From NCBI RefSeq assembly GCF_947494755.1, contig NZ_CANLVZ010000006.1, forward strand, positions 186,001 to 250,000: 64,000 nucleotides of DNA. The letters are read 5' to 3'. The notes below the pieces were generated by a model, which saw only the letters and a list, made by a program, of their open reading frames with translations, was not told the origin of the DNA and ran no database searches. Source of the DNA: an uncultured Tateyamaria sp. Lineage in GTDB: Bacteria; Pseudomonadota; Alphaproteobacteria; Rhodobacterales; Rhodobacteraceae. Positions 1-64,000 of the stretch are shown piece by piece. Every line of letters starts with the position of its first letter. Position 1 is the stretch's first letter. The position numbers were made by a program, and so were the translations under genes.

Positions 1-2
1 CC

Positions 3-344
3 GTGGACCCAAAAATCGAAGACGCCGCCCGCACCCTCGGCGCGCCGGGCCACGCGGTCTTTCGCACTGTCACGTTGCCGCTGATCCTGCCGGGCATTCT
101 GGCGGGCGGGGTCATGGGATTTGCCAAAGCCATCGGAGAGTTCGGCGCTACCATCACCTTTGTCGCCAACATCCCCGGCGAAACACAGACCCTGCCCTCG
201 GCCATCTATGCACTGTTGCAGGTGCCGGGCGGTGAGGATGCCGCGATCACGCTGGTGCTGTGGGCCTGTGCGCTGGCGTTTGGGGCCGTCGCGCTGTCCG
301 AGTGGCTCGCGCGCCGCGTTGCCAAACGGATTGCGGGCACATGA
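3..344 (+). CDS. modB: Molybdate ABC transporter permease ModB, C-terminal part (5' end outside window)
   Basis: This is the inner-membrane permease of a molybdate ABC importer; it forms the channel that ModC powers. Only the last 113 residues are in the window and the reading frame is open at the left edge. The visible part has the permease EAA-type loop (AARTLGAP near residues 8-15, then G-rich LPLILPGILAGG), which docks on the ATPase, followed by AIGEFGATITFVANIPGETQTLP, typical of ModB/CysT-like permeases, and a last membrane segment near residues 83-100. Its stop overlaps the modC start in an ATGA, so the two are translationally coupled. Substrate is inferred from ModC pairing and the GEFG segment; tungstate is a possible alternative. 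Confidence 0.85.
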   Translation: MDPKIEDAARTLGAPGHAVFRTVTLPLILPGILAGGVMGFAKAIGEFGATITFVANIPGETQTLPSAIYALLQVPGGEDAAITLVLWACALAFGAVALSEWLARRVAKRIAGT

Positions 345-1441
345 GCCTCGCGGTTGCTCTGACCCACCGCGCAGGCACCTTCGCGCTGGACGTCGCGTTC
401 GAGGCCGGACCAGGGGTCACGGCCCTGTTCGGGCGGTCCGGCGCGGGCAAGACCACCATCGTGAATGCGGTGGCCGGATTGCTGCGCCCCGATCAGGCAC
501 AGATCACGCTGAACGGACGGGTGTTCAACGATGCAAAGACGTTTGTGCCGCCCCACAAACGGCGCATCGGCTATGTGTTTCAGGACGCGCGGCTTTTCCC
601 GCATCTGAGCGTGGCGCAAAACCTCGACTACGCGGCCCGGTTCGGCGCAAAGGCCAATGCGCGTGCGCAGATCATCGATATGCTGGGCATCGGGGCGCTG
701 CTGACCCGCGGCCCCGCGACCCTTTCGGGGGGTGAAAAACAGCGGGTGGCCCTGGGGCGCGCCTTGCTCAGCGATCCCGAAGTGCTGCTGATGGACGAAC
801 CACTTGCCGCGCTGGATGGGGCGCGCAAGGCGGAAATCCTGCCCTATCTCGACCGGCTGAAACGCGACAGCGGCGTGCCGGTCCTCTATGTCAGTCACGC
901 TGTGGACGAGGTCGCGCGGCTGGCGGATCACATGGTGCTGCTGGCCGATGGCAAGGTGGCGCGCGCAGGCCCGTTGTTCGACGTCATGGCGGACCCTGCG
1001 ACGGTGCCTTTGATCGGGGTGCGCGAGGCAGGTGCCGTACTGCGCGCAACCGTGCGGGAGCACGGAAAGGACGGGATCAGCACCTTGGCTGTGGCAGGCG
1101 GAACGCTGTCCCTGATGGGGGTGGATGCACCCGTCGGGGCCGTGGTGCGGTTGCACGTCTTGGCGCAGGACGTGCTGTTATCGCTCGACCGACCAACGGG
1201 CCTCAGCGCGCAAAACATCCTGCCGGTGACGATCACCGCGATCCGCACCGGCGACGGGCCGGGCGCGGCCATTGCGCTGGATGCCAGCGGCGACACATTG
1301 CTGGCGCGTGTGACAGCGCGGGCGGTTACAGGGATGGGGCTGGCCGAGGGTCAGCAGCTCTTTGCGATCCTCAAGGCCACTTCTGTCGCGCAAAACGCGA
1401 TCTCGGGCGGGGTTACCTCAGCGCCAACACCTGCGCCTTGA
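341..1441 (+). CDS. modC: Molybdate ABC transporter ATP-binding protein ModC
   Basis: This cytoplasmic ATPase drives molybdate import through ModB. The 366-residue protein has Walker A GRSGAGKTT (31-39), Q-loop QDARLFPHL (81-89), signature LSGGEKQRV (128-136), Walker B LLMDEPLAALD (149-159) and H-loop His near 186. A C-terminal TOBE-type molybdate-binding region follows from about residue 230 to the end, with LSAQNILPVTI marking its second half. This architecture separates ModC from generic ABC ATPases. The ATG at 341 is chosen because it overlaps the modB stop (ATGA) and begins the conserved N terminus; an upstream in-frame extension has no family similarity. Its 3' end overlaps the convergent EcsC-like gene by 29 nt. 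Confidence 0.93.
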   Translation: MSLAVALTHRAGTFALDVAFEAGPGVTALFGRSGAGKTTIVNAVAGLLRPDQAQITLNGRVFNDAKTFVPPHKRRIGYVFQDARLFPHLSVAQNLDYAARFGAKANARAQIIDMLGIGALLTRGPATLSGGEKQRVALGRALLSDPEVLLMDEPLAALDGARKAEILPYLDRLKRDSGVPVLYVSHAVDEVARLADHMVLLADGKVARAGPLFDVMADPATVPLIGVREAGAVLRATVREHGKDGISTLAVAGGTLSLMGVDAPVGAVVRLHVLAQDVLLSLDRPTGLSAQNILPVTITAIRTGDGPGAAIALDASGDTLLARVTARAVTGMGLAEGQQLFAILKATSVAQNAISGGVTSAPTPAP

Positions 1442-2171
1442 GGCGTTCAAGCACGGCCTCCTGCTCCATATCCGCATCAATGGCCAAACGGCGCAGCCCG
1501 AAATGCACATGCGCCATGTCCGTGTAATAGCTGGTATAGGCGTAGTTGACCGCCGCCCCTGCCACAGCGCCCAGAACGGGCACGGTCTGCGCTGCGAGTT
1601 TCTGGCCCATGACCACCGCCAAACGCGGGGCCACGCGGGCCACAATCGCCTGCACCGCCGCGCCGCTCAGCGCAACACGGGCCGACAGAAACGCGAGGTC
1701 GGCCCCATCGTCGTGATCCAAAGGTCCGGCGGCGGCAAAGACCTGCACACAATCAAAGCGGACGGATTCGGCGGCGGCATCAAACCCATGCTCGACCGCG
1801 ACGCCCTCGATCACCCGCAGCAGCAGCGTGGTGGTGACAGGCAATTCGGCCAGCGCCGTGGGCAAGCCGCCAAAACCACCCGCCGCCCCCATGGCCGTGC
1901 TGACAGCGGTATTGAGCCATTCGGCCTGATCGGGCACCACCTTGCGTGACCCGCTGGCGGCGTTCATCGCCTGGGTCAGGGCCGCTTGCGTCGCACCGTT
2001 CAATTGGTCCCGCACAGGCGCGGGCAGGCGATCCAGCAAGCCGTCGGCGCGGGTGCCAAGGGTGTTGAGCAACTGGATGCCCAAGCCCCCCGCGCCTTTG
2101 TATCGGCGGGCCAGCCGCTCAAGTTCGGTGTCCATATCGAGGGGCAATGGGGCAAGAATGATCTCTGTCAT
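1413..2171 (-). CDS. EcsC family protein
   Basis: The 252-residue protein matches the EcsC family, named after a gene of the Bacillus ecs operon whose biochemical role is unclear. Visible family features are the central LNTAVSTAMGAAGGFGGLPTALAELPVTTTLLLRVIEGVA region (about residues 85-125) and a Gly/Ala-rich hydrophobic stretch VPVLGAVAGAAVNYAYTSYYTDMAHVHFGLRRLA near the C terminus. It has no signal peptide; the hydrophobic stretches suggest membrane association. It starts at an ATG preceded at short distance by TAAGG. The gene is convergent with modC and overlaps its last 29 nt, and shares its strand with the acetyltransferase upstream (31 nt apart). Function is not known. Confidence 0.75.
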   Translation of the reverse strand: MTEIILAPLPLDMDTELERLARRYKGAGGLGIQLLNTLGTRADGLLDRLPAPVRDQLNGATQAALTQAMNAASGSRKVVPDQAEWLNTAVSTAMGAAGGFGGLPTALAELPVTTTLLLRVIEGVAVEHGFDAAAESVRFDCVQVFAAAGPLDHDDGADLAFLSARVALSGAAVQAIVARVAPRLAVVMGQKLAAQTVPVLGAVAGAAVNYAYTSYYTDMAHVHFGLRRLAIDADMEQEAVLERLKAQVLALR

Positions 2172-2202
2172 GCCTTACAAAATGGGGGCGCGGTGGGCAG
2201 TG

Positions 2203-2688
2203 TCAATGCGCGCGGGCCACCTGACCCCGCACCCCCTCCCATGCGCGGGCCTGCAAGGCACGGCCCAGAACACGGGCCGGATTGGTCGGGGGCGGCATGA
2301 TCACATCGCTCAGTTGGGCAAAACCGAACCGGCCGTAATAGGGCGCATCGCCCACCAGCATGACCCGTGCCCAGCCCTCTGCCACGGCCACCCCAAGCGA
2401 GGTTTCGATCAACTGCCCGCCAAGCCCCTCCCCTTGCCTCGTGGGGTGGACAGCCACAGGACCAAGCAGCAGCGCAATGTCCGGACCAACCGAGACCGGC
2501 CAATACCGGATCGCCCCCGCCAGAATGCCATCACCGTCACGCGCCACATGGCTGAGGCCCGCAACCGGGGGAACCTCATCGCGGAGTCGATAGGAAGACA
2601 ACGCCTCGCGGCCCGGCGCAAAGCACAGATCATAAAGCGCCTCGACCTCCCACCAATCATCCGGGGTCTCTTGGGTCAGATGGTACAT
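2203..2688 (-). CDS. GNAT family N-acetyltransferase
   Basis: A 161-residue protein of the Gcn5-related N-acetyltransferase fold, which transfers acetyl from acetyl-CoA to an amine. The acetyl-CoA binding motif A is seen as LGPVAVHPTRQGEGLGGQLIE (about residues 76-96, with the Q/R-x-x-G-x-G/A pattern), followed by VMLVGDAPYYGRFGF, a hallmark of the YhbS-like subgroup. It is full length for this subgroup. The acceptor substrate cannot be read from the sequence. It lies 31 nt upstream of the EcsC-like gene on the same strand and may be co-transcribed with it. Confidence 0.85.
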   Translation of the reverse strand: MYHLTQETPDDWWEVEALYDLCFAPGREALSSYRLRDEVPPVAGLSHVARDGDGILAGAIRYWPVSVGPDIALLLGPVAVHPTRQGEGLGGQLIETSLGVAVAEGWARVMLVGDAPYYGRFGFAQLSDVIMPPPTNPARVLGRALQARAWEGVRGQVARAH

Positions 2689-2788
2689 GGGCGCGGGCGT
2701 TTGGTCTTTTCGAGGGGATCAGGGCTGGTTCCCGCCCTAGCATGGCGGTAACCCTTGCGCAAACGCGCGGACATATAGGAGGGTTTCG

Positions 2789-3394
2789 ATGTTCTACCGC
2801 CCCGCTGACGGCCACGGCCTGCCCCACAATCCGTTCAACGCCATCGTCACCCCCCGCCCGATCGGGTGGATTTCGACGCGCGGCGCAGACGGATCGGACA
2901 ACCTTGCCCCCTATTCGTTTTTCAACGGGGTCGCATACGTGCCGCCGCAGGTCATGTTCGCCTCGACCGGTGCCAAGCCCGACCGCGACAACACCAAGGA
3001 CTCCGTCGCTAATATCCGCGAGACGGGCGTGTTCTGCGCCAATATCGTGGAATACGCGATGAAGGATGCGATGAACCAGACCTCGGGACCGTGGGAGGCG
3101 ACAACGGACGAGTTCACCCTCGCCGATATCCAGAAATCGGAATGCGACCAGATCAATTGCGCTCGAGTCGGGGCCGCGCCAGCCTCGCTGGAATGCAAGG
3201 TCACCCAGATCGTGAAGATCGAGGGTGCGCATAATGTCGTCGTATTTGGCGAAGTGGTCGGGGTGCATCTGCGCGACGATTGCCTTGTCGATGGCATTTT
3301 CGACGTGTTGCAATACAATCCACTGACGCGTTTGGGATACCGCGACTATTCTGTGGTGCGCGACAAGTTCAGCCTCGCCCGCCCCGGTGAGTGA
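2789..3394 (+). CDS. Flavin reductase-like domain protein (FMN-binding split barrel)
   Basis: The 201-residue protein has the flavin reductase-like (DIM6/NTAB) fold that binds FMN. Family features are FNAIVTPRPIGWISTRGADGSDNLAPYSFFN (about residues 17-47) and CNIVEYAMKDAMNQTS, close to proteins annotated as flavoredoxin or flavin reductase family. The start ATG at 2789 has AGGAGGG eleven nt upstream. Its stop overlaps the next gene by 8 nt, so it is co-transcribed with the acetyltransferase. Physiological electron partner is unknown. Confidence 0.85.
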   Translation: MFYRPADGHGLPHNPFNAIVTPRPIGWISTRGADGSDNLAPYSFFNGVAYVPPQVMFASTGAKPDRDNTKDSVANIRETGVFCANIVEYAMKDAMNQTSGPWEATTDEFTLADIQKSECDQINCARVGAAPASLECKVTQIVKIEGAHNVVVFGEVVGVHLRDDCLVDGIFDVLQYNPLTRLGYRDYSVVRDKFSLARPGE

Positions 3395-4025
3395 CGGCTT
3401 TCCCGATCCGGGCCGTGCCTATCCGATCACGCTGCCGGATGGGTCAGAACATGCAGGCACGGTGTTTCTCAATCAGGTGATCGACCACTCCGCATGGGCG
3501 GTTGGGGACTTCACCTATGCCTCGGATTTTCATCCGCCTGACGATTGGGCCACGCACTTGGCCCCTTACCTGTTCGGGATGGGACCGGAGCGGCTGATCA
3601 TCGGCAAGTTCTGCCAGATCGCTCACGGGGTCCGGTTTCTGACCTCTGGGGCCAATCATGCGACGGACGGGATCACCACGTTCCCGTTCCCGGCCTTTGA
3701 TCCCGCTCAGATCGGCAGCTATCAACCCGACAGCCGCGATACCGTGCTAGGCCATGACGTATGGCTCGGCTATGGCGCGCTGGTCTGTCCGGGCGCGCGC
3801 ATCGGCAACGGGGTGATCGTGGGCGCGGGGGCGGTGGTGCGCGGGCACGTGCCGGACTATGCGATAGTGACCGGTAATCCGGGCACCGTCACCACCATGC
3901 GCTTTGACCCGGACGATATCGCAACGCTCAATCGCCTTGCATGGTGGGATTGGCCGGCAAAGCGGATCGCCGCTGCGCGCCCGGCCCTTTTGGCCGGCGA
4001 TGTGACGGCCCTGATGTCGTGCTGA
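3387..4025 (+). CDS. CatB/Vat-like hexapeptide-repeat O-acetyltransferase
   Basis: The 212-residue protein belongs to the left-handed beta-helix xenobiotic acetyltransferases (CatB/Vat group), which use acetyl-CoA to O-acetylate small acceptors. The sequence shows LIIGKFCQIAHGVRFLTSGANHATDGITTFPF (about residues 70-101, carrying the catalytic His in GANHATDG) and hexapeptide repeats VLGHDVWLGYGALVCPGARIGNGVIVGAGAVV, then PDYAIVTGNPGTV. It starts with GTG at 3387, inside the end of the flavin reductase-like gene. The family includes resistance enzymes, but chromosomal copies in this order are common and do not by themselves mean antibiotic resistance. Confidence 0.85.
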   Translation: MSDGFPDPGRAYPITLPDGSEHAGTVFLNQVIDHSAWAVGDFTYASDFHPPDDWATHLAPYLFGMGPERLIIGKFCQIAHGVRFLTSGANHATDGITTFPFPAFDPAQIGSYQPDSRDTVLGHDVWLGYGALVCPGARIGNGVIVGAGAVVRGHVPDYAIVTGNPGTVTTMRFDPDDIATLNRLAWWDWPAKRIAAARPALLAGDVTALMSC

Positions 4026-4125
4026 GCAGGCCCGCGCCCATTGTCGAACGGGGCTCGGAAATGCTTGGCCCGCGTTGATCGGCGGTATAGCGTGCAGGTG
4101 CAACCGTAATCGAGGAGTGAGACCC

Positions 4126-4314
4126 ATGCGTAAATTTTTGACCATCACAGCCGTGATCACGACCACAGGGCTGGCTGCTTGCGGCGACAGCAGCAATCTT
4201 GAGCGGGCCGCAATCGGTGGCGCAATCGGCTGTGCTGCTGGCGAAGTCATCGCCAACGGGCGCTGCGTCGAAGGCGCGGTTGTCGGGGCCGGGGTCGGCG
4301 TTCTGACCAACTGA
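4126..4314 (+). CDS. Small lipoprotein with glycine-zipper-like segment
   Basis: A 62-residue predicted lipoprotein. It has a signal sequence ending in the lipobox LAAC (Cys20), followed by a Gly/Ala-rich segment AAIGGAIGCAAGE and GAVVGAGVGVLTN that resembles short glycine-zipper motifs. The ATG at 4126 is chosen because it has AGGAG 8 nt upstream and starts the signal peptide. Two further cysteines (in IGCAAG and GRCVEG) could form a disulfide. It stands alone, convergent with the SulP gene. No specific function can be assigned. Confidence 0.7.
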   Translation: MRKFLTITAVITTTGLAACGDSSNLERAAIGGAIGCAAGEVIANGRCVEGAVVGAGVGVLTN

Positions 4315-4328
4315 TCAACACATTGCGC

Positions 4329-4349
4329 GGGGCCAGACATCCTGGCCCC
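4329..4349. terminator. Hairpin between convergent genes
   Basis: A perfect 8-bp stem, GGGGCCAG with CTGGCCCC and a 5-nt loop, lies between the convergent lipoprotein and SulP genes. It has no strong T-run on either side, so it may act as a bidirectional terminator or a transcript-end stabiliser. Confidence 0.5.
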
Positions 4350-4361
4350 ACGCACGGGCGG

Positions 4362-5993
4362 TCAGTGCCCGCCCAAGATACCCGTGCGCACACCATAATC
4401 CGTCGCAATTTCATAGTCGGGGTCGTCGTCACTGTCGACAATCAGGTGGCCCGCCTTGGTCAGCAAGCGGTGGCAATCACGGGTGAGGTGACGCAGTTGG
4501 ATGCGTTTGCCCGAATCCTCATATTTCAGCGCAATCGCCTCGATGGCCTGCAGTGCGGATTGATCCACCACCCGGCTGTCGGCAAAGTCCACGATCACTT
4601 CGGACGGATCATTGTCGACATCAAACATCTCGACAAAACCCGAGGCTGAGCCAAAGAAGAGCGGCCCCTGCACTTGATAAACGCGCGCCCCTTCGGGGGT
4701 TTCATAAGCCTTGGCGTGAATGCGCCGCGCGTTGTTCCACGCATAGGCCAGCGCGCTTACGATCACGCCGACAACCACGGCCACGGCAAGGTCTTCGATC
4801 ACCGTCACGACTGTCACGAGGATGATGACGAAGGCGTCCGTCAGCGGCACTTTGCGCAGGATTTTCAGCGAGTTCCACGCGAACGTCCCGATCACCACCA
4901 TGAACATCACACCAACAAGAGCGGCCAGCGGAATCAGCTCGATCACGCTGGAGCCGACAAGGATAAAGGCCAGCAAGAACAGCGCCGCCGCCACACCCGC
5001 GATACGCGTCCGCCCGCCGGATTTCACGTTGATCATCGACTGCCCGATCATGGCGCAGCCGCCCATGCCCCCAAAAAACCCGGTGGCGGTGTTGGCCACA
5101 CCTTGGGCGATGCATTCCTGAGAGGCCCCGCCGCGCTGGTTGGTCAGGTCCCCGACAAGGTTCAGCGTCAGCAGGCTTTCGATCAGCCCGATGGCGGCCA
5201 GAATGATGGCGTAGGGCAGGATGATCTCGAAGGTTTCCCAGTTGAGCGGAACCATCGGAATGTGGAACGCAGGCAACCCGCCTTCGATGCTGGCAAGGTC
5301 GCCCACGCGCGGTACGTCGAGCCCAAAACCAATCACGATCGCAGCCACGATCCCGATGCCCGCAAGGGGGGCGGGAATGGCGCGGGTGATGCGCGGCGCG
5401 GCCCAGATGATCAGCATCGTCAGGCCCACAAGGCCCAGCATCATCGCCAGCGGTGTGCCGGTTAGCCAATCGCCCCCTGCCATGCCATGTCCCGATGCCT
5501 CGGCCGTGCCCGGCACCTTGAATTGGGTCAGCTGCGCCAAAAAGATAACGATCGCAAGGCCGTTCACAAAGCCCAGCATAACCGGATGCGGCACGAGGCG
5601 GATAAACTTGCCCCACTGCATCACACCCGCAAATATCTGGAGCAGCCCCATCAGAACGACGGTCGCAAACAGGTACTCAACCCCGTGCTGCGCCACGAGG
5701 GCCACCATCACGACTGCAAGCGCCCCCGTCGCCCCCGAAATCATCCCCGGACGGCCCCCGAACAGCGCCGTGATTAGCCCCACCAGGAACGCCGCATAAA
5801 GCCCGACCAGCGGATGCACACCTGCGACAAAGGCAAAGGCCACAGCCTCGGGCACAAGCGCGAGCGCCACAGTCAGACCCGACAGCAATTCGGTCTTCAT
5901 CTGGCCGGGCGTCAGCTTCACATCCCCCGGTGCCACCGAGAAATCGCCAAAGCGGGTCTTGGTACTCATGTTCGAGAAATCGAAAAACGCCAT
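4362..5993 (-). CDS. SulP family inorganic anion transporter with STAS domain
   Basis: A 543-residue inner-membrane transporter of the SulP (SLC26-like) family, which moves sulfate, bicarbonate or similar anions. The N-terminal two thirds carry about a dozen membrane segments, with the family signature ALALVPEAVAFAFVAGVHPLVGLYAAF (about residues 32-58). The C-terminal STAS domain is seen around VDFADSRVVDQSALQAIEAIALKYEDSGKRIQLRHL. The ATG at 5993 (MAFFDFSN) is chosen because an in-frame extension further upstream has no family similarity and runs into intergenic sequence. A bicarbonate or sulfate substrate cannot be decided from sequence. Confidence 0.9.
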   Translation of the reverse strand: MAFFDFSNMSTKTRFGDFSVAPGDVKLTPGQMKTELLSGLTVALALVPEAVAFAFVAGVHPLVGLYAAFLVGLITALFGGRPGMISGATGALAVVMVALVAQHGVEYLFATVVLMGLLQIFAGVMQWGKFIRLVPHPVMLGFVNGLAIVIFLAQLTQFKVPGTAEASGHGMAGGDWLTGTPLAMMLGLVGLTMLIIWAAPRITRAIPAPLAGIGIVAAIVIGFGLDVPRVGDLASIEGGLPAFHIPMVPLNWETFEIILPYAIILAAIGLIESLLTLNLVGDLTNQRGGASQECIAQGVANTATGFFGGMGGCAMIGQSMINVKSGGRTRIAGVAAALFLLAFILVGSSVIELIPLAALVGVMFMVVIGTFAWNSLKILRKVPLTDAFVIILVTVVTVIEDLAVAVVVGVIVSALAYAWNNARRIHAKAYETPEGARVYQVQGPLFFGSASGFVEMFDVDNDPSEVIVDFADSRVVDQSALQAIEAIALKYEDSGKRIQLRHLTRDCHRLLTKAGHLIVDSDDDPDYEIATDYGVRTGILGGH

Positions 5994-6261
5994 GCAAGGC
6001 TCCGTCTGCTCGGGTGTGGTTGGTTGTGCGCCCTCTAACGGATCAACCGGGCAATGACCATGGGGGCGTGCGCAGCACAGGCAAATCGCACCACACCTGC
6101 GCTCGCCATGCCAGATTAAGGTTAACAACTCACCAAACTGTGCACAGATGGGGCCCGCGTTGCGCAAACCCCGCCCCACCCGCGCGGTGGGGGTGTACAG
6201 CGAGGGCGCGCTTTGTGTACCCGTGTCAGGCGCAATTCACAGACACCAAGACGAGGCCCAT
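5994..6261. promoter_or_regulatory. Divergent promoter region of SulP gene and mtnP, with AAGGTTAACAAC box
   Basis: This 268-nt intergenic stretch must hold both promoters. It contains GGTTAAC at 6120-6126, in the context AAGGTTAACAAC. The same 12 bases occur on the opposite strand upstream of dprA (20004-20015). An imperfect inverted repeat with GTACA (6195-6199) and TGTAC (6216-6220) arms lies nearer mtnP. Regulatory meaning is inferred only. Confidence 0.3.
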
Positions 6262-7143
6262 ATGACCCAGACCAAGATTGCCGTGATCGGCGGCTCAGGC
6301 ATCTACGAAATCGACGGGCTGCAGGACGGCGAGTGGATCAGTGTCGACACGCCGTGGGGTGCACCATCGGATCAGATCCTGACCGGCACATTGGCGGGGG
6401 TGCCGATGGCGTTCCTGCCCCGGCATGGGCGCGGCCATGTGCATTCGCCCACCTCGGTGCCCTACCGCGCCAATATCGACGCGCTCAAGCGGATCGGGGT
6501 GACGGATGTGATCTCCGTCTCGGCCTGCGGCAGCTTTCGCGAAGAAATGGCACCGGGTGATTTTGTCATTGTGGATCAGTTCATCGACCGGACCTTTGCG
6601 CGGGAAAAGTCGTTCTTTGGAACCGGGTGCGTCGCCCATGTGAGCGTGGCCCATCCCACCTGCGCGCGCCTGTCTGAAGCGTGTCTGAAAGCGGCACAGG
6701 ATGCGGGCATCACCGTACATGACGGCGGCACCTACCTGGCGATGGAAGGGCCGCAGTTTTCGACGCTGGCGGAATCCAAGATGTACCGAGAAAGCTGGGG
6801 CGCGGACGTCATCGGCATGACAAACATGCCCGAAGCCAAACTCGCCCGAGAGGCCGAGCTGTGTTATGCCTCGGTCGCGATGATCACGGACTATGACAGC
6901 TGGCACCCGGATCATGGTGAGGTGGATGTTAGCCAGATCATCGAGACCCTGATGGGCAATGCTGACAAGGCCCGCAACCTCGTCACCCGCCTGCCGGATC
7001 TGCTGGGCCCGGTCCGCGCCCCCTGCCCGCATGGCTGCGACCGCGCACTGGAATACGCGATCATCACCCAAGCCCACGCCCGCGACCCCGAGATGGTCGC
7101 CAAGCTGGACGCGGTTGCCGGTCGTGTGCTCAACTCGGCCTAA
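6262..7143 (+). CDS. mtnP: S-methyl-5'-thioadenosine phosphorylase
   Basis: This cytoplasmic enzyme phosphorolyses methylthioadenosine, the by-product of polyamine and homoserine-lactone synthesis, to adenine and methylthioribose-1-phosphate. The 293-residue protein shows the PNP/MTAP phosphate-binding N terminus IGGSGIYEIDGL (residues 8-19), the FLPRHGRGH segment near 52, the nucleoside-binding MEGPQFSTLAESKMYRSW-like region near 160-180 and TDYDSWHPDH near 215. The ATG at 6262 has GAGG 7 nt upstream; a longer in-frame extension is not conserved. The product adenine is the substrate of Apt, encoded two genes downstream on the same strand, which makes a salvage unit. Confidence 0.92.
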   Translation: MTQTKIAVIGGSGIYEIDGLQDGEWISVDTPWGAPSDQILTGTLAGVPMAFLPRHGRGHVHSPTSVPYRANIDALKRIGVTDVISVSACGSFREEMAPGDFVIVDQFIDRTFAREKSFFGTGCVAHVSVAHPTCARLSEACLKAAQDAGITVHDGGTYLAMEGPQFSTLAESKMYRESWGADVIGMTNMPEAKLAREAELCYASVAMITDYDSWHPDHGEVDVSQIIETLMGNADKARNLVTRLPDLLGPVRAPCPHGCDRALEYAIITQAHARDPEMVAKLDAVAGRVLNSA

Positions 7144-7170
7144 CGCGTCGCTCACAAGGATTCCCCGCAC

Positions 7171-7806
7171 ATGCCTCTTGATATCTGGCTGGCCTTTGCC
7201 GCCGCCTCAACCGCCTTGCTGGTCATTCCCGGCCCTACGATCATGATGGTGCTGAGTTATGCGCTGACCCAAGGACGACGGGTCGCCGTTGCCTCGGCGC
7301 TTGGGGTCGCAACAGGAGACCTCATTGCAATGACCCTGTCGGTGATCGGGCTTGGTGCGTTGTTTCTGGCCTCGGCCCTCGCCTTCACGATCCTGAAATG
7401 GGTGGGCGCGGCCTATCTGGTCTATCTCGGGGTCAAGATGCTGCGCAGTGCGGGCCGGATCGACACGCCCTCAACTTTGATGGACAAACCGGCCGGTCAA
7501 AGCGCGGGCAAAGTGTTTCGTGACCTCACCACGGTGACGGCGCTCAATCCCAAATCCAACACGTTCTTCATCGCTTTCGTGCCGCAGTTTATCCAAGCCG
7601 ATCAAGCATTTGCACCTCAGGCGGCCATCCTGATCGCGACCTTTGTGACCATTGCCGCGCTCAACGCACTGGTCTTTGCGCTGGCCGCCAACGCGATGCG
7701 CGCCCGCATCACCCGGCCCACCGTGCAGGCATGGCTGACCCGCGCGGGCGGAGCCACGCTGGTGGGCATGGGCGTTCTCACAGCGACCTTGCGGAGAGCG
7801 ACATGA
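7171..7806 (+). CDS. LysE family translocator (RhtB-like)
   Basis: A 211-residue inner-membrane exporter of the LysE/RhtB family, which exports amino acids or their derivatives. The N terminus [36 protein letters not shown] carries the family hallmark PGP (residues 25-27) after the first membrane segment, and about six membrane helices follow. ATG at 7171 is preceded by AAGGA. It lies 27 nt after mtnP, and its stop overlaps the apt start in ATGA, so it sits in the mtnP-apt operon. Its substrate is unknown; a link to homoserine or methionine-related compounds would fit the context but is inference. Confidence 0.85.
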
Positions 7807-8336
7807 AAAAGACCGTTCAGGACTATATCCGCACCATTCCCGACTTTCCGCATGAGGGGATCATGTTTCGCGATGTGACCACTCTGTTTGCCGATCCGCG
7901 CGGGTTTCGCATGGCGATTGACCAGATGTTGCACCCCTATGCGGGGCTTCAAATCGACAAGGTCGTGGGGCTTGAGGCGCGCGGGTTCATCCTCGGCGGG
8001 GCGATTGCGCATCAACTGTCCGTCGGTTTTGTGCCAATCCGCAAGAAGGGCAAGCTGCCCGGTGCCACGATCGAGCAATCCTATACGCTGGAATATGGCG
8101 AAGCGATTGTGGAACTGCACGATGATGCCATCAAAGCAGGCGAAAAGATCCTGCTGGTCGATGATCTGCTGGCCACCGGCGGCACCGCCGAGGCGGGGAT
8201 CAAGCTGGTCGAGCGGTTGGGGGGCGAGATTATTTCCTGCGCCTTTGTGATCGACCTGCCCGACCTGGGCGGGCGCACACGGCTTGAGGCGATGGGGATG
8301 GAAGTGCAGGCGCTCTGCGCCTTTGACGGCGACTAA
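7803..8336 (+). CDS. apt: Adenine phosphoribosyltransferase
   Basis: Converts adenine plus PRPP to AMP in the cytoplasm. The 177-residue protein is full length, with the N-terminal [17 protein letters not shown] (residues 10-26), the [15 protein letters not shown] substrate loop near 58-72, and the PRPP-binding motif [16 protein letters not shown] near 115-130. It starts with ATG at 7803 overlapping the stop of the LysE gene. With mtnP it closes the methylthioadenosine-to-AMP salvage route. Its stop overlaps the convergent FAD-oxidoreductase gene by 4 nt. Confidence 0.95.
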
Positions 8337-9748
8337 CGCGCGCGCAGCACGGCACCGGGGTTCATGATCCCAAGCGGGTCCAATGCCCCTTTGATCGCAC
8401 GCATCGCAGCCAGCTTGGCCGGATCGCCGTAGCGTTCAAGGTCGCCAACTTTCAGCCGCCCGACCCCGTGTTCGGCACTGACCGAGCCATCCATTTCATG
8501 CACAAGATCATGCACGATCCGCTTGATCTCATCGCGTACGTTGACGTAATCGGCCCGGTTTTTGCCAGGCATGGGAAAGACGTTGTAGTGCAGGTTGCCG
8601 TCGCCCACATGGCCAAAGCAGTTGATGCGGAACTGGCCCAAGGCCGCGATCCGCTTACCCCCTTCGGCGATGAAATCGGCGAGCGCGCCCAAAGGCACTG
8701 AGATATCGTGCGAACTGACGGACCCGATGCGCCGATTGGCCTCGGGGATACTTTCACGGATCGTCCAAAAATCATCCCGCTGCGTCTCGTTCAGCGCGAT
8801 CATCCCGTCCGAGACCAGCCCCTGTTCAACCGCAGATTCAAACAGCTTTTCGAGCGCCTCTTGCGGGACGTATCCGCCGGACATCCCCACTTCGACCAGC
8901 ACACACCACTCCGGCGTCTCGGCCCATGGGTTTCGCACTTGCGGCAAGGTTTCGGCCAGAAAATCAAAGCCTTGGCGATGGATCAACTCGAACGCGCTGA
9001 CGTTTTCGCCCACATGATCACGCGCCAGGGCCAGCAATGATAACGCAGCGGCGGGCGATCCGACCTGAAACAACGCCGTGCCGATATGCGCGGGGCGAGC
9101 AAACAGTTTGAGCGACGCCGCCGTGATCACACCCAACGTCCCCTCCGCACCGATCAGCAAATGGCGCAGATCATAGCCGGTGTTGTCTTTGCGCAATCGG
9201 CTGAGGCCGTGATAAATCTCTCCCGAGGGCAGAACCGCCTCGATCCCCAGACACAGATCGCGGGCATTGCCATAGCGCAGCACGCCAGTGCCGCCCGCAT
9301 TCGTCGCCAGATTGCCGCCAATACGGGCAGACCCTTCGGCGGCGAGGGACAGAGGAAACAGGCGGTCGACGTCTTCAGCGGCGGTCTGCACGTCGGCCAG
9401 AATGGCGCCCGCCTCGGCCACCAGCACGTTTTCCTCCGGGTAAACGGCACGGATGGCGGACATCTTTTCCAGCGACAGGATCAGCGGTGTGGGACCTTCG
9501 GGGGCGACCTGGCCACCCACCAGCCCTGTGCCACCGCCATAGGGAATGACGGGAACGCGCGCCTCGGCAGCGGCGCGGACCAATGCGGCGACTTCACTTG
9601 AGTCGCGCGGGCGCGCGACCAGCCCGGCTTGACCTTCATAGCGGCCACGCGGTTCTGCCAAATGCTGCGCGTCCGCCTGCGAAAACCGATCCGCGGGCAG
9701 TGTTGCACGCAGTTTTTCGGCCACGTCAGGTGTCAGAGAATTCAGCAT
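8333..9748 (-). CDS. FAD-binding oxidoreductase, GlcD/D-2-hydroxyacid dehydrogenase type
   Basis: A 471-residue flavoprotein of the VAO/PCMH superfamily that oxidises a D-2-hydroxyacid (D-lactate, glycolate or D-2-hydroxyglutarate). The FAD-binding segment [14 protein letters not shown] is at residues 66-79, then [24 protein letters not shown] near 142-165. The C-terminal FAD-oxidase domain shows [17 protein letters not shown] and [10 protein letters not shown] with the expected His residues. Start ATG at 9748 is preceded by GAGGGCC. It has no glcE or glcF neighbours, which argues for a single-subunit D-lactate or D-2-hydroxyglutarate dehydrogenase rather than glycolate oxidase. The exact substrate is open. 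Confidence 0.85.
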
Positions 9749-9818
9749 ATTGGCCCTCGAAAGCTACGCTTTGGCATGTCGCATGAAAGATGCAGATGCA
9801 GCAATGGACAAACCGGCC

Positions 9819-10649
9819 CTAATCGTCCGCCGCGACAGAGAGCCACGCCGGGCGCAGCACCATGACCGTGGGGCGCGATGGCAGGCGATCCAAGGACACA
9901 TCCAGCGCCGGGCCGCCGACCTCCACCACCGCGAAATCGTCCCGCATCCCCGCAATGAAGGTGTCCAGCGTGCTTTGGGCAAACCAGTGCATCGGAATAA
10001 CGATAGAGGACTTCAACCGCCCCAAAATGCGGATCATCGTGGGCAAATCAACCGTCGTGCCGCCATCTACAGCCGCCATCACAACATCCAGACGGCCAAT
10101 GGCCGCGTATTGTTCGGCATTGGGCTCATGGTGCAAATGGCCCAGATGGCCGATGCACAGCCCCGCAACCTCGAAGATAAAGATGGAGTTGCCGTTCTCC
10201 TCGACCCCCGACCATTGTGAGCGGATATCGGTCGAGACGTTGCGCACCAGCACCTCACCCAGATCAAGGCGGTGGTCGATGCCTTGCCCGAACTCCCCCC
10301 ACCCTTCCAGCACGTGCGGGATTGCGGGGTCGGGAAAGGCCGTCCAATGGGTGTCGTGGGCGTGGTTCATCATGACCACATCCGGGATCATCGGCGCGGA
10401 TCCGGTGAAACCTGTGAAATCGGTGACCATGTTCAGCCCGCCGTTTGTGCGAAGCAGAAACGAGGCATGCGCAATGTAATGCAGCCGCACCGTTTCGGGG
10501 GCCACGTCGACGTCATAACTGGCGCGGCGCAGGAATTGAGCGCCGTCAATATCCGCCGCCAGCGCAATGCAATGGCTTGGCGTTCGGGTTTGCGACAGGG
10601 CGGCTATCGGCGCGACACACAAAAGGACAAGGAATACGATCAAACGCAT
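9819..10649 (-). CDS. Exported metallo-beta-lactamase fold hydrolase (UlaG-like)
   Basis: A 276-residue protein with an N-terminal signal peptide (MRLIVFLVLLCVAPIAALSQ, cleavage near residue 20). The rest resembles UlaG-like MBL-fold hydrolases: LHYIAHASFLLRTNGGLNMVTDF (about residues 56-78), MMNHAHDTHW (metal site, HxHxTH-like), CIGHLGHLHHEP, AVDGG and VIPMHWFAQ. The metal-binding His/Asp positions appear intact. It is therefore probably a periplasmic metal-dependent hydrolase; the substrate is unknown. A short hairpin (10673-10694) lies in the gap between it and the acetyltransferase gene upstream. Confidence 0.75.
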   Translation of the reverse strand: MRLIVFLVLLCVAPIAALSQTRTPSHCIALAADIDGAQFLRRASYDVDVAPETVRLHYIAHASFLLRTNGGLNMVTDFTGFTGSAPMIPDVVMMNHAHDTHWTAFPDPAIPHVLEGWGEFGQGIDHRLDLGEVLVRNVSTDIRSQWSGVEENGNSIFIFEVAGLCIGHLGHLHHEPNAEQYAAIGRLDVVMAAVDGGTTVDLPTMIRILGRLKSSIVIPMHWFAQSTLDTFIAGMRDDFAVVEVGGPALDVSLDRLPSRPTVMVLRPAWLSVAADD

Positions 10650-10672
10650 GAGTCAAACCTAGAACGGTGCGC

Positions 10673-10694
10673 GCATTTGACAAAGCTCAAATGC
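10673..10694 (-). terminator. Hairpin downstream of RimJ-type acetyltransferase gene
   Basis: A perfect 8-bp stem (GCATTTGA with TCAAATGC, 6-nt loop) lies 7 nt after the stop of the minus-strand acetyltransferase gene. No T-run follows, so a terminator role is only probable. Confidence 0.4.
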
Positions 10695-10700
10695 AGGCTC

Positions 10701-11285
10701 TCAGCCCGCGTCGGTGCGCCCACGCCGATCCATGCGCAAAGCTGCATAAAGAACATGCGTTCGCCAACGTCCGTCGATCTGAAGATAGCTTTGCGCGACG
10801 CCCTCGTATTTGAACCCGCAGCTTTCCAGCAATCCGCGCGAGGCCACGTTTTCGGGCAGGCATGCTGCCTCCACGCGGCTGAGGTCAAGGCGGGTGAACG
10901 CATAGTGCACCACCGACAGGATCGCCTCTTTCATATAGCCTTGGCGGGCGTATTGCGCGCCCGTCCAATAGCCCAAGGTGCCCGCCTGCGCAGGGCCGCG
11001 CCGGATGTTGTCGAGCGTAATCGCCCCCATCAGTTCTCCGTCCGTCCGGCGAAACATGAACAGCGGAAGCGCCGTGCCCGACGTGACCGAGCGTTGCGCC
11101 CAATAGACCCGATTGGTGAATGCCTTGCGCGTCAGGTGATCCTGCGCCCAACCGGGTTCCCACGGGGTCAGGTGATCCTGGCTGGCGCTGCGCAGTGCGG
11201 CCCAGGGTCGGAAATCGGAATGGGTCGGCGGGCGCAACGTCATGCGCTCCGTCTCGATCCGCAATTTCCGTTTGGCAAGCAACAT
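10701..11285 (-). CDS. GNAT acetyltransferase, RimJ/RimL type
   Basis: A 194-residue member of the RimJ/RimL subgroup of GNAT acetyltransferases, which acetylate protein N termini or small molecules. It has the family start ETERMTLRPPTHSDF (about residues 10-24), LGYWTGAQYARQGYMKEAILSVVHYAF (motif A, near 103-129) and RVEAACLPENVASRGLLESCGFKYEGVAQSY. Its ATG shares one base with the stop of the upstream M16 protease gene (TGATG), so translation is coupled. The acceptor substrate is unknown. Confidence 0.88.
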   Translation of the reverse strand: MLLAKRKLRIETERMTLRPPTHSDFRPWAALRSASQDHLTPWEPGWAQDHLTRKAFTNRVYWAQRSVTSGTALPLFMFRRTDGELMGAITLDNIRRGPAQAGTLGYWTGAQYARQGYMKEAILSVVHYAFTRLDLSRVEAACLPENVASRGLLESCGFKYEGVAQSYLQIDGRWRTHVLYAALRMDRRGRTDAG

Positions 11286-12547
11286 CAGGCGGCGCGGCGC
11301 TCCTGCAAGGTGCTCAAGGTCGGGGCCTGATCGACAGGGCCATAAAGCGCCATGGCCATCGGCGCGGCACCCGCCATCTGTTCGGCAAAGCCGCGTACGT
11401 CGCCCAAAGAGACCGCATCAATCTGTGCTACGGTTTCTTCCAGCCCCGGCACCCGGTCCCAAATCTGCACCAGTCGCGCCAGCCGCTCGGCCCGGTTCGA
11501 GGGGCTTTCAAGACCCATCAACAACCCGGCTTTCATCTGCACACGGGCGCGTTCGACTTCGGCGGCGGTCAGATCGCCCGCCGCGCGCTTCATCTCGTCA
11601 ATAGTGATCGTGGCCAGATCCGCGATTTGATCCGCCGACGTGCCAGCGTAAATCGTGGTCATGCCAGTGTCGGCATAGGCACCCGCCTGCGCAAAGATCG
11701 TGTAACACAGCCCGCGATTTTCGCGGATTTCCTGAAACAGCCGGCTCGACATGCCACCGCCCAAGGCGCTTGCGTAAATCTGCGCGGTATAGATGTCGTC
11801 GTCCCGGTAGCCCGGCGATTCAAAGGCCAGCGCGAAATGGGCCTGCTCCAGCGTCTTGCTCTGGCGCACTTCGCCCCCCGAGAACCGGGCGTTGTCGGCG
11901 ACCAGCACGGGGCGCGGTTTGAGATGGCCAAACAGCTCTTCGGCGAGCCGCACGACGGCGTCGTGGTCAACGGCCCCTGCAGCCGACAGGATCATCTGCT
12001 CGGGACCATAATGCTGACCGATAAAGCGCGACAGGTCTTCGCGCCCAAAGGCCGACACACGCTCGGACGGGCCAAGGATGGTGCGCCCGAGGGGCTGCTC
12101 GGGATAGGCGCGTTCCTGCAACCAGTCAAAGATCACATCATCCGGCGTGTCCAGCGCCTGCCCGATCTCTTGCAGGATCACCCCGCGCTCTGTCTCGATC
12201 TCGGCCTGATCAAAGGTCGGGTTCAGCAGGATGTCCGAAATCACATCCATCGCGAGCGGCACGTCGTTCTCCAACACACGTGCGTAGTAGGCCGTCACCT
12301 CGCGGCTGGTATAGGCGTTGATATAGCCACCCACATCCTCGATCGCCTCGGCAATCTGGAGCGCGCTGCGCCGATCCGTGCCCTTGAACGCCATGTGCTC
12401 GAGGAAATGGGCAATGCCGTTCTGCTCGGGCGCTTCGTGGCGCGCCCCTGCGCCCACCCACACCCCGACAGAGGCCGAGGCAAGCCCCGGCATATCCTCG
12501 GTGACGATGCGAAATCCGTTGGAAAGGCGATGTGTGCGTGTGGTCAA
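11285..12547 (-). CDS. M16 family zinc peptidase (processing-peptidase-like)
   Basis: A zinc-dependent peptidase of family M16, related to mitochondrial processing peptidase beta. With the chosen start the protein has 420 residues, normal for the family, and the zinc motif HFLEH lies at residues 47-51 (inverted HxxEH). The second half carries ALGGGMSSRLFQEIRENRGLCYTI, the glycine-rich substrate-binding loop. The start is taken as TTG at 12547, giving MTTRTHRLSNGF; no ATG lies nearby in frame, and the first upstream ATG would run through the thrC stop. It follows thrC by 19 nt and is coupled to the acetyltransferase gene. The TTG start is moderately certain. Confidence 0.85.
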   Translation of the reverse strand: MTTRTHRLSNGFRIVTEDMPGLASASVGVWVGAGARHEAPEQNGIAHFLEHMAFKGTDRRSALQIAEAIEDVGGYINAYTSREVTAYYARVLENDVPLAMDVISDILLNPTFDQAEIETERGVILQEIGQALDTPDDVIFDWLQERAYPEQPLGRTILGPSERVSAFGREDLSRFIGQHYGPEQMILSAAGAVDHDAVVRLAEELFGHLKPRPVLVADNARFSGGEVRQSKTLEQAHFALAFESPGYRDDDIYTAQIYASALGGGMSSRLFQEIRENRGLCYTIFAQAGAYADTGMTTIYAGTSADQIADLATITIDEMKRAAGDLTAAEVERARVQMKAGLLMGLESPSNRAERLARLVQIWDRVPGLEETVAQIDAVSLGDVRGFAEQMAGAAPMAMALYGPVDQAPTLSTLQERRAA

Positions 12548-12566
12548 ATCAGTCTCACAAATCAGA

Positions 12567-13955
12567 TCAGGAGGCGCGATGCGCGATAATATGGGCCTTG
12601 AGTGCGGCAAGATCATTGGGCACCCGCGTCAGCCGTTCGGCGCGTTCATACAGGTCCGCCATGCGCGGGGGAAGGGGGGGGCGTAAGCCGGTGGCCGCCT
12701 CGACCGCGTCGGGGAACTTGGCAGGGTGCGCGGTGGCGAGCGTGATCATCGGCGTGCCTTGCGCGCGTTGCGCTTCGGCCACGTGAACCCCGACGGCCGA
12801 GTGTGGGCACAGCAACTCGCCGCTTGTCTTGAGGGAGGCGGTGATCTGCGCGCTGGTCTCCTCTTCGGACACCCGCCCGGAATCGAAGTGATCTTGCAAC
12901 GCTTCCATCGCGCCTTGGCTTACCTCGAACCCACCGGCCTTCAATTCGTCCATCAACTGCGCGATGGCCCCGCCATCCCGGTCATAGGCGTCGAACAAGG
13001 CGCGTTCGAAGTTCGACGACACCTGAATGTCCATCGACGGGCTGATCGAGGGGATCGTGTCACCCTTGTGATAGCCCTGCCCGCTCAGGCAGCGGTGGAG
13101 GATGTCGTTCTGGTTCGTCGCCACCACTAGCCGGTCGATGGGCAGGCCCATCCGCTTGGCGATATAGCCTGCGAAGATGTCACCGAAATTGCCCGTGGGG
13201 ACCGTAAAGCTGACCGTGCGGTGGGGTCCGCCCACACTCACGGCAGACGAGAAATAGTATACAACCTGCGCCAGCACCCGCGCCCAGTTGATCGAGTTCA
13301 CACCGGCCAGCCCAACCCCGTCGCGAAACTCGAAATCATTGAACATATCCTTGAGCCGCGCCTGGCAGTCGTCAAAATCGCCATCGACGGCCAGCGCATG
13401 CACGTTGTCCTCAACCGGGGTGGTCATCTGGCGGCGCTGCACTTCGCTGACGCGGCCATGGGGGTAGAGGATGAACACATCCACATTGCTTAGACCCCGA
13501 AACGCTTCAATCGCCGCCGATCCGGTATCGCCCGAAGTCGCACCCACAATCGTCACCCGGTCGCCGCGTCGCTTGAGCGCGGTCTGGAACAGCTGCCCGA
13601 TGAGCTGCATGGCGAAATCCTTGAAGGCCAGCGTCGGCCCGTGGAACAGCTCGAGCAGGAAATGCCCCTGATCAAGCTGGACAAGAGGGGCACGGGCCGC
13701 GTGGCCGAACCCTTCATAGGCGCGCGCGATACAGGCGCGCACCTCGTCATCGCTGAACGTCTCGCCGATGAAGGGGCGCATGACCGTATAGGCGATCTGC
13801 TCGTAGCTTTGACCCTCCATCGCGGCGATAGTCGACGCATCTATGGTAGGCACCGTCTCGGGCACATAGAGGCCGCCGTCACGGGCGAGCCCGGTCAGCA
13901 TCGTATCCTCAAAAGTCAGTGCGGGTGCCTGGCCACGGGTCGAGATATAGCGCAT
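12567..13955 (-). CDS. thrC: Threonine synthase
   Basis: PLP-dependent enzyme converting O-phosphohomoserine to threonine. The 462-residue length and the N terminus MRYISTRGQAP are typical of the longer proteobacterial/fungal-type threonine synthase. The PLP lysine lies in GPTLAFKDFAMQL (near residue 110-120), and ATSGDTGSAAIEAFRG plus TVPTGNFGDIFAGY provide the phosphate-binding loops. The ATG follows the surf1 stop by 3 nt. Its position just downstream of the cytochrome oxidase genes and before an M16 protease is a common Rhodobacterales arrangement rather than a metabolic link. Confidence 0.94.
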   Translation of the reverse strand: MRYISTRGQAPALTFEDTMLTGLARDGGLYVPETVPTIDASTIAAMEGQSYEQIAYTVMRPFIGETFSDDEVRACIARAYEGFGHAARAPLVQLDQGHFLLELFHGPTLAFKDFAMQLIGQLFQTALKRRGDRVTIVGATSGDTGSAAIEAFRGLSNVDVFILYPHGRVSEVQRRQMTTPVEDNVHALAVDGDFDDCQARLKDMFNDFEFRDGVGLAGVNSINWARVLAQVVYYFSSAVSVGGPHRTVSFTVPTGNFGDIFAGYIAKRMGLPIDRLVVATNQNDILHRCLSGQGYHKGDTIPSISPSMDIQVSSNFERALFDAYDRDGGAIAQLMDELKAGGFEVSQGAMEALQDHFDSGRVSEEETSAQITASLKTSGELLCPHSAVGVHVAEAQRAQGTPMITLATAHPAKFPDAVEAATGLRPPLPPRMADLYERAERLTRVPNDLAALKAHIIAHRAS

Positions 13956-13958
13956 CGG

Positions 13959-14642
13959 TCAGTCTTTCGGATCGGGTGCGCGCGCAGAGCGGCGCACGAA
14001 GTAGGTTGTCATCGCAAGCCAGATCGAAGCCAGCGAAAACCACGTGATGGCGTATTGCAGGTGATCGTTGGGAATGCCAGCGGTGTCTACGGGCCAAGGC
14101 GTCACGCCAAGGTCGGTTTGCGGCGCATCGCGCAGCACGACCAGCACGGGCCGCGTGTCGAGCGCCTCGGCCATGGCCGGGACATCGCGGGCGAACCACG
14201 TGTTTTCAGTCAGGTCAGGGGGCGGGGTCATCCCGTCTGCCTCAATCGGGGCATCGAGATTGCCGGTGAGGGTAAGGCGTACCTGTGGTGCGCCCTGCAC
14301 AGGTTGAGAGACGGGCGACCAGCCAGTGTCGACCAGAACGGGTTCTGCGCCTTCAGGTGTGAACGGACGGATGATGCGATAGACGGGGCCGATGCTGCGC
14401 CGCGAGGCGAGCATACGGATATACCCCTCGCCAAAGGCACCCGTCAGCGTGACGGGCGCATAGCGGCGAAACTGTGGATCAAGGGCCGTTTCAAGCGGGA
14501 CAGGATCAGCAGCAATTTCCGCCTCGATCCGGGTCAGCAGGTCCTGCTTCCACGCGAGGCGCTGCACCTGCCACACCCCAAGGCTGACCAGAATACCGGT
14601 CCCGATCACCCCGACTGTCAGAAAGAACCACAGGCGCCGCAT
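13959..14642 (-). CDS. SURF1 family cytochrome oxidase assembly protein
   Basis: SURF1 proteins are inner-membrane assembly factors that help insert heme a into cytochrome c oxidase subunit I. The 227-residue protein has the expected topology: one N-terminal membrane segment (FFLTVGVIGTGILVSLGVWQVQRLAWK, with the conserved G-W/Q-RxxWK motif near residues 20-31) and one C-terminal segment (LQYAITWFSLASIWLAMTTYFV). The internal VLVDTGWSP is also conserved. It lies between ctaE and thrC on the same strand, but a strong hairpin with a T-run (14665-14696) separates it from ctaE. Confidence 0.9.
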   Translation of the reverse strand: MRRLWFFLTVGVIGTGILVSLGVWQVQRLAWKQDLLTRIEAEIAADPVPLETALDPQFRRYAPVTLTGAFGEGYIRMLASRRSIGPVYRIIRPFTPEGAEPVLVDTGWSPVSQPVQGAPQVRLTLTGNLDAPIEADGMTPPPDLTENTWFARDVPAMAEALDTRPVLVVLRDAPQTDLGVTPWPVDTAGIPNDHLQYAITWFSLASIWLAMTTYFVRRSARAPDPKD

Positions 14643-14664
14643 CGCCGCATATCCGCTTTAAGAT

Positions 14665-14696
14665 GTGAAAAGCGCGCGAGGATGCTCGCGCGCTTT
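14665..14696 (-). terminator. Rho-independent-type terminator between ctaE and surf1
   Basis: On the minus strand a perfect 12-bp stem (AAAGCGCGCGAG with its complement, 4-nt loop) is followed by TTTTC. It sits in the 78-nt gap between ctaE and the SURF1 gene, so it should reduce read-through from the oxidase genes into surf1-thrC. Confidence 0.75.
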
Positions 14697-14720
14697 GAAC
14701 CATTGGATTGGGGGCGCGCC

Positions 14721-15575
14721 TTAGTGCTCGCCGGGCATCAGGCCCACACCCCAGATGTAGACGGCGAGAAAGAGGAACAGCCAGACCACGTCCACGAAGT
14801 GCCAGTACCATGCGGCCGCTTCGAACCCGATATGCTTGTCCTCGGTAAAGTGTCCCTTCATCGCACGTAGCAAACACACGAACAGGAAGATGGTGCCGAT
14901 AATAACATGCGCGCCGTGAAAGCCGGTCGCCATGAAGAAGTTCGAGAAGAACTTGTCACCGCCAAATTCCCAACCCTGATAGAGCAAATAGGAGTACTCA
15001 TAGGCCTGCAAAATGGTGAAGAACACGCCCAGAACCACCGCAATCGCGAGCCCATTAACCACGTCCTTGCGCGCACCGCCATGCACGAGGGCGTGGTGTG
15101 CCCATGTCACCGCACAGCCTGACAACAGCAGGATCAGCGTGTTGATCAGCGGCAGATGGAAGGCATCGACGTGATAGATTTCGGGCTGCACATAGGATGT
15201 GCCGAAATACTCGCTCATCGGGTACATGGCGTGCTTGAAGAATGACCAGAACCAAGCGGCAAAGAACATGACTTCGGACATGATGAACAGGATAAAGCCG
15301 TAACGCAGTCCGATCCGCACCACCGGCGTGTGATCGCCGATGCGGCTTTCCGCCACCACGTCGGCCCACCAGCCGAACATCACGTAAAGGACCGCAACGA
15401 ACCCCATCAGGAAAAGCCATGGGCCGCTCAACTCGATGGATTTGAAAAAGATGGTCATGCCACCCGACATCCACGCCACCGCGCCAAAGAGCATGGTAAA
15501 GCCCGCCAATGCGCCCAGAAGGGGCCATGTCGATGGTGCCAGAATGTGATAGTCGTGGTCTTTTGCGTGGGCCAT
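14721..15575 (-). CDS. ctaE: Cytochrome c oxidase subunit III
   Basis: Integral subunit III of the aa3-type terminal oxidase of the respiratory chain. The 284-residue protein has seven predicted membrane helices and the family segments [29 protein letters not shown] (near residues 87-115), [15 protein letters not shown], and [19 protein letters not shown], ending [24 protein letters not shown] at 15575 has GAGGGACG upstream. It ends the ctaC-ctaB-orf-ctaG-ctaE run. Subunit I (ctaD) is not in the window, which matches the known Paracoccus/Rhodobacter organisation with ctaD elsewhere. Confidence 0.96.
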
Positions 15576-15586
15576 GCTGGCGTCCC

Positions 15587-16180
15587 TCAGTTCAGGTTGG
15601 TGTCGGTGTCCTGTTCGATGGCCGCATAGCCTTCGGGCAGGTCAATTTGGTAAAACGTATAGCTCAACGTGATCGAGTGCACGTATTTTGCATCGCGGTC
15701 GGTCACTATTTCGGGGTCCACATAGAAGGTCACGGGCATCTGTACCCGCTCACCGGGGGCCAGAACCTGCTCTTCAAAGCAGAAACAATCGATCTTGGAA
15801 AAGAACCCGCCGGCCTCGTAAGGCGCGACGTTGTAGCTGGCGGACCCGGCCACGGGCTTGTCGGTCGGGTTATAGGCTTCATAGAAAGCCAGCCCCGTCT
15901 CGCCGATCCGCAACTCCATCTCGCGCACAGTTGGCGTGAACTGCCATGGCATGTTGCGCTCAAGCGAGGCGTCGAACCGCACCTTGATCGTCTGATCCAG
16001 AATGTCGTCGCTGGCCACTTCGCTGACACCCGTGGTGCCGCCAAAGCCTGTCACCCGGCAGAACCAGTCGTAAAACGGCACCGACGCCCATGCGAGCCCG
16101 CCCATCACGAAGACGAGACTCAGCGTTTGGGCCACGGTCTTCTGCGGCCCCGACAGCTTATGGAAACCGGGGATGCGCAT
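15587..16180 (-). CDS. ctaG: Cytochrome c oxidase assembly protein CtaG (Cox11 family)
   Basis: Membrane-anchored copper chaperone that delivers Cu to the CuB site of oxidase subunit I. The 197-residue protein has one N-terminal membrane helix ([34 protein letters not shown]) and a periplasmic domain containing the copper motif CFCFEEQ (about residues 132-138), both hallmarks of Cox11. Its ATG overlaps the stop of the 53-residue membrane protein in TAATG, and GAGGAAGG precedes it. It lies directly upstream of ctaE. Confidence 0.95.
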
Positions 16181-16341
16181 TATTGGCCTTCCTCGATGCG
16201 CGGCATCTCGAAGTCACCGCTGGTGATCTTGACGAAGGTCAGCGCGAGGATCAGCACCACGAACCCTGCCAGCATCAGACCCACGCCGATGTTGCGGCCC
16301 TTGCGGCGCTGGTGGATTTCATGTTCAGCCCGGATGCTCAT
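16180..16341 (-). CDS. Small single-helix membrane protein of the oxidase operon (CoxF-like)
   Basis: A 53-residue protein: charged N terminus (MSIRAEHEIHQRRKGRN), one membrane segment (IGVGLMLAGFVVLILALTFVKI, residues 18-39) and a short acidic tail. Small proteins of this type sit between ctaB and ctaG in Rhodobacterales and are sometimes labelled CoxF; their role is not established. The ATG at 16341 is chosen because it overlaps the ctaB stop (ATGA), and its stop overlaps the ctaG start, so it is coupled on both sides. An involvement in oxidase assembly is inferred from this coupling. Confidence 0.75.
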   Translation of the reverse strand: MSIRAEHEIHQRRKGRNIGVGLMLAGFVVLILALTFVKITSGDFEMPRIEEGQ

Positions 16342-17276
16342 GCCCAGATCCCCCACGCGGCGGGCAACAGGGCCTCGATCAGGATCGCACCAAAATGCGC
16401 GAACAAATACCACAGCGACAGGCGGAAGAACGCCTTTTCGACCGCGTAGCCATCGGCCTCGGCCTGTGTCTCGTCCCGGTGCGAGATGTCATAGGCTCCT
16501 TTGAGGAACAGCGCGTTCAGCACCACCGCCACGGCCAGATAGACCGGGCCGCCGATGGACGTGAATGCGGTGCCAACCGCCAGCAGCGCGAGCGGCACGG
16601 TATAGGCCAGCACGTGCTTGCGCGTCGACTTACGCCCGTGGGTAACCGTCAGCATCGGCACGCCGGCGTTGTGGTAGTCTTCCTTCATGAACAGCGCCAG
16701 CGCCCAGAAATGGGGGGGCGTCCACATAAAGATCAGCGCAAACATCAGCCACGCCTCAATTGACATGGCCCCGGTGGCAATCACCCAGCCAATCACGGGC
16801 GGGAAGGCTCCTGCCGCACCACCGATCACGATGTTCTGCGGCGTCCAGCGCTTCAGCCACATGGAGTAGATCACGACATAAAAAAAGATAGTGAAGGCCA
16901 GCAGGGCGGCAGCCAACAGGTTTGCGCTCAGCGCCAGCATCATCACCGACAAGCCCGACAGGGCAAAACCTAGCGCCTTGGCCTCGTCCGCGGTCACCTT
17001 GCCCGCAGGCACGGGGCGCTTGGCGGTGCGGGTCATCACGCCGTCGATGTCGGCGTCCCACCACATGTTCAGCGCGCCCGAGGCCCCTGCCCCGATGGCG
17101 ACGAACAGGATCGAGGCGAACCCGATGACCGGATGCACGCCCGTGGGCGCGGCCAACAGCCCGACCAGCGCCGTGAACACGACCAGTTGCATCACGCGCG
17201 GCTTCATCAGCGCGAAGTAATCGCCCAATGACGCTTCACCCTCTTGGGTCTGATGCTGATAGCTGACGTCTGTCAT
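16338..17276 (-). CDS. ctaB: Protoheme IX farnesyltransferase (heme O synthase)
   Basis: Inner-membrane UbiA-type prenyltransferase that farnesylates heme b to heme o, the precursor of heme a for the aa3 oxidase. The 312-residue protein has the prenyl-diphosphate/Mg motif NMWWDADIDGVMTRTAKRP (about residues 69-87, NxxxDxxxD), preceded by SGALNMW, and about eight to nine membrane segments. ATG at 17276 has AGAGGT upstream. It follows ctaC by 58 nt in the ctaC-ctaB-orf-ctaG-ctaE cluster. Confidence 0.95.
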   Translation of the reverse strand: MTDVSYQHQTQEGEASLGDYFALMKPRVMQLVVFTALVGLLAAPTGVHPVIGFASILFVAIGAGASGALNMWWDADIDGVMTRTAKRPVPAGKVTADEAKALGFALSGLSVMMLALSANLLAAALLAFTIFFYVVIYSMWLKRWTPQNIVIGGAAGAFPPVIGWVIATGAMSIEAWLMFALIFMWTPPHFWALALFMKEDYHNAGVPMLTVTHGRKSTRKHVLAYTVPLALLAVGTAFTSIGGPVYLAVAVVLNALFLKGAYDISHRDETQAEADGYAVEKAFFRLSLWYLFAHFGAILIEALLPAAWGIWA

Positions 17277-17334
17277 GCGTACCTCTGGACTGGGTCAGAA
17301 AGTCACGGCGGGAAAGGCCCCGCCATGCTGATGA

Positions 17335-18213
17335 TCAGTTGGTCAAAACCGTCGAAACATCCACATAGTCGGACGCATCGCGGTTCGCTTCGAGCCATGC
17401 GTCATAGGCCTCTTGGCTGACAACTTTTACGGTGATCGGCATGTAGGCGTGCGCGATCCCGCACAGTTCCGAGCACTGCCCGAAATAGATGCCCTCTTTC
17501 TCGGCTTCGAACCACAACTCAGCCAGACGGCCCGGCACCGCGTCCTGCTTCACGCCGAAGGCCGGAATGGTCCATGCGTGGATCACATCCGCGCCGGTCA
17601 CCTGCACAACAACCGTCTTGTTGACGGGGATCACCACGGCATTGTCAGTGGCCAGCAGGAAATCCTCGCGCGAATAACCTGCGGCAACCAGCGCCTCTTC
17701 GGTCTCGGGTGTCAGCGAGTTGTCACCGCCTGTGGCAGGTGCGCCGATCATGTAGCTGTCAAAGCTGATGTTCTCGTCCACGTACTCATAACCCCAGAAC
17801 CACTGATAACCGGTGGTCTTGATGGTCACATCGGCTTCGGGAATTTCCTGCTGGTGGAACAGGGTCGGCAGCGAAAACGCACCGATGAACACGAGGATCA
17901 CGATGGGAATCACGGTCCACGCGATCTCGACCGGCGTGTTGTGGGTGAAACTCGCCGGATCAGGGTTGCGCCTGGCATTGTAGCGGACGACGACCCATGC
18001 CAGCAGCCCAACCACAAACAGCGTGATGATGGTGATGATCACCAAAATCATGCCGTCCAGCCATTGCAGGCGGCGGGCCACTTCGGTGGCGGCGGGCTGG
18101 AAGCCCATGGCGCCATCCACGGGGCGGCCAATGACCTCAAGCCCGTCTTGGGCCCACGCCGGGGCAGCAGCAAGAGCGCTGAGCACGCCCGAAATCGAAA
18201 GAAGCTTTTTCAT
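17335..18213 (-). CDS. ctaC: Cytochrome c oxidase subunit II
   Basis: Subunit II of the aa3 oxidase, which receives electrons from cytochrome c at its CuA centre. The mature protein follows a signal peptide ([22 protein letters not shown], cleavage near residue 22). Two membrane helices lie near residues 48-75 and 93-115, and the periplasmic cupredoxin domain has YQWFWGYEY (aromatic patch) and the CuA ligands in [16 protein letters not shown] near residues 243-258. The ATG at 18213 has AGGACG upstream and begins the signal peptide; a longer frame lacks support. It is divergent from tldD. Confidence 0.96.
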
Positions 18214-18397
18214 CTGGTCGTCCTGATCTTGATGGATCGCTGATCGGTCCTTGGGGGCTCGTACACGCACTGCCGATCACCACCCGTTGTATTGTCGAGA
18301 CTTACAATCATATCTTTACCCCAAGATAAAGACATAAGAGGCGCGTCAAACGGACGCTCACCCGCATTTTCAGGCCCCCGGCCGACAGGAGACACCG

Positions 18398-19819
18398 ATG
18401 ACTGACGCCCCCTTTGCGCCGCTGGAAACCGAAATCGACCGAGATGTGGCGCTGGATGTGCTGCGCGGTGCCACGGCGGGGGCGGATGATGGTGAGTTGT
18501 TCTTTGAACGCCGCCGATCGGAATCGCTGGTCTATGATGATGGGCGGCTCAAAACCGCAAGCTATGATGCAGCGCAGGGCTTTGGCCTGCGGGCCGTGCG
18601 CGGCGAGGTCGCGGGCTATGCCCATTCCACCGAGATCAGCGAAACCGCCCTGCGCCGCGCTGCCGAAACCGCCCGTCTTGCGGTCGGTGCCGGTGGTGGC
18701 ACCATGGCGGACGCCCCCCAGGCCACCAATCGCCACCTTTATACCGCCGATGATCCAATTGCCGGGGCCAGCTTTCCGGTCAAGCTCGAGACCCTCAAGG
18801 AGATCGACACCTTCCTGCGCGATCTTGATTCGCGGGTGGTGCAGGTGTCGGCCTCGATTGGTGCGTCCCTGCAAGAGATCGAGATTTTGCGCCCCGATGG
18901 GCACTCGGTGCGCGACACGCGTCCCATGACCCGGCTTAACATCTCGGTCATCGTAGAAAAGGACGGACGGCGCGAAAGCGGCACGGCAGGCGGCGGAGGT
19001 CGGGTCGGCCTGGACGGGCTGATGTTACCCGCCGACTGGCAGGCCAAGGCGCGTGAGGCATTGCGTGTTGCGGTCGTAAACCTTGATGCCGTCCCGGCCC
19101 CTGCGGGTGTGATGGATGTGGTGCTTGGCCCCGGCTGGCCCGGCATCCTGCTGCACGAAGCCATCGGTCACGGGCTTGAAGGCGATTTCAACCGCAAGGG
19201 CAGCTCGGCCTTTGCAGGGTTGATGGGCCAGCAGATCGCGGCCCACGGGGTCACGGTGCTGGATGACGGCACCATCCCCGACAGGCGCGGTTCGATCTCG
19301 GTCGATGATGAGGGTACGCCCTCGGGCAAGAACACTCTGATCGAGGATGGCGTACTTGTCGGCTACATGCAGGACCGCCAGAACGCGCGCCTGATGGGCG
19401 TGGCCTCGACCGGCAACGGACGCCGCCAAAGCTATGCGCACGCCCCAATGCCGCGCATGACCAACACCTATATGCTGGGCGGAGACAGCGCACCCGAGGA
19501 CATTGTGGCCGACCTCAAGGACGGGATCTATGCGGTGGGGTTTGGCGGTGGGCAGGTGGACATCACAAACGGCAAGTTCGTGTTTTCCTGCACCGAAGCC
19601 TACCGGGTCGAGAACGGCAAGGTCGGCGCGCCGGTCAAGGGGGCCACTTTGATCGGGGACGGTGCCACGGCGCTGAAACACATCCGGGGCATCGGTAGCG
19701 ACATGGCACTGGACCCCGGCATGGGCAATTGCGGCAAGGCGGGCCAGTGGGTGCCGGTGGGCGTGGGCCAGCCGACACTGATGATCGGCGGGCTGACGGT
19801 TGGTGGGTCCGCAACATAA
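18398..19819 (+). CDS. tldD: Metalloprotease TldD
   Basis: TldD forms a heterodimeric zinc protease with TldE/PmbA that degrades unfolded or modified peptides. The 473-residue protein is full length and carries the metal motif HEAIGHGLEGD (HExxxH, near residue 254), GLRAVRGEVAGYAHSTE near 64-80 and the C-terminal GNCGKAGQWVPVGVGQPTLMIGGLTVGG. It is divergent from ctaC with a 184-nt gap. No tldE/pmbA gene is in the window, so its partner must be encoded elsewhere. Confidence 0.95.
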   Translation: MTDAPFAPLETEIDRDVALDVLRGATAGADDGELFFERRRSESLVYDDGRLKTASYDAAQGFGLRAVRGEVAGYAHSTEISETALRRAAETARLAVGAGGGTMADAPQATNRHLYTADDPIAGASFPVKLETLKEIDTFLRDLDSRVVQVSASIGASLQEIEILRPDGHSVRDTRPMTRLNISVIVEKDGRRESGTAGGGGRVGLDGLMLPADWQAKAREALRVAVVNLDAVPAPAGVMDVVLGPGWPGILLHEAIGHGLEGDFNRKGSSAFAGLMGQQIAAHGVTVLDDGTIPDRRGSISVDDEGTPSGKNTLIEDGVLVGYMQDRQNARLMGVASTGNGRRQSYAHAPMPRMTNTYMLGGDSAPEDIVADLKDGIYAVGFGGGQVDITNGKFVFSCTEAYRVENGKVGAPVKGATLIGDGATALKHIRGIGSDMALDPGMGNCGKAGQWVPVGVGQPTLMIGGLTVGGSAT

Positions 19820-20055
19820 GCGGGCGATTCTGTGGCAACGCTGTTAGGGGCCAAGACCCGCGCCAGCGCCTCGCTATATCTGGGGAGGCGTGGGCGAAGG
19901 TGCCGAGTCCCACTTTGTTCGCCGTTCGTTTTTCAGGCCGGTTTTTCCTTTAAAAAACAACCGCAGGCAGAGTTATCTCGAATTGGCTCGCCCATCTTCA
20001 TGCGTTGTTAACCTTGCCGATTCTAAAACAAGGACAGCAACAGACGGAGCCTCGG
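19820..20055 (+). promoter_or_regulatory. tldD-dprA intergenic region with GTTAACC box
   Basis: The 236-nt gap holds an AT-rich inverted element (GGTTTTTCC...TTTAAAAAACAACC, about 19936-19962), which may terminate tldD. GTTAACC at 20007-20013, 43 nt before the dprA ATG, matches a CtrA-type half-site (TTAACC). In Rhodobacter capsulatus the competence genes, dprA among them, depend on CtrA; the box here is only a candidate. Confidence 0.35.
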
Positions 20056-21204
20056 ATGACTGAAAGGGATACCCATCCTTCTTCCACTCACCCCCCACTC
20101 CCACCCACCTCGGAAGACGACCAGTTTTCGCGTCTCCGTCTGTTGCGGTCCCGCCGGGTCGGCATTGCGACGTATCAACGTCTGCTGATTGAACACGGCA
20201 CCGCGCAAAATGCGCTGGCCGCGCTACCTGAGGTAGCGCGCGCCGCCGGCGTTTCGTCCTATCAGGTCTGCCCCGAAGGCGTCATTCACGGCGAACTCAA
20301 GGCCGCCCGCGCCGCTGGTGCACGTCTTGTGGCGCAAGGATCGCCCCACTATCCACTGGTTTTGAACGACCTCAAGGATGCCCCACCTTTCCTTTGGGTG
20401 ATCGGTGATGTCGCGCTGCTGCACAAACCCATGATCGCCATGGTGGGCGCGCGCAACGCCTCTTCCCTCGGGACCCGCATGGCGCGCGCCCTGGCGCGTG
20501 ATCTGGGCGCGGCCGGTCATGTCGTGGTGTCCGGCCTTGCGCGCGGCATTGACGCAGCCGCCCACCTGGCCGCGCTCGACACCGGCACCATCGCGGTGCA
20601 GGCAGGCGGGGTCGATACGATATACCCGGCGGAAAATGCCGACCTCGCCCAGAATATCGGGACCAGTGGCCTGCGCATCAGCGAACAGGCCATGGGCCTG
20701 CACCCCATGGCGCGCCATTTCCCTGCCCGCAACCGGATCATCTCGGGCCTTGGCGCGGCCACCATCGTGGTCGAGGCTGCCGCCAAGTCCGGCAGCCTGA
20801 TCACCGCGCGCGATGCGCTGGATCTGGGCCGGGATGTGCTGGCGGTGCCGGGGCACCCGATGGATGCGCGCGCCTCAGGGTGCAACATGCTGATCCGGGA
20901 TGGCGCGACGCTGGTGCGCGATGCAAATGACGTGATCGAGGCGCTGGCACCCCTCGCCCCCGCCGCCCCGGAATTGCCACTGGTGCCACCACAGGCGCCA
21001 CAGCCAGATACGCGGTCCTTGCGCCAAACGGCGGACCTGCACAGCCAGATATTGTCGCGCCTCGGCCCGTCCCCACTGGCCGAGGATCAACTGATACGCG
21101 ACCTTGGCGCACCCACGGCCACAGTCACCCCCGCACTGGTCGAACTGGAACTCGATGGCAGCATTGATCGTGCCCCCGGTGGCCTTCTAACCCGCGCCAG
21201 TTAG
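20056..21204 (+). CDS. dprA: DNA-processing protein DprA
   Basis: DprA binds incoming single-stranded DNA and loads RecA during transformation or uptake of gene-transfer-agent DNA. The 382-residue protein has the Rossmann-like DprA domain: AMVGARNASSLGTRMARALARDLGAAGHVVVSGLARGIDAAAHLAALD (near residues 127-174), GLRISEQ, HFPARNRIISGLGAATIVVEAAAKSGSLITARDA and the VLAVPGHPMDARASGCNMLIRDGA segment. A C-terminal winged-helix part follows (SRLGPSPLAEDQLIRDLGAP...LVELELDGSIDRAPGG). The ATG at 20056 has GGAG 6 nt upstream. topA follows after 100 nt, a common dprA-topA pairing. Confidence 0.95.
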   Translation: MTERDTHPSSTHPPLPPTSEDDQFSRLRLLRSRRVGIATYQRLLIEHGTAQNALAALPEVARAAGVSSYQVCPEGVIHGELKAARAAGARLVAQGSPHYPLVLNDLKDAPPFLWVIGDVALLHKPMIAMVGARNASSLGTRMARALARDLGAAGHVVVSGLARGIDAAAHLAALDTGTIAVQAGGVDTIYPAENADLAQNIGTSGLRISEQAMGLHPMARHFPARNRIISGLGAATIVVEAAAKSGSLITARDALDLGRDVLAVPGHPMDARASGCNMLIRDGATLVRDANDVIEALAPLAPAAPELPLVPPQAPQPDTRSLRQTADLHSQILSRLGPSPLAEDQLIRDLGAPTATVTPALVELELDGSIDRAPGGLLTRAS

Positions 21205-21225
21205 GCGCACCCGATTGGGGGTCGG

Positions 21226-21255
21226 TTGACAATCGCCGCTTGCACCCCACATCTT
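21226..21255 (+). promoter_or_regulatory. Candidate sigma-70 promoter for topA
   Basis: A perfect -35 hexamer TTGACA at 21226-21231 is followed after 18 nt by a weak -10 (CATCTT, 21250-21255), about 50 nt before the topA start. The -10 is poor, so this is tentative. Confidence 0.3.
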
Positions 21256-21304
21256 GCGCCGCCATAGAGCACACATATATCCCCGTCCGAGGTAGCCCCT
21301 GTAA

Positions 21305-23893
21305 ATGCCCGTCGTCGTTGTCGAATCCCCAGCTAAAGCCAAGACAATCAACAAATATCTGGGGGATGACTACACCGTTCTGGCCAGCTATGGCCACGTG
21401 CGCGACCTGCCCCCCAAAGACGGATCGGTCGACCCCGACAACGAATTCGAGATGGTCTGGGAGGTCGCCAGCGCCAGCAAAAAGCACATGAAAGCGATTG
21501 CCGACGCACTCAAGGATGACAACGCGCTGATCCTCGCAACCGACCCCGATCGCGAAGGGGAGGCCATCAGCTGGCACCTGCAAGAGGCGCTGACCAAACG
21601 CAAGTCGATCAAGAAGGACACGCCCGTCAGCCGCGTGACCTTCAACGCGATCACCAAGTCGGCGGTGGACGCGGCGATGCAGAACGCCCGCCAGGTCGAT
21701 ATGCCGCTGGTCGAAGCCTACCTTGCCCGCCGCGCGCTGGATTATCTGGTGGGGTTCAACCTATCCCCCGTGCTCTGGCGCAAGCTGCCCGGTGCGAAAT
21801 CTGCGGGTCGCGTGCAGTCGGTGTGTCTGCGCATCCTGACCGAGCGCGAGATGGAGATCGAAGCGTTTCGCAATCGCGAATACTGGTCGGTCAAAGCGGT
21901 CCTCGCCTCCCCGCGGGGACAGGAATACGAGGCGCGCCTCACCTCGCTGGCCGGCAAGAAGCTCGACAAGTTTGACCTCGAAAACCAGACGCAGGCCGAG
22001 ATGGCCCAAAGCGCGATCACCAGCCGCGATCTGAAGGTGCAATCGGTCGAGGCCAAACCCGCCTCCCGCAACCCTTCGGCCCCGTTCATGACCTCGACCC
22101 TGCAACAAGAGGCCAGTCGCAAATTCGGCATGGGCGCGCGCCAAGCCATGTCCTCGGCGCAGCGGCTTTATGAGGCGGGTTACATTACCTATATGCGGAC
22201 CGACGGGATCGACATGGCCCCCGAGGCCGTCACCATGGCGCGCGACGCGATCAAGGATCGTTATGGCGACGACTATGTCCCGAGACAGCCGCGCGTTTAC
22301 AAGAACAAGGCCAAGAACGCGCAAGAGGCACACGAATGTATTCGCCCGACCGATATGGCACGCGATGCAGCCAGCCTGAAGATCACCGACGATGATCAAC
22401 GCAAGCTTTATGATCTGATCTGGAAACGCACGCTGGCCTGCCAGATGGAAGGCGCACGGCTTGAGCGCACCACGGTCGAGATTGGCAGCGACGACGGGCA
22501 GGTCGGCCTGCGCGCCACGGGGCAAGTCGTGTTGTTTGACGGGTTCCTGCGCGTCTATGAGGAAGGGCGCGACGATGATGTGGTCGATGATGACGACAAG
22601 CGCCTGCCCCAGCTGAGCGAGGGGGATGCCGCCGACAAACGCTCCGTCACGCCCGAGCAGCATTTCACCCAGCCCCCGCCCCGCTACACCGAGGCCACGC
22701 TGGTCAAACGGATGGAAGAGTTGGGCATCGGCCGCCCCTCGACCTATGCCAGCATCGTCACGACCATTCAGGATCGCGGATACGTACGCAAGGATCGCAA
22801 TCGGCTGATCCCCGAGGACAAGGGGCGGCTGGTGATCGCGTTCCTTGAAAACTATTTCCGCCGTTACGTGGGCTATGATTTCACCGCCAGCCTCGAAGAA
22901 GAACTGGATGATGTCAGCGCAGGGGACCGCGACTACAAGGATGTATTGGGCCGGTTCTGGCAGGATTTCAGCGCCGCGATTGCCGAAACCTCCGAATTGC
23001 GCATCACCGAGGTGCTGGAAAAGATCAACGAAGTGCTCGAACCGCACCTGTTCCCGCCGCAGGAAGACGGAGGCGATCCGCGCCTTTGCCCCAATTGCGG
23101 GGTCGGGCGGCTCAGCATGCGCACGGCCCGGTCCGGTGGTGCCTTTATCGGCTGCTCGAACTATCCCGAATGCCGTTATACGCGCGCCTTTGGTCCCCCC
23201 GGTCAGGAAGACGACAGCGGCATCCCGCCAGAGGGCAAGCTGCTTGGCGAGGACGAAGGCGACAAGATCTATGCGTTCAAGGGCCGCTTTGGGCCTTATG
23301 TGCAGCGCGGTGAAGTGACGGATGACAACAAGAAGCCGCCACGCCAGTCGATCCCCAAGGAATGGCCGCCCACCGAAGTGGACCTGGAGCAAGCCGTACG
23401 CCTGCTGTCCCTGCCGCGGCAGATCGGGCCGCACCCCGAGGACGGCGTTATGGTCTGGGCCAATATCGGGCGTTATGGACCGTATCTCAAGCACGCGGAA
23501 TCAACCTCGGATCGTGGTGGCACCAATGCCAATCTCGAAGGGATCGAAGAGGTCTTTACCGTCGGCATGAACCGGGCTGTGCAACTGCTCGCCGAGAAGG
23601 TCGCAAGCCGGGGCGGGCGCGGTGTGGCCGCCAAGCCGCTGCACGAGTTGGGCGAACACCCCTCGGAAGGCGGGCCGGTCAATGTGATGAAGGGTAAATA
23701 CGGACCTTATGTGAAGTGGGGCAAGGTCAATGCGACCATCCCCAAAGGGACTGAGCCTGAGAATGTCACGATGGACATGGCGGTGCAGCTGATCGAGGAA
23801 AAGGCACCCGCCAAGAAGAAGCCCGCGAAAAAGAAGGCTGCTGCAAAGAAACCGGCGGCCAAGAAGAAAGCGGCGGCGAAAAAGGCGAGCTAG
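21305..23893 (+). CDS. topA: DNA topoisomerase I
   Basis: Type IA topoisomerase that relaxes negative supercoils. The 862-residue protein starts with the Toprim domain (VVVESPAKAKTINKYLG, residues 3-19; TDPDREGEAISWHL near 80). The catalytic tyrosine lies in YITYMRTDG near residue 297. A four-cysteine zinc finger is seen in CPNCGVGRLSMRTARSGGAFIGCSNYPEC near 596-624, then C-terminal topoisomerase repeats and a Lys/Ala-rich tail (PAKKKPAKKKAAAKK pattern, about the last 35 residues) that probably binds DNA or RNA. GAGG lies upstream of the ATG. Confidence 0.97.
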   Translation: MPVVVVESPAKAKTINKYLGDDYTVLASYGHVRDLPPKDGSVDPDNEFEMVWEVASASKKHMKAIADALKDDNALILATDPDREGEAISWHLQEALTKRKSIKKDTPVSRVTFNAITKSAVDAAMQNARQVDMPLVEAYLARRALDYLVGFNLSPVLWRKLPGAKSAGRVQSVCLRILTEREMEIEAFRNREYWSVKAVLASPRGQEYEARLTSLAGKKLDKFDLENQTQAEMAQSAITSRDLKVQSVEAKPASRNPSAPFMTSTLQQEASRKFGMGARQAMSSAQRLYEAGYITYMRTDGIDMAPEAVTMARDAIKDRYGDDYVPRQPRVYKNKAKNAQEAHECIRPTDMARDAASLKITDDDQRKLYDLIWKRTLACQMEGARLERTTVEIGSDDGQVGLRATGQVVLFDGFLRVYEEGRDDDVVDDDDKRLPQLSEGDAADKRSVTPEQHFTQPPPRYTEATLVKRMEELGIGRPSTYASIVTTIQDRGYVRKDRNRLIPEDKGRLVIAFLENYFRRYVGYDFTASLEEELDDVSAGDRDYKDVLGRFWQDFSAAIAETSELRITEVLEKINEVLEPHLFPPQEDGGDPRLCPNCGVGRLSMRTARSGGAFIGCSNYPECRYTRAFGPPGQEDDSGIPPEGKLLGEDEGDKIYAFKGRFGPYVQRGEVTDDNKKPPRQSIPKEWPPTEVDLEQAVRLLSLPRQIGPHPEDGVMVWANIGRYGPYLKHAESTSDRGGTNANLEGIEEVFTVGMNRAVQLLAEKVASRGGRGVAAKPLHELGEHPSEGGPVNVMKGKYGPYVKWGKVNATIPKGTEPENVTMDMAVQLIEEKAPAKKKPAKKKAAAKKPAAKKKAAAKKAS

Positions 23894-23899
23894 ACGCGC

Positions 23900-24355
23900 C
23901 TAGTCGGATGCCTCCGCGTTTTCCAAAGAGGCGACCCGCTCGACCACCCGGCCCAACAAGGACAGCAACGTGGTCTGATCCTCGTCGTCGAGCGCAGACA
24001 GGAACAGGCGCATATTGTGCAAATCCTGGTTGTGGATCGCATTGGCCAGCTGCGCGCCCTCGGGCGTGAGGCTCAGATCGTAGGCCCGCCTGTCCGTCTC
24101 GCTTTGGGTGCGCGACACCAATCCCCGCTTCACCAGACGCGCGATTACGCTGCTGGCCGTCGTTGGCACGATGCCAAGCGTGCCGGCCAATTCGGACGCG
24201 CGCACAACCTGCTGTTCGCGCAACATCCCCAAAGCCGTGAAATCAGAGAGATTGAAGCGGATCACGTGCTGATGCTCGGGCGAGGTCAGCTCGCTGACAA
24301 GCATGACCCGCAACAACGTGCCCACGTACCCCAAAAGTTCGAGTTCTTTATCCAT
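23900..24355 (-). CDS. MarR family transcriptional regulator
   Basis: A 151-residue winged-helix regulator of the MarR family. It shows ALGMLREQQVVRASELAGTLGIVPTTASSVIARLVKRGLVSRTQSETDRRAYDLSLTPEG (about residues 45-102), which is the DNA-recognition helix followed by the conserved DxR wing. The ATG at 24355 is preferred over a TTG 36 nt upstream because it gives a standard-length protein. It is divergent from the SRPBCC-like gene, and two palindromic boxes lie in the shared promoter region, which suggests autoregulation and control of that neighbour. The ligand is unknown. Confidence 0.9.
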   Translation of the reverse strand: MDKELELLGYVGTLLRVMLVSELTSPEHQHVIRFNLSDFTALGMLREQQVVRASELAGTLGIVPTTASSVIARLVKRGLVSRTQSETDRRAYDLSLTPEGAQLANAIHNQDLHNMRLFLSALDDEDQTTLLSLLGRVVERVASLENAEASD

Positions 24356-24408
24356 GGCGGTTTTTCTGACCAACGCCCCTTGAAGTGGCAAGAGCCAATT
24401 ATATTTAC

Positions 24409-24440
24409 TACGATACTCGTATATTTTAATACGATAATCG
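24409..24440. promoter_or_regulatory. Tandem palindromic operator between marR and the SRPBCC-like gene
   Basis: Two boxes, TACGATACTCGTA (24409-24421) and TACGATAATCGCA (24430-24442), share TACGATA-C/A-TCG. The first is a TACGA-TAC-TCGTA palindrome; the second contains CGAT-A-ATCG. Their starts are 21 bp apart, two helical turns, in an AT-rich stretch between divergent genes. This is the expected layout for MarR dimers. Confidence 0.6.
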
Positions 24441-24458
24441 CATCAATGGAGATCGACT

Positions 24459-25082
24459 ATGCCTCTGCGCCCTCTTATCGCGACCCTTTCCGTCACCGCC
24501 GCGCTGTCTGTGGCAGCCTTCGCTGGTGTCTCTCCAATGCCGACACCCAACCTCGCATTCGCTCAGGCCACGTCCGCTGCAGAGATCGCACCGCCCCCAC
24601 CATTGGCCGCCGAAAACAGCTATCTGACCAACACCGAGACCGCGACATTCCGCGGCACCATCGCAGACTTTCGCGCCTTCGGAGAGGAGAACCCGGTGAC
24701 TGACTTTGTTGCCGTGACCGATAGCATTCCGCCGATCGTGAACATCACCGTGCTCTCGGGCACGTGGCCCGAGGTGGGTGCGGTGCGCCGTGTCGACCTA
24801 GAAGGTGGCTATCATGTCCATGAGCGGGTGCTGGAAAACTCCGCCAACCGCTTTGCCTATCAGCTCTGGGATATCACCGCGCCGTCGGGCCGCGTTGTCG
24901 ATCACATTATGGGCAGTTTCGACTACACCCAGACCGGCGATCAGGTCAGAGTTGAATGGAACTACAACATCAAGCCCAACCTGTTTCTGGCGCGCCCGGC
25001 AATCCGCCGCTATCTGAGGCGCGATTTCGGCCCCTTCATGGAGGCCGGGCTGACCGGGCAGGTCGCAGCCTATCAACGGTGA
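24459..25082 (+). CDS. Exported SRPBCC-like protein
   Basis: A 207-residue predicted periplasmic protein. A signal peptide (about residues 1-36, with hydrophobic core LIATLSVTAALSVAAFAG and a likely AFA cleavage site) is followed by a domain resembling the START/SRPBCC (polyketide cyclase-like) fold: AVTDSIPPIVNITVLSGTWPEVGAVRRVDLEGGYHVHERVLENSANRFAYQLWDIT, then VRVEWNYNIKPNLFLARPAIRRYLRRDFGPFMEAG. Such folds bind hydrophobic ligands. It is divergent from a MarR repressor and is its most likely target. An enzymatic role is unknown. Confidence 0.65.
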   Translation: MPLRPLIATLSVTAALSVAAFAGVSPMPTPNLAFAQATSAAEIAPPPPLAAENSYLTNTETATFRGTIADFRAFGEENPVTDFVAVTDSIPPIVNITVLSGTWPEVGAVRRVDLEGGYHVHERVLENSANRFAYQLWDITAPSGRVVDHIMGSFDYTQTGDQVRVEWNYNIKPNLFLARPAIRRYLRRDFGPFMEAGLTGQVAAYQR

Positions 25083-25233
25083 CCAAACGCGGCTCCGGAC
25101 ACGGGGCCGCTCACACATTTCAGACCCCTCATTTTCGCCCTGCCCGTGGGCCCGCCTCGCTCCTCGGCGGAAACCCACCCGCGGCTGATCGGGCAACTTG
25201 ACGCAGTATACAACCGCATACCGTCCGTGTACG

Positions 25234-25263
25234 TTGACAAGTGACCCAGACTCGCGTCACAAA
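25234..25263 (+). promoter_or_regulatory. Candidate promoter with GTGAC-N10-GTCAC inverted repeat upstream of scoA
   Basis: TTGACA at 25234-25239 is a consensus -35 box. Just downstream, GTGAC (25241-25245) and GTCAC (25256-25260) form an inverted repeat with a 10-nt spacer across the position where the -10 spacer would lie. A CACAAA at 25258-25263 is a weak -10. The repeat could be an operator for the CoA-transferase/LOV operon. Confidence 0.35.
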
Positions 25264-25310
25264 TTTTCTCACAGGTGCACGGCCTCCTTGAGAGGTGTCC
25301 AGGAGTATTT

Positions 25311-26006
25311 ATGAAAAAGATCTACGGCTCTGCTTCCGAGGCGCTGGACGGGCTTTTGTTCGACGGCATGTTCATTGCGGCGGGCGGGTTCGGCCTGTGC
25401 GGCATTCCCGAATTGCTGCTGGATGCGATCAAAGAGGCGGGCACGAAGGATCTGACATTTGCCTCCAACAACGCTGGCGTCGACGATTTCGGCATCGGCA
25501 TTCTGCTGCAGACGCGGCAGGTCAAAAAGATGATCTCGTCCTATGTGGGCGAAAACGCCGAGTTCATGCGCCAATACCTGTCGGGCGAACTGGAGCTGGA
25601 GTTCAACCCCCAGGGGACGCTGGCCGAACGGATGCGCGCGGGCGGCTGCGGCATCCCCGGCTTCTACACGAAGACCGGCGTGGGCACCGTCATTGCCGAG
25701 GGCAAGGAACACAAGGACTTCAACGGCGACACATATATTATGGAAGAAGGCATTTTTGCCGACCTCGCCATCGTCAAGGCGTGGAAAGCGGACGAAACCG
25801 GCAACCTCGTGTTCCGCAAGACCGCCCGCAACTTCAACCCGCCCGCAGCCATGTGCGGCAAGGTCTGCGTCGTTGAAGTGGAAGAGATCGTGCCGACCGG
25901 CAGCCTTGATCCCGACACCATCCACCTGCCCGGCATCTATGTACACCGCTTGATTCAGGGCGAGCACGAAAAGCGCATCGAACAACGTACCACCCGCGCG
26001 GCCTGA
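25311..26006 (+). CDS. scoA: 3-oxoacid CoA-transferase subunit A
   Basis: Alpha subunit of a succinyl-CoA:3-ketoacid (or acetoacetate) CoA-transferase, which activates ketone bodies such as acetoacetate from polyhydroxybutyrate breakdown. The 231-residue protein has [25 protein letters not shown] (near residues 18-42), the ASNNAG loop and the conserved [22 protein letters not shown] segment (here [18 protein letters not shown], near 112-129). ATG at 25311 has AGGAGT 5 nt upstream. It is separated from its partner subunit gene by the LOV-sensor gene, with 11-nt and 9-nt gaps. Choice between sco and ato types is not possible by eye. Confidence 0.92.
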
Positions 26007-26017
26007 CGGAGACAGCA

Positions 26018-27046
26018 ATGCCCGACATGCTTGAGCAACTTCTGGGTCAGGACATGATCTTTGACGGTTTCAACCGTGCCCAGATTGCTATTGTCGTGAC
26101 CAACCCGTATCTTGAAGACAACCCGGTCGTTTACGTAAACGAAGCGTTCACCCGCTCCACCGGCTACGCCCGGACCGCTTCGATCGGGCGCAATTGCCGG
26201 TTCCTGCAAGGTCCCGAGACATCCAAGGTGCACGTGGACAAACTGCGCCGCGGGATCGAGAACGAAGAGACCACGACGGTCGACATTATCAACTACCGCG
26301 CAAATGGGGAAAAGTACCTCAACCGGCTGGTCGTCTCGCCCCTGTGTGACGACACCGGCAAGTTGCAATACTTTATCGGCATCCAGAAAGAGCTACGCGA
26401 GAGCGACATGGATGCCAGCACCGAAGAAATAAACGCGGCGCTGATGGAGATACAGAACCGGGTGGCGACGGACCTGTCCATCGTGATCGGCATGATCCGC
26501 CAGCAATCGGGTAGCACGTCCGTCCCCGAGGACTTCATGGCGCTCAGCCGGCGCATCGAGACTCTCCAGCTGTTGTACGAAGAAATGAAACTGTCGGATC
26601 GCCAGTCCAATCGCAATCGCGTGGAAATGGGCAGCTATCTGTCGCGCCTGTCGGCTGCGATTGCGCACATGATGGGACGCTCCGGCATTCGGATGACTAT
26701 CCAGATCGAACCGCTTGAGGTCCCTATTGAAACGGCGACCCGCGTTGGTCTGGTCTTGTCCGAACTTTTGACGAATGCGTTTCAGCACGCCTTTGACCGG
26801 TTGGACAACGGCCTTGTCGAAGTCCGGATGAGCCGCCTGAGCGCGGGCGGTTTGCGTCTGATTGTGTCTGATGATGGGGTTGGGATCCCGAGTGGGATGG
26901 CGTGGCCAGATACGAGTACAATTGGGGGACGCATTGTCGGCGGATTGATCGAGGGACTTGAGGGGACGCTGCATCTGGGTCGTGGTGCAGCTGGCAGTTT
27001 TGTGACCATAGATGTGCCTGCGGGCGCGACACTTGTTGATGAATAA
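26018..27046 (+). CDS. LOV-domain photosensor with HisKA_2-like kinase module lacking the H-box histidine
   Basis: A 342-residue soluble protein. The N-terminal LOV domain (about residues 13-125) has the photoactive cysteine Cys60 in GRNCRFLQG, plus the flavin contacts Asn92, Asn102 and Gln123 expected of a blue-light FMN sensor. Residues 137-195 align with the dimerisation/H-box of HisKA_2/HWE kinases, but where the family has E-I-H-H-R-V-K-N-N-L this protein reads EIQNRVATDL (144-153), so Gln146/Asn147 replace the phosphoacceptor. The ATPase part looks intact: N-box ELLTNAFQHAF (249-259), G1 DDGVGIP (285-291). It lies between scoA and scoB with GGAGA as ribosome site. It may signal without phosphotransfer or phosphorylate another residue. 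Confidence 0.88.
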   Translation: MPDMLEQLLGQDMIFDGFNRAQIAIVVTNPYLEDNPVVYVNEAFTRSTGYARTASIGRNCRFLQGPETSKVHVDKLRRGIENEETTTVDIINYRANGEKYLNRLVVSPLCDDTGKLQYFIGIQKELRESDMDASTEEINAALMEIQNRVATDLSIVIGMIRQQSGSTSVPEDFMALSRRIETLQLLYEEMKLSDRQSNRNRVEMGSYLSRLSAAIAHMMGRSGIRMTIQIEPLEVPIETATRVGLVLSELLTNAFQHAFDRLDNGLVEVRMSRLSAGGLRLIVSDDGVGIPSGMAWPDTSTIGGRIVGGLIEGLEGTLHLGRGAAGSFVTIDVPAGATLVDE

Positions 27047-27055
27047 GGAATAAGC

Positions 27056-27682
27056 ATGCCCTGGGATCGCAATCAAATGGCCGAGCGCGCAGCGCAGGAA
27101 CTCGAAGACGGATGGTACGTGAACCTTGGCATCGGCATCCCGACTCTGGTGTCCAATTACATCCCCGACGGAATCGAGGTGACGTTGCAATCTGAAAACG
27201 GGATGCTGGGCATGGGCCCCTTCCCCATCGAAGGCACCGAAGATCCCGACCTGATCAATGCGGGCAAACAGACGATCACCGAATTGCCCCAGACCGCTTA
27301 TTTCGACTCCGCGCAGTCCTTTGGCATGATCCGCGGGGGCAAGATCGCGATGGCGATCCTGGGCGCGATGGAAGTGGCTGAAAATGGTGACCTCGCCAAC
27401 TGGATGATCCCCGGCAAGCTCGTCAAGGGCATGGGCGGTGCCATGGATCTGGTAGCGGGCGTGGGCCGTGTGGTCGTCGTCATGGATCACACGAACAAGC
27501 ACGGCGACAGCAAAGTTCTCAAGGAATGCACTCTGCCCCTCACCGGCAAATCAGTCGTGGACCGCATCATCACCAATCTTGGCGTGATGGATGTCGTGGA
27601 GGGCGGATTGCGCATCGTCGAAACGGCGGATGGCGTCACAGAGGACGAATTGCGCGCTGCGACTCAAGCCACCCTTGTCTGA
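27056..27682 (+). CDS. scoB: 3-oxoacid CoA-transferase subunit B
   Basis: Beta subunit of the CoA-transferase, carrying the catalytic glutamate that forms the enzyme-CoA thioester. The 208-residue protein has [30 protein letters not shown] (residues 8-37) and the active-site motif [13 protein letters not shown] near 47-59, where Glu of SENG is the nucleophile; [27 protein letters not shown] is also typical. ATG at 27056 has AAGGA upstream, 9 nt after the LOV gene stop. The catalytic pair scoA/scoB is complete despite the gene between them. Confidence 0.93.
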
Positions 27683-27960
27683 GCCTGAAATCGCCCGCGA
27701 GGATGTTGTGAAGAAAGGGCAATATGCCCTCGTCATCGCCGGGCATACGGCCAACGTCGTCCATCATGTCAGCCAAGACCCGGATCGCCGATCATGCCGC
27801 AGTGCCGGACGCGCTGCTTGGCACGGGCACGGGTCTGCGGCGGGTTGAAAGGCTGGTCGCAGATGCGCTCGCCGAAGGGTGGAAGATCGTTCCCTTGTGC
27901 CCTTTCGTGAAACGGCAGCGCGCCAAACACCCCGAATGGGCAGACGCGTTCGACGTCTGG
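27676..27960 (+). pseudogene. Frameshifted YjdJ-type GNAT acetyltransferase remnant
   Basis: Two reading frames together match one small acetyltransferase. The first (from a TTG at 27676 overlapping the scoB end) reads EDVVKKGQYALVIAGHTANVV, like the N terminus of YjdJ-type GNAT proteins. The second frame, +1 relative to the first and entered near 27770-27785, reads RIADHAAVPDALLGTGTGLRRVERLVADAL and GWKIVPLCPFVKRQRAKHPEW, the acetyl-CoA loop and the hallmark IVPLCPF. The second frame has no own start with a ribosome site, and it runs on past the normal end into the convergent transglycosylase gene. A single-base indel is the simplest explanation; a sequencing error is the alternative. Confidence 0.65.
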
Positions 27961-28001
27961 CCCGCTCTATTATATATAGTGGACGCCAAGAAGGCGCGCG
28001 G

Positions 28002-28805
28002 TCAGTTGAGCGCTGCGAACACGCAGCCGTCGCTGGCAAGCTGGGGTGGCGTAATGCACAACCCTTTCGCAATCTGGAACGCGGCGAGCACCTTGGGCAC
28101 GTAGTCGCGAGTTTCAGGAAAGGGCGGTACACCCTGGTGGGTACGCACGGACCCCTCGCCCGCATTGTATCCCGCCAGCACCAGCAGCGGGTCCCGATCA
28201 AACGTCCCCATCAACCAGTCGAGGTATTTCACCCCGCCTTCGATATTCTGTGATGGCACGAGGCTGTCGGTCACGCCAAAGCGGCTGGCGGTCGCGGGCA
28301 TCAGCTGCATCAACCCCTGCGCCCCAGCCGAACTGACCGCATCTGGCTTTCCAGCCGACTCAACCATCATCACGGCCAGGACCAGCGCGGGCGAGACGTC
28401 AGTGTCGATGGTCGCGCGCAAAATGTCGACGCCGCGCGCCTTGGCCAGCTCCTGCATCTGCTGAAGGCGCGGTGCGGGCACTTTGGCCCCGGCCCGCGCC
28501 AAAGCCCGCATGGCAAGGTCAAGCCGCCCCGGGCCCGCATCGGCCAAATCGGGAGAGATGTCTTCCCAGAACCAATCAAACCGGGCCCCACGGGGAGCGG
28601 CAGGTGCTGTGGCGGCAGGCGCGACGTCCTCTTCGACTATTTCGGCAGGATCGATCTGAACGGTGATCCGCTTTTGCGTGCCGGACTTGGGCGGTTTCAC
28701 ACGTTTGGCCGAGAAATCCTTGAACGCCGGCGGCGACTCGGCCTCAACAGCGCCGAAACTCAGCACCAAACCGCACATCGCGGCGCATAGAATGCGTTTT
28801 GTCAT
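28002..28805 (-). CDS. Lytic transglycosylase (SLT domain)
   Basis: A 267-residue exported murein hydrolase that cleaves peptidoglycan with anhydro-muramic acid formation. A signal peptide (residues 1-22) is followed by a low-complexity linker rich in Ala/Pro and a C-terminal SLT domain: SPALVLAVMMVESAGKPDAVSSAGAQGLMQLMPATA, with the catalytic Glu in MVESAG (near residue 149), then AGYNAGEGSVRTHQGVPPFPETRDYVPKVLA. It lies just before the tad pilus locus on the opposite strand and could make wall gaps for pilus assembly, but this link is speculative. Confidence 0.9.
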   Translation of the reverse strand: MTKRILCAAMCGLVLSFGAVEAESPPAFKDFSAKRVKPPKSGTQKRITVQIDPAEIVEEDVAPAATAPAAPRGARFDWFWEDISPDLADAGPGRLDLAMRALARAGAKVPAPRLQQMQELAKARGVDILRATIDTDVSPALVLAVMMVESAGKPDAVSSAGAQGLMQLMPATASRFGVTDSLVPSQNIEGGVKYLDWLMGTFDRDPLLVLAGYNAGEGSVRTHQGVPPFPETRDYVPKVLAAFQIAKGLCITPPQLASDGCVFAALN

Positions 28806-29177
28806 ATCTGCCTGCCTCTGATTGCACGATCTTGGTCGCGCTTTTGCAGTCAGTGTCGCAAAAAAAGGGGCTTCAGGCCACCATTTCCAGCTTTAAAGAT
28901 GGCCGTTTCGCCACATTTGCCACGGTATAGGCGGTTGATTACCTTCCGTGCTTTTTTTTACAAAAAATTAATCACGCAAAAACAGCGCCTTAGCAAAGTA
29001 ATTCACTTTTTCCGGACGCAGACGCGAAAAGCCCAATTTGCCGCCAAATTCGTGCCCCAATCAAACGTCTATATAGCGTCATACCAAGTCGGACATGGGC
29101 CAACAGAGAGAAACGGCCCTCAAGACGGACGGCGAGGTTGAACTGAAAATCTACTGATCCTTTGGAGGGACACTACC
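28806..29177. other. 372-nt intergenic region upstream of the flp pilin genes
   Basis: AT-rich for this genome, with the run CTTTTTTTTACAAAAAATTAATC near 28951-28972. A GGGCC...GGCCC hairpin lies at about 29097-29119 and the ribosome site GGAGGGAC just before the pilin ATG. It should hold the promoters of the transglycosylase gene and flp. No convincing -35/-10 pair or ORF is seen. Confidence 0.5.
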
Positions 29178-29372
29178 ATGATGAAATTTATCAAAAACTT
29201 CCGCAAAGACGAAAACGGTGCTGTGACTGTTGACTGGGTTGTGCTGACAGCTGCTGTTGTTGGTCTGGCCGTTGCTGCCTACACGTCGATCGAAACAGGC
29301 GCATCCGACCTGACCGCCGACACCAACACATTCCTGGGCAAGCAAGATCCTAACGCACCTGCCGCTCCTTAA
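29178..29372 (+). CDS. flp: Flp-type pilin, first copy
   Basis: A 64-residue class IVb pilin, the probable major subunit of the Tad pilus. It has a short basic leader (MMKFIKNFRKDENG) and the processing site G-AVTVDW, where the prepilin peptidase should cut after Gly14. The hydrophobic helix VVLTAAVVGLAVAAYTSIETGA follows. The usual Glu at +5 is Asp here, as in other Rhodobacterales pilins as far as I recall. A strong ribosome site (GGAGGGAC) precedes the ATG. A strong hairpin follows the gene and may set pilin mRNA dosage. Confidence 0.88.
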   Translation: MMKFIKNFRKDENGAVTVDWVVLTAAVVGLAVAAYTSIETGASDLTADTNTFLGKQDPNAPAAP

Positions 29373-29400
29373 GCCCTAGCGCTTAACGCGAAACGCATAC

Positions 29401-29432
29401 GGGGGCCGCGGCCGACCACGACCGCGGCCCCT
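29401..29432 (+). terminator. Strong hairpin between the two pilin genes
   Basis: A perfect 10-bp GC stem (GGGGCCGCGG with CCGCGGCCCC, 10-nt loop) is followed by TTG only. It can act as a partial terminator or as a 3' stabiliser that raises the first pilin above downstream genes. Confidence 0.65.
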
Positions 29433-29474
29433 TGTACATCACACGTCAAGAAATTGTTTTCATAGGTGACTGAC

Positions 29475-29648
29475 ATGACCGCATTTATCAAAAAGTTCTG
29501 CAAGAGCGAACATGGCGCGGTAACGGTCGATTGGGTTGTCGTTTGTGCCGGTGTGGTTGCCATTGCGGTGATCATGGTGGCCGAAATGAACGCCGGCGCA
29601 ACCAAACTGACCGCAGACACAGGCACCTATATGAGCGATTTCCGCTGA
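29475..29648 (+). CDS. Flp-type pilin, second copy
   Basis: A 57-residue second class IVb pilin-like protein. The leader MTAFIKKFCKSEHG precedes the same processing site G-AVTVDW and the helix VVVCAGVVAIAVIMVAEMNAGATKL. It differs from the first copy by an extra Cys in the leader and another in the helix, and by a shorter C terminus. ATG at 29475 has AGGTGA upstream and is preferred over an in-frame GTG at 29466. It may be a minor pilin or an alternative subunit. Confidence 0.85.
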   Translation: MTAFIKKFCKSEHGAVTVDWVVVCAGVVAIAVIMVAEMNAGATKLTADTGTYMSDFR

Positions 29649-29672
29649 TCCACCTTCAGGTGTGAACAGCCA

Positions 29673-29703
29673 GCGCCCGTCCCTTCAAGGTCGGGCGCTT
29701 TTG
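29673..29703 (+). terminator. Rho-independent terminator after the second pilin gene
   Basis: AGCGCCCG (29673-29680) pairs with CGGGCGCT (29693-29700), extended by CC/GG inside, and is followed by TTTT. It should end pilin transcription before cpaB. Confidence 0.75.
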
Positions 29704-29845
29704 CATGTCTAGGGCAACGTGCCGGGCAAATTGCCTCACACAGACCCCAGCACTTCCCAGAATATGCCACATTCCACTGTCATGGATAGTGTCGAGAGGT
29801 TCCCACCGTTCCGGTGCATAACGAACCCAATAATGAGGTGCTGAG

Positions 29846-30703
29846 ATGCGAATGATTTTCGGATTGGTATTGCTTGCCGGGATCGCCCTGGCTGGTGGTG
29901 CCGTGTACATGGCAAAGAATTATATCGGCCAATATCAAACCGCGCTGGCCGCCGAGCGGGCCGAGCGGGACAAGATTGTGCCCACGATCCCCGTATATGT
30001 ATCGGACCGGACGTTGAAATACGGCGAAGCGCTCAAAACGGATGACGTTCGGACGGTCGACTGGCCGGTCACCGCTATTCCCGAGGGCGCATTCACAGCC
30101 GACAATCCCCTCTTTATCGAAGGGCAATCGGATCCTCGCTTTGTGCTGCGCGCCATGGAAAAGGATGAGGCCATCCTGAAAGTGAAAGTGACCGAGCCCG
30201 GCGAGGAAGCAGGTCTGACCTCACGCCTGGCCCGCGGCATGCGTGCTTTCGCGCTTCGTGTTGATGTGGCGTCCGGCGTGTCCGGGTTCCTGCGTCCGGG
30301 TGACCGGGTGGACGTCTATTGGACCGGCCGGGTCGACAAAGCGCTCGATGCGAGTGTCGGCGAAGTGACCAAGCTGATCGAACCCGCCGTCCAGCTCATT
30401 GCTATCGACCAAAGCGCAACCAGCGATCTCAGCGGTGCCAGCGTCGCCCAGACAGTGACTGTCGCTGTTGCCCCTGAACAGGTGGCCAAGCTGGCGCAGG
30501 CCCAGTCCACCGGACGCCTCTCGCTGTCCCTTGTCGGGGCCGGGGACGACACGGTTGCCGGTGCCATCGAGATGGACCAACGCTCACTTTTGGGCATCGA
30601 AGAACGTGCGGCCAAGGTCGAAGCGCCCAAAGAGAAGACCTGTTCCATCCGCACACGGCGTGGCGCAGAAGTGGTCACAATCCCGATCCCCTGCACAAAC
30701 TGA
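29846..30703 (+). CDS. cpaB: Flp pilus assembly protein CpaB
   Basis: CpaB/RcpC is a periplasmic protein with a SAF-type domain that supports the Tad secretin. The 285-residue protein has an N-terminal membrane anchor (MRMIFGLVLLAGIALAGGAVYMAKNYI), the SAF region VPVYVSDRTLKYGEALKTDDVRTVDWPVTAIPEGAF-like (near residues 49-85), and the conserved ARGMRAFALRVDVASGVSGFLRPGDRVDVYWTG (near 128-160). ATG at 29846 begins the signal anchor. It follows the pilin genes after a terminator, so it probably has its own promoter near 29705-29845. Confidence 0.92.
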   Translation: MRMIFGLVLLAGIALAGGAVYMAKNYIGQYQTALAAERAERDKIVPTIPVYVSDRTLKYGEALKTDDVRTVDWPVTAIPEGAFTADNPLFIEGQSDPRFVLRAMEKDEAILKVKVTEPGEEAGLTSRLARGMRAFALRVDVASGVSGFLRPGDRVDVYWTGRVDKALDASVGEVTKLIEPAVQLIAIDQSATSDLSGASVAQTVTVAVAPEQVAKLAQAQSTGRLSLSLVGAGDDTVAGAIEMDQRSLLGIEERAAKVEAPKEKTCSIRTRRGAEVVTIPIPCTN

Positions 30704-30725
30704 GCCATTTATTCAATCACTTAGC

Positions 30726-30752
30726 CTGACGCCTCCCACTGGGGGCGTCAGT
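30726..30752 (+). terminator. Hairpin after cpaB
   Basis: CTGACGCC (30726-30733) pairs with GGCGTCAG (30744-30751), with CCC/GGG inside and one bulged T. TTGCATTTG follows. It lies 23 nt after the cpaB stop and may attenuate read-through to the secretin gene. Confidence 0.6.
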
Positions 30753-31002
30753 TGCATTTGTGCCCCTGTTGCCAGTTATCCACATAAACCTTCGCTCTGA
30801 ACCCATTGATTCTTGCAAAAAAACTCAAACTGCTGCACGGTCTACGAAACAGCGGGCACAAGCCTGCGGACAAGACAGGCAAGATACCAAATCAAACGCT
30901 GCGGGCCGAATGGTCTGACAGAACGACACGGGCGCTACGACCCGTATTCATTTCGCGGGCATCAAGACCCGGCACCGAGGCGTGATCAAAAGGGCAGGTC
31001 AC

Positions 31003-32421
31003 ATGAAAATTGACGGAATCTTCAAAGCGGCCATCGTTGGGCTGTCCATGGCTGTAAGCCCAATCGCATTGACTGCACATGCAGAAACATTGCGCGTGGT
31101 CCGCCAGCAAACCGAATCGAACCTCAACGTCCCGATGAACCGGGCCGTGGTGGTCGAAAGCGACACGCCATTTGCGGAGTTGAGCATCGCCAACCCCGCC
31201 ATCGCCGACATTTCGTCGCTCAGCGACCGCACAATCTATGTGTTGGGTAAATCGCCGGGGCTGACGACATTGACGCTGCTGGATGGCAACGGTCGACTGA
31301 TCACAAACGTGAACGTGCGCGTCGCCGCTGATATCTCCGAGTTCAAGGAACGGCTGCGTCAGATCCTTCCCGGCGAAAAGATCGAAGTGCGCACCGCCAA
31401 CGATGGCATCGTGCTTTCGGGCGTCGTCTCCTCCTCTTCGCGCCTGCAACGCGCCTTGGATCTGGCCGAACGCTACGCCGAAGGCCGCGTATCCAACCTG
31501 ATGAGCGTCGGTGGCGTCCAGCAGGTCATGTTGAAAGTGCGCTTTGCCGAAATGCAGCGCTCGGTCTCCAAATCACTGAGCTCATCGCTTGGGTTCAGCG
31601 GGTCGCTTTTCGGTGGGCAATTGGGCACAGATAGCGAAACCGGCACATTTCTCGATGGAGGAAACTCCATCAGTCCCCCTGTCGAAGTTACACCCGGCTC
31701 CGAAGGCGCGATTTTGTTCGGCTTTAACGCGGGCAACGTCCAAGTGGGCTTGTTGCTTGAGGCGCTTGAGCAAAAAGGCGTCGTGCGCACGCTGGCCGAG
31801 CCCAATCTGATCGCCCTTTCGGGTCAGGAAGCAACATTCCTTGCGGGTGGCGAATTTCCAATCCCTGTCAGCCAGGAAGAGGGAACGATTTCGGTTGAAT
31901 TCAAACCGTTCGGTGTCCAGCTCAACTTTATTCCGGTGGTGGTCGACAAGGATTTGATCAACCTTCAGGTCGAAGCGTCCGTGTCCGAAGTGGATACAGC
32001 AAACTCGATCAATACCGATGGCATCAGCATCCCCGCGTTCTCGCGGCGCGAGACCAACACGACGGTCGAATTGCGCGATGGTGAGAGTTTTGCGGTTGCT
32101 GGCCTGTTGCAAGACGATTTTCAGGACCTCTCGGGTCAGGTACCATGGCTGGGCGATGTCCCGGTGCTGGGGACCCTGTTCCGCTCGGCGTCCTATCAAC
32201 GCGCACAAACCGAATTGGTGATCGTGGTCACGGCCCATCTTGTCACGCCTGTGCGTGGCGATGCGCTGGCATTGCCCACTGATCGCATCAAACCGCCAAG
32301 TGAACGGGACCTGTTCCTGTTTGGACGCACAGCCGCTGGCACACGGACCCCGAAACAGGGGGCCGCCGGCGAGGTTGCCAAACAGGACTTCTCCGGCTCA
32401 TATGGCTACGTGTTGGATTAA
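31003..32421 (+). CDS. cpaC: Tad secretin RcpA/CpaC
   Basis: Outer-membrane secretin channel of the Tad pilus. The 472-residue precursor has a signal peptide (cleavage after AHA near residue 28), an N-terminal pilus-assembly domain (LNVPMNRAVVVESDTPFAELSIANPAIADI), a BON-like domain (EFKERLRQILPGEKIEVRTANDGIVLSGVV) and the C-terminal secretin domain, with EPNLIALSGQEATFLAGGEFPIPV and VPWLGDVPVLGTLFRS as signatures. ATG at 31003 is chosen because it starts the signal peptide. The 299-nt gap before it holds a hairpin and probably a promoter. Confidence 0.93.
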   Translation: MKIDGIFKAAIVGLSMAVSPIALTAHAETLRVVRQQTESNLNVPMNRAVVVESDTPFAELSIANPAIADISSLSDRTIYVLGKSPGLTTLTLLDGNGRLITNVNVRVAADISEFKERLRQILPGEKIEVRTANDGIVLSGVVSSSSRLQRALDLAERYAEGRVSNLMSVGGVQQVMLKVRFAEMQRSVSKSLSSSLGFSGSLFGGQLGTDSETGTFLDGGNSISPPVEVTPGSEGAILFGFNAGNVQVGLLLEALEQKGVVRTLAEPNLIALSGQEATFLAGGEFPIPVSQEEGTISVEFKPFGVQLNFIPVVVDKDLINLQVEASVSEVDTANSINTDGISIPAFSRRETNTTVELRDGESFAVAGLLQDDFQDLSGQVPWLGDVPVLGTLFRSASYQRAQTELVIVVTAHLVTPVRGDALALPTDRIKPPSERDLFLFGRTAAGTRTPKQGAAGEVAKQDFSGSYGYVLD

Positions 32422-32431
32422 GGACAGGGTC

Positions 32432-33094
32432 ATGAAACCGATCATCAGCGTCGCATTGGCTAGCAGCATCGCACTTTCAGCGTGCGGTCCATCTGGCGAT
32501 CCGGTCTACACCCAGTTTTACCGCGAGGCAGGTGCCGTCGTCGACACCGGCCAGTTCGGGAACGCGACCGCCAACAATACGCTCGTTTTGACGGGCGAGC
32601 GTCAGTATACATTCGATCTGGCCAATCGCTTCGCCTCCGAAGTTATCACGACCGTCAATTTCGCTTTCAACTCTGCCCGCCTGGATGCAGGCGCGCAGGA
32701 TGCATTGCGCCAGCAGGCCCGCTGGATCCGCCAGTTCCCTGAAATCCGCTTTCGGGTCTATGGCCATACGGATGCGGTCGGTTCGAGTGGATATAACAAG
32801 CAGCTCGGCCTCGCCCGTGCCCACGCCGTTGTCGGTTTCCTGACAACCCAAGGCATCAGCCGGTCACGCCTCGAGGCGGTCGCCTCTTTTGGCGAAACCC
32901 AACCGCTGATCGTGACCCAAGGGCGCGAACGGCGCAATCGGCGCACCGTGACCGAGGTCAGCGGCTTCGTGCAGAGCCATCCAACCGTGCTTGACGGCAA
33001 GTATGCGCAGATCATCTATCGCGACTATGTCCAAAGCGCGCGGGCTGAATCGGACCTCAGCGGGAACGTCCTGTCTGACCTGGGCTCGGAATAA
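32432..33094 (+). CDS. OmpA-family lipoprotein of the tad locus
   Basis: A 220-residue predicted lipoprotein: signal peptide with lipobox LSAC (Cys near residue 18), then a C-terminal OmpA-like peptidoglycan-binding domain. Family residues are seen in NFAFNSARLDAGAQDALRQQARWI (near 72-95), YGHTDAVGSSGYNKQLGLARAHAVVGFL and the closing RRNRRTVTEV; the Asp and Arg that bind diaminopimelate are present. It lies 10 nt after the secretin stop, in the place where other tad loci have CpaD/RcpB. It may tether the secretin to peptidoglycan. The last 40 residues after the OmpA domain are unassigned. Confidence 0.85.
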   Translation: MKPIISVALASSIALSACGPSGDPVYTQFYREAGAVVDTGQFGNATANNTLVLTGERQYTFDLANRFASEVITTVNFAFNSARLDAGAQDALRQQARWIRQFPEIRFRVYGHTDAVGSSGYNKQLGLARAHAVVGFLTTQGISRSRLEAVASFGETQPLIVTQGRERRNRRTVTEVSGFVQSHPTVLDGKYAQIIYRDYVQSARAESDLSGNVLSDLGSE

Positions 33095-33110
33095 CACCGC
33101 TTGAATTTCC

Positions 33111-33140
33111 GGGGTCAGTGCTTGTGCCTGACCCCATTTT
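33111..33140 (+). terminator. Terminator after the OmpA-like gene
   Basis: GGGGTCAG (33111-33118) pairs with CTGACCCC (33128-33135), followed by ATTTTCC. It splits the tad locus into two transcription blocks; the 250 nt that follow before tadZ are AT-richer and should contain a promoter. Confidence 0.7.
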
Positions 33141-33390
33141 CCGGCACCTCCCGTCCCCCAAAATCACTATCGCGCAGCGCGAACAATCCGACCTGCGCGC
33201 CGTGACCGTCCCAAGAAACCAAACAATTGGGGTTTTTTGGCCCAAATCTCGCCTGAATTCACTGCGACAACCGACCCTAAGGATAGGTATGCCCGGACAC
33301 TTCGACCGGGCGTGGGTCACGCAGGCAATCAGGGCGTATGAATAACGCTGCATCGCACTGCCAGCCCTTTGGAATAAGGACGACACGGCA

Positions 33391-34629
33391 ATGAGCAGCG
33401 TAATGCCACAACCAGAAACCGCCCCCATCGTGGCCTGCACGATCAGCCGGGATGTGCAGAACTTCGATCTTTTGATTGAGGATATGGAGCAGGTGCTGGG
33501 CGAATCGTGGGGCGACCTTGGATTTGCCGAAGCGCTCGCCTTTTTCGGCCAGCCCGAAGCCGCATCCATGGAATTTGTCGCGCTGGCGCTGGATGACGCG
33601 GACGAGGACAACCTCGTTCTGATGGGTGAGATCATCTCGCAAGCCAAATCCCGCGACATCAAGGTCATCCTGATTGCCGAAGACGTCACACCCGCCTCGC
33701 TGCACCAGTTGCTGCGCCAGGGGGCTGACGAATTCGTCCCCTACCCTCTTCCCGAGGGCGAGTTGCAACAAGCGATCGATCGTGTCCGCACCACCCCTCA
33801 GCCGCTGCCGGTCGAAACCGAGCGTACAGCGCAGTTGAAAACCGGTGCGAACAAGGAAGGTGCCGTGTTTGTCACGCACGGTGTTGCAGGCGGCACCGGC
33901 ACCACAACACTGGCCGTGAACCTTGCGTGGGAGCTGGCCTTGCTCAGCACCAGCGAGACCCCTTCGGTCTGTCTGCTTGATCTGGACATGCAGTTCGGGT
34001 CGGCCTCGACCTATCTGGACCTGCCGCGCCGTGAGGCCGTGTTTGAAATGCTGTCGGACACCGAAAACATGGATGACGAGATTTTTGGCCAGTCGCTGCT
34101 GACCTTCGAGGACAAGCTGCAAGTGCTGACGGCCCCTGCGGACATGATCCCCCTCGATCTGGTGAGCCCCGAAGACATCAAGCGCGTGATCGACATGGCC
34201 CGTGCCCACTTTGACTTTGTTGTCATCGACATGCCCTCGACCCTTGTGCAATGGACCGAGACGGTGCTGAACGCCGCCCACATCTATTTCACAACGCTCG
34301 AGCTCGACATGCGGTCGGCCCAGAACACGCTGCGCTTCAAACGTGCGCTTCAGTCCGAAGAACTGCCGATTGAAAAGCTGCGCTATGTGCTGAACCGCGC
34401 GCCTAAATTCGCCGATCTTGGCGGCAAGGCACGAGTCAAACGCCTGGGCGAAAGCCTCGACATCTCGGTCGAAGTGCATCTGCCCGATGGTGGCAAACCG
34501 ATCTCGCAAGGGGCCGATCACGGTTTGCCCTTGGCAAGCTCGGCGGCCAAGAACCCGCTGCGTCGCGAAATCGCCAAGCTGGCGGCCTCGATCCATGAAC
34601 TGAGCGAAAATCAGGCCAAAGCCGCCTGA
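33391..34629 (+). CDS. cpaE: TadZ/CpaE-type pilus localisation ATPase
   Basis: A MinD/ParA-like protein that places the Tad machine in the cell. The 412-residue protein has an N-terminal atypical receiver-like domain (about residues 10-130, with DVTPASLHQLLRQGADEFVPYPLPEGEL) and a C-terminal ATPase domain. The Walker A region reads THGVAGGTGTTTLAVNLAWELA (near 165-186): the signature lysines of KGGxGKT are both replaced, as is seen in some TadZ proteins. DLDMQFGSASTYLDL and DFVVIDMPSTLVQWTE supply the other nucleotide-site segments. It starts the second block of the tad locus. Confidence 0.9.
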   Translation: MSSVMPQPETAPIVACTISRDVQNFDLLIEDMEQVLGESWGDLGFAEALAFFGQPEAASMEFVALALDDADEDNLVLMGEIISQAKSRDIKVILIAEDVTPASLHQLLRQGADEFVPYPLPEGELQQAIDRVRTTPQPLPVETERTAQLKTGANKEGAVFVTHGVAGGTGTTTLAVNLAWELALLSTSETPSVCLLDLDMQFGSASTYLDLPRREAVFEMLSDTENMDDEIFGQSLLTFEDKLQVLTAPADMIPLDLVSPEDIKRVIDMARAHFDFVVIDMPSTLVQWTETVLNAAHIYFTTLELDMRSAQNTLRFKRALQSEELPIEKLRYVLNRAPKFADLGGKARVKRLGESLDISVEVHLPDGGKPISQGADHGLPLASSAAKNPLRREIAKLAASIHELSENQAKAA

Positions 34630-34655
34630 TCTCGCACCTGCCAAGAGGTAATCCG

Positions 34656-36086
34656 ATGTTTTCGAAGTATAAAAAGCCCACTGCGGCCCCCGAACTAGCC
34701 CCCGAGGCCAAGGTCACAGAATTGCCTAAGGCCGATGCGCCCAAGGCCAAGGTGTCGCGCAAGGCCAATGCCTCTGCGGCAACGGTCATGCCCATCGACA
34801 AGGAACTCAAGAAAAAGGCGCGCATGAGCGAGATCAAACTCGATCTGCACCGCGCCCTTCTTGATAACCTGAACCTCGCTGCGCTTGAAAACGCGACCGA
34901 GGCCGAATTGCGCCAGGAAATCATCGCCATCACCAGCGAAGTGCTGGAAGAGCGCAACATCATCCTGAACCGCGAGGATCGTCAGACACTCAACAAAGAG
35001 CTGTTTGACGAGGTGACCGGTCTTGGCCCGCTCGAGACGCTTTTGCAGGACGAGACGGTCAACGATATTCTGGTGAACGGCCCGCAACAGATCTTTGTGG
35101 AACGCGCCGGTAAGCTGGAACTGACAGACGTGACGTTCAAGGATGAACGCCACCTGCTGCGAATCATCGACAAGATCGTGTCGGCCGTGGGTCGGCGCGT
35201 AGACGAATCCAACCCATATGTGGACGCCCGTTTGAAAGATGGCTCGCGTTTCAACGCGATGGTGCCTCCGATTGCGGTCGATGGCAGCCTCGTGTCCATT
35301 CGTAAATTCAAAAAGGACAAGTTGGGCATCGACGATCTGGTCGAGTTCGGAGCCTTCACCGAAGAGATGGCTGCCTATCTTCAGGCAGCCGTTGCGACCC
35401 GTCTGAACGTGATCGTGTCGGGTGGTACAGGTTCTGGTAAGACGACCACGCTCAATGCTCTGTCGTCCTTTATCGACAACGCCGAACGCATCCTCACAAT
35501 CGAGGATACGGCGGAACTCCAACTGCAACAGACCCATGTGGGCCGGATGGAAAGCCGTCCGCCCAACGTCGAGGGCAAAGGGGAAGTCTCCCCCCGCGAC
35601 TGTCTGAAAAACGCCCTGCGGATGCGGCCCGACCGCATCATCGTGGGTGAGACGCGCGGCGAGGAAGTCATCGACATGCTCCAGGCTATGAACACTGGCC
35701 ACGACGGTTCCATGACCACGATCCACGCCAACTCGGCGCGCGATGGTGTGTCGCGCCTGGAAAACATGATCGCGATGGCGGGCATCGAGATGCCGCTCAA
35801 GGCCGTGCGCTCGCAAATCTCGTCGGCTGTGAACCTGATCGTGCAGGCCTCGCGCCTGCAGGACGGCTCGCGCCGCATGACGTCGATCACCGAGATTACG
35901 GGCATGGAAGGCGACGTGATCTCCATGCAGGAAATCTTTCGCTATCAGCGTGTCGGCCTGACGCCCGAGAACAAGATCATCGGGCATTTCACGGCCACAG
36001 GTGTGCGCTCGCATTATGCCGAACGCTTCAAAATGTGGGGCTATGATCTGCCTTCGTCGATCTACGAACCCATCGCTGCCGAATAA
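34656..36086 (+). CDS. cpaF: Tad pilus ATPase TadA/CpaF
   Basis: Hexameric secretion ATPase that powers assembly and perhaps retraction of the Flp pilus. The 476-residue protein has the N-terminal domain ending in [33 protein letters not shown], the Walker A motif [15 protein letters not shown] (near residues 253-267), the Asp box [10 protein letters not shown], the His box [13 protein letters not shown] and Walker [21 protein letters not shown] at 34656 with AGAGG upstream, 26 nt after the tadZ stop. The first 50 residues are Ala/Lys-rich and probably disordered. Confidence 0.96.
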
Positions 36087-36098
36087 GGAAAAGAAAAA

Positions 36099-37064
36099 AT
36101 GAGCGCAGAACCAATTATTTACGGCCTGATCTTCATCGGCGTCCTTGTGCTGGTCGAAGGTCTGTATCTGGTCGCCTTTGGCAAATCCATCAGCCTCAAC
36201 AGCCGCGTCAATCGACGCATGGAGATGTTGAACAAGGCCGGTGGTCGCCGCGAGGAAGTGCTGGACCAGCTGCGCAAGGAAATGCAGCAGCATATGGGCG
36301 CGCGATCCATTCCGCTCTATTCGCTGTTGGCGGATCGGGCGCAAAAGGCGGCCATCGCCTTTACCCCAAAACAGTTGATGCTGGTGATGGCGGGTCTGTC
36401 GGTCGCCGCCTTTGTCGGCCTCAGCGTCGGGACCGAAACGGAACCGCCGGTGCGCATTCTGCTATCGGTCGGCATCGGGGTCGGCGGCGTGTTCTTCTGG
36501 GTGTCTTCCAAGGCCAGCAAGCGTCTTGCGATGATCGAAGAGCAACTGCCTGACGCGGTTGAGCTTATGGTCCGCTCGCTCAAGGTCGGCCACCCGTTCA
36601 GCTCCGCCATCCAGATCGTCGCCAGAGAGGTGCAGGATCCGCTGGCCTCCGAGTTTGGCGTGATTGCAGATGAATCCGCCTTTGGCCGGGACGTAGGCGA
36701 AGCCCTCAAGAGCATGGCCGAGCGGCTTGATATGCAGGATTTGCGGTTTTTGTCGGTGGCCGTGACGATCCAACAGCAATCGGGCGGTAACCTCGCTGAA
36801 ATTCTAGCAGGTCTTGCCAAGGTGATCCGGGCCCGGTTCCGTCTGTTCCGCCGAGTCAAGGCCATCACTGCCGAGGCAAAATGGTCGGGTAAATTCCTGT
36901 CCGCCTTCCCTCTCGTCGCGCTGGTCGTGATCAACATCGGGGATCCGCATTATTACGACGAGGTACGCGATCACGCGTACTTCATCCCCGCCTGCTTTGT
37001 CGTGGGCATCTTTCTAGCCGTTAACCTGTTTGTCATGCGCGTGCTGACCAACATCAAAGTCTGA
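36099..37064 (+). CDS. tadB: Tad inner-membrane platform protein TadB
   Basis: One of two GspF-like platform proteins of the Tad machine. The 321-residue protein has N-terminal membrane segments (near residues 5-25 and 90-135), the type II secretion F domain centred on IEEQLPDAVELMVRSLKVGHPFSSAIQIVAREVQDPLASEFG (near 147-188) and LSVAVTIQQQSGGNLAEILAGLAKVIRARF, then two C-terminal membrane helices. AAGGAAAAG precedes the ATG, 12 nt after tadA. Confidence 0.93.
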   Translation: MSAEPIIYGLIFIGVLVLVEGLYLVAFGKSISLNSRVNRRMEMLNKAGGRREEVLDQLRKEMQQHMGARSIPLYSLLADRAQKAAIAFTPKQLMLVMAGLSVAAFVGLSVGTETEPPVRILLSVGIGVGGVFFWVSSKASKRLAMIEEQLPDAVELMVRSLKVGHPFSSAIQIVAREVQDPLASEFGVIADESAFGRDVGEALKSMAERLDMQDLRFLSVAVTIQQQSGGNLAEILAGLAKVIRARFRLFRRVKAITAEAKWSGKFLSAFPLVALVVINIGDPHYYDEVRDHAYFIPACFVVGIFLAVNLFVMRVLTNIKV

Positions 37065-37075
37065 GGAGAAGACCC

Positions 37076-38044
37076 ATGGACGCTATCATGCAACCCATCA
37101 CAGACATCCTCGGCCCCCTTGGTCCCATCGTTATCGTGGGCGTGCTTGGGGTGATGATGGTGGTCATCGTCGTCGTCATGATGATGCGCCAACCCGAAGA
37201 CCCGCTGGCCAAGCTGGAGCGGGTCCGCAAGACCGGGCACGCAAGCAAAGGCAAGGAACGGCTGCGCCAGGGCGGGCATAACGAGCAGCTCGACAAGTTC
37301 TCGAAGTTCCTTGAACCCGAAGACCTGGCCGAGCTGAGCAAGCGCCAGTTGATGCTGCGTCAGGCGGGCTACAGCTCGCGCGATGCGGTCCGGGTGTTTC
37401 ACGCGGCCCAGTTCGTCTTGGGCGTGGTGGGGCTGATGATCGGCGTGGTCTACACGAACTTCGTTGTGGGCACCGACGAGATGACCACCCAGAAGATCAT
37501 CATGTACACGGTCGGGCCCGGTGGCATCGGATACTATCTGCCGCAATATTGGGTCACGCGCCGGGTCGAAGCCCGCAAAGAAGAGATCACGCAAGGCTTT
37601 CCTGACAGCCTCGACATGATGCTGGTCTGTGTGGAAGCCGGGCAATCGCTGGATCAGTCGATCACGCGGGTTGCAGGTGAATTGCGCGCCTCCTACCCCG
37701 CACTTGCCCAGGAATTTCAGATCGTGAGCTACGAAATGAAAGCGGGCAAGGACAAGGTGACCGTCCTTAACGACATGGGCGAGCGCTGCGGCGTGCAGGA
37801 TGTGGCAAGCTTTGTGACGGTACTGGTGCAATCTGCCAGCTTCGGGACATCCATTGCCGATGCGCTGCGGGTCTATGCAGGCGAGATGCGCGACAAGCGG
37901 GTCATGCGCGCCGAAGAGGCGGCCAACAAACTGCCGACCAAGATGACGCTGGCCACGATGATGCTGACGGTTCCGCCACTGCTGATCATTCTGGTGGGCC
38001 CATCGGTGCACGGAATTACCCAACTGGGCAACATGAGCAACTAG
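37076..38044 (+). CDS. tadC: Tad inner-membrane platform protein TadC
   Basis: The second GspF-like platform protein, which probably pairs with TadB. The 322-residue protein has an N-terminal helix (IVIVGVLGVMMVVIVVVMMM) and the F domain QGFPDSLDMMLVCVEAGQSLDQSITRVAGELRASYPALAQEF (near 174-215), followed by FVTVLVQSASFGTSIADALRVYAGEMRDKR and a last helix. AGGAGAAG precedes the ATG, 11 nt after tadB. A hairpin (38072-38105) follows the stop. Confidence 0.93.
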   Translation: MDAIMQPITDILGPLGPIVIVGVLGVMMVVIVVVMMMRQPEDPLAKLERVRKTGHASKGKERLRQGGHNEQLDKFSKFLEPEDLAELSKRQLMLRQAGYSSRDAVRVFHAAQFVLGVVGLMIGVVYTNFVVGTDEMTTQKIIMYTVGPGGIGYYLPQYWVTRRVEARKEEITQGFPDSLDMMLVCVEAGQSLDQSITRVAGELRASYPALAQEFQIVSYEMKAGKDKVTVLNDMGERCGVQDVASFVTVLVQSASFGTSIADALRVYAGEMRDKRVMRAEEAANKLPTKMTLATMMLTVPPLLIILVGPSVHGITQLGNMSN

Positions 38045-38071
38045 CGACACCGCGCACTTCGTGTTAAGAAA

Positions 38072-38105
38072 CTGCATCGCGCGCCCATCCGGGTGGGCGA
38101 TGCAG
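38072..38105 (+). terminator. Hairpin between tadC and tadD
   Basis: CTGCATCGC (38072-38080) pairs perfectly with GCGATGCAG (38097-38105), with a further imperfect stem inside. ATATAAAAAC follows at short distance. It may be an attenuator that lowers expression of the TPR lipoproteins. Confidence 0.5.
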
Positions 38106-38130
38106 TCATATAAAAACGGTCGAAAAGACT

Positions 38131-38700
38131 TTGAAATACTCAGGCATCCGGGCCCTGCCCGCCTTTTTCTGCGCTGCTTTTCTTGCCGCCTGTGCCCCGG
38201 GCGGCATTGGTGCGTCTGACGAGGGGCTGGATGCGCCCGGTGTGAACCTGCGCGGCGATGCGGTGAGCGGGGTCGAGGTCGGGCATCGCCTGATTGCCGC
38301 TGGAGAATACGAACTGGCGATCAAGGCGTTCAACCGGGCGGCCCTTGCCGACGGGTTTGACGCTGAAATCCTGTCCGGGCTTGGATCCGCGAACCTCGGG
38401 CTGGGCCGGCTTGGTCAGGCCGAAGCGCTCTTGCGTCGGGCCACAACCGAATATGATCCCCACCCCGAAGATCTCAACAATCTGGGTGTTGTCCTACTCA
38501 ATCAGGGCAGAGATTCCGAAGCGGTCCAGATTTTGCGCCAGGCCTTCGCCCTCGATGACGGAGAAAGCACACTCATTCGGGATAATTTGCGCTTAGCACT
38601 CGCAAATTTTGAAAATTCTGATAGCGTGGAACGCAACGAGGCCGAGTATAAACTGGTCCGCCGAGGCAGCAGCGACTTTCTGATCAGTACTGCTGGCTAA
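38131..38700 (+). CDS. tadD: TPR lipoprotein TadD, first copy
   Basis: A 189-residue lipoprotein: signal peptide with lipobox LAAC (Cys near residue 22), then about three tetratricopeptide repeats (GHRLIAAGEYELAIKAFNRAAL, GSANLGLGRLGQAEALLRRATTE, NNLGVVLLNQGRDSEAVQILRQAFAL). TadD-type proteins act as pilotins or scaffold for the Tad secretin. The start is TTG at 38131; no ATG fits the signal peptide, and AAAAG lies just upstream. Hence translation may be weak. Confidence 0.85.
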   Translation: MKYSGIRALPAFFCAAFLAACAPGGIGASDEGLDAPGVNLRGDAVSGVEVGHRLIAAGEYELAIKAFNRAALADGFDAEILSGLGSANLGLGRLGQAEALLRRATTEYDPHPEDLNNLGVVLLNQGRDSEAVQILRQAFALDDGESTLIRDNLRLALANFENSDSVERNEAEYKLVRRGSSDFLISTAG

Positions 38701-38805
38701 TTTGAGGTGCCCCCAGGGGCGCGAATTTGATCTGTCCACGGGCAGAAACCAGATGCGACCGCGCAGCAATAGCGCGGCGTGAACGAGCAGGAAAAGGACG
38801 CAACC

Positions 38806-39666
38806 ATGCGCCACTCAGGTATTTTGACGGTCTCTTTGGCAGGCGTCTTGGCATTGGCCGCGTGCGGCGAGTCAGCAGATGATACGGTCAATCGGGCGTT
38901 TCAGGACGTCAACGTTGTTGATGAATCCGACCTTAACGATGTGATGCTCACAGTTGCGGACCCCAACGAGGCGGTGCGCCACTTCCAACGCACCGCAGCC
39001 GAAAACCCGGACCGGATCGAGGTCCAGCGTGGGCTGGCCACCTCCCTTGTGCGCGCCAAGCGTTACCGCGAGGCGGTCCCTGCCTTTGCCAAGGTCGTCA
39101 CCTTTGACGAGGTCACCAGTGATGATCGCGTCGACTATGCCGACGCCTTGTTGCGCGCGGGCGAATGGAAGCGCGCCGAAGAGGAGCTGGACAAGGTCCC
39201 CCCCACCTTCGAGACCTTCAAACGCTACCGCCTCGAAGCGTTGATCGCCGACAGCAACAAGGAATGGAAGAAGGCCGACAGTTTCTACGAGACGGCTGCG
39301 GGCCTTACGACCCGCCCCTCGGGGGTGCTGAACAACTGGGGCTATTCCAAGCTGACGCGCGGTGATTTCAAAGGTGCGGAAGTCCTGTTCACCGATGCGA
39401 TCCGGCAGGACAGCAAGCTGTTTACGGCCAAAAACAACCTGATCCTGGCGCGCGGCGCACAGCGCAACTATGCACTGCCCGTGATCCCCATTGATCAGAC
39501 GGAGCGGGCACAATTGCTGCACACGCTTGGGTTGACCGCGATCAAGCAGGGCGACGTCCAGACCGGCAAAACGCTGTTGCGCGACGCCATAGAAACCCAT
39601 CCCCAGCACTTCGAGGCCGCGGTGCGGGCTCTGCGTGCGTTGGAAAACAACACCGCGGACGGGTGA
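38806..39666 (+). CDS. TPR lipoprotein, second TadD-like copy
   Basis: A 286-residue lipoprotein with lipobox LAAC (Cys near residue 19) and several tetratricopeptide repeats (EAVRHFQRTAAENPDRIEVQRGLATSLVRAKRYREAVPAFAKVVTF, and GVLNNWGYSKLTRGDFKGAEVLFTDAIRQDSKLFTAKNNLILARG). The ATG at 38806 is chosen because AAAGGA precedes it and it opens the signal peptide. It follows the shorter TadD by about 105 nt. Two TadD-like proteins in tandem suggest a split role; this copy is closer in length to classical TadD proteins. Confidence 0.85.
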   Translation: MRHSGILTVSLAGVLALAACGESADDTVNRAFQDVNVVDESDLNDVMLTVADPNEAVRHFQRTAAENPDRIEVQRGLATSLVRAKRYREAVPAFAKVVTFDEVTSDDRVDYADALLRAGEWKRAEEELDKVPPTFETFKRYRLEALIADSNKEWKKADSFYETAAGLTTRPSGVLNNWGYSKLTRGDFKGAEVLFTDAIRQDSKLFTAKNNLILARGAQRNYALPVIPIDQTERAQLLHTLGLTAIKQGDVQTGKTLLRDAIETHPQHFEAAVRALRALENNTADG

Positions 39667-39670
39667 CGTG

Positions 39671-40168
39671 ATGGCCCTTTCTGCGCAGGCCGCCATGTGG
39701 TTCCTGCCGTTTCTCGCCCCGCTGTGCCTTTACGTTGCCTATACCGACCTCAAGGCGATGCGGATCAGCAACTGGACCGTGCTTTTGATGGTTGCGGTCT
39801 TTCTGGTGCTGGGCCCCTTCCTGTTTCCGTTCGACGCCTACCTGTGGCAACTCGCGCAACTGGGTATCGTCCTGATGGTTTGCATGATCCTGAATGCGGC
39901 AGGCGCAATGGGCGCAGGTGACGCGAAGTTCCTTGCCGCCGCAGCGCCCTACGTGGCCCTGGGGGACGTTCGTCTGCTGATGGCGCTGTTTGCAGCCGTC
40001 CTGCTGGCCGCCTTTGTGGTCCACAAGATCGCCAAGCATACCCCCCTGCACAAGCTGGCCCCCACATGGGACAGTTGGAACCAGAAGGCCAACAAGTTCC
40101 CCATGGGTTTTGCCCTTGGCCCCACCCTTGCGATCTATGTGGCTTTGGCAACAGTGCACGGGTCTTGA
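39671..40168 (+). CDS. cpaA: Prepilin peptidase TadV/CpaA
   Basis: Inner-membrane aspartyl peptidase (A24 family) that cleaves the Flp pilin leaders after Gly. The 165-residue protein has two catalytic Asp sites: YTDLKAMRISN (near residue 24) and the GxGD motif GAMGAGDAKFLAAAAPYVAL (near 78-97). About five membrane helices are predicted. It lacks the N-methylation domain of PilD, as expected for the Tad type. ATG at 39671 is four nt after the upstream stop. Confidence 0.93.
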   Translation: MALSAQAAMWFLPFLAPLCLYVAYTDLKAMRISNWTVLLMVAVFLVLGPFLFPFDAYLWQLAQLGIVLMVCMILNAAGAMGAGDAKFLAAAAPYVALGDVRLLMALFAAVLLAAFVVHKIAKHTPLHKLAPTWDSWNQKANKFPMGFALGPTLAIYVALATVHGS

Positions 40169-40201
40169 CCCGATTGGGTCATAATTTGGCCGGAAAAGAG
40201 C

Positions 40202-40229
40202 GCTAGGACGGTCCCAAACCAAACCTAGC
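40202..40229 (+). promoter_or_regulatory. Inverted repeat upstream of the AAA+ ATPase gene
   Basis: GCTAGG (40202-40207) and CCTAGC (40224-40229) form an inverted repeat with a 16-nt spacer, 15 nt before the ATPase start codon. It could be an operator or a 5' hairpin controlling translation. There is no other support. Confidence 0.3.
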
Positions 40230-40244
40230 AGCAGGCCACATCCG

Positions 40245-41552
40245 ATGAATATGCAAGTCTCCGACATCATCGCACCCCCCGCGCCCAAGCGGCTCGAAGA
40301 GATGAAACTGCCCATCGTGATGATGCGCGACATCATGTTGAAAACCATGTTCCGCAAGACTCTGGATATGGCCTCGGACCTGTCGGCCGCCATGTGTCTG
40401 CCCCTGCCGGTGGTGCAGGAATTGATCGACATGTGCCGCGTACAGCGGCTGATGGAGGCGACAGGCACGCTCAATGCCAACAACGGCAACGAAATGGGCT
40501 ATCAGCTGACCGAACAGGGCAAATCGCGCGCGCTTGATGCCTTGGCGCAGTCTGAATATTTCGGTGCGATGCCTGTTCCGCTTGATGTGTACCGCGAGCA
40601 GGTCAAACGCCAGTCGATCCGCAATATCATGGTCACGCGCCAGCAACTGACCGGTGCCATGGGCCACCTCGTGCTGCCCGACGATCTGCTGGACCAGCTT
40701 GGCCCCGCCGTATCGGCAGGCCGTTCAATCCTGATGTATGGCCCCCCCGGCAACGGGAAATCCTCGATCTCGAACGGGATCCGGGATGCGCTCGGCGATC
40801 AGGTCTATGTGCCGCGCGCGATTGAATATGCGGGGCAGGTCATAACCGTTTATGACCCCATCGTGCACGTGCTGGCCCCCGAGGTCGAACAGGACCCCAA
40901 CGCCCTGCGCAAGCGCACGCCTCACGACATGCGCTATGTGAAATGCGAGCGGCCCACCGTGATCACAGGGGGTGAACTGACCCTGTCGATGCTCGATCTG
41001 GTCTATAACCCGACCGCGCGAACCTATCAGGCCCCGCTGCAATTGAAATCGACGGGTGGCATTTTCATCGTGGACGACCTTGGCCGCCAGACCGAACCGC
41101 CGCAGGCGCTGGTGAACCGCTGGATTGTTCCGCTTGAGGAATCCAAGGACATTCTGGCCCTGCAATCGGGTGAAAAATTCGAGGTGCCCTTCGACACGCT
41201 GGTGGTCTTTTCGACAAACTTCCACCCCAATGAAATCTTTGACCAAGCCGCCCTGCGCCGGATCTTTTTCAAGATCAAGATCGACGGGCCGGATCAGGCA
41301 AACTTCCTCAAGATTTTCGCCATGGTTGCCAAGAAAAAGGGAATGACCCTGAATGAAGAGGCGCTGATCCACCTGCTCAAGGTCAAATACCCGACCATCG
41401 ACAACATCTATGCCAACTATCAGCCGAATTTCCTTGTGGATCAGATGGTTGCAACCTGCAATTTCGAAGGTATCCCACCGCAGATGTCCCCTGACCTGAT
41501 CGACCGGGCCTGGGCCAACATGTTCGTCAAGGACGAGCATATCGTCAAATGA
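40245..41552 (+). CDS. AAA+ ATPase at the end of the tad locus
   Basis: A 435-residue cytoplasmic ATPase. Residues 1-110 form an unassigned N-terminal region, probably winged-helix-like (LPLPVVQELIDMCRVQRLMEATG...YQLTEQGKSRALDAL). The AAA core has Walker A YGPPGNGKSSIS (near 164-175), Walker B GIFIVDDLGRQ (near 271-281), sensor 1 FSTNFHP and the likely arginine finger in AALRRIFFK. The C-terminal part is PTIDNIYANYQPNFLVDQMVATC. Related ATPases sit beside tad genes in alphaproteobacteria; substrate and role are not established. Its stop overlaps the next gene in ATGA. Confidence 0.85.
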   Translation: MNMQVSDIIAPPAPKRLEEMKLPIVMMRDIMLKTMFRKTLDMASDLSAAMCLPLPVVQELIDMCRVQRLMEATGTLNANNGNEMGYQLTEQGKSRALDALAQSEYFGAMPVPLDVYREQVKRQSIRNIMVTRQQLTGAMGHLVLPDDLLDQLGPAVSAGRSILMYGPPGNGKSSISNGIRDALGDQVYVPRAIEYAGQVITVYDPIVHVLAPEVEQDPNALRKRTPHDMRYVKCERPTVITGGELTLSMLDLVYNPTARTYQAPLQLKSTGGIFIVDDLGRQTEPPQALVNRWIVPLEESKDILALQSGEKFEVPFDTLVVFSTNFHPNEIFDQAALRRIFFKIKIDGPDQANFLKIFAMVAKKKGMTLNEEALIHLLKVKYPTIDNIYANYQPNFLVDQMVATCNFEGIPPQMSPDLIDRAWANMFVKDEHIVK

Positions 41553-42337
41553 TCGGGGTCGCGGGATGTGGGCGCATGGGTGCCCCGATGCTGGCGGCAC
41601 TGCGTGATGGCGGCACAAACGCTATTGGCTTTGATGTGGTCGACAAGGACGCGGCGCATATCCACACCAACCTGATGCAGTTTGCGCCCCATGTTGAAAC
41701 CCTGTTCAGCGTGGTGCGTGACGCGGATGAGACCGATACGCTGCTGTTCGGGGATCAAAACCTGATGCAAACCGCGCCCAACCTGACCCGCATCTTTATC
41801 GGTTCCACCTTGTCGCCACGCTATGTGCGCGATCTGCGCGCGCGGGTGCCGGATCACATCACACTGATCGACGCCCCCATGTCTGGGGCCCAGATCGCGG
41901 CCCAGAACCGGACCCTGACCTTCATGTTGGGCGGGGCGCAGGCCGATATTGACGACGCCATTCCGCTGCTGGCGCTCATGGGGCAACACTTTCACCATAT
42001 GGGCGCGTTCGGGATGGGGATGCAGGCCAAGGTGCTGAACAACCTGCTTGCCGCCTCGCACACAGCGATGACCCGTCTGGTGCTGGATTGGGCCGACGCG
42101 GCGGGTCTGGATCAAGACCGGTTGCTGGCGCTGATCGCCACATCATCGGGGCAAAACTGGCTGGCGTCGGGCTATGACAGCATCGAATTTGCGCGCGATG
42201 GGTACGCCAACGACAATTCCATCGGGATATTGGTCAAGGACGTTGCCGCGGCCCTTGATGCCGCCCCGCCGGACGCGGACCAAAGCCTGCCCAAGGTGGT
42301 GCAATCCACCATCCGCGCACTGACCCCGCGCCACTGA
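41549..42337 (+). CDS. NAD-binding 3-hydroxyisobutyrate dehydrogenase-like protein
   Basis: A 262-residue member of the beta-hydroxyacid dehydrogenase family. The N-terminal Rossmann motif is GVAGCGRMGAPML (residues 3-15). The substrate signature is seen as DAPMSGAQIAAQNRTLTFMLGG (near 110-131), and the catalytic Lys lies in GMQAKVLNNLLAASH (near 155-170). It is slightly shorter than usual for the family (about 290) because the N terminus and C terminus are both trimmed. Translation is coupled to the AAA+ ATPase. The substrate is unknown. Confidence 0.85.
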   Translation: MIGVAGCGRMGAPMLAALRDGGTNAIGFDVVDKDAAHIHTNLMQFAPHVETLFSVVRDADETDTLLFGDQNLMQTAPNLTRIFIGSTLSPRYVRDLRARVPDHITLIDAPMSGAQIAAQNRTLTFMLGGAQADIDDAIPLLALMGQHFHHMGAFGMGMQAKVLNNLLAASHTAMTRLVLDWADAAGLDQDRLLALIATSSGQNWLASGYDSIEFARDGYANDNSIGILVKDVAAALDAAPPDADQSLPKVVQSTIRALTPRH

Positions 42338-42338
42338 G

Positions 42339-42363
42339 CGGGCGCAGGACACCTGCGCCTTAC
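42339..42363 (+). repeat. GACAC hairpin repeat, copy C (after the dehydrogenase gene)
   Basis: A 25-nt element with stem GGCGCAGG / CCTGCGCC, loop ACA and tail TTAC, starting 2 nt after the stop codon. It shares framework and sense orientation with copies at 47097-47121 and 62361-62385. Confidence 0.7.
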
Positions 42364-42435
42364 CCACCCTACCCACTGCAAAATCCCGCACATGCAGGGC
42401 TGGCCGCCGTTCCGCAGCCTGCTACATTGCGTGCC

Positions 42436-44874
42436 ATGGCCGCGCTCCCCCCTCAATTCACCGACTGGTTCGCCGCAAAGGGCTGGTCGATCCACCCCCA
42501 CCAGCGGGCAATGCTCGACCGGGCCTCCGAACCCGCCTTGCTGCTGATCGCCCCGACGGGCGGGGGCAAGACGCTGGCGGGGTTCCTGCCGTCCCTGGCA
42601 GAGCTGAGCGATGGCACCCATGAGGGGCTGCACACGCTCTATATTTCGCCGCTTAAGGCGCTGGCCAGCGACATCAAACGCAACCTGCGCACGCCTGTCG
42701 ATGAAATGGGCTTGCCGATCCGGATCGAGGATCGTACGGGCGACACCTCGCAGACCCAAAAGAAACGGCAACGCGCCGACCCGCCCCATATCCTGCTGAC
42801 CACGCCCGAAAGCCTTGCGCTGCTGACCAGCTACGAGGATGCGCCGCGCATGTTTGCGGGCCTCAAGCGGGTGATTGTCGATGAAATCCACGCCCTTGCC
42901 GAAAGCAAACGGGGCGACCAGCTGTTTCTCGCCCTTGCGCGGCTGCAATCGCTCTGCCCCGGTCTGCGCCGTGTGGGCTTGTCTGCGACGGTCGAGGACC
43001 CGGCGGCCATCGCCCACCTCCTCGCCTGCCACCCTGACCGTTGCGAGATCCTGCACGCCGATCCCGGCCCCCTGCCTGACATTCGGATGCTGGTCACCGA
43101 CGAGGCCCCGCCGTGGTCGGGCTCAGGCGGCAAATACGCGATCCCCGCTGTCCTCGAACAGGTCAAACAGCACAAAACCACGCTGATCTTTCACAACACC
43201 CGCGCGCAAGCCGAGCTCTATTTCCACAACATCTGGCTTGCCAACAGCGACGGGCTGCCCATCGGCATTCATCACGGCTCGCTTGACCGTCAGCAGCGCG
43301 AAAAGGTGGAACAGGCGATGGTGGCGGGTGATCTCAAGGCGATCGTCTGCACCGGTACGCTCGATCTGGGGATCGATTGGGGGGATGTGGATTTAATCAT
43401 TCAGGTCGGCGCGCCCAAAAACGTCAAACGGCTGGTGCAACGGATCGGGCGGGCCAATCACCGCTACAACGCGCCCTCCAAGGCGCTGCTGGTGCCCGCC
43501 AACCGCTTCGAGGTCGTGGAATGCGTCGCCGCGCTCGAGGCGGTCAAGGAAGGCGCGCTTGACGGCGATCCCCGCGGGCCGGGGCCGCGCGACGTGCTGT
43601 GCCAGCACATCCTGATCACTGCCGCTGCAGGGCCTTTCGACGCCGACGCACTTTACGACGAGGTCATCACCGCCGGGGCCTACGCTGCGCTGACGCGGCC
43701 CGAATTCGACGCCTGCATCGATTTCTGCGCGACGGGGGGCTATGCCTTGCGCGCCTATGACCAATGGCAACGACTGCAACGGCGTGACGACGGGCAATGG
43801 CAATTGCGCGATCCGCGCGCCGCCCTGCGCATCCGCATGAATATCGGCACGATTCAGGACACCGACACGCTCAAGGTTCGCTTCAAGGGGCGCGGCGGCA
43901 AGCCGTTGGGCGAGATTGAGGAGGGGTTCGCCGCCACGCTCACCGCAGGCGACACCTTTCTGATCGGCGGCCAGATCGTGCGCTATGACTCTTTGCGCGA
44001 AATGACCGTCCAGGTGACGCGCGATGCCGCCAAGAAGCCCAAGATCGCGACATTCCTCGGCACGAAATTCGCCACCTCCACCCAACTCAGCCACCGCATC
44101 ATCGAGATGTTCCAGCAACCAAGCTGGCCCGAACTGCCCGCCCACACGGCTGAGTGGCTGGCGCTGCAACGCAAGGTCTCGCGCCTGCCCGAGCCGGGGC
44201 GCTTGCTGATCGAGAGTTTCCCCCATGACGGGCGCGTCCACACCGCCGTTTACGGTTTTGCCGGACGCAACGCGATGCAGACGCTCGGGCTGCTGCTGAC
44301 CAAACGGATGGAAGAAACCGGCCTCAACCCCTTGGGCTTTCTGGCGACGGATTATGCAACGCTGATCTGGGGGCTCGATCCGATTACCGATCCGGGACCC
44401 CTGTTCGATCTCCAGTCCTTGCGCGACGGGCTCGAGCGATGGCTGGCCGGAAACGCGGTGATGAAGCGCACCTTTCGCGCCTCGGCCACCATTGCGGGCC
44501 TGATCGAACGAAACACCCCTTCGGCACGCAAATCGGGGCGGCAGGCGACGTTCAGCTCCGACATCCTTTATGACACGTTGGCGAAATACGACCCCGATCA
44601 CCTCATGCTCAACATCACCCGGCAGGAAGCGATGCGCGGCCTTGTCGACTTTGGCCGGATCGAGGAAATGTGCGCGCGGATCGAGGGTCGCTTCGATCTG
44701 ATCACGCTCGACAGGGTAACCCCGCTGGCCGCGCCGCTGATGCTTGAGGTGGGGCGCGTGCCGATCAAAGGACTGGCCGAAGAAAAGCTGCTGGCCGAAG
44801 AGGCCGCCCGGCTCATGTCGACCGCCGGATTACCGCCCGATCCACCTAAACGCGACTGGAGGGTGCCCTTCTAG
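42436..44874 (+). CDS. Ligase-associated DEXH-box helicase (Lhr-like)
   Basis: An 812-residue superfamily 2 helicase of the Lhr-related, ligase-associated group, thought to act in DNA damage response. It has Walker A IAPTGGGKT (near residues 38-46), SPLKALASDI (Ia), TTPESLALL (Ib), motif II VDEIHAL (near 147-153), SATVEDP (III), ICTGTLDLGIDWGDVD (V) and RIGRANH (VI). A C-terminal Lhr-specific region follows. ATG at 42436 is chosen over an in-frame TTG at 42427. pdeM follows after 56 nt. The DNA ligase and exonuclease genes that usually precede it are not adjacent here. Confidence 0.92.
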   Translation: MAALPPQFTDWFAAKGWSIHPHQRAMLDRASEPALLLIAPTGGGKTLAGFLPSLAELSDGTHEGLHTLYISPLKALASDIKRNLRTPVDEMGLPIRIEDRTGDTSQTQKKRQRADPPHILLTTPESLALLTSYEDAPRMFAGLKRVIVDEIHALAESKRGDQLFLALARLQSLCPGLRRVGLSATVEDPAAIAHLLACHPDRCEILHADPGPLPDIRMLVTDEAPPWSGSGGKYAIPAVLEQVKQHKTTLIFHNTRAQAELYFHNIWLANSDGLPIGIHHGSLDRQQREKVEQAMVAGDLKAIVCTGTLDLGIDWGDVDLIIQVGAPKNVKRLVQRIGRANHRYNAPSKALLVPANRFEVVECVAALEAVKEGALDGDPRGPGPRDVLCQHILITAAAGPFDADALYDEVITAGAYAALTRPEFDACIDFCATGGYALRAYDQWQRLQRRDDGQWQLRDPRAALRIRMNIGTIQDTDTLKVRFKGRGGKPLGEIEEGFAATLTAGDTFLIGGQIVRYDSLREMTVQVTRDAAKKPKIATFLGTKFATSTQLSHRIIEMFQQPSWPELPAHTAEWLALQRKVSRLPEPGRLLIESFPHDGRVHTAVYGFAGRNAMQTLGLLLTKRMEETGLNPLGFLATDYATLIWGLDPITDPGPLFDLQSLRDGLERWLAGNAVMKRTFRASATIAGLIERNTPSARKSGRQATFSSDILYDTLAKYDPDHLMLNITRQEAMRGLVDFGRIEEMCARIEGRFDLITLDRVTPLAAPLMLEVGRVPIKGLAEEKLLAEEAARLMSTAGLPPDPPKRDWRVPF

Positions 44875-44930
44875 GCGTTGCGCATAAGGTCGCGCTTGAA
44901 GCTCCCTGCCCGCACAACTATGAACAAAGA

Positions 44931-45593
44931 ATGAACATATGCGATCTCACCTTTTGCGGCGCGGCGCTTCAAGCGCTTGGTTCGGGCGCGCTGTTCTGGC
45001 CCGCCGAAGGCGTCTTGTGCGTCTCGGACCTGCACCTTGGCAAATCCGAACGGATTGCGCGGCGCGGCGGTGCTGCCCTCCCACCGTATGAAACCCGCGA
45101 TACGCTGACCCGGCTTGCCGCTGATCTTGAGGCCACACGGGCGCGTACTGTTATCTGCCTTGGCGACAGTTTCGATGATCTGGCAGCGGCCCGTGCCCTG
45201 CCCGAAGAAGAGCGGCTGTGGATCACGCGGCTGCAAGCCGGACGGCGCTGGATCTGGATCGAAGGCAATCATGATCCGGGGCCCCTCGAATATGGCGGCA
45301 CGCATCTGGGCGCGTTGCACCTTGCCCCGCTGACCTTTCGCCACATCGCGCAACCGGGACAAACAGGAGAGATTTCAGGGCATTACCACCCCAAGGCCAC
45401 CGTGCACACGCGTGGCCGGTCGATCTCGCGCCCCGCTTTCCTGATCGACAGCGACAAGCTGATCATGCCCGCTTACGGGACCTATACGGGCGGGCTGCGC
45501 AGCCATGACGCCGCGCTGACCCGGATCATGCGCGCGGACGCCCATGCGGTGCTGACCGGGCCGCACCCGGTGTCGGTGCCGATGCCGCGCTAG
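44931..45593 (+). CDS. pdeM: Ligase-associated DNA damage response endonuclease PdeM
   Basis: A 220-residue calcineurin-like metallophosphoesterase with DNA endonuclease activity in the ligase-associated repair group. Metal-binding motifs are [17 protein letters not shown] (near residues 29-45), CLGDSFDD (near 76-83), [10 protein letters not shown] (near 108-117) and SGHYHPK (near 149-155), the full set for this fold. The gene follows the DEXH helicase, its normal partner. Its stop overlaps the convergent folD stop by 4 nt. Confidence 0.92.
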
Positions 45594-46492
45594 GCGGTCA
45601 GCCCTTCGGGTTCTGCCAGACCATTGGCGCGGCAGCATGCCGTGACGGTGTTGGCCAGCAGGCAGGCGATGGTCATGGGGCCGACGCCACCGGGCACCGG
45701 CGTGATGGCGCCCGCGACCTCAGCGCAACTGTCAAAGGCGCAATCGCCCACAAGGCGCGTCTTACCCTCGCCCTTTTCCGGGGCGTCGGTGCGGTTGATG
45801 CCCACATCGATGACGGTCGCGCCGGGCTTGATCCAGTCACCCGTGACCATCTCGGGGCGACCCACGGCGGCGACCACGATGTCGGCGGCGCGGGTCACAT
45901 CCTGAATGTCCTTGGTGCGCGAGTGGGCGATGGTGACGGTGCAACTGTCGCCAAGCAGCAATTGGGCCATCGGCTTGCCCACGATGTTCGAACGACCCAC
46001 GACGACGGCATTCAGACCCGACAGCGATCCGTGATGGTCGCGCAGCATCATCAGGCAGCCCAGAGGCGTGCAGGGCACCATTGATTTCTGCCCCGTCCCA
46101 AGCAGACCCACATTCGAGATGTGAAACCCGTCCACGTCCTTGGCCGGATCGATGGAATTGATCACCAGATCCTCGTTCAGATGCCCGGGCAAAGGCAGTT
46201 GCACGAGGATACCGTGGATCGCAGGATCACCGTTCAAATCCGCGATCAACGCAAGCAGATCCGCCTCGGATGTATCGGCGTCCAACTTATGCTCGACCGA
46301 GGTCATGCCAACCTCGACGGTCATCTTGCCTTTGGAGCGGACATAGACCTGGCTGGCCGGATCCTCACCGACCAGCACCACAGCCAAACCCGGCGTGATG
46401 CCGTGATCGGCCTTTAGCCGGGTCACATGCTCGGCCACCTTGCCACGCACAGTTGCCGCAAACGCCTTGCCATCGATGATCGTCGCACTCAT
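45590..46492 (-). CDS. folD: Bifunctional methylenetetrahydrofolate dehydrogenase/cyclohydrolase
   Basis: Interconverts 5,10-methylene-, methenyl- and 10-formyl-tetrahydrofolate with NADP. The 300-residue protein has the substrate loop [23 protein letters not shown] (near residues 41-63, with catalytic Lys in VRSKGK), [30 protein letters not shown], and the Rossmann segment [28 protein letters not shown] lies near the end. With fhs, on the same strand upstream, it forms the formate-to-methylene-THF route used by these bacteria for C1 compounds and DMSP-derived methyl groups. Confidence 0.96.
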
Positions 46493-46504
46493 TCAGGTAT
46501 TCCT

Positions 46505-46984
46505 CTAATTTCGAACAAAGGTGACCTCATGCGACCACGTCTCGCCATCGCTGATCACCAGCGTGTCGAATTCCATGAATTGCAAAAGGTCGTAAAAGGT
46601 CGCCACAAATTGCAGGTTCTGCTGGCGGAAAAACTCGTTGTTGCGCATGTTCGACGTCATCTGGGCCAACACGGCGCGGGCGCGGTAGATGGTGGAAAAC
46701 ACATCATCATCAAGGGCAATGATCGTCAGATGGCGCGCATCATCGCCCTTGGCAAAGAACACGAAACGCGGGCTTTCGGGGGCGGCCAATTGGGCTACTG
46801 TCAGGTTGGTGACAAACTCGACACGAACCGCCTTGCTCGATTGCGGAGCCTCGCGGATGACGCGGGTAAAGCTCTCGGTCGATGTGATCTCGGGGTAGTA
46901 ATAGCCCGCATAGCGGTCGCTTGCGGCGGCAAACGTGGCGCTCATGGCGAAGGTGGCAAAAATCAGAGCGATCAATCGGGTCAT
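46505..46984 (-). CDS. Conserved exported protein of unknown function
   Basis: A 159-residue protein with a signal peptide (MTRLIALIFATFAMSATFAAA, cleavage near residue 21). The mature part starts SDRYAGYYYPEITSTESFTRVIRE and contains the conserved-looking PRFVFFAKGDDARHLTIIALDDDVFSTIYRARAVLAQMTSNMRNNEFF and LLQFMEFDTLVISDGETWSHEV. I do not recognise a named domain. ATG with AAAGGAC upstream. It sits between fhs and folD on the same strand, 12 nt from folD, so it is probably co-transcribed with folD. A role in one-carbon metabolism cannot be claimed, since it is exported. Confidence 0.8.
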   Translation of the reverse strand: MTRLIALIFATFAMSATFAAASDRYAGYYYPEITSTESFTRVIREAPQSSKAVRVEFVTNLTVAQLAAPESPRFVFFAKGDDARHLTIIALDDDVFSTIYRARAVLAQMTSNMRNNEFFRQQNLQFVATFYDLLQFMEFDTLVISDGETWSHEVTFVRN

Positions 46985-47096
46985 GGGACTGTCCTTTGGC
47001 GGTTTTCAATTGATCGGCAGGCTGACCGGATGATCTTGCAATTTCAATCGGATTAAGCGGCGTTGCCCAAAACGTGAGGGCGACGAAACATGGGCC

Positions 47097-47121
47097 GTAA
47101 GGCGGGCGTGTCGCCCGCCCT
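47097..47121 (-). repeat. GACAC hairpin repeat, copy A (after fhs)
   Basis: On the minus strand a stem GGCGGGCG / CGCCCGCC with loop ACA and tail TTAC lies 12 nt after the fhs stop. An outer CCGTA/TACGG pair extends the palindrome in this copy. Confidence 0.7.
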
Positions 47122-47133
47122 ACGGGTCCGAAT

Positions 47134-48810
47134 TCAGAACAGCCCTTCGATCTGGCCGTCCTCGTTGAGATGGATACTCTCGGCTGAGGGCACGCGGGGC
47201 AGACCCGGCATCGTCATGATCTCACCGCAGACCGCGACAATGAATCCGGCCCCCGCGGACAGGCGCACCTCACGCACCGGCACCGAGAACCCTGTTGGCG
47301 CGCCGCGCAACGTCGGATCGGTCGAGAACGAGTACTGCGTCTTGGCCATGCAAACCGGCAGATGGCCATAGCCCTGCTCTTCCCACAGTTTCAGCTGGTC
47401 ACGGATTTTCTGATCCATGAGCGCCTCATCCGCACGGTAGATGCGCTTGGCAATGGTTTGAACCTTTTCGGCCAGCGGCATCTCATCGGGGTAGATGGGG
47501 GCAAAGTTGGCCGTGTCCGCATCAGCAAGTTCCGCGACTTTGGTGGCCAGATCGGCAGACCCTTCCGACCCCAGTTCCCAATGTCGGGACAAGATGGCCT
47601 CGGCCCCCTGCTCAGCGACGAAATCCTTGACGGCCTGCACTTCGGCATCCGTGTCGGTGACGAAATGGTTGATCGCCACAACCACTGGCACGCCAAAGGA
47701 TTTGAGGTTCTCGATGTGGCGACCAAGGTTTGGACAGCCCTTCTTGACCGCATCCACGTTTTCGGTCCCCAGATCGGCTTTGGCCACGCCGCCGTTCATC
47801 TTCATTGCGCGCACCGTGGCAACGCAGACGACCACCGACGGGGCAAGGCCTGCCTTGCGGCACTTGATGTTCATGAACTTTTCGGCCCCCAGATCGGCAC
47901 CAAAGCCCGCCTCGGTCACCACATAATCCGCCAGTTTGAGCGCCGTGGTTGTCGCAATGACCGAGTTACAGCCATGCGCGATATTGGCGAAGGGGCCGCC
48001 ATGGACAAAGGCTGGGTTGTTCTCGAGCGTCTGCACGATATTGGGCTGCATCGCGTCCTTAAGCAGGACGGTCATCGCCCCATCCGCCTTGATGTCGCGC
48101 GCAAAGACGGGGCTGCGATCGCGGCGATAGGCGACGATCATATCACCCAGACGTTTCTGGAGGTCCTGCAGGTCCCTGGCCAGACACAGGATCGCCATAA
48201 CCTCCGAAGCGACGGTGATGTCAAAGCCTGCCTCACGGGGGAAACCATTGGCGACGCCGCCAAGCGAAGCTGTGATCTGGCGCAAGGCACGATCATTCAT
48301 ATCGACCACTCGGCGCCACACCACGCGGCGGGTGTCGATATCGAGGGAATTGCCCCAATAGATGTGGTTGTCGATCATCGCGCTCAGCAGCGAGTGGGCC
48401 GAGGTGATGGCGTGAAAATCGCCTGTAAAATGCAGGTTCATCTCTTCCATCGGGACAATCTGCGCATAGCCGCCGCCCGCAGCACCGCCCTTCATGCCAA
48501 AGTTCGGACCCAAAGACGCCTCGCGAATACATACGCAGGCATCCTTGCCGATGCGGTTCAGACCATCGCCCAGACCTACGGTCGTGGTCGTCTTGCCTTC
48601 GCCCGCAGGCGTGGGGTTGATCGCAGTGACAAGGATCAGCTTGCCATCGACGCGGTCCTGAACCGAATTGATGAACGACTGGCTGACCTTGGCCTTGTCG
48701 TGGCCATAAGGCAGCAGATCATCGCTGGAGATCCCCAGCTTGGCCCCAATCTCCTGGATCGGCTTCTTTTGCGCCTCACGCGCGATTTCGATGTCGGATT
48801 TATAGGCCAT
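47134..48810 (-). CDS. fhs: Formate-tetrahydrofolate ligase
   Basis: ATP-dependent synthesis of 10-formyl-THF from formate, the entry point of the C1 pathway. The 558-residue protein is full length, with the P-loop [18 protein letters not shown] (near residues 67-84), [24 protein letters not shown], and [10 protein letters not shown] in the central part; the C terminus has [14 protein letters not shown]. The ATG at 48810 has GGGGAG 7 nt upstream and starts the conserved [10 protein letters not shown]; a longer frame upstream has no support. It lies upstream of the exported protein and folD. Confidence 0.96.
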
Positions 48811-49035
48811 GATGCTCCCCGCAAGGTCGTAGTGGACATGTAACTCGTGGCCTGCATACAGCCGCATGCCTAGTGACTATGCGCGCAATTCCGACATTTC
48901 AGCGCGGTGGAGCGGCTGAGTTGGGGGCCGGGGTTTCATTTCGGAAACCTGTGACACGCCCAGAGGCACAAGTTTCACGCCGCCCGAAGAGCGGACCAAA
49001 GCGAGGACGACCCCGCATCTCCCCTCTTCCTTTCG

Positions 49036-49080
49036 CCCGAAATACCTCGGGGGAGGCCGCAGGCCGGGGGCAGCGCCCCC
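49036..49080 (-). terminator. Terminator-like composite element after the MOSC gene
   Basis: On the minus strand a GGGGGC-loop-GCCCCC hairpin, a GGCC-GC-GGCC stem, then CTCCCCCGAGGTATTTCGGG. The same layout ending in CTCCCCGGAGTGTTTT follows ruvB (61245-61280). The pattern resembles dispersed terminators I recall from Rhodobacterales. Confidence 0.55.
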
Positions 49081-49087
49081 ACGCGCC

Positions 49088-49687
49088 CTAGCCTTTGCGC
49101 GCAGCGTCCAGATGCGCCCAAACCGGCTGATCCGGTACATGCAGCACCAGACGGTCCCCGACAGCGAACCGGCCTGCACATTCGATCCATGCGGTCACCC
49201 CACGCCGCCCTTTCGCCGCAGGCTTGTAACGCGCGCCAAACCCGGCAGCCTCACGCTCAATCTCGCGAGCGGGCAGTGTGCAGGGGCGGTTTTCCATGTC
49301 GACGACCAGCGACGCGCCTGACGGCGCCTGAAGCCGGGAGGCCGGCGGCAGATAGGTAACGTCCGGGATGCCCTCGATCACCATTGACGCGCCTACCAGT
49401 GCCGGGTCAATCGCCTCCATCCCCATTTCAGCTGCAGTCAGGGCCAGTTCTTCGGCGCTCAACACACTGAGCTGACGCACATTGCGGATCGTAGTGCCTT
49501 GGGGATATTGCGATTTCACCCGCACACATGAGGGCCGCGTCGCGCCGCCATGGGCCTCGCCCGGAAATCCGTCCAGTGTCGCCTCCACCGCGTCAACGGA
49601 TACTGCGCGCAAACTCGCCGTCCGGTCTGGCACGTGGCCCAGCCAGACGATCTGCGCCGAGAATGAGGTAGGTTTCAAAGCGGGCAT
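49088..49687 (-). CDS. MOSC domain-containing protein
   Basis: A 199-residue protein of the MOSC family (molybdenum cofactor sulfurase C-terminal-like), small members of which handle sulfur or molybdenum cofactor chemistry. It shows the GFPGEAHGGATRPSCVR segment near residues 41-57 (the D/G-E-A-H-G-G signature), GTTIRNVRQLSVLSAEEL, and ENRPCTLPAREIE with the conserved cysteine. ATG at 49687 starts the conserved region; an in-frame upstream extension is less likely. It is separated from the MsrQ-like gene by about 95 nt. The substrate is unknown. Confidence 0.87.
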   Translation of the reverse strand: MPALKPTSFSAQIVWLGHVPDRTASLRAVSVDAVEATLDGFPGEAHGGATRPSCVRVKSQYPQGTTIRNVRQLSVLSAEELALTAAEMGMEAIDPALVGASMVIEGIPDVTYLPPASRLQAPSGASLVVDMENRPCTLPAREIEREAAGFGARYKPAAKGRRGVTAWIECAGRFAVGDRLVLHVPDQPVWAHLDAARKG

Positions 49688-49782
49688 ATGCTGTCTCCTG
49701 TGCTGCGCGCGTTTGCCTACACCATGATCTCGCCGTGACACCAATCAATTGATGTGGCCGTGCCCACACAGGGCCTGATCAA

Positions 49783-50385
49783 TCAGGCCGCGTGACGTAT
49801 CCGCACAAATATCCAGCGCAAAAGCAGCGGGGCCGCAAACAAACAGCTCCAGAACAACACCCGGCCTGTATAGTAATCCAGCAAATACCAATGCCAGAGC
49901 GCCAAAAGACCGGCGGGATAGACCCAAAGATGCAGGCGCTTCCACCGACGCCCCATCGCACGCACGGCCCAACCGTGCGAGGTCATGGCAAGGGCGAGGA
50001 TCAAGGCAAAGCTCAGCCATCCCGTCGCATATTCGAGACGCCAAAGGTCGTGCAGAACCGCATCCAGTCGACCCTCATGGCGCAGGTAATGCAGCAAATG
50101 CGTGATCGCAAAAATCGCACTGACCAGCCCGATATGGCGGCGTTTGCGCAACAACCAGCGCCCCACAGCCTGTCCTCGATCCAAAAGAGTGATCAGTCGC
50201 AACAGCGGCGTGACCGAAATGGCCACAATCAGCCACCTGATGGACCACACCCCGCTCTCATACATCAGCGCTGGATAGTACGCCTCATTCTGCGCCAGCC
50301 CCAACAGCGTGTCCCGCCCCAGCCACAGCAGGACGGCGTAAATGAGCAAGGTGGAATAAAGGGGTCGCAAATATCTGAACCACAA
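49783..50385 (-). CDS. msrQ: Heme-binding membrane protein, ferric reductase-like (MsrQ-like)
   Basis: A 200-residue integral membrane protein with about six helices and the ferric-reductase-like heme-b arrangement. The heme ligands are likely in RRHIGLVSAIFAITHLLHYLRH (near residues 81-102) and KRLHLWVYPAGLLALWHWYLLDYYTGR (near 146-172), the layout of MsrQ, which feeds electrons to the periplasmic methionine sulfoxide reductase MsrP. No msrP gene is adjacent, so a general ferric-reductase-like membrane protein is the alternative. ftsH lies upstream on the same strand but is separated by a terminator. Confidence 0.7.
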   Translation of the reverse strand: MWFRYLRPLYSTLLIYAVLLWLGRDTLLGLAQNEAYYPALMYESGVWSIRWLIVAISVTPLLRLITLLDRGQAVGRWLLRKRRHIGLVSAIFAITHLLHYLRHEGRLDAVLHDLWRLEYATGWLSFALILALAMTSHGWAVRAMGRRWKRLHLWVYPAGLLALWHWYLLDYYTGRVLFWSCLFAAPLLLRWIFVRIRHAA

Positions 50386-50456
50386 TGGTTTCGCGGCTCA
50401 TAGAAAGCCGAAAATCGCGCGCGACGATACCACGCCCACATCAATGTGAAGTCCCA

Positions 50457-50499
50457 AAACAAAAAACACCCTCCGGGGCGCGTGGCTCCGGAGGGCGTT
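50457..50499 (-). terminator. Rho-independent terminator after ftsH
   Basis: On the minus strand CCCTCCGG pairs with CCGGAGGG over an 11-nt loop, followed by TGTTTTTTG. It is the clearest intrinsic terminator in the window and lies about 25 nt after the ftsH stop. Confidence 0.9.
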
Positions 50500-50523
50500 G
50501 TCTGTATCGAGATGTCTTGGCGA

Positions 50524-52443
50524 TCAACCGGTGGGTTCAGGTTCCATCCCGCCGTCGCCCGACGGACCCGACTTCTTCTTGGCCTTGGGAATGGCTGTCA
50601 GGCTCGGTTTTTTGTCTTCGACCTTGCTGCCGCCATCCTCATCATCGGGCGAGGTGGGTGGCTCGCCGCGCATAACGCGCTCGATCTCTTCACCGGTCAG
50701 GGTTTCGTATTCCAGCAGCCCTTGCGCCAGCCGCTCGAACTCCACCTCGTTTTCCTTGATCACGCGTTCAGCCCACTCGTATCCGTCCTGGATAAAGCGT
50801 TGGACTTCCTGTTCGACCAGTTCCTTGGTGTTGGCCGAGACCGAGAAACCGCCCGTGTTGCCGGTATAGCCCTGCGCCGCTTCGGAATAGTCGATATTGC
50901 CGACCTTGTCGGACATGCCCCACTGCAGCACCATCGCACGCGCCAGAGCCGAGGCTTGCTGGATATCCCCCGCAGGTCCGTTCGACACCGAATCCGGTCC
51001 GTATTTGTGGATTTCAGCCGCCTTGCCGGCCATGGTCATGGCCAGACGCTGGTGGCATTCGTCCTTGAACATGTTAAGGCGATCCATCTCAGGCAGGCTC
51101 ATCACCATACCCAAGGCTCCGCCGCGCGGAATGATCGTTGCCTTGTAGACCGGATCGCATTTCGGAAGCTTCATCCCCACAAGCGCATGCCCGGCCTCGT
51201 GATAGGCGGTCATTTCCTTTTGCTCGGGTGTCATGACCATGCTGCGCCGTTCGGGGCCCATCATCACCTTGTCCTTGGCCGATTCAAAATCGATCATCGT
51301 GACAAAGCGACGACCCACACGCGCCGCCATAAGCGCGGCCTCGTTCACGAGGTTGGCGAGGTCCGCACCCGAAAAACCGGGCGTGCCGCGTGCGATAATG
51401 CGCAGATCCACATCCGGACCCAGTGGCGTCTTGCGGGCATGCACGCCAAGGATCTTTTCACGGCCCTTGATGTCGGGGTTGCCCACAGTGACCTGACGGT
51501 CGAAACGACCGGGGCGCAAAAGCGCGGGGTCAAGCACGTCCTTACGGTTGGTGGCGGCAATAATGATGACACCTTCGTTGGCTTCAAAGCCATCCATCTC
51601 GACAAGCAATTGGTTCAAGGTCTGCTCACGCTCGTCATTGCCGCCGCCATAGCCAGCACCCCGGTGGCGACCTACCGCGTCGATTTCGTCGATAAACACA
51701 ATGCAGGGCGCGTTCTTTTTCGCCTGCTCGAACATGTCGCGCACACGCGATGCACCCACGCCAACAAACATCTCTACAAAGTCAGAGCCCGAAATGGTGA
51801 AGAACGGCACACCTGCCTCACCGGCGACAGCGCGCGCCAGAAGCGTCTTACCCGTACCCGGGGGGCCCACGAGCAGCGCCCCTTTGGGGATCTTGCCGCC
51901 AAGACGCGAGAACTTTTGCGGGTTGCGCAGGAACTCGACGATCTCGTCCAACTCGTCCTTGGCCTCGTCGATACCGGCCACATCGTCAAAGGTGACACGG
52001 CCCGACTTTTCGGTCAGCATCTTGGCCTTGGATTTGCCAAAGCCCATCGCACCGCCTTTGCCGCCACCCTGCATCCGGTTCATGAAATAGACCCAGACAC
52101 CGATCAGCAGCAGGAAGGGCAGCAGCGACACAAGAAAAGTCTGGAACCCGGATTGCTGTTGCTGCTCGGCCCTAACAGGGATGTCGTTGGCGATCAGCAG
52201 ATCGGTCACTTCGGCGTCTTCGGGCTTGATCGTCACGAAATCCTCGGTGCCACGGCGGAAGCGCACCTGTTCGCCATCCAGTGTGACGTTGCTGACCGAG
52301 CCGTCCTCGACCGCGTCCACAAATTCCGAATAGCTGATCTCGCGGTTCTGCATCGTGTTGCCGGACCCGCCAAACAGGTTGAACAGCGCCAAAATCAACA
52401 GAAACAGAACAACCCAGAAGGCGATATTACGTGCGTTTCCCAA
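50524..52443 (-). CDS. ftsH: ATP-dependent zinc metalloprotease FtsH
   Basis: Membrane-anchored AAA+ protease for quality control and regulated turnover. The 639-residue protein has two N-terminal membrane helices (near residues 5-25 and 95-115), Walker A GPPGTGKT (near 195-202), Walker [11 protein letters not shown], the second region of homology RPGRFDR, and the zinc site HEAGHALVG (near 416-424). The start is taken as TTG at 52443 ([10 protein letters not shown]), because AGGAGA lies 6 nt upstream and the upstream extension is not conserved. The tail is Pro/Ser/Lys-rich. tilS lies 79 nt upstream on the same strand. Confidence 0.96.
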
Positions 52444-52522
52444 GGAAAGTCTCCTGATACAATCGGCCGTTCGAACCACAACTTACGGCGTTGGTATTAA
52501 GATAGAGATGATTGGCCTATGT

Positions 52523-53770
52523 TCAATGCGATAAAAGCGCGGCAAAGAAGGCATCTTGCCCGTTATCAAGCTCGGCGGTCCAATCCGGGTCTACCCCGGT
52601 GACCGGAACGGCCATCAGTGTTTGATCATACCACACCGACGGCATCGCGGCCATCGCAGCGCGCGGCAACCCCAGATCGCGCCAGCCTTCAACCTCGCTC
52701 AGCGCGTCATAGCCAAGCGCGCGCACCTCGATGTCGGGGTCGTCCTCAGGGCCGGATACAAGCCAACGATCATCCCACAAGTCCCCGACTTCGCTCACGA
52801 AATCCTTGACCGCGTTCAACTCGCGAAACACCCAAACGATGTCGTTTTCGACCGTGATCTGACAGCCATCCAGCGTCACCGTCTCGGAGGCCCGTACCGC
52901 CGCCAGCGCATGCGCCACAGCTGCACGACGTGGCGCATAGGCGCTGCCGGAGGTCCACCGCACCGCATGGATCAGCAAGCGCCGGCGGATTTCATCCGGC
53001 AGCATCCGAAAACTGCGCAAATCCATGGCCACAACTCCGTGACGAATGGTTGCAGTCTCGCGCGCGGCCAGGAATGTCTGCCAATCCAGCGCCTCGCGGG
53101 CCTGGCTCATGTTGTGGGCCACATCGACAAGCGTATCAGTATGGACCCCAAGCGAGCCCAGCACCGTCAAAGCGTCGCGCACGCGCACCCGTTCGAAATC
53201 GGGGTTTTCGTTGCTCGGGTCTTCGCACCAGCTGAGTTGCGCAGCCGTCAGATACGTGCGCAGGGCCGATCGTTCGATGCGCAGGAACGGGCGCACCCAG
53301 GTCACGCCGTAGCGGACCCGCCGGGGGGCCATCGCGCTTAATCCATCGACCCCGGCCCCGCGCGCAAGGCGCATGATAAATGTTTCGGCCTGATCATCCG
53401 CGGTATGCCCCAGGGCGATATGGGTGACCCCGTTGCCATAGGCCCAATCGGCCATCAACTCATAGCGGGCATCGCGAGCCGTGGATTGCAGGTTGCCTTC
53501 GCCGCTCCACCCTTTCCAGTATTCAACGTGATGAGAGAGGTTCCAGCGCGCGCAAAGGTCCGTGACCAAGGCAACCTCTTCCTTGGCCTCGGGGCGCAGC
53601 CCGTGGTTGACCGTGATCACGCTCAGTTCGGTTCCGGTGCCTTTGACGTGCTCGACCAAAGCCGCCAGCAGCGCGACCGAGTCGCCGCCACCCGACACTG
53701 CAACGCCAAGGCGCTCAGGGGGGCGGCCCGAAAGCTGCTCGGCAATCGCCTCAAGCAGAGGGGCAAGCAT
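52523..53770 (-). CDS. tilS: tRNA(Ile)-lysidine synthase
   Basis: Modifies C34 of the CAU-anticodon tRNA-Ile to lysidine, changing its codon from AUG to AUA. The 415-residue protein has the PP-loop SGGGDSVALL (near residues 26-35) and the segment TAHT-like ALGHTADDQAETFIMRLARGAGVDGLSAMAP (near 117-147), both diagnostic of TilS. The C-terminal part is weakly conserved. It is the third gene after pal-cpoB and lies 3 nt after the cpoB stop, followed by ftsH, an order widely kept. Confidence 0.93.
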   Translation of the reverse strand: MLAPLLEAIAEQLSGRPPERLGVAVSGGGDSVALLAALVEHVKGTGTELSVITVNHGLRPEAKEEVALVTDLCARWNLSHHVEYWKGWSGEGNLQSTARDARYELMADWAYGNGVTHIALGHTADDQAETFIMRLARGAGVDGLSAMAPRRVRYGVTWVRPFLRIERSALRTYLTAAQLSWCEDPSNENPDFERVRVRDALTVLGSLGVHTDTLVDVAHNMSQAREALDWQTFLAARETATIRHGVVAMDLRSFRMLPDEIRRRLLIHAVRWTSGSAYAPRRAAVAHALAAVRASETVTLDGCQITVENDIVWVFRELNAVKDFVSEVGDLWDDRWLVSGPEDDPDIEVRALGYDALSEVEGWRDLGLPRAAMAAMPSVWYDQTLMAVPVTGVDPDWTAELDNGQDAFFAALLSH

Positions 53771-53773
53771 GGA

Positions 53774-54589
53774 TCAACTGCAACCGATATTGCGCATCGC
53801 GTCTTGCGCATCCGCCAGGGAAGGAGACGCGGGAAAGCGTACGCCCACTTCGGCAAGGGTCACACAGGCCTCGGACGTCTGGCCAAGGCGACCCAGGGCC
53901 GCGCCAAGGCGAAACAGTGCCTCCGCTGCGACCGGGCCCTGCTGATCGAGGGTAAAGGCCGACAGGTAGGCGCGCGCGCCCTCGCGCACATCGCCCAGCC
54001 CTTCGAGGGCCTCACCGCGGCGCAACTCGGCCTCTACTGCGAGGGGTCCGCCGGGGTAGGTCTGATTAAAGGTCGCAAACTGATCTGCGGCGGCGCGAAA
54101 GTCACGGGCTGCGAGCGCCTCCTGCGCCCGCTCGAAATCCGCTCGCTCTTGGGTGGCCAGTTGGGTCTCGGGTTGCGGCGTCGGGGTCACAGCCGGAGCC
54201 GTGGGCGCCGCGCCGCCACCCAGTGTCGGCGTGTCGCCAAGGGCGGCCACATCGCACCCCGCCTCGAGTTCGCACAGGCGAAACTCGAGATCGCCAATGC
54301 GGTTGGTGCCGTCATTCACGACCGATCCGATGCGAAATTCCAGCTCTTCGGTCTTGCCCGTGAGGCGCTGCAACTCGGCCTCGATGGTGTTGAGCCGATC
54401 CAAGGGACCGCCTGCAATCACTGCACCGGACGCCCCACCTGTCGTGGACAATTCGCGTTTCAGCTTTTGCACCTCGACAAAGAGGACGGTCAATTCCTGA
54501 CGAATATCGCCAAGGGTCTGGTCCTGCGCGGCCACCGGGCCACACAGACCCAAAGCCATAATCGAGACTACAAAATACCGGATCATCAA
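53774..54589 (-). CDS. cpoB: Tol-Pal coordinating protein CpoB (YbgF)
   Basis: Periplasmic protein that couples Tol-Pal with peptidoglycan synthesis at division. The 271-residue protein has a signal peptide (cleavage after AAQ near residue 22), a short coiled-coil segment (LGDIRQELTVLFVEVQKLKREL and LNTIEAELQRLTGKTEELEFRI), a low-complexity linker and C-terminal tetratricopeptide repeats (ERAQEALAARDFRAAADQFATFNQTYPGGPLAVEAELRRGEALEGLGDVREGARAYLSAF). Start is ATG 54589; the next codon is also ATG. It lies 10 nt after pal. Confidence 0.92.
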   Translation of the reverse strand: MMIRYFVVSIMALGLCGPVAAQDQTLGDIRQELTVLFVEVQKLKRELSTTGGASGAVIAGGPLDRLNTIEAELQRLTGKTEELEFRIGSVVNDGTNRIGDLEFRLCELEAGCDVAALGDTPTLGGGAAPTAPAVTPTPQPETQLATQERADFERAQEALAARDFRAAADQFATFNQTYPGGPLAVEAELRRGEALEGLGDVREGARAYLSAFTLDQQGPVAAEALFRLGAALGRLGQTSEACVTLAEVGVRFPASPSLADAQDAMRNIGCS

Positions 54590-54599
54590 AAACGCCTTC

Positions 54600-55121
54600 T
54601 TAACTTGTCAGACCACCAGCCAGCACCGTGACCGCACGGCGGTTCTTGGCATAGCAGGCTTCGTCCGAGCAAACCTCAATCGGGCGCTCTTTACCATAGC
54701 TGACAACCTGCAAACGGCTGGCTTGCACGCCCTGGCCCACAAGATAGGCACGGGCGGCATCGGCGCGGCGCGCCCCGAGGGCGAGGTTGTATTCGCGGGT
54801 GCCCTGTTCGTCAGCATGGCCTTCGATCACAGCCGTATAATCCGCGTTCTGCAACAGCCAGACGGCTTGTGCGTCAAGGGTGGCGCGGCCTTCGGGGCTG
54901 ATGCTGGATTGATCCACAGCGAACAACACACGGTCGCCCACGGCCTGCTGGAAGTAGGCGGGTGAGGCTGGATCAGACGCGCTGCCCGCGCCCCCTGCTC
55001 CGGCACCGTTGGCAAACGGATCTGCGCCCGCCTCACCGCCATTGCCGAACCGGTCGGGGTTGGTACAGGCCGCAAGACTCAATGCGGCGCACATCATAAC
55101 AATCGAAAATTTCAGTTTCAT
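54600..55121 (-). CDS. pal: Peptidoglycan-associated lipoprotein Pal
   Basis: Outer-membrane lipoprotein that anchors the membrane to peptidoglycan and binds TolB. The 173-residue precursor has a signal peptide with lipobox LAAC (Cys19) and a Gly/Ala-rich linker. The OmpA-like domain follows: VLFAVDQSSISPEGRATLDAQAVWLLQNADYTAVIEGHADEQGTREYNLALGARRADAARAYLVGQGV, with YGKERPI and the closing NRRAVTVL. Its sequence EGHADEQGTREYN is the canonical Pal signature. ATG at 55121 with GAGAGAGG upstream. Confidence 0.96.
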   Translation of the reverse strand: MKLKFSIVMMCAALSLAACTNPDRFGNGGEAGADPFANGAGAGGAGSASDPASPAYFQQAVGDRVLFAVDQSSISPEGRATLDAQAVWLLQNADYTAVIEGHADEQGTREYNLALGARRADAARAYLVGQGVQASRLQVVSYGKERPIEVCSDEACYAKNRRAVTVLAGGLTS

Positions 55122-55203
55122 GGGCTCGGGCCTCTCTCAGGGGTTTGCCATTTCTTGGTCTTTTTCATCTTCTATCACGAAAGCAAGCGCATGAAAACGC
55201 ACG

Positions 55204-56517
55204 CTATCGCTGCAAGGGGCCCCAGCTTGGGTCGGACCCGCCATCCGGGGTGCGCACCGGGCGCAGGTTGCGCCCCGTGATGTCCACCGAGTAAAGCGTG
55301 GAGCGGCCTGTGGCCCCTTGGGTTTCACGCGCAAACATGATCACGCGCCCATTGGGCGACCATGTGGGCCCTTCATCAAGGAACGATGCGGTCAGCAGGC
55401 GCTCTTCGCTGCCATCCGTGCGCATCACCCCGATATGGAACCGGCCCTTGGACTGTTTGGTGAAGGCCACCAGATCGCCACGGGGCGACCACACTGGCGT
55501 GCCATAGCGCCCCTCGCCGAACGAGATGCGGCGCGCCTCACCTCCGCCTGCAGGCATGACATACAGCTGCTGTGTGCCCGAACGATCGCTTTCGAAGACG
55601 ATCTGGCTGCCATCGGGGCTGAAGCTGGGGGCGGTCTCGATGGACGGTGCGCTGGTCAGACGCGTCGCCGCACCGCTGTTGATATCCATCGAGAAGATGT
55701 CGGTATTGCTGCCCTGAGACAGCGAATACACCACCGTTTGCCCGTTCGGGGCAAAGCGGGGCGCAAAGCTCATCGTGCCGGGCTGGCTTTCGAGCACACG
55801 GCGCTGCACGCTGCCCACATCCAGCACGTAGATGCGCGGAAAGCCCGTCTCGTAGCTGGTGTAAAGCACGCGGTCGCCCGTCGCGGAAAAGCGCGGGGCA
55901 AGCACGATAGACTCAGAGCCAGTTAGGTACTGCACATTGGCCCCGTCGTAATCCATGACCGCAAGCCTCTTGCGCCGGTCCGCCTTGGGGCCGGTTTCGC
56001 TGACATATACGACGCGGCTGTCGAAATAGCCCGTTTCGCCCGTGATCCGGCTATAGACGACATCGGCCACCTTGTGCGCAATGCGCCGCCAGCCGTCGGT
56101 GGTGCCTGCAAATTGCAGCCCGTCGCCCAGTTCGGCACCGGAAAACACATCATAAAGGCGGAATTTCACGTTGATCTGGTCGCCGTTCACGCTGACAGCA
56201 CCCGTGACGAGGGCTTGGGCGTTGATAGCCTTCCAGTCGGCATATTGGACCGGCGCGCCAAAGTCGGAGATTTGGCTGATAAAAGCACTGCTTGGCAATT
56301 CGCGGAACAGGCCGGTGCCTGTGAGGTCGGCGGCAATCACGCGGGCCAGTTGCGCGCCCATCTCGGCGCTGCCTTCGGTCTCGGGCACCAGATTGGGCAC
56401 CGCGACCGGCAAGGGTTCGATAACCCCTTCGGTGATTTCAATCCGCAAGGGGCCATCCTGGGCCAGGACGGGGGCGGCGATCAGCGCCGCAAGAAGGCAA
56501 AGCAGTCGAACCATCAT
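55204..56517 (-). CDS. tolB: Tol-Pal system protein TolB
   Basis: Periplasmic beta-propeller protein that links TolA and Pal. The 437-residue precursor has a signal peptide ([20 protein letters not shown]), an N-terminal alpha/beta domain ([21 protein letters not shown]) and six-bladed propeller repeats such as [54 protein letters not shown] and [26 protein letters not shown]. The ATG pair at 56517/56514 overlaps the tolA stop, so translation is coupled. Confidence 0.95.
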
Positions 56518-57599
56518 TTGATACGCATCCTTTCGGGATTGAACGTCATCTCGATTTCTTTCCATTGGCCGTATTTTTCAACCGGCAAATTATACCCATC
56601 GCGGGTGCAGCGAATGATTGCGCGGCGCGCCGCCTCGAAGGCCTGATTGGCGGCCGCAGTTGATCCGCCCGAACTCGACACCAAACGGATCGAGGATGTA
56701 ACGGGCTTTGAGTCCTGTGTCATGTCCACGGCGACAACCACGGTGGTCATGAGCGCCTCGGACGACAAGGACCCCACATTCCAGCACTTCGAGACAGCCA
56801 CGCGCAACGCATCCTTTTCCCCAGCCGACAGGGGCGGGCCTTGGGGCACCTCGTCGTCCCCACCACCCAACGCTTCAGCGAGCGCATCGTTCACTGCGTT
56901 GTCCGTCGGCGTGGGGGTCGGTGCCGGTGCGGGCGTTGGGGCCTCAACGGTTTCTGTGGGTGGGGACGGGCGGCGCGCAGGCGGGCGCGGCGAGGATGTG
57001 GGCGCGCGCGACGGCTCTTCAGCTTCGGTCACGATCTCGGTGGCAGCCTCTTCGGGGGCGGTCGCGTCCTGCTCTTCGGCCACGGTGTCGCCTGCCTCAC
57101 CCTGCACAACCGCCTCTTGTTCGACCTCGTCAGGGGCGGCTTCGGGATCGGGCGGCTGGACAGCCTCTGGGGCCACACGTTCGGACGGGCGCGGCACGGC
57201 GCGCGGTGACACCTCGGGTGCGATCACAGCTTGCTGCTCTGGTTGAGGCTGAACCGGGGGCACATCCGCAATCTCGGGCTCGGGTTCAGGAGCGGGGGGT
57301 TCGGGGACAGTTTCGGGCTCCGGCTCGGGTGCCGGTTCGGGCGGCTCGGTCACCACCACCTCGTCCGGAACTGGTGTTTCGACCGGGTCCGGTTCAACCT
57401 CGGGCTGGACGGGCAAAGCGACCTCGGTCCCGGTTTCAGGCTGCGGCCCTGTAAACAACGCGTCAAACGCATCCGTCGAGATGACGGACACCTCGGTCAC
57501 TTCAAACGGCAAAGGTTCGGATTGGAAGACGCCGCCAAACAGCACCCATCCAATCAGCCCTGCATGTCCGATCCCTGATATGACCTGCCCGGTGTTCAC
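56514..57599 (-). CDS. tolA: Cell envelope protein TolA
   Basis: Inner-membrane anchored protein spanning the periplasm to reach Pal/TolB. The 361-residue protein has one N-terminal membrane segment ([19 protein letters not shown]), then a long low-complexity region rich in Pro, Glu, Val and Ala (about residues 45-230), which replaces the Lys/Ala/Glu helix of enteric TolA. A C-terminal TonB/TolA-like domain follows: [51 protein letters not shown] (near 253-303). It lies between tolR and tolB with a 3-nt gap to tolR. Confidence 0.9.
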
Positions 57600-57602
57600 G
57601 AG

Positions 57603-58067
57603 CTACTGGCCTTCACCGTCCAAAGTCGGGCCACCGATGTCGGTCACCAGACCAATGTTGGAAAATCCGCCCGCGTTCAGAGCCCCCATCACTTCCATCA
57701 CCTGCGCATAAGGCACAGCCCCATCCGCGCGCAGAAACACCCGGTCGCTCGAGCGTTCAGCGGCAATGCCACGCAGACGGCCAATCAACTGTTCGGGTGC
57801 CACGGCTGTGGTCTGGATCTGAATCTCGCCACCCGCGGTGACGGTCACGGTCAGCGGCTCCTCCTGATCGGCGGGCAGTGCGCCCGCAGCCGTCTTGGGC
57901 AACTCGACCGGCACACCGACCGTCAGCAAAGGGGCCGCAACCATGAAGATGATCAGCAGCACCAGCATCACGTCAACAAAAGGCGTGACGTTGATTTCGG
58001 CCATGGGCCGGGTCCGGCTGCGGCCCCTGCCCCGACGCCCTTCTTTCTGCACGACACCTGCGCCCAT
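57603..58067 (-). CDS. tolR: Tol-Pal system protein TolR
   Basis: Part of the TolQ-TolR proton-driven motor in the inner membrane. The 154-residue protein has the ExbD/TolR N terminus EINVTPFVDVMLVLLIIFMVAAPLLTVGVPVELPKT (near residues 24-59), where the Asp in PFVDVML is the proton-carrying residue. A periplasmic domain with VFLRADGAVPYAQVMEVMGALNAGGF follows. ATG with few upstream Shine-Dalgarno bases, 2 nt after tolQ. Confidence 0.95.
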   Translation of the reverse strand: MGAGVVQKEGRRGRGRSRTRPMAEINVTPFVDVMLVLLIIFMVAAPLLTVGVPVELPKTAAGALPADQEEPLTVTVTAGGEIQIQTTAVAPEQLIGRLRGIAAERSSDRVFLRADGAVPYAQVMEVMGALNAGGFSNIGLVTDIGGPTLDGEGQ

Positions 58068-58069
58068 GG

Positions 58070-58765
58070 TCAGCTATCCAACTGACGGCTGAGGATGGTG
58101 GCGAACTCGTCCGAAAACGCCTCGTACCCGGCGATGATGCGATCACTGTCCGCACTCAGCTTGTTGTAAAAGATCACGGCCGGGATGGCGGCCAACAGAC
58201 CCAGCCCCGTGGCCAGCAACGCCTCGGCGATGCCGGGGGCGACGACGGCGAGGTTGGTGTTTTGCTGCTCGGCGATCTCGATAAAGGCATTCATGATGCC
58301 GATGACGGTGCCGAACAGGCCGATAAAGGGGGCCGACGACCCGACAGTGGCAAGAACGGTCAACCCGCCTTGCAGGCTTTCGGCCTGTTTGGTGATGGCC
58401 ACATCCATAGAGCGGTCGATGCGGCTGGTGGCCCCCGCAATCAGCGCGCCATCCTCGCGGTGCGAGCGTTGCCATTCGATCATGCCGGAGGCGAACACCT
58501 TTTCAGAGGCCCCGCGCGGTTCCGGGCCAATCTGTTCGAACAGCGCATCCAGCGGCTCACCGGACCAGAACGCACGATCAAAGCGCGCCGCCTCGGATCG
58601 CGCGCGGCGATACATGATCAGTTTTTGAATGATGATGCCCCATGCCCAAAACGATGCAACGATCAACATGATCATCACCAGTTTCACGGTCAGGGTGGCA
58701 CGCGCGAAAAGCGCCCACATCGAGAAATCAACCTCGTGCGCCAACGCCAGGGTGTCTGCTTCCAT
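58070..58765 (-). CDS. tolQ: Tol-Pal system protein TolQ
   Basis: Five-subunit channel protein of the Tol motor, homologous to ExbB/MotA. The 231-residue protein has a first membrane helix (VKLVMIMLIVASFWAWGIIIQKL), a cytoplasmic loop with RARSEAARFDRAFWSGEPLDALFEQIG, and two further helices in LTVLATVGSSAPFIGLFGTVIGIMNAFIEIA and VAPGIAEALLATGLGLLAAIPAVIFYNKL, the latter pair being diagnostic. ATG at 58765 is chosen as it starts the conserved MEADTLALAHEVDFS. Confidence 0.95.
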   Translation of the reverse strand: MEADTLALAHEVDFSMWALFARATLTVKLVMIMLIVASFWAWGIIIQKLIMYRRARSEAARFDRAFWSGEPLDALFEQIGPEPRGASEKVFASGMIEWQRSHREDGALIAGATSRIDRSMDVAITKQAESLQGGLTVLATVGSSAPFIGLFGTVIGIMNAFIEIAEQQNTNLAVVAPGIAEALLATGLGLLAAIPAVIFYNKLSADSDRIIAGYEAFSDEFATILSRQLDS

Positions 58766-58863
58766 CTGCCTGCTCTTTGTTATGGACCATTTTGCGGTCC
58801 TTATTGCGCACAAGCATAGGGGAACGCACCGGGGAAATCCATCACTTCGGCGTCATTTGGGCC

Positions 58864-59256
58864 TTATTTTGTTCGTATTGCGCGGATTTCCGCAGGAAGT
58901 CGGGTGGGTTTTCCGGCTGTTGTCATGCATGCGGCGATGACGTGCGCGCGAAAAATCGTGCGCCCCGCGACCTGCACTTCCTGGTCAAACACCCACCGCA
59001 CGGGGCTGGTGGGCGCATGGGTGGTCACGACTTCAAGCCGGTCCCCAAGGCGTGCAGCCCCCAGATAATCCGCCTCGACCCGGGTAATGACGAAGACCAG
59101 ATCGCGCGCGCGCATCGCGTTCTGATCAACGCCAATCTCTTCGACAATGGTCGAGCGGGCCCGTTCGATGAACTTGAGGTAGTTGGCGTAATAGACCACC
59201 CCGGCCATGTCGGTATCTTCGTAAAACACGGTGATGGGAAAACGATGCGGGGTCAT
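58864..59256 (-). CDS. ybgC: Tol-Pal associated acyl-CoA thioesterase YbgC
   Basis: A 130-residue hot-dog fold thioesterase that hydrolyses short or long acyl-CoA and is linked to the Tol system. It has the catalytic segment VFYEDTDMAGVVYYANYLKFIERARSTI (near residues 10-37), whose YEDTDxxGVVYYxNY is the YbgC hallmark, with the active-site Asp. It lies 98 nt upstream of tolQ on the same strand, its usual position. Confidence 0.94.
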   Translation of the reverse strand: MTPHRFPITVFYEDTDMAGVVYYANYLKFIERARSTIVEEIGVDQNAMRARDLVFVITRVEADYLGAARLGDRLEVVTTHAPTSPVRWVFDQEVQVAGRTIFRAHVIAACMTTAGKPTRLPAEIRAIRTK

Positions 59257-59440
59257 GGCGGGCCTGTTTCGAGGTTTGATCTATGGCCTGCCATAGATCA
59301 CGCCTTGTTGCGCTCTCGCAAGGGCCTGCGCCGCCGCTGCCCCGGTTCCTGCCGATCCATGGTTTTGCCCAAATGGTGCTTTGCGCGGGGCCTCAGCCGC
59401 GCTACCCTTACCGCAAAACAAAATGAGCAGAGATTTCAAG

Positions 59441-60598
59441 ATGACCCTTACACGCAGAACCGCACTGCTTGGCCTTGGCGCGATCAGCCTGTCGGCCTGC
59501 ACCTCACCCCTGTCCGCGCCCGCCCTGGGCACAGAGAGCACACGTTCGACCACGTTGCCTGCCGATCTGCGCCCGGCACCCAACGCCGCCTATGACGCCT
59601 GGGTGGCCAGCTTTCGCAATCGCGCGGCCAGTGCAGGCATTTCGCAAGCGACCCTTGATGCGGGATTTCGCGGCACAGGCTACCTGCCCGGCGTCGTCAA
59701 GCGCGACCGCAACCAGACCGAGTTTACGCGCACGCTTGAGGATTACCTCGCCATCGCCGCCTCGGACGAGCGGGTCAGCAAGGGGCGCGCCGCCTTTGCG
59801 CGCCACCGCGCGACATTGCAGGCGGTCGAGGCCCGCTACGGCGTTCCGGCCAATGTCGTCACCGCCATCTGGGGGCTCGAGAGTTTCTTTGGCGAACGGC
59901 GCGGCAATGTGCCCGTGATCTCTGCCACATCCACACTGGCCTTTGACGGGCGGCGCGGCGCGTTCTTTGAAAAGCAACTGATCGCAGCCCTGAAAATCCT
60001 GCAATCGGGCGACACGACACCTGCCCAACTGGTCGGGTCCTGGGCGGGGGCGATGGGGCATACGCAGTTCATCCCGACCTCCTATCAGGCCTTTGCGGTC
60101 GATTTCACCGGCGACGGGCGGCGCGACATTTGGTCGGACGATCCGGCAGACAGCCTTGCCTCCACCGCCGCCTACCTGCAACGCAACGGCTGGACGCGCG
60201 GGCTGAAATGGGGCGGCGAAGTGGGTCAGGACGCACCGTCAGGGTCGATCATCCAGCCTCAACCGGGTGGGCCACGGTTCTCGGTCACCTCCAACTTCCG
60301 GGTGATCAAACGCTACAACAACTCGGACGCCTACGCGATCGGGGTCGGTCATTTGTCAGACCGGATCGCGGGGGGCGGGCCAATTCGGGGCAGCTTCCCC
60401 CCTGACAAGTTCGGGCTGACCAAAGACGACCGTGTGGCCCTGCAGACACGGCTCAATGCGCGCGGATTCGATGCTGGCAAGCCGGACGGGGTCATCGGAT
60501 CGGGCAGCCGCAGCGCCATCTCGGCCTATCAGACGAGCATCGGACAGCCCGCAACGGGCGATCCCTCCCCCGCGCTGCTGCGCTCGTTGGGCGGCTAG
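59441..60598 (+). CDS. Lytic murein transglycosylase, MltB type, with peptidoglycan-binding domain
   Basis: A 385-residue lipoprotein or Tat-like exported muramidase. The leader LTRRTALLGLGAISLSAC has a twin Arg and lipobox LSAC (Cys near residue 20). The MltB-like catalytic domain (SLT_2) shows VVTAIWGLESFFGERRGNVPVISATSTLAFDGRR, with the catalytic Glu in GLESFFG, and AGAMGHTQFIPTSYQAFAVDFTGDGRRDIW. A C-terminal peptidoglycan-binding repeat follows (VALQTRLNARGFDAGKPDGVIGSGSRSAISAYQTSIG). The ATG at 59441 is chosen because it starts the leader. It is the only plus-strand gene between 50.4 and 63.9 kb. Confidence 0.93.
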   Translation: MTLTRRTALLGLGAISLSACTSPLSAPALGTESTRSTTLPADLRPAPNAAYDAWVASFRNRAASAGISQATLDAGFRGTGYLPGVVKRDRNQTEFTRTLEDYLAIAASDERVSKGRAAFARHRATLQAVEARYGVPANVVTAIWGLESFFGERRGNVPVISATSTLAFDGRRGAFFEKQLIAALKILQSGDTTPAQLVGSWAGAMGHTQFIPTSYQAFAVDFTGDGRRDIWSDDPADSLASTAAYLQRNGWTRGLKWGGEVGQDAPSGSIIQPQPGGPRFSVTSNFRVIKRYNNSDAYAIGVGHLSDRIAGGGPIRGSFPPDKFGLTKDDRVALQTRLNARGFDAGKPDGVIGSGSRSAISAYQTSIGQPATGDPSPALLRSLGG

Positions 60599-60599
60599 A

Positions 60600-61226
60600 T
60601 CAGGATACCTGCCCGACGCGCGCACTCAGGCGCAGCGCATGTGCGGCATCCTGCGCTGCAACCGGCATGGCCGGATCGTAGGCGGCGCGGATCAACGCCG
60701 CGATGTCAGGGCGCAAAACCGTTGTCTCCCCCGCCACCGCCAAAGGGGAGCGGTCGCGAAACGCCATGTCCGACCACAGCAAGAACGACTGCACCACCTG
60801 GCTCAGCGCAAGGGTCTCGGCTGGCACCCGGCTCAGATGTGTATCCATCCGCAAGAACACGAAACACGCCTTGATCGCGCCCGCCTCATCAAAGCGGAAG
60901 ACGCGGTATTGGTTGGCCTCAACCGCCTGCAGGCGCTCCACCAGCGGGCCAAGGTCCGGCATAAGGCGATCCAGATCAGGCACCGCCAGCAGTTCCGCCC
61001 AATCGCTGAAAAAGAACCACATGAAGTTCGAACCCAGTTCCGGGTCCGTCTCGGCGGTGTGGTGGCCTGCCAACTGGCAGACCGCCTCAATCGCACCTTT
61101 GACGACGCTCAACGTCTCGTCCTGCACCCCAAAGACCACCGGAGCCAGCGGCCGACCCCACCGGGCAAACACGTAATCCCCGGACTCGCGGCGAAACAGG
61201 GCCTCGATCTGATCAAGCTCCATCAC
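60600..61226 (-). CDS. Conserved hypothetical protein near ruvB
   Basis: A 208-residue cytoplasmic protein that I do not recognise. It has no signal peptide or membrane segment. Its sequence has tryptophan- and aromatic-rich parts (SNFMWFFFSDWAELLAVPDLDRLMPDLGPLV) and AGAIKACFVFLRMDTHLSRVPAETLALSQVVQSFLLWSDMAF. Start is ATG 61226, followed by a second ATG. It lies 65 nt downstream of ruvB on the same strand, behind a terminator-like element. Its place next to ruvB does not prove a DNA repair role. Confidence 0.75.
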   Translation of the reverse strand: MMELDQIEALFRRESGDYVFARWGRPLAPVVFGVQDETLSVVKGAIEAVCQLAGHHTAETDPELGSNFMWFFFSDWAELLAVPDLDRLMPDLGPLVERLQAVEANQYRVFRFDEAGAIKACFVFLRMDTHLSRVPAETLALSQVVQSFLLWSDMAFRDRSPLAVAGETTVLRPDIAALIRAAYDPAMPVAAQDAAHALRLSARVGQVS

Positions 61227-61244
61227 GTCCCCCTTTCATTGTTC

Positions 61245-61283
61245 CAAAACACTCCGGGGAGCCTGAGGGGCTGGCCCCTCGGT
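61245..61283 (-). terminator. Terminator-like composite element after ruvB
   Basis: On the minus strand GAGGGGC pairs with GCCCCTC over a very short loop, then GGCTCCCCGGAGTGTTTTGG. It starts about 9 nt after the ruvB stop and shares its CTCCCC..GTRTTT tail with the element after the MOSC gene. Confidence 0.55.
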
Positions 61284-61291
61284 CCCGCATG

Positions 61292-62326
61292 TCAGTCAAA
61301 CAAATCGCCCCCGGATTTGGGCGGCTCAAGGCCCAGATGACGCCACGCACGCGACGCCAGCATACGACCGCGCGGCGTGCGCTGGATTAGACCCTGCTGC
61401 AACAGATAGGGCTCGATCACCTCTTCCAGTGCATCGCGACTTTCGCTCAGGGCCGCGCTGAGCGTTTCGACCCCAACAGGGCCACCGCCATAGTGCTCGG
61501 CGATCAACGATAGGTAGCGCCGGTCGGCCCCATCCAGCCCCAAATGATCTACACCCAGACGGGTGAGGGCCGCATCAGCCAGCGCCTGGGTCACACGGCC
61601 ATCGCCCTCGACCACGGCAAAATCCACCACACGGCGCAGCAAACGGCCCGCGATACGGGGCGTGCCACGGGCGCGCCGCGCAATCTCGCGCGCGCCGCCC
61701 TCGTCGGCGGGGGCCCCCAGTTTGCGGGCATTGCGCTCGACAATGGTGAACAACTCATCCTCGGTGTAAAACTGCAACCGCGTCGGAATGCCGAACCGGT
61801 CGCGCAGCGGCGTCGTCAACAGCCCCATCCGCGTGGTCGCACCCACCAACGTAAAGGGCTGTAATTCGATCCGCACTGTGCGGGCCGCCGGGCCCTCGCC
61901 GATCACAAGGTCCAGTTCAAAATCCTCAAGGGCCGGGTAAAGAACCTCTTCGACGACCGGATTCAGGCGGTGGATTTCATCGATGAACAACACATCGCGC
62001 GCCTCGAGGTTGGTCAGGATCGCAGCCAGATCGCCCGCCCTGGCCAGGACCGGGCCAGAGGTCATGCGAAAGTTCACGCCCAACTCCCGCGCCATGATCT
62101 GCGCCAGCGTCGTCTTGCCCAAGCCGGGGGGGCCATGGAACAGGGTGTGATCCATCGCCTCTTCGCGCTGACGAGCCGACTGGATAAAGACACGCAGGTT
62201 TGCGCGGGCCTCGGCCTGCCCGACAAAATCGTCGAGCATTTGAGGACGCAGGGCGCGGTCAAAACCACTCGCATCATCCTCGGGCAAGGGGTCAGGGCGC
62301 AATGTCGGGTCTGAAGCGTCAGTCAT
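61292..62326 (-). CDS. ruvB: Holliday junction branch migration ATPase RuvB
   Basis: Hexameric AAA+ motor of branch migration. The 344-residue protein has Walker [11 protein letters not shown] (near residues 64-73), Walker [26 protein letters not shown] (near 113-137), sensor 1 [19 protein letters not shown] with the arginine finger, and the C-terminal winged helix ending [19 protein letters not shown] at 62326. It follows ruvA after a 62-nt gap that holds a hairpin repeat. Confidence 0.97.
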
Positions 62327-62360
62327 GCGTCATCTTTCGTATAGCCTTCGCCGTTCGACA

Positions 62361-62385
62361 GTAAGGCGGAGGTGTCCTCCGCCCT
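62361..62385 (-). repeat. GACAC hairpin repeat, copy B (after ruvA)
   Basis: On the minus strand a stem GGCGGAGG / CCTCCGCC, loop ACA and tail TTAC lies 3 nt after the ruvA stop, inside the ruvA-ruvB gap. The stem bases differ from copies A and C in a compensated way. Confidence 0.7.
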
Positions 62386-62388
62386 TCC

Positions 62389-63045
62389 CTACCCTTTCGG
62401 GGCCAGCAGTTTCAACGCGGCGCGGATCAGCGCGGGCGTCTCTGCCTCTGGCGCGTCACCCGCCGCCTGCGCAACAGCCGCAGCCGCATCCGACGGGCCA
62501 TAGCCCAAATTGCCCAAAGCCGACAGCGCATCGGCCTGCGCGGTGGACGGCGCGGGCGCGGCAGGCACCGGCTCGATCACCTGCGTCTCGCCGGCGGGGA
62601 TCTCGCCCAAGGCCTGCGCCACGGTGCCGCCCATCGCCATAACGCTCGGAGCCTTGTCCTTGAGGTCCAGCACGATCCGTTGCGCGATCTTGGGGCCGAT
62701 GCCCTTGGCCGCCTTCACCGCGCTCCAATCCCCAAGGGCAATGGCGCGGCTGACCCCATCGGTGCCAAGCGTGCCCAGAATGGCCAGCGCGGCCTTGGCC
62801 CCGACCCCCTGCACCGACATGAGCAAGCGATGCCATTCTTTCTCTGCCAGGGTCGGAAACCCAAACAACTGCATCAGATCCTCGCGCACCACGAGGTCCG
62901 TAAACAAGGCGCAGGGCTGACCGACGCCGGGCAGACCCGCCATTGTGCGCTCCGAACAATAAACAAGATAGCCCACGCCGCGCACGTCGATCAGGACGTG
63001 ATCCGCCGCGCGGTAATCGATCCGGCCGGTCAGCTTGCCAATCAC
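62389..63045 (-). CDS. ruvA: Holliday junction branch migration protein RuvA
   Basis: Tetrameric junction-binding subunit that recruits RuvB. The 218-residue protein has the OB-fold start [31 protein letters not shown] (residues 2-32), [17 protein letters not shown], helix-hairpin-helix segments [21 protein letters not shown] and [22 protein letters not shown], and the C-terminal domain III. The start is GTG at 63045, overlapping the ruvC stop (GTGA), which fits the conserved N terminus. Confidence 0.95.
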
Positions 63046-63590
63046 GCGCGCGCCCTCGCTCGGGCATCCGCGCGGGCCACTGCGGCGGCAAGCCCCCCTG
63101 TCGGTGCCGCCGCAGCCAGACAGCGTCCCGCACCGTGATGTGCGTGACAAATCGCAATCGCCAGGGCATCCGCTGCATCGGCACCCGCAATCTCAACCCC
63201 GGGCAATTGAACACGCACCATATGCGCGATCTGTGCCTTATCCGCATGACCCACGCCCACAACCGTCTTTTTTACAGCGTTTGGGGCATATTCACCCACC
63301 GCCAATCCGGCGCGGGCCGACGCCAGCATCGCAATGCCGCGCGCCTGACCCAGTTTCAGAGTGCCCGCCCCATCCTTGTTCACAAAGGTCTGCTCGACCG
63401 CCGCCGCCTCGGGCGCATGTCGGGCGATCACCGTGGTCAGTTGGTCAAACAGGCTGAGCAGGCGCAGGGACAGATCATTGCCCGTGGAGTGGCAAATACC
63501 GTTGGCCACATGACGCAAACGCGGGCCATCCATGTCGATAATGCCCCAGCCCATGTGCCGCAACCCCGGATCAATTCCTAAAATGCGCAT
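63042..63590 (-). CDS. ruvC: Crossover junction endodeoxyribonuclease RuvC
   Basis: Resolves Holliday junctions by paired nicks. The 182-residue protein starts [18 protein letters not shown], with the first catalytic Asp in GIDPGL (Asp7). [23 protein letters not shown] supplies the catalytic Glu (near residue 67), and [17 protein letters not shown] the last Asp/His (near 140-150). ATG at 63590 is chosen for this start. The C-terminal tail is Ala/Arg-rich. It opens the ruvC-ruvA-ruvB operon. Confidence 0.96.
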
Positions 63591-63937
63591 GATGTCCTGC
63601 CCTGTAGCCCACGTTTGTGGATTTTTTACCGCACTAGCACGAAAGGCGAACATCCGCCAAGGGTTAACCGCATCGGCCCATTTGCGACACGCACTGCTCC
63701 GCGGGCGACCAAGGCCCGAAACGGAGCGTTAAAAGCGCCATCCGGCGGGCGAAAATCGACCCGATGCCAGTCGCAATTTCGCATTACTTTACGGCAGGTT
63801 AACCACAAATTTCGACATGCAGAAAACGCATAGCACGTATGACCTCTCGCCGCTTGTCGTGCGTTCTCAACCTGCCTAAATGCTCAGCACATCGCCGAAC
63901 GCTTCGGCACAAGAACATAAATCAAAGGACTGCTGAA
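63591..63937. promoter_or_regulatory. Divergent region between ruvC and the DUF1127 gene, with two GGTTAACC palindromes
   Basis: A 347-nt stretch without an ORF that looks real. It contains two identical 8-bp palindromes GGTTAACC, at 63662-63669 and 63797-63804, 135 bp apart. TTAACC is the CtrA half-site in alphaproteobacteria, but full TTAA-N7-TTAA sites are not seen. AAAGGA precedes the DUF1127 gene. Confidence 0.35.
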
Positions 63938-64000
63938 ATGGCCGCTTTCGACACAACCCGCCCCGTATATGGCGCTGCTCCGGTGGCAGGCCAAGTGCGT
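63938..64000 (+). CDS. DUF1127-type small protein, 5' part (runs off the window)
   Basis: The first 21 codons of a gene cut by the right edge: MAAFDTTRPVYGAAPVAGQVR. This start resembles small DUF1127 proteins of Rhodobacterales, whose C-terminal domain (not visible here) is Arg-rich and sometimes binds RNA. AAAGGA lies 8 nt upstream of the ATG. The family call rests on memory of such N termini and is tentative. Confidence 0.5.
   Translation, partial: MAAFDTTRPVYGAAPVAGQVR

Follow-up and report, generated by a model that had tools for sequence, protein, structure and literature searches.

A LOV-domain gene between scoA and scoB of a Tateyamaria species as a probable ldaP ortholog in an inherited operon slot

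In an uncultured Tateyamaria sp., the genes for the two subunits of 3-oxoacid CoA-transferase enclose a gene for a LOV protein, which is most probably an ortholog of ldaP and codes for an antirepressor of PpsR residing in an inherited operon slot; the binding to PpsR is predicted by orthology. The embedding of a blue-light LOV sensor gene between these subunit genes had already been recognized in a preliminary description of the analysed stretch of DNA (here called the window, 64,000 nucleotides), and is confirmed by the gene order and by the residues of the LOV domain. Proteins of this kind are already known, and a subgroup of EL346-like proteins without the histidine expected in such kinases has been noted before (PMC10359499). 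What is new relative to the literature searched is the conserved position between the sco genes, the age of this position relative to the loss of the histidine, and the reciprocal losses of LOV and sco genes: no mention of ldaP between scoA and scoB was found in this literature, and none of its neighbouring genes in term searches of the main text of the LdaP paper.

The locus and its LOV protein

As described beforehand, scoA, the LOV gene and scoB are located on the same strand (+) with intergenic gaps of 11 and 9 nt, and both the LOV gene and scoB possess a ribosome-site-like sequence of their own. The features, in coordinates of the window, are as follows.

25311..26006, + strand: scoA, subunit A of 3-oxoacid CoA-transferase, 231 aa (TIGR02429, 234.5 bits, cut-off 128.5; CoA_trans)
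26008..26011, + strand: GGAG, ribosome-site-like, preceding the LOV gene (read from the sequence)
26018..27046, + strand: LOV gene, likely ldaP ortholog, 342 aa, with LOV domain, DHp-like helices and ATPase-like domain (EL346 fold)
26075..26395, + strand: LOV domain, residues 20-126 (PAS_9; flavin-site residues conserved)
26195..26197, + strand: codon of Cys60, the adduct cysteine (kept in 79 of 79 nearer relatives)
26447..26671, + strand: HisKA_2-like helical region, residues 144-218 (Pfam HisKA_2, E 5.3e-5)
26456..26458, + strand: codon of Asn147, which replaces the phospho-accepting histidine (alignments to EL346 and to relatives)
26717..26914, + strand: core of the ATPase-like domain, residues 234-299 (HATPase_c_2, E 3.8e-8; five residues conserved in 79 of 79)
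27045..27049, + strand: AAGGA, ribosome-site-like, preceding scoB and overlapping the LOV stop codon (read from the sequence)
27056..27682, + strand: scoB, subunit B of 3-oxoacid CoA-transferase, 208 aa (TIGR02428, 329.9 bits, cut-off 243.55)

The LOV core had been regarded as canonical, which holds for the nearer relatives, where Cys60, Asn92 and Gln123 are kept in 79 of 79 proteins and Asn102 in 78, but not for some of the 18 more distant rows, for example with Leu at position 123 in L094, L096, L097 and L098 and no Cys at the adduct position of L097. The C-terminal HisKA_2 and HATPase domains of the protein had been left out of the preliminary description. The closest solved relative is EL346 of Erythrobacter litoralis (PDB 4r3a), matching residues 18-336 with an E value of 1.5e-81, and the same structure is the top Foldseek match (TMq 0.73) of the AlphaFold model (mean pLDDT 78), so the likeness comprises the full-length sequence as well as the fold. 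EL346 is an active kinase with His142 as phospho-accepting residue (PMC10890935), whereas the window protein carries Asn147 at the aligned position of its H-box (EVQHRVKNHL in EL346, EIQNRVATDL in the window protein).

LdaP (Dshi_1135) of Dinoroseobacter shibae is a protein of 338 aa with the motif GRNCRFLQ at positions 58-65, including Cys61, and a demonstrated FMN photocycle, which has Arg148 where the histidine would be expected and shows no autophosphorylation; it binds the repressor PpsR and acts as a dark-active antirepressor of the photosynthesis gene cluster (PMC10890935). The same published features (338 aa, GRNCRFLQ at 58-65, Cys61, Arg148) are found in a protein of the sampled genome G035, whose gene is also located between scoA and scoB. 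The window protein resembles LdaP in its architecture of LOV, DHp-like and CA domains, in the GRNCRFLQ motif, in the replaced histidine and in its phototrophic host containing PpsR; it differs in having Asn147 in place of Arg148 and shares 56% identity with the G035 protein, the identity of the PpsR proteins of the two genomes being 48%. Another blue-light flavoprotein acting as PpsR antirepressor is AppA of Rhodobacter sphaeroides (PMC10890935). It differs from the window protein by its BLUF domain with FAD and by its fold. The only BLUF match in the genome of the window lies in an open frame of 147 aa, which we take to be too short for AppA.

The protein might also be read as a light-activated histidine kinase that still functions in a two-component system, as it contains HisKA_2 and HATPase domains with the N-box and G1 motifs of HisKA_2/HWE kinases; the respective ATP-site residues (Glu249, Asn253, Asp285, Gly287, Gly289) occur in all 79 nearer relatives as well as in 18 of the 19 members of the His-less clade described below, Asn253 being lost in L088 (G230). 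This reading is extremely improbable, because the H-box histidine is absent from the window protein and from every one of the 19 clade members, and because LdaP itself does not autophosphorylate; an active two-component kinase was rejected for want of the histidine. Beside relatives outside the sco position, no receiver domain indicating a response regulator was detected at E 1e-5 among ten neighbours at five loci. We infer that the kinase part now serves as a protein-binding module and not as a kinase.

Distribution of the gene order and separation of LOV and sco genes

A search across genera, as proposed in the preliminary description, shows that the scoA-LOV-scoB order is far more than a matter of chance. 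In a family sample of 394 genomes, of which 77 gave search matches at E 1e-15, many of them partial or distant, the embedded order was found not in a single strain but in at least 27 genomes, all bearing different genus codes; this number is a lower bound, because only the stronger, full-length matches of the family search were examined. A chance or single-strain insertion is ruled out by these genera. Altogether, 97 LOV loci were analysed, 48 from sampled genomes (30 from the initial family search, including that of the window, and 18 fetched later) and 49 from a contig collection, the latter fetched with the window protein and therefore biased toward near relatives and partly overlapping with the 19 His-less proteins. 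At 68 of the 97 loci, scoA and scoB lie on either side of the LOV gene and share its direction; the gaps do not exceed 433 nt and have medians of 11 and 15 nt. Among these embedded loci, LOV identity is as low as 37% in L095, while ScoA and ScoB remain above about 80%. Ten of the 29 loci without embedding represent distant relatives (L091-L094, L096, L099-L103).

The wider order dprA-topA-(scoA-LOV-scoB)-SLT-cpaB-cpaC recurs in many of 32 compared loci. Between topA and scoA, the window contains genes for a MarR-type regulator and a Polyketide_cyc2-family protein (23900-25082); the former is present in three of the 32 loci, all titled Tateyamaria (L033, L034, L061), and the latter in L061 only. 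Another housekeeping-type operon containing a LOV kinase is represented by L109:6798-10089 (G286) and L090:3212-6490 (G284), where a His-bearing member of the family lies between Colicin_V (CvpA-like) and glutamine-amidotransferase-domain (PurF-like) genes, all in one direction.

The LOV and sco genes have parted company in both directions. The LOV gene has topA and the SLT gene as its neighbours, with scoA and scoB missing, at L046, L055, L059, L063, L064, L065, L081, L104 (G187) and L107 (G311), and likewise without sco, but with further genes before the SLT gene, at L105 (G177), a basal branch of the tree where loss and original absence of sco are indistinguishable. Remnants of scoA were detected at L064 (strong), L046 (E 6e-8) and L065 (E 6e-4); the matches at L055, L059 and L081, with E values of 0.17-3.2, lack significance. 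No scoB scar was found downstream of the LOV gene at the sco-less loci, where blastn gave two weak matches beyond scoB. Intact scoA is present elsewhere in nine of the 11 genomes whose LOV site has no sco; G311 and G418 have no ScoA match at 1e-10, the contig of G418 beginning at the LOV gene. As judged from dN/dS values of 0.04-0.10 in three pairs of sco-less loci, the LOV gene is under purifying selection there; the values for the window gene and three close relatives beside sco are 0.06-0.11, with some dS values being high in both sets.

In the opposite direction, G240, a member of the same genus as the window, retains intact scoA and scoB with only a LOV remnant between them (L151:3391-3524), consisting of the beginning of the gene plus a segment that corresponds to residues 318-341. 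Since this genome has retained pufL/M, LdaP is dispensable in it. ScoB is encoded in 29 of 30 hand-picked genomes without a LOV match, in 24 of them with scoA within 38 nt; the remaining five comprise G240 with its remnant, two genomes with gaps of 222 and 263 nt, and G072 and G020 with other genes in between. The latter include a GSCFA-family gene (Pfam match in G072, similarity in G020), which indicates that the scoA-scoB gap accepts unrelated genes. The GSCFA-family gene occurs in the gap of three genomes (L149:2099-5284 in G072, L150:1919-5291 in G020, L173:738-4078 in G187), in L149 beside a further unnamed gene. In L135 (G003), a small open frame with roughly 80 codons by visual count takes up much of the 263 nt between scoA and scoB.

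These data bear on the original proposal that the sensor feeds light or redox input into the use of acetoacetate and polyhydroxybutyrate (PHB), controlling the CoA-transferase either by direct contact with ScoA/ScoB or by light-set expression. Such control would agree with a long-lived gene order, which is kept in at least 27 of the genera sampled and even where reaction-centre genes are lacking, but we consider it very unlikely. The CoA-transferase is probably the wrong target, because the LOV gene is kept intact where sco is gone, two genomes have no ScoA match at all at the threshold used, G240 keeps sco with the LOV gene reduced to a remnant, and the gap also houses other genes. Moreover, the expected partner of a probable LdaP ortholog is PpsR, and Table 2 of the LdaP paper, which represents the enriched part of a full co-elution list of 260 proteins, contains PpsR and neither ScoA nor ScoB (PMC10890935).

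Loss of the histidine, phototrophy and age of the slot

The relatedness of the LOV proteins was analysed in a careful tree of 41 proteins, from which the H-box columns and the distant L097 and L098 were left out; the equally distant L099-L103 are in no tree. All 19 His-less proteins of the sampled genomes form one clade (bootstrap/SH-aLRT 97/95 with the H-box columns excluded), and 17 tree rows including the window protein (L001) and that of G035 (L013) group at 95/87. In this tree, the histidine state changes once and the sco context at least four times. Parallel losses of the histidine had been expected beforehand and were rejected, as both trees show one change.

Possession of the His-less protein goes along with phototrophy. 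Every one of the 19 His-less genomes possesses the reaction-centre family PF00124, compared with seven of the 16 in which all relatives are His-bearing, the 16 being counted without five far outgroup rows and the two rows dropped; the Fisher p value of 1.6e-4 is not corrected for kinship, the single clade amounting to one event. Over the whole family sample, PF00124 exceeds the cut-off in 166 of 394 genomes, and most of the phototrophs do not contain such a LOV protein. PpsR is over the cut-off in 18 of the 19 His-less genomes, including that of the window, and in eight of the 16 His-bearing ones, the exception among the former being G264, a genome of 77% completeness. All 49 loci of the contig collection are His-less, and 47 of them belong to genomes with reaction-centre genes, the other two being titled MAGs. 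In the genome of the window, pufL/M are present and ppsR adjoins bchG.

The sequences have drifted where the histidine was lost. The mean entropy of the H-box is 1.43 bits in the His-less clade vs 0.55 in the His-bearing rows, whereas the corresponding values are 0.98 vs 1.27 for the LOV domain, 1.17 vs 1.57 for the CA domain, and about equal (0.96 vs 0.91) for the N-box. Position 147 is occupied by N, S, R, D, A, G or E in the clade, positions 150 and 151 drift as well, and His152 is replaced by Asp in 17 of the 19 members. The histidine would have been lost once in the ancestor of the clade; afterwards, the H-box would have drifted, in contrast to the LOV and ATPase-like domains with their continued conservation.

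His-bearing members also occupy the sco slot in genomes with neither reaction-centre genes nor PpsR over the cut-off (G048, G149, G170, G272, G291 and G018). PpsR can therefore not explain the original insertion, which seems to predate the role as LdaP. From these sequence comparisons, the slot looks older than the loss of the histidine, a His-bearing LOV kinase presumably having entered the scoA-scoB position first. The odd position of the gene seems to be one inherited from long ago and not to signal light control over the enzyme.

Predicted function and role of the operon position

As an ortholog of LdaP, the window protein would bind the PAS-domain repressor PpsR in the dark and thereby lift the repression of the photosynthesis gene cluster; in blue light, the flavin-cysteine adduct would form, LdaP would let go of PpsR, and the cluster would be shut off. 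In the LdaP pull-down, the raw peptide counts for PpsR are 7 in white light, 7 in blue light and 1 in the dark (Table 2), and the light/dark argument of the authors rests on bait amounts and a western blot (PMC10890935). Of the 11 PpsR-type TGT-N12-ACA sites in the window, none is located between 24000 and 28500, so there is no hint of autoregulation by PpsR.

The position between scoA and scoB may provide co-expression with a housekeeping enzyme, but the analysis gave no indication of an action of the sensor on it. A more far-reaching version, compatible with the identification as LdaP, is that the protein is translated from a scoA-ldaP-scoB message and that its amount, and with it the photosynthesis genes, follows the carbon state driving the sco promoter. 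Metabolism would then inform photosynthesis, opposite to the direction proposed originally. This dosage effect, which we regard as unlikely, would fit the tight same-strand packing seen at the embedded loci and the shortened frames with similarity to scoA at L064 and L065 (E 6e-4 for the latter), which still stop 11 nt before the LOV gene. It would also fit a consensus scan of 24900-28000 for sigma-70-like promoters, with none found within genes vs 1.3 expected by shuffling, but the scan covered one promoter type and found none upstream of scoA either; furthermore, in several lineages the site contains only the LOV gene, with sco located in another part of the genome. The combined claim that LdaP arose from a sco-embedded LOV kinase by a single loss of the histidine, which made it a kinase-dead switch binding a repressor in descendants that are phototrophic in all 19 sampled cases, and that the operon still gates its dosage by the flow of ketone-body/PHB carbon, is regarded as unlikely.

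With the identification as a probable ldaP ortholog, an odd gene order becomes a named regulator, and blue-light control of photosynthesis genes by LdaP, so far shown in one strain, is predicted across about twenty genera of the family. The clade offers a clear example of a sensor kinase that became a non-kinase switch when the histidine was lost, and His-bearing relatives for comparison occupy the same slot. The locus also cautions that insertion between the genes for two subunits does not imply an action on the enzyme they form. If carbon gating were true, marine phototrophs would use a single message to combine carbon supply with blue light, and the His-bearing version in non-phototrophs would represent an undescribed light-carbon sensor.
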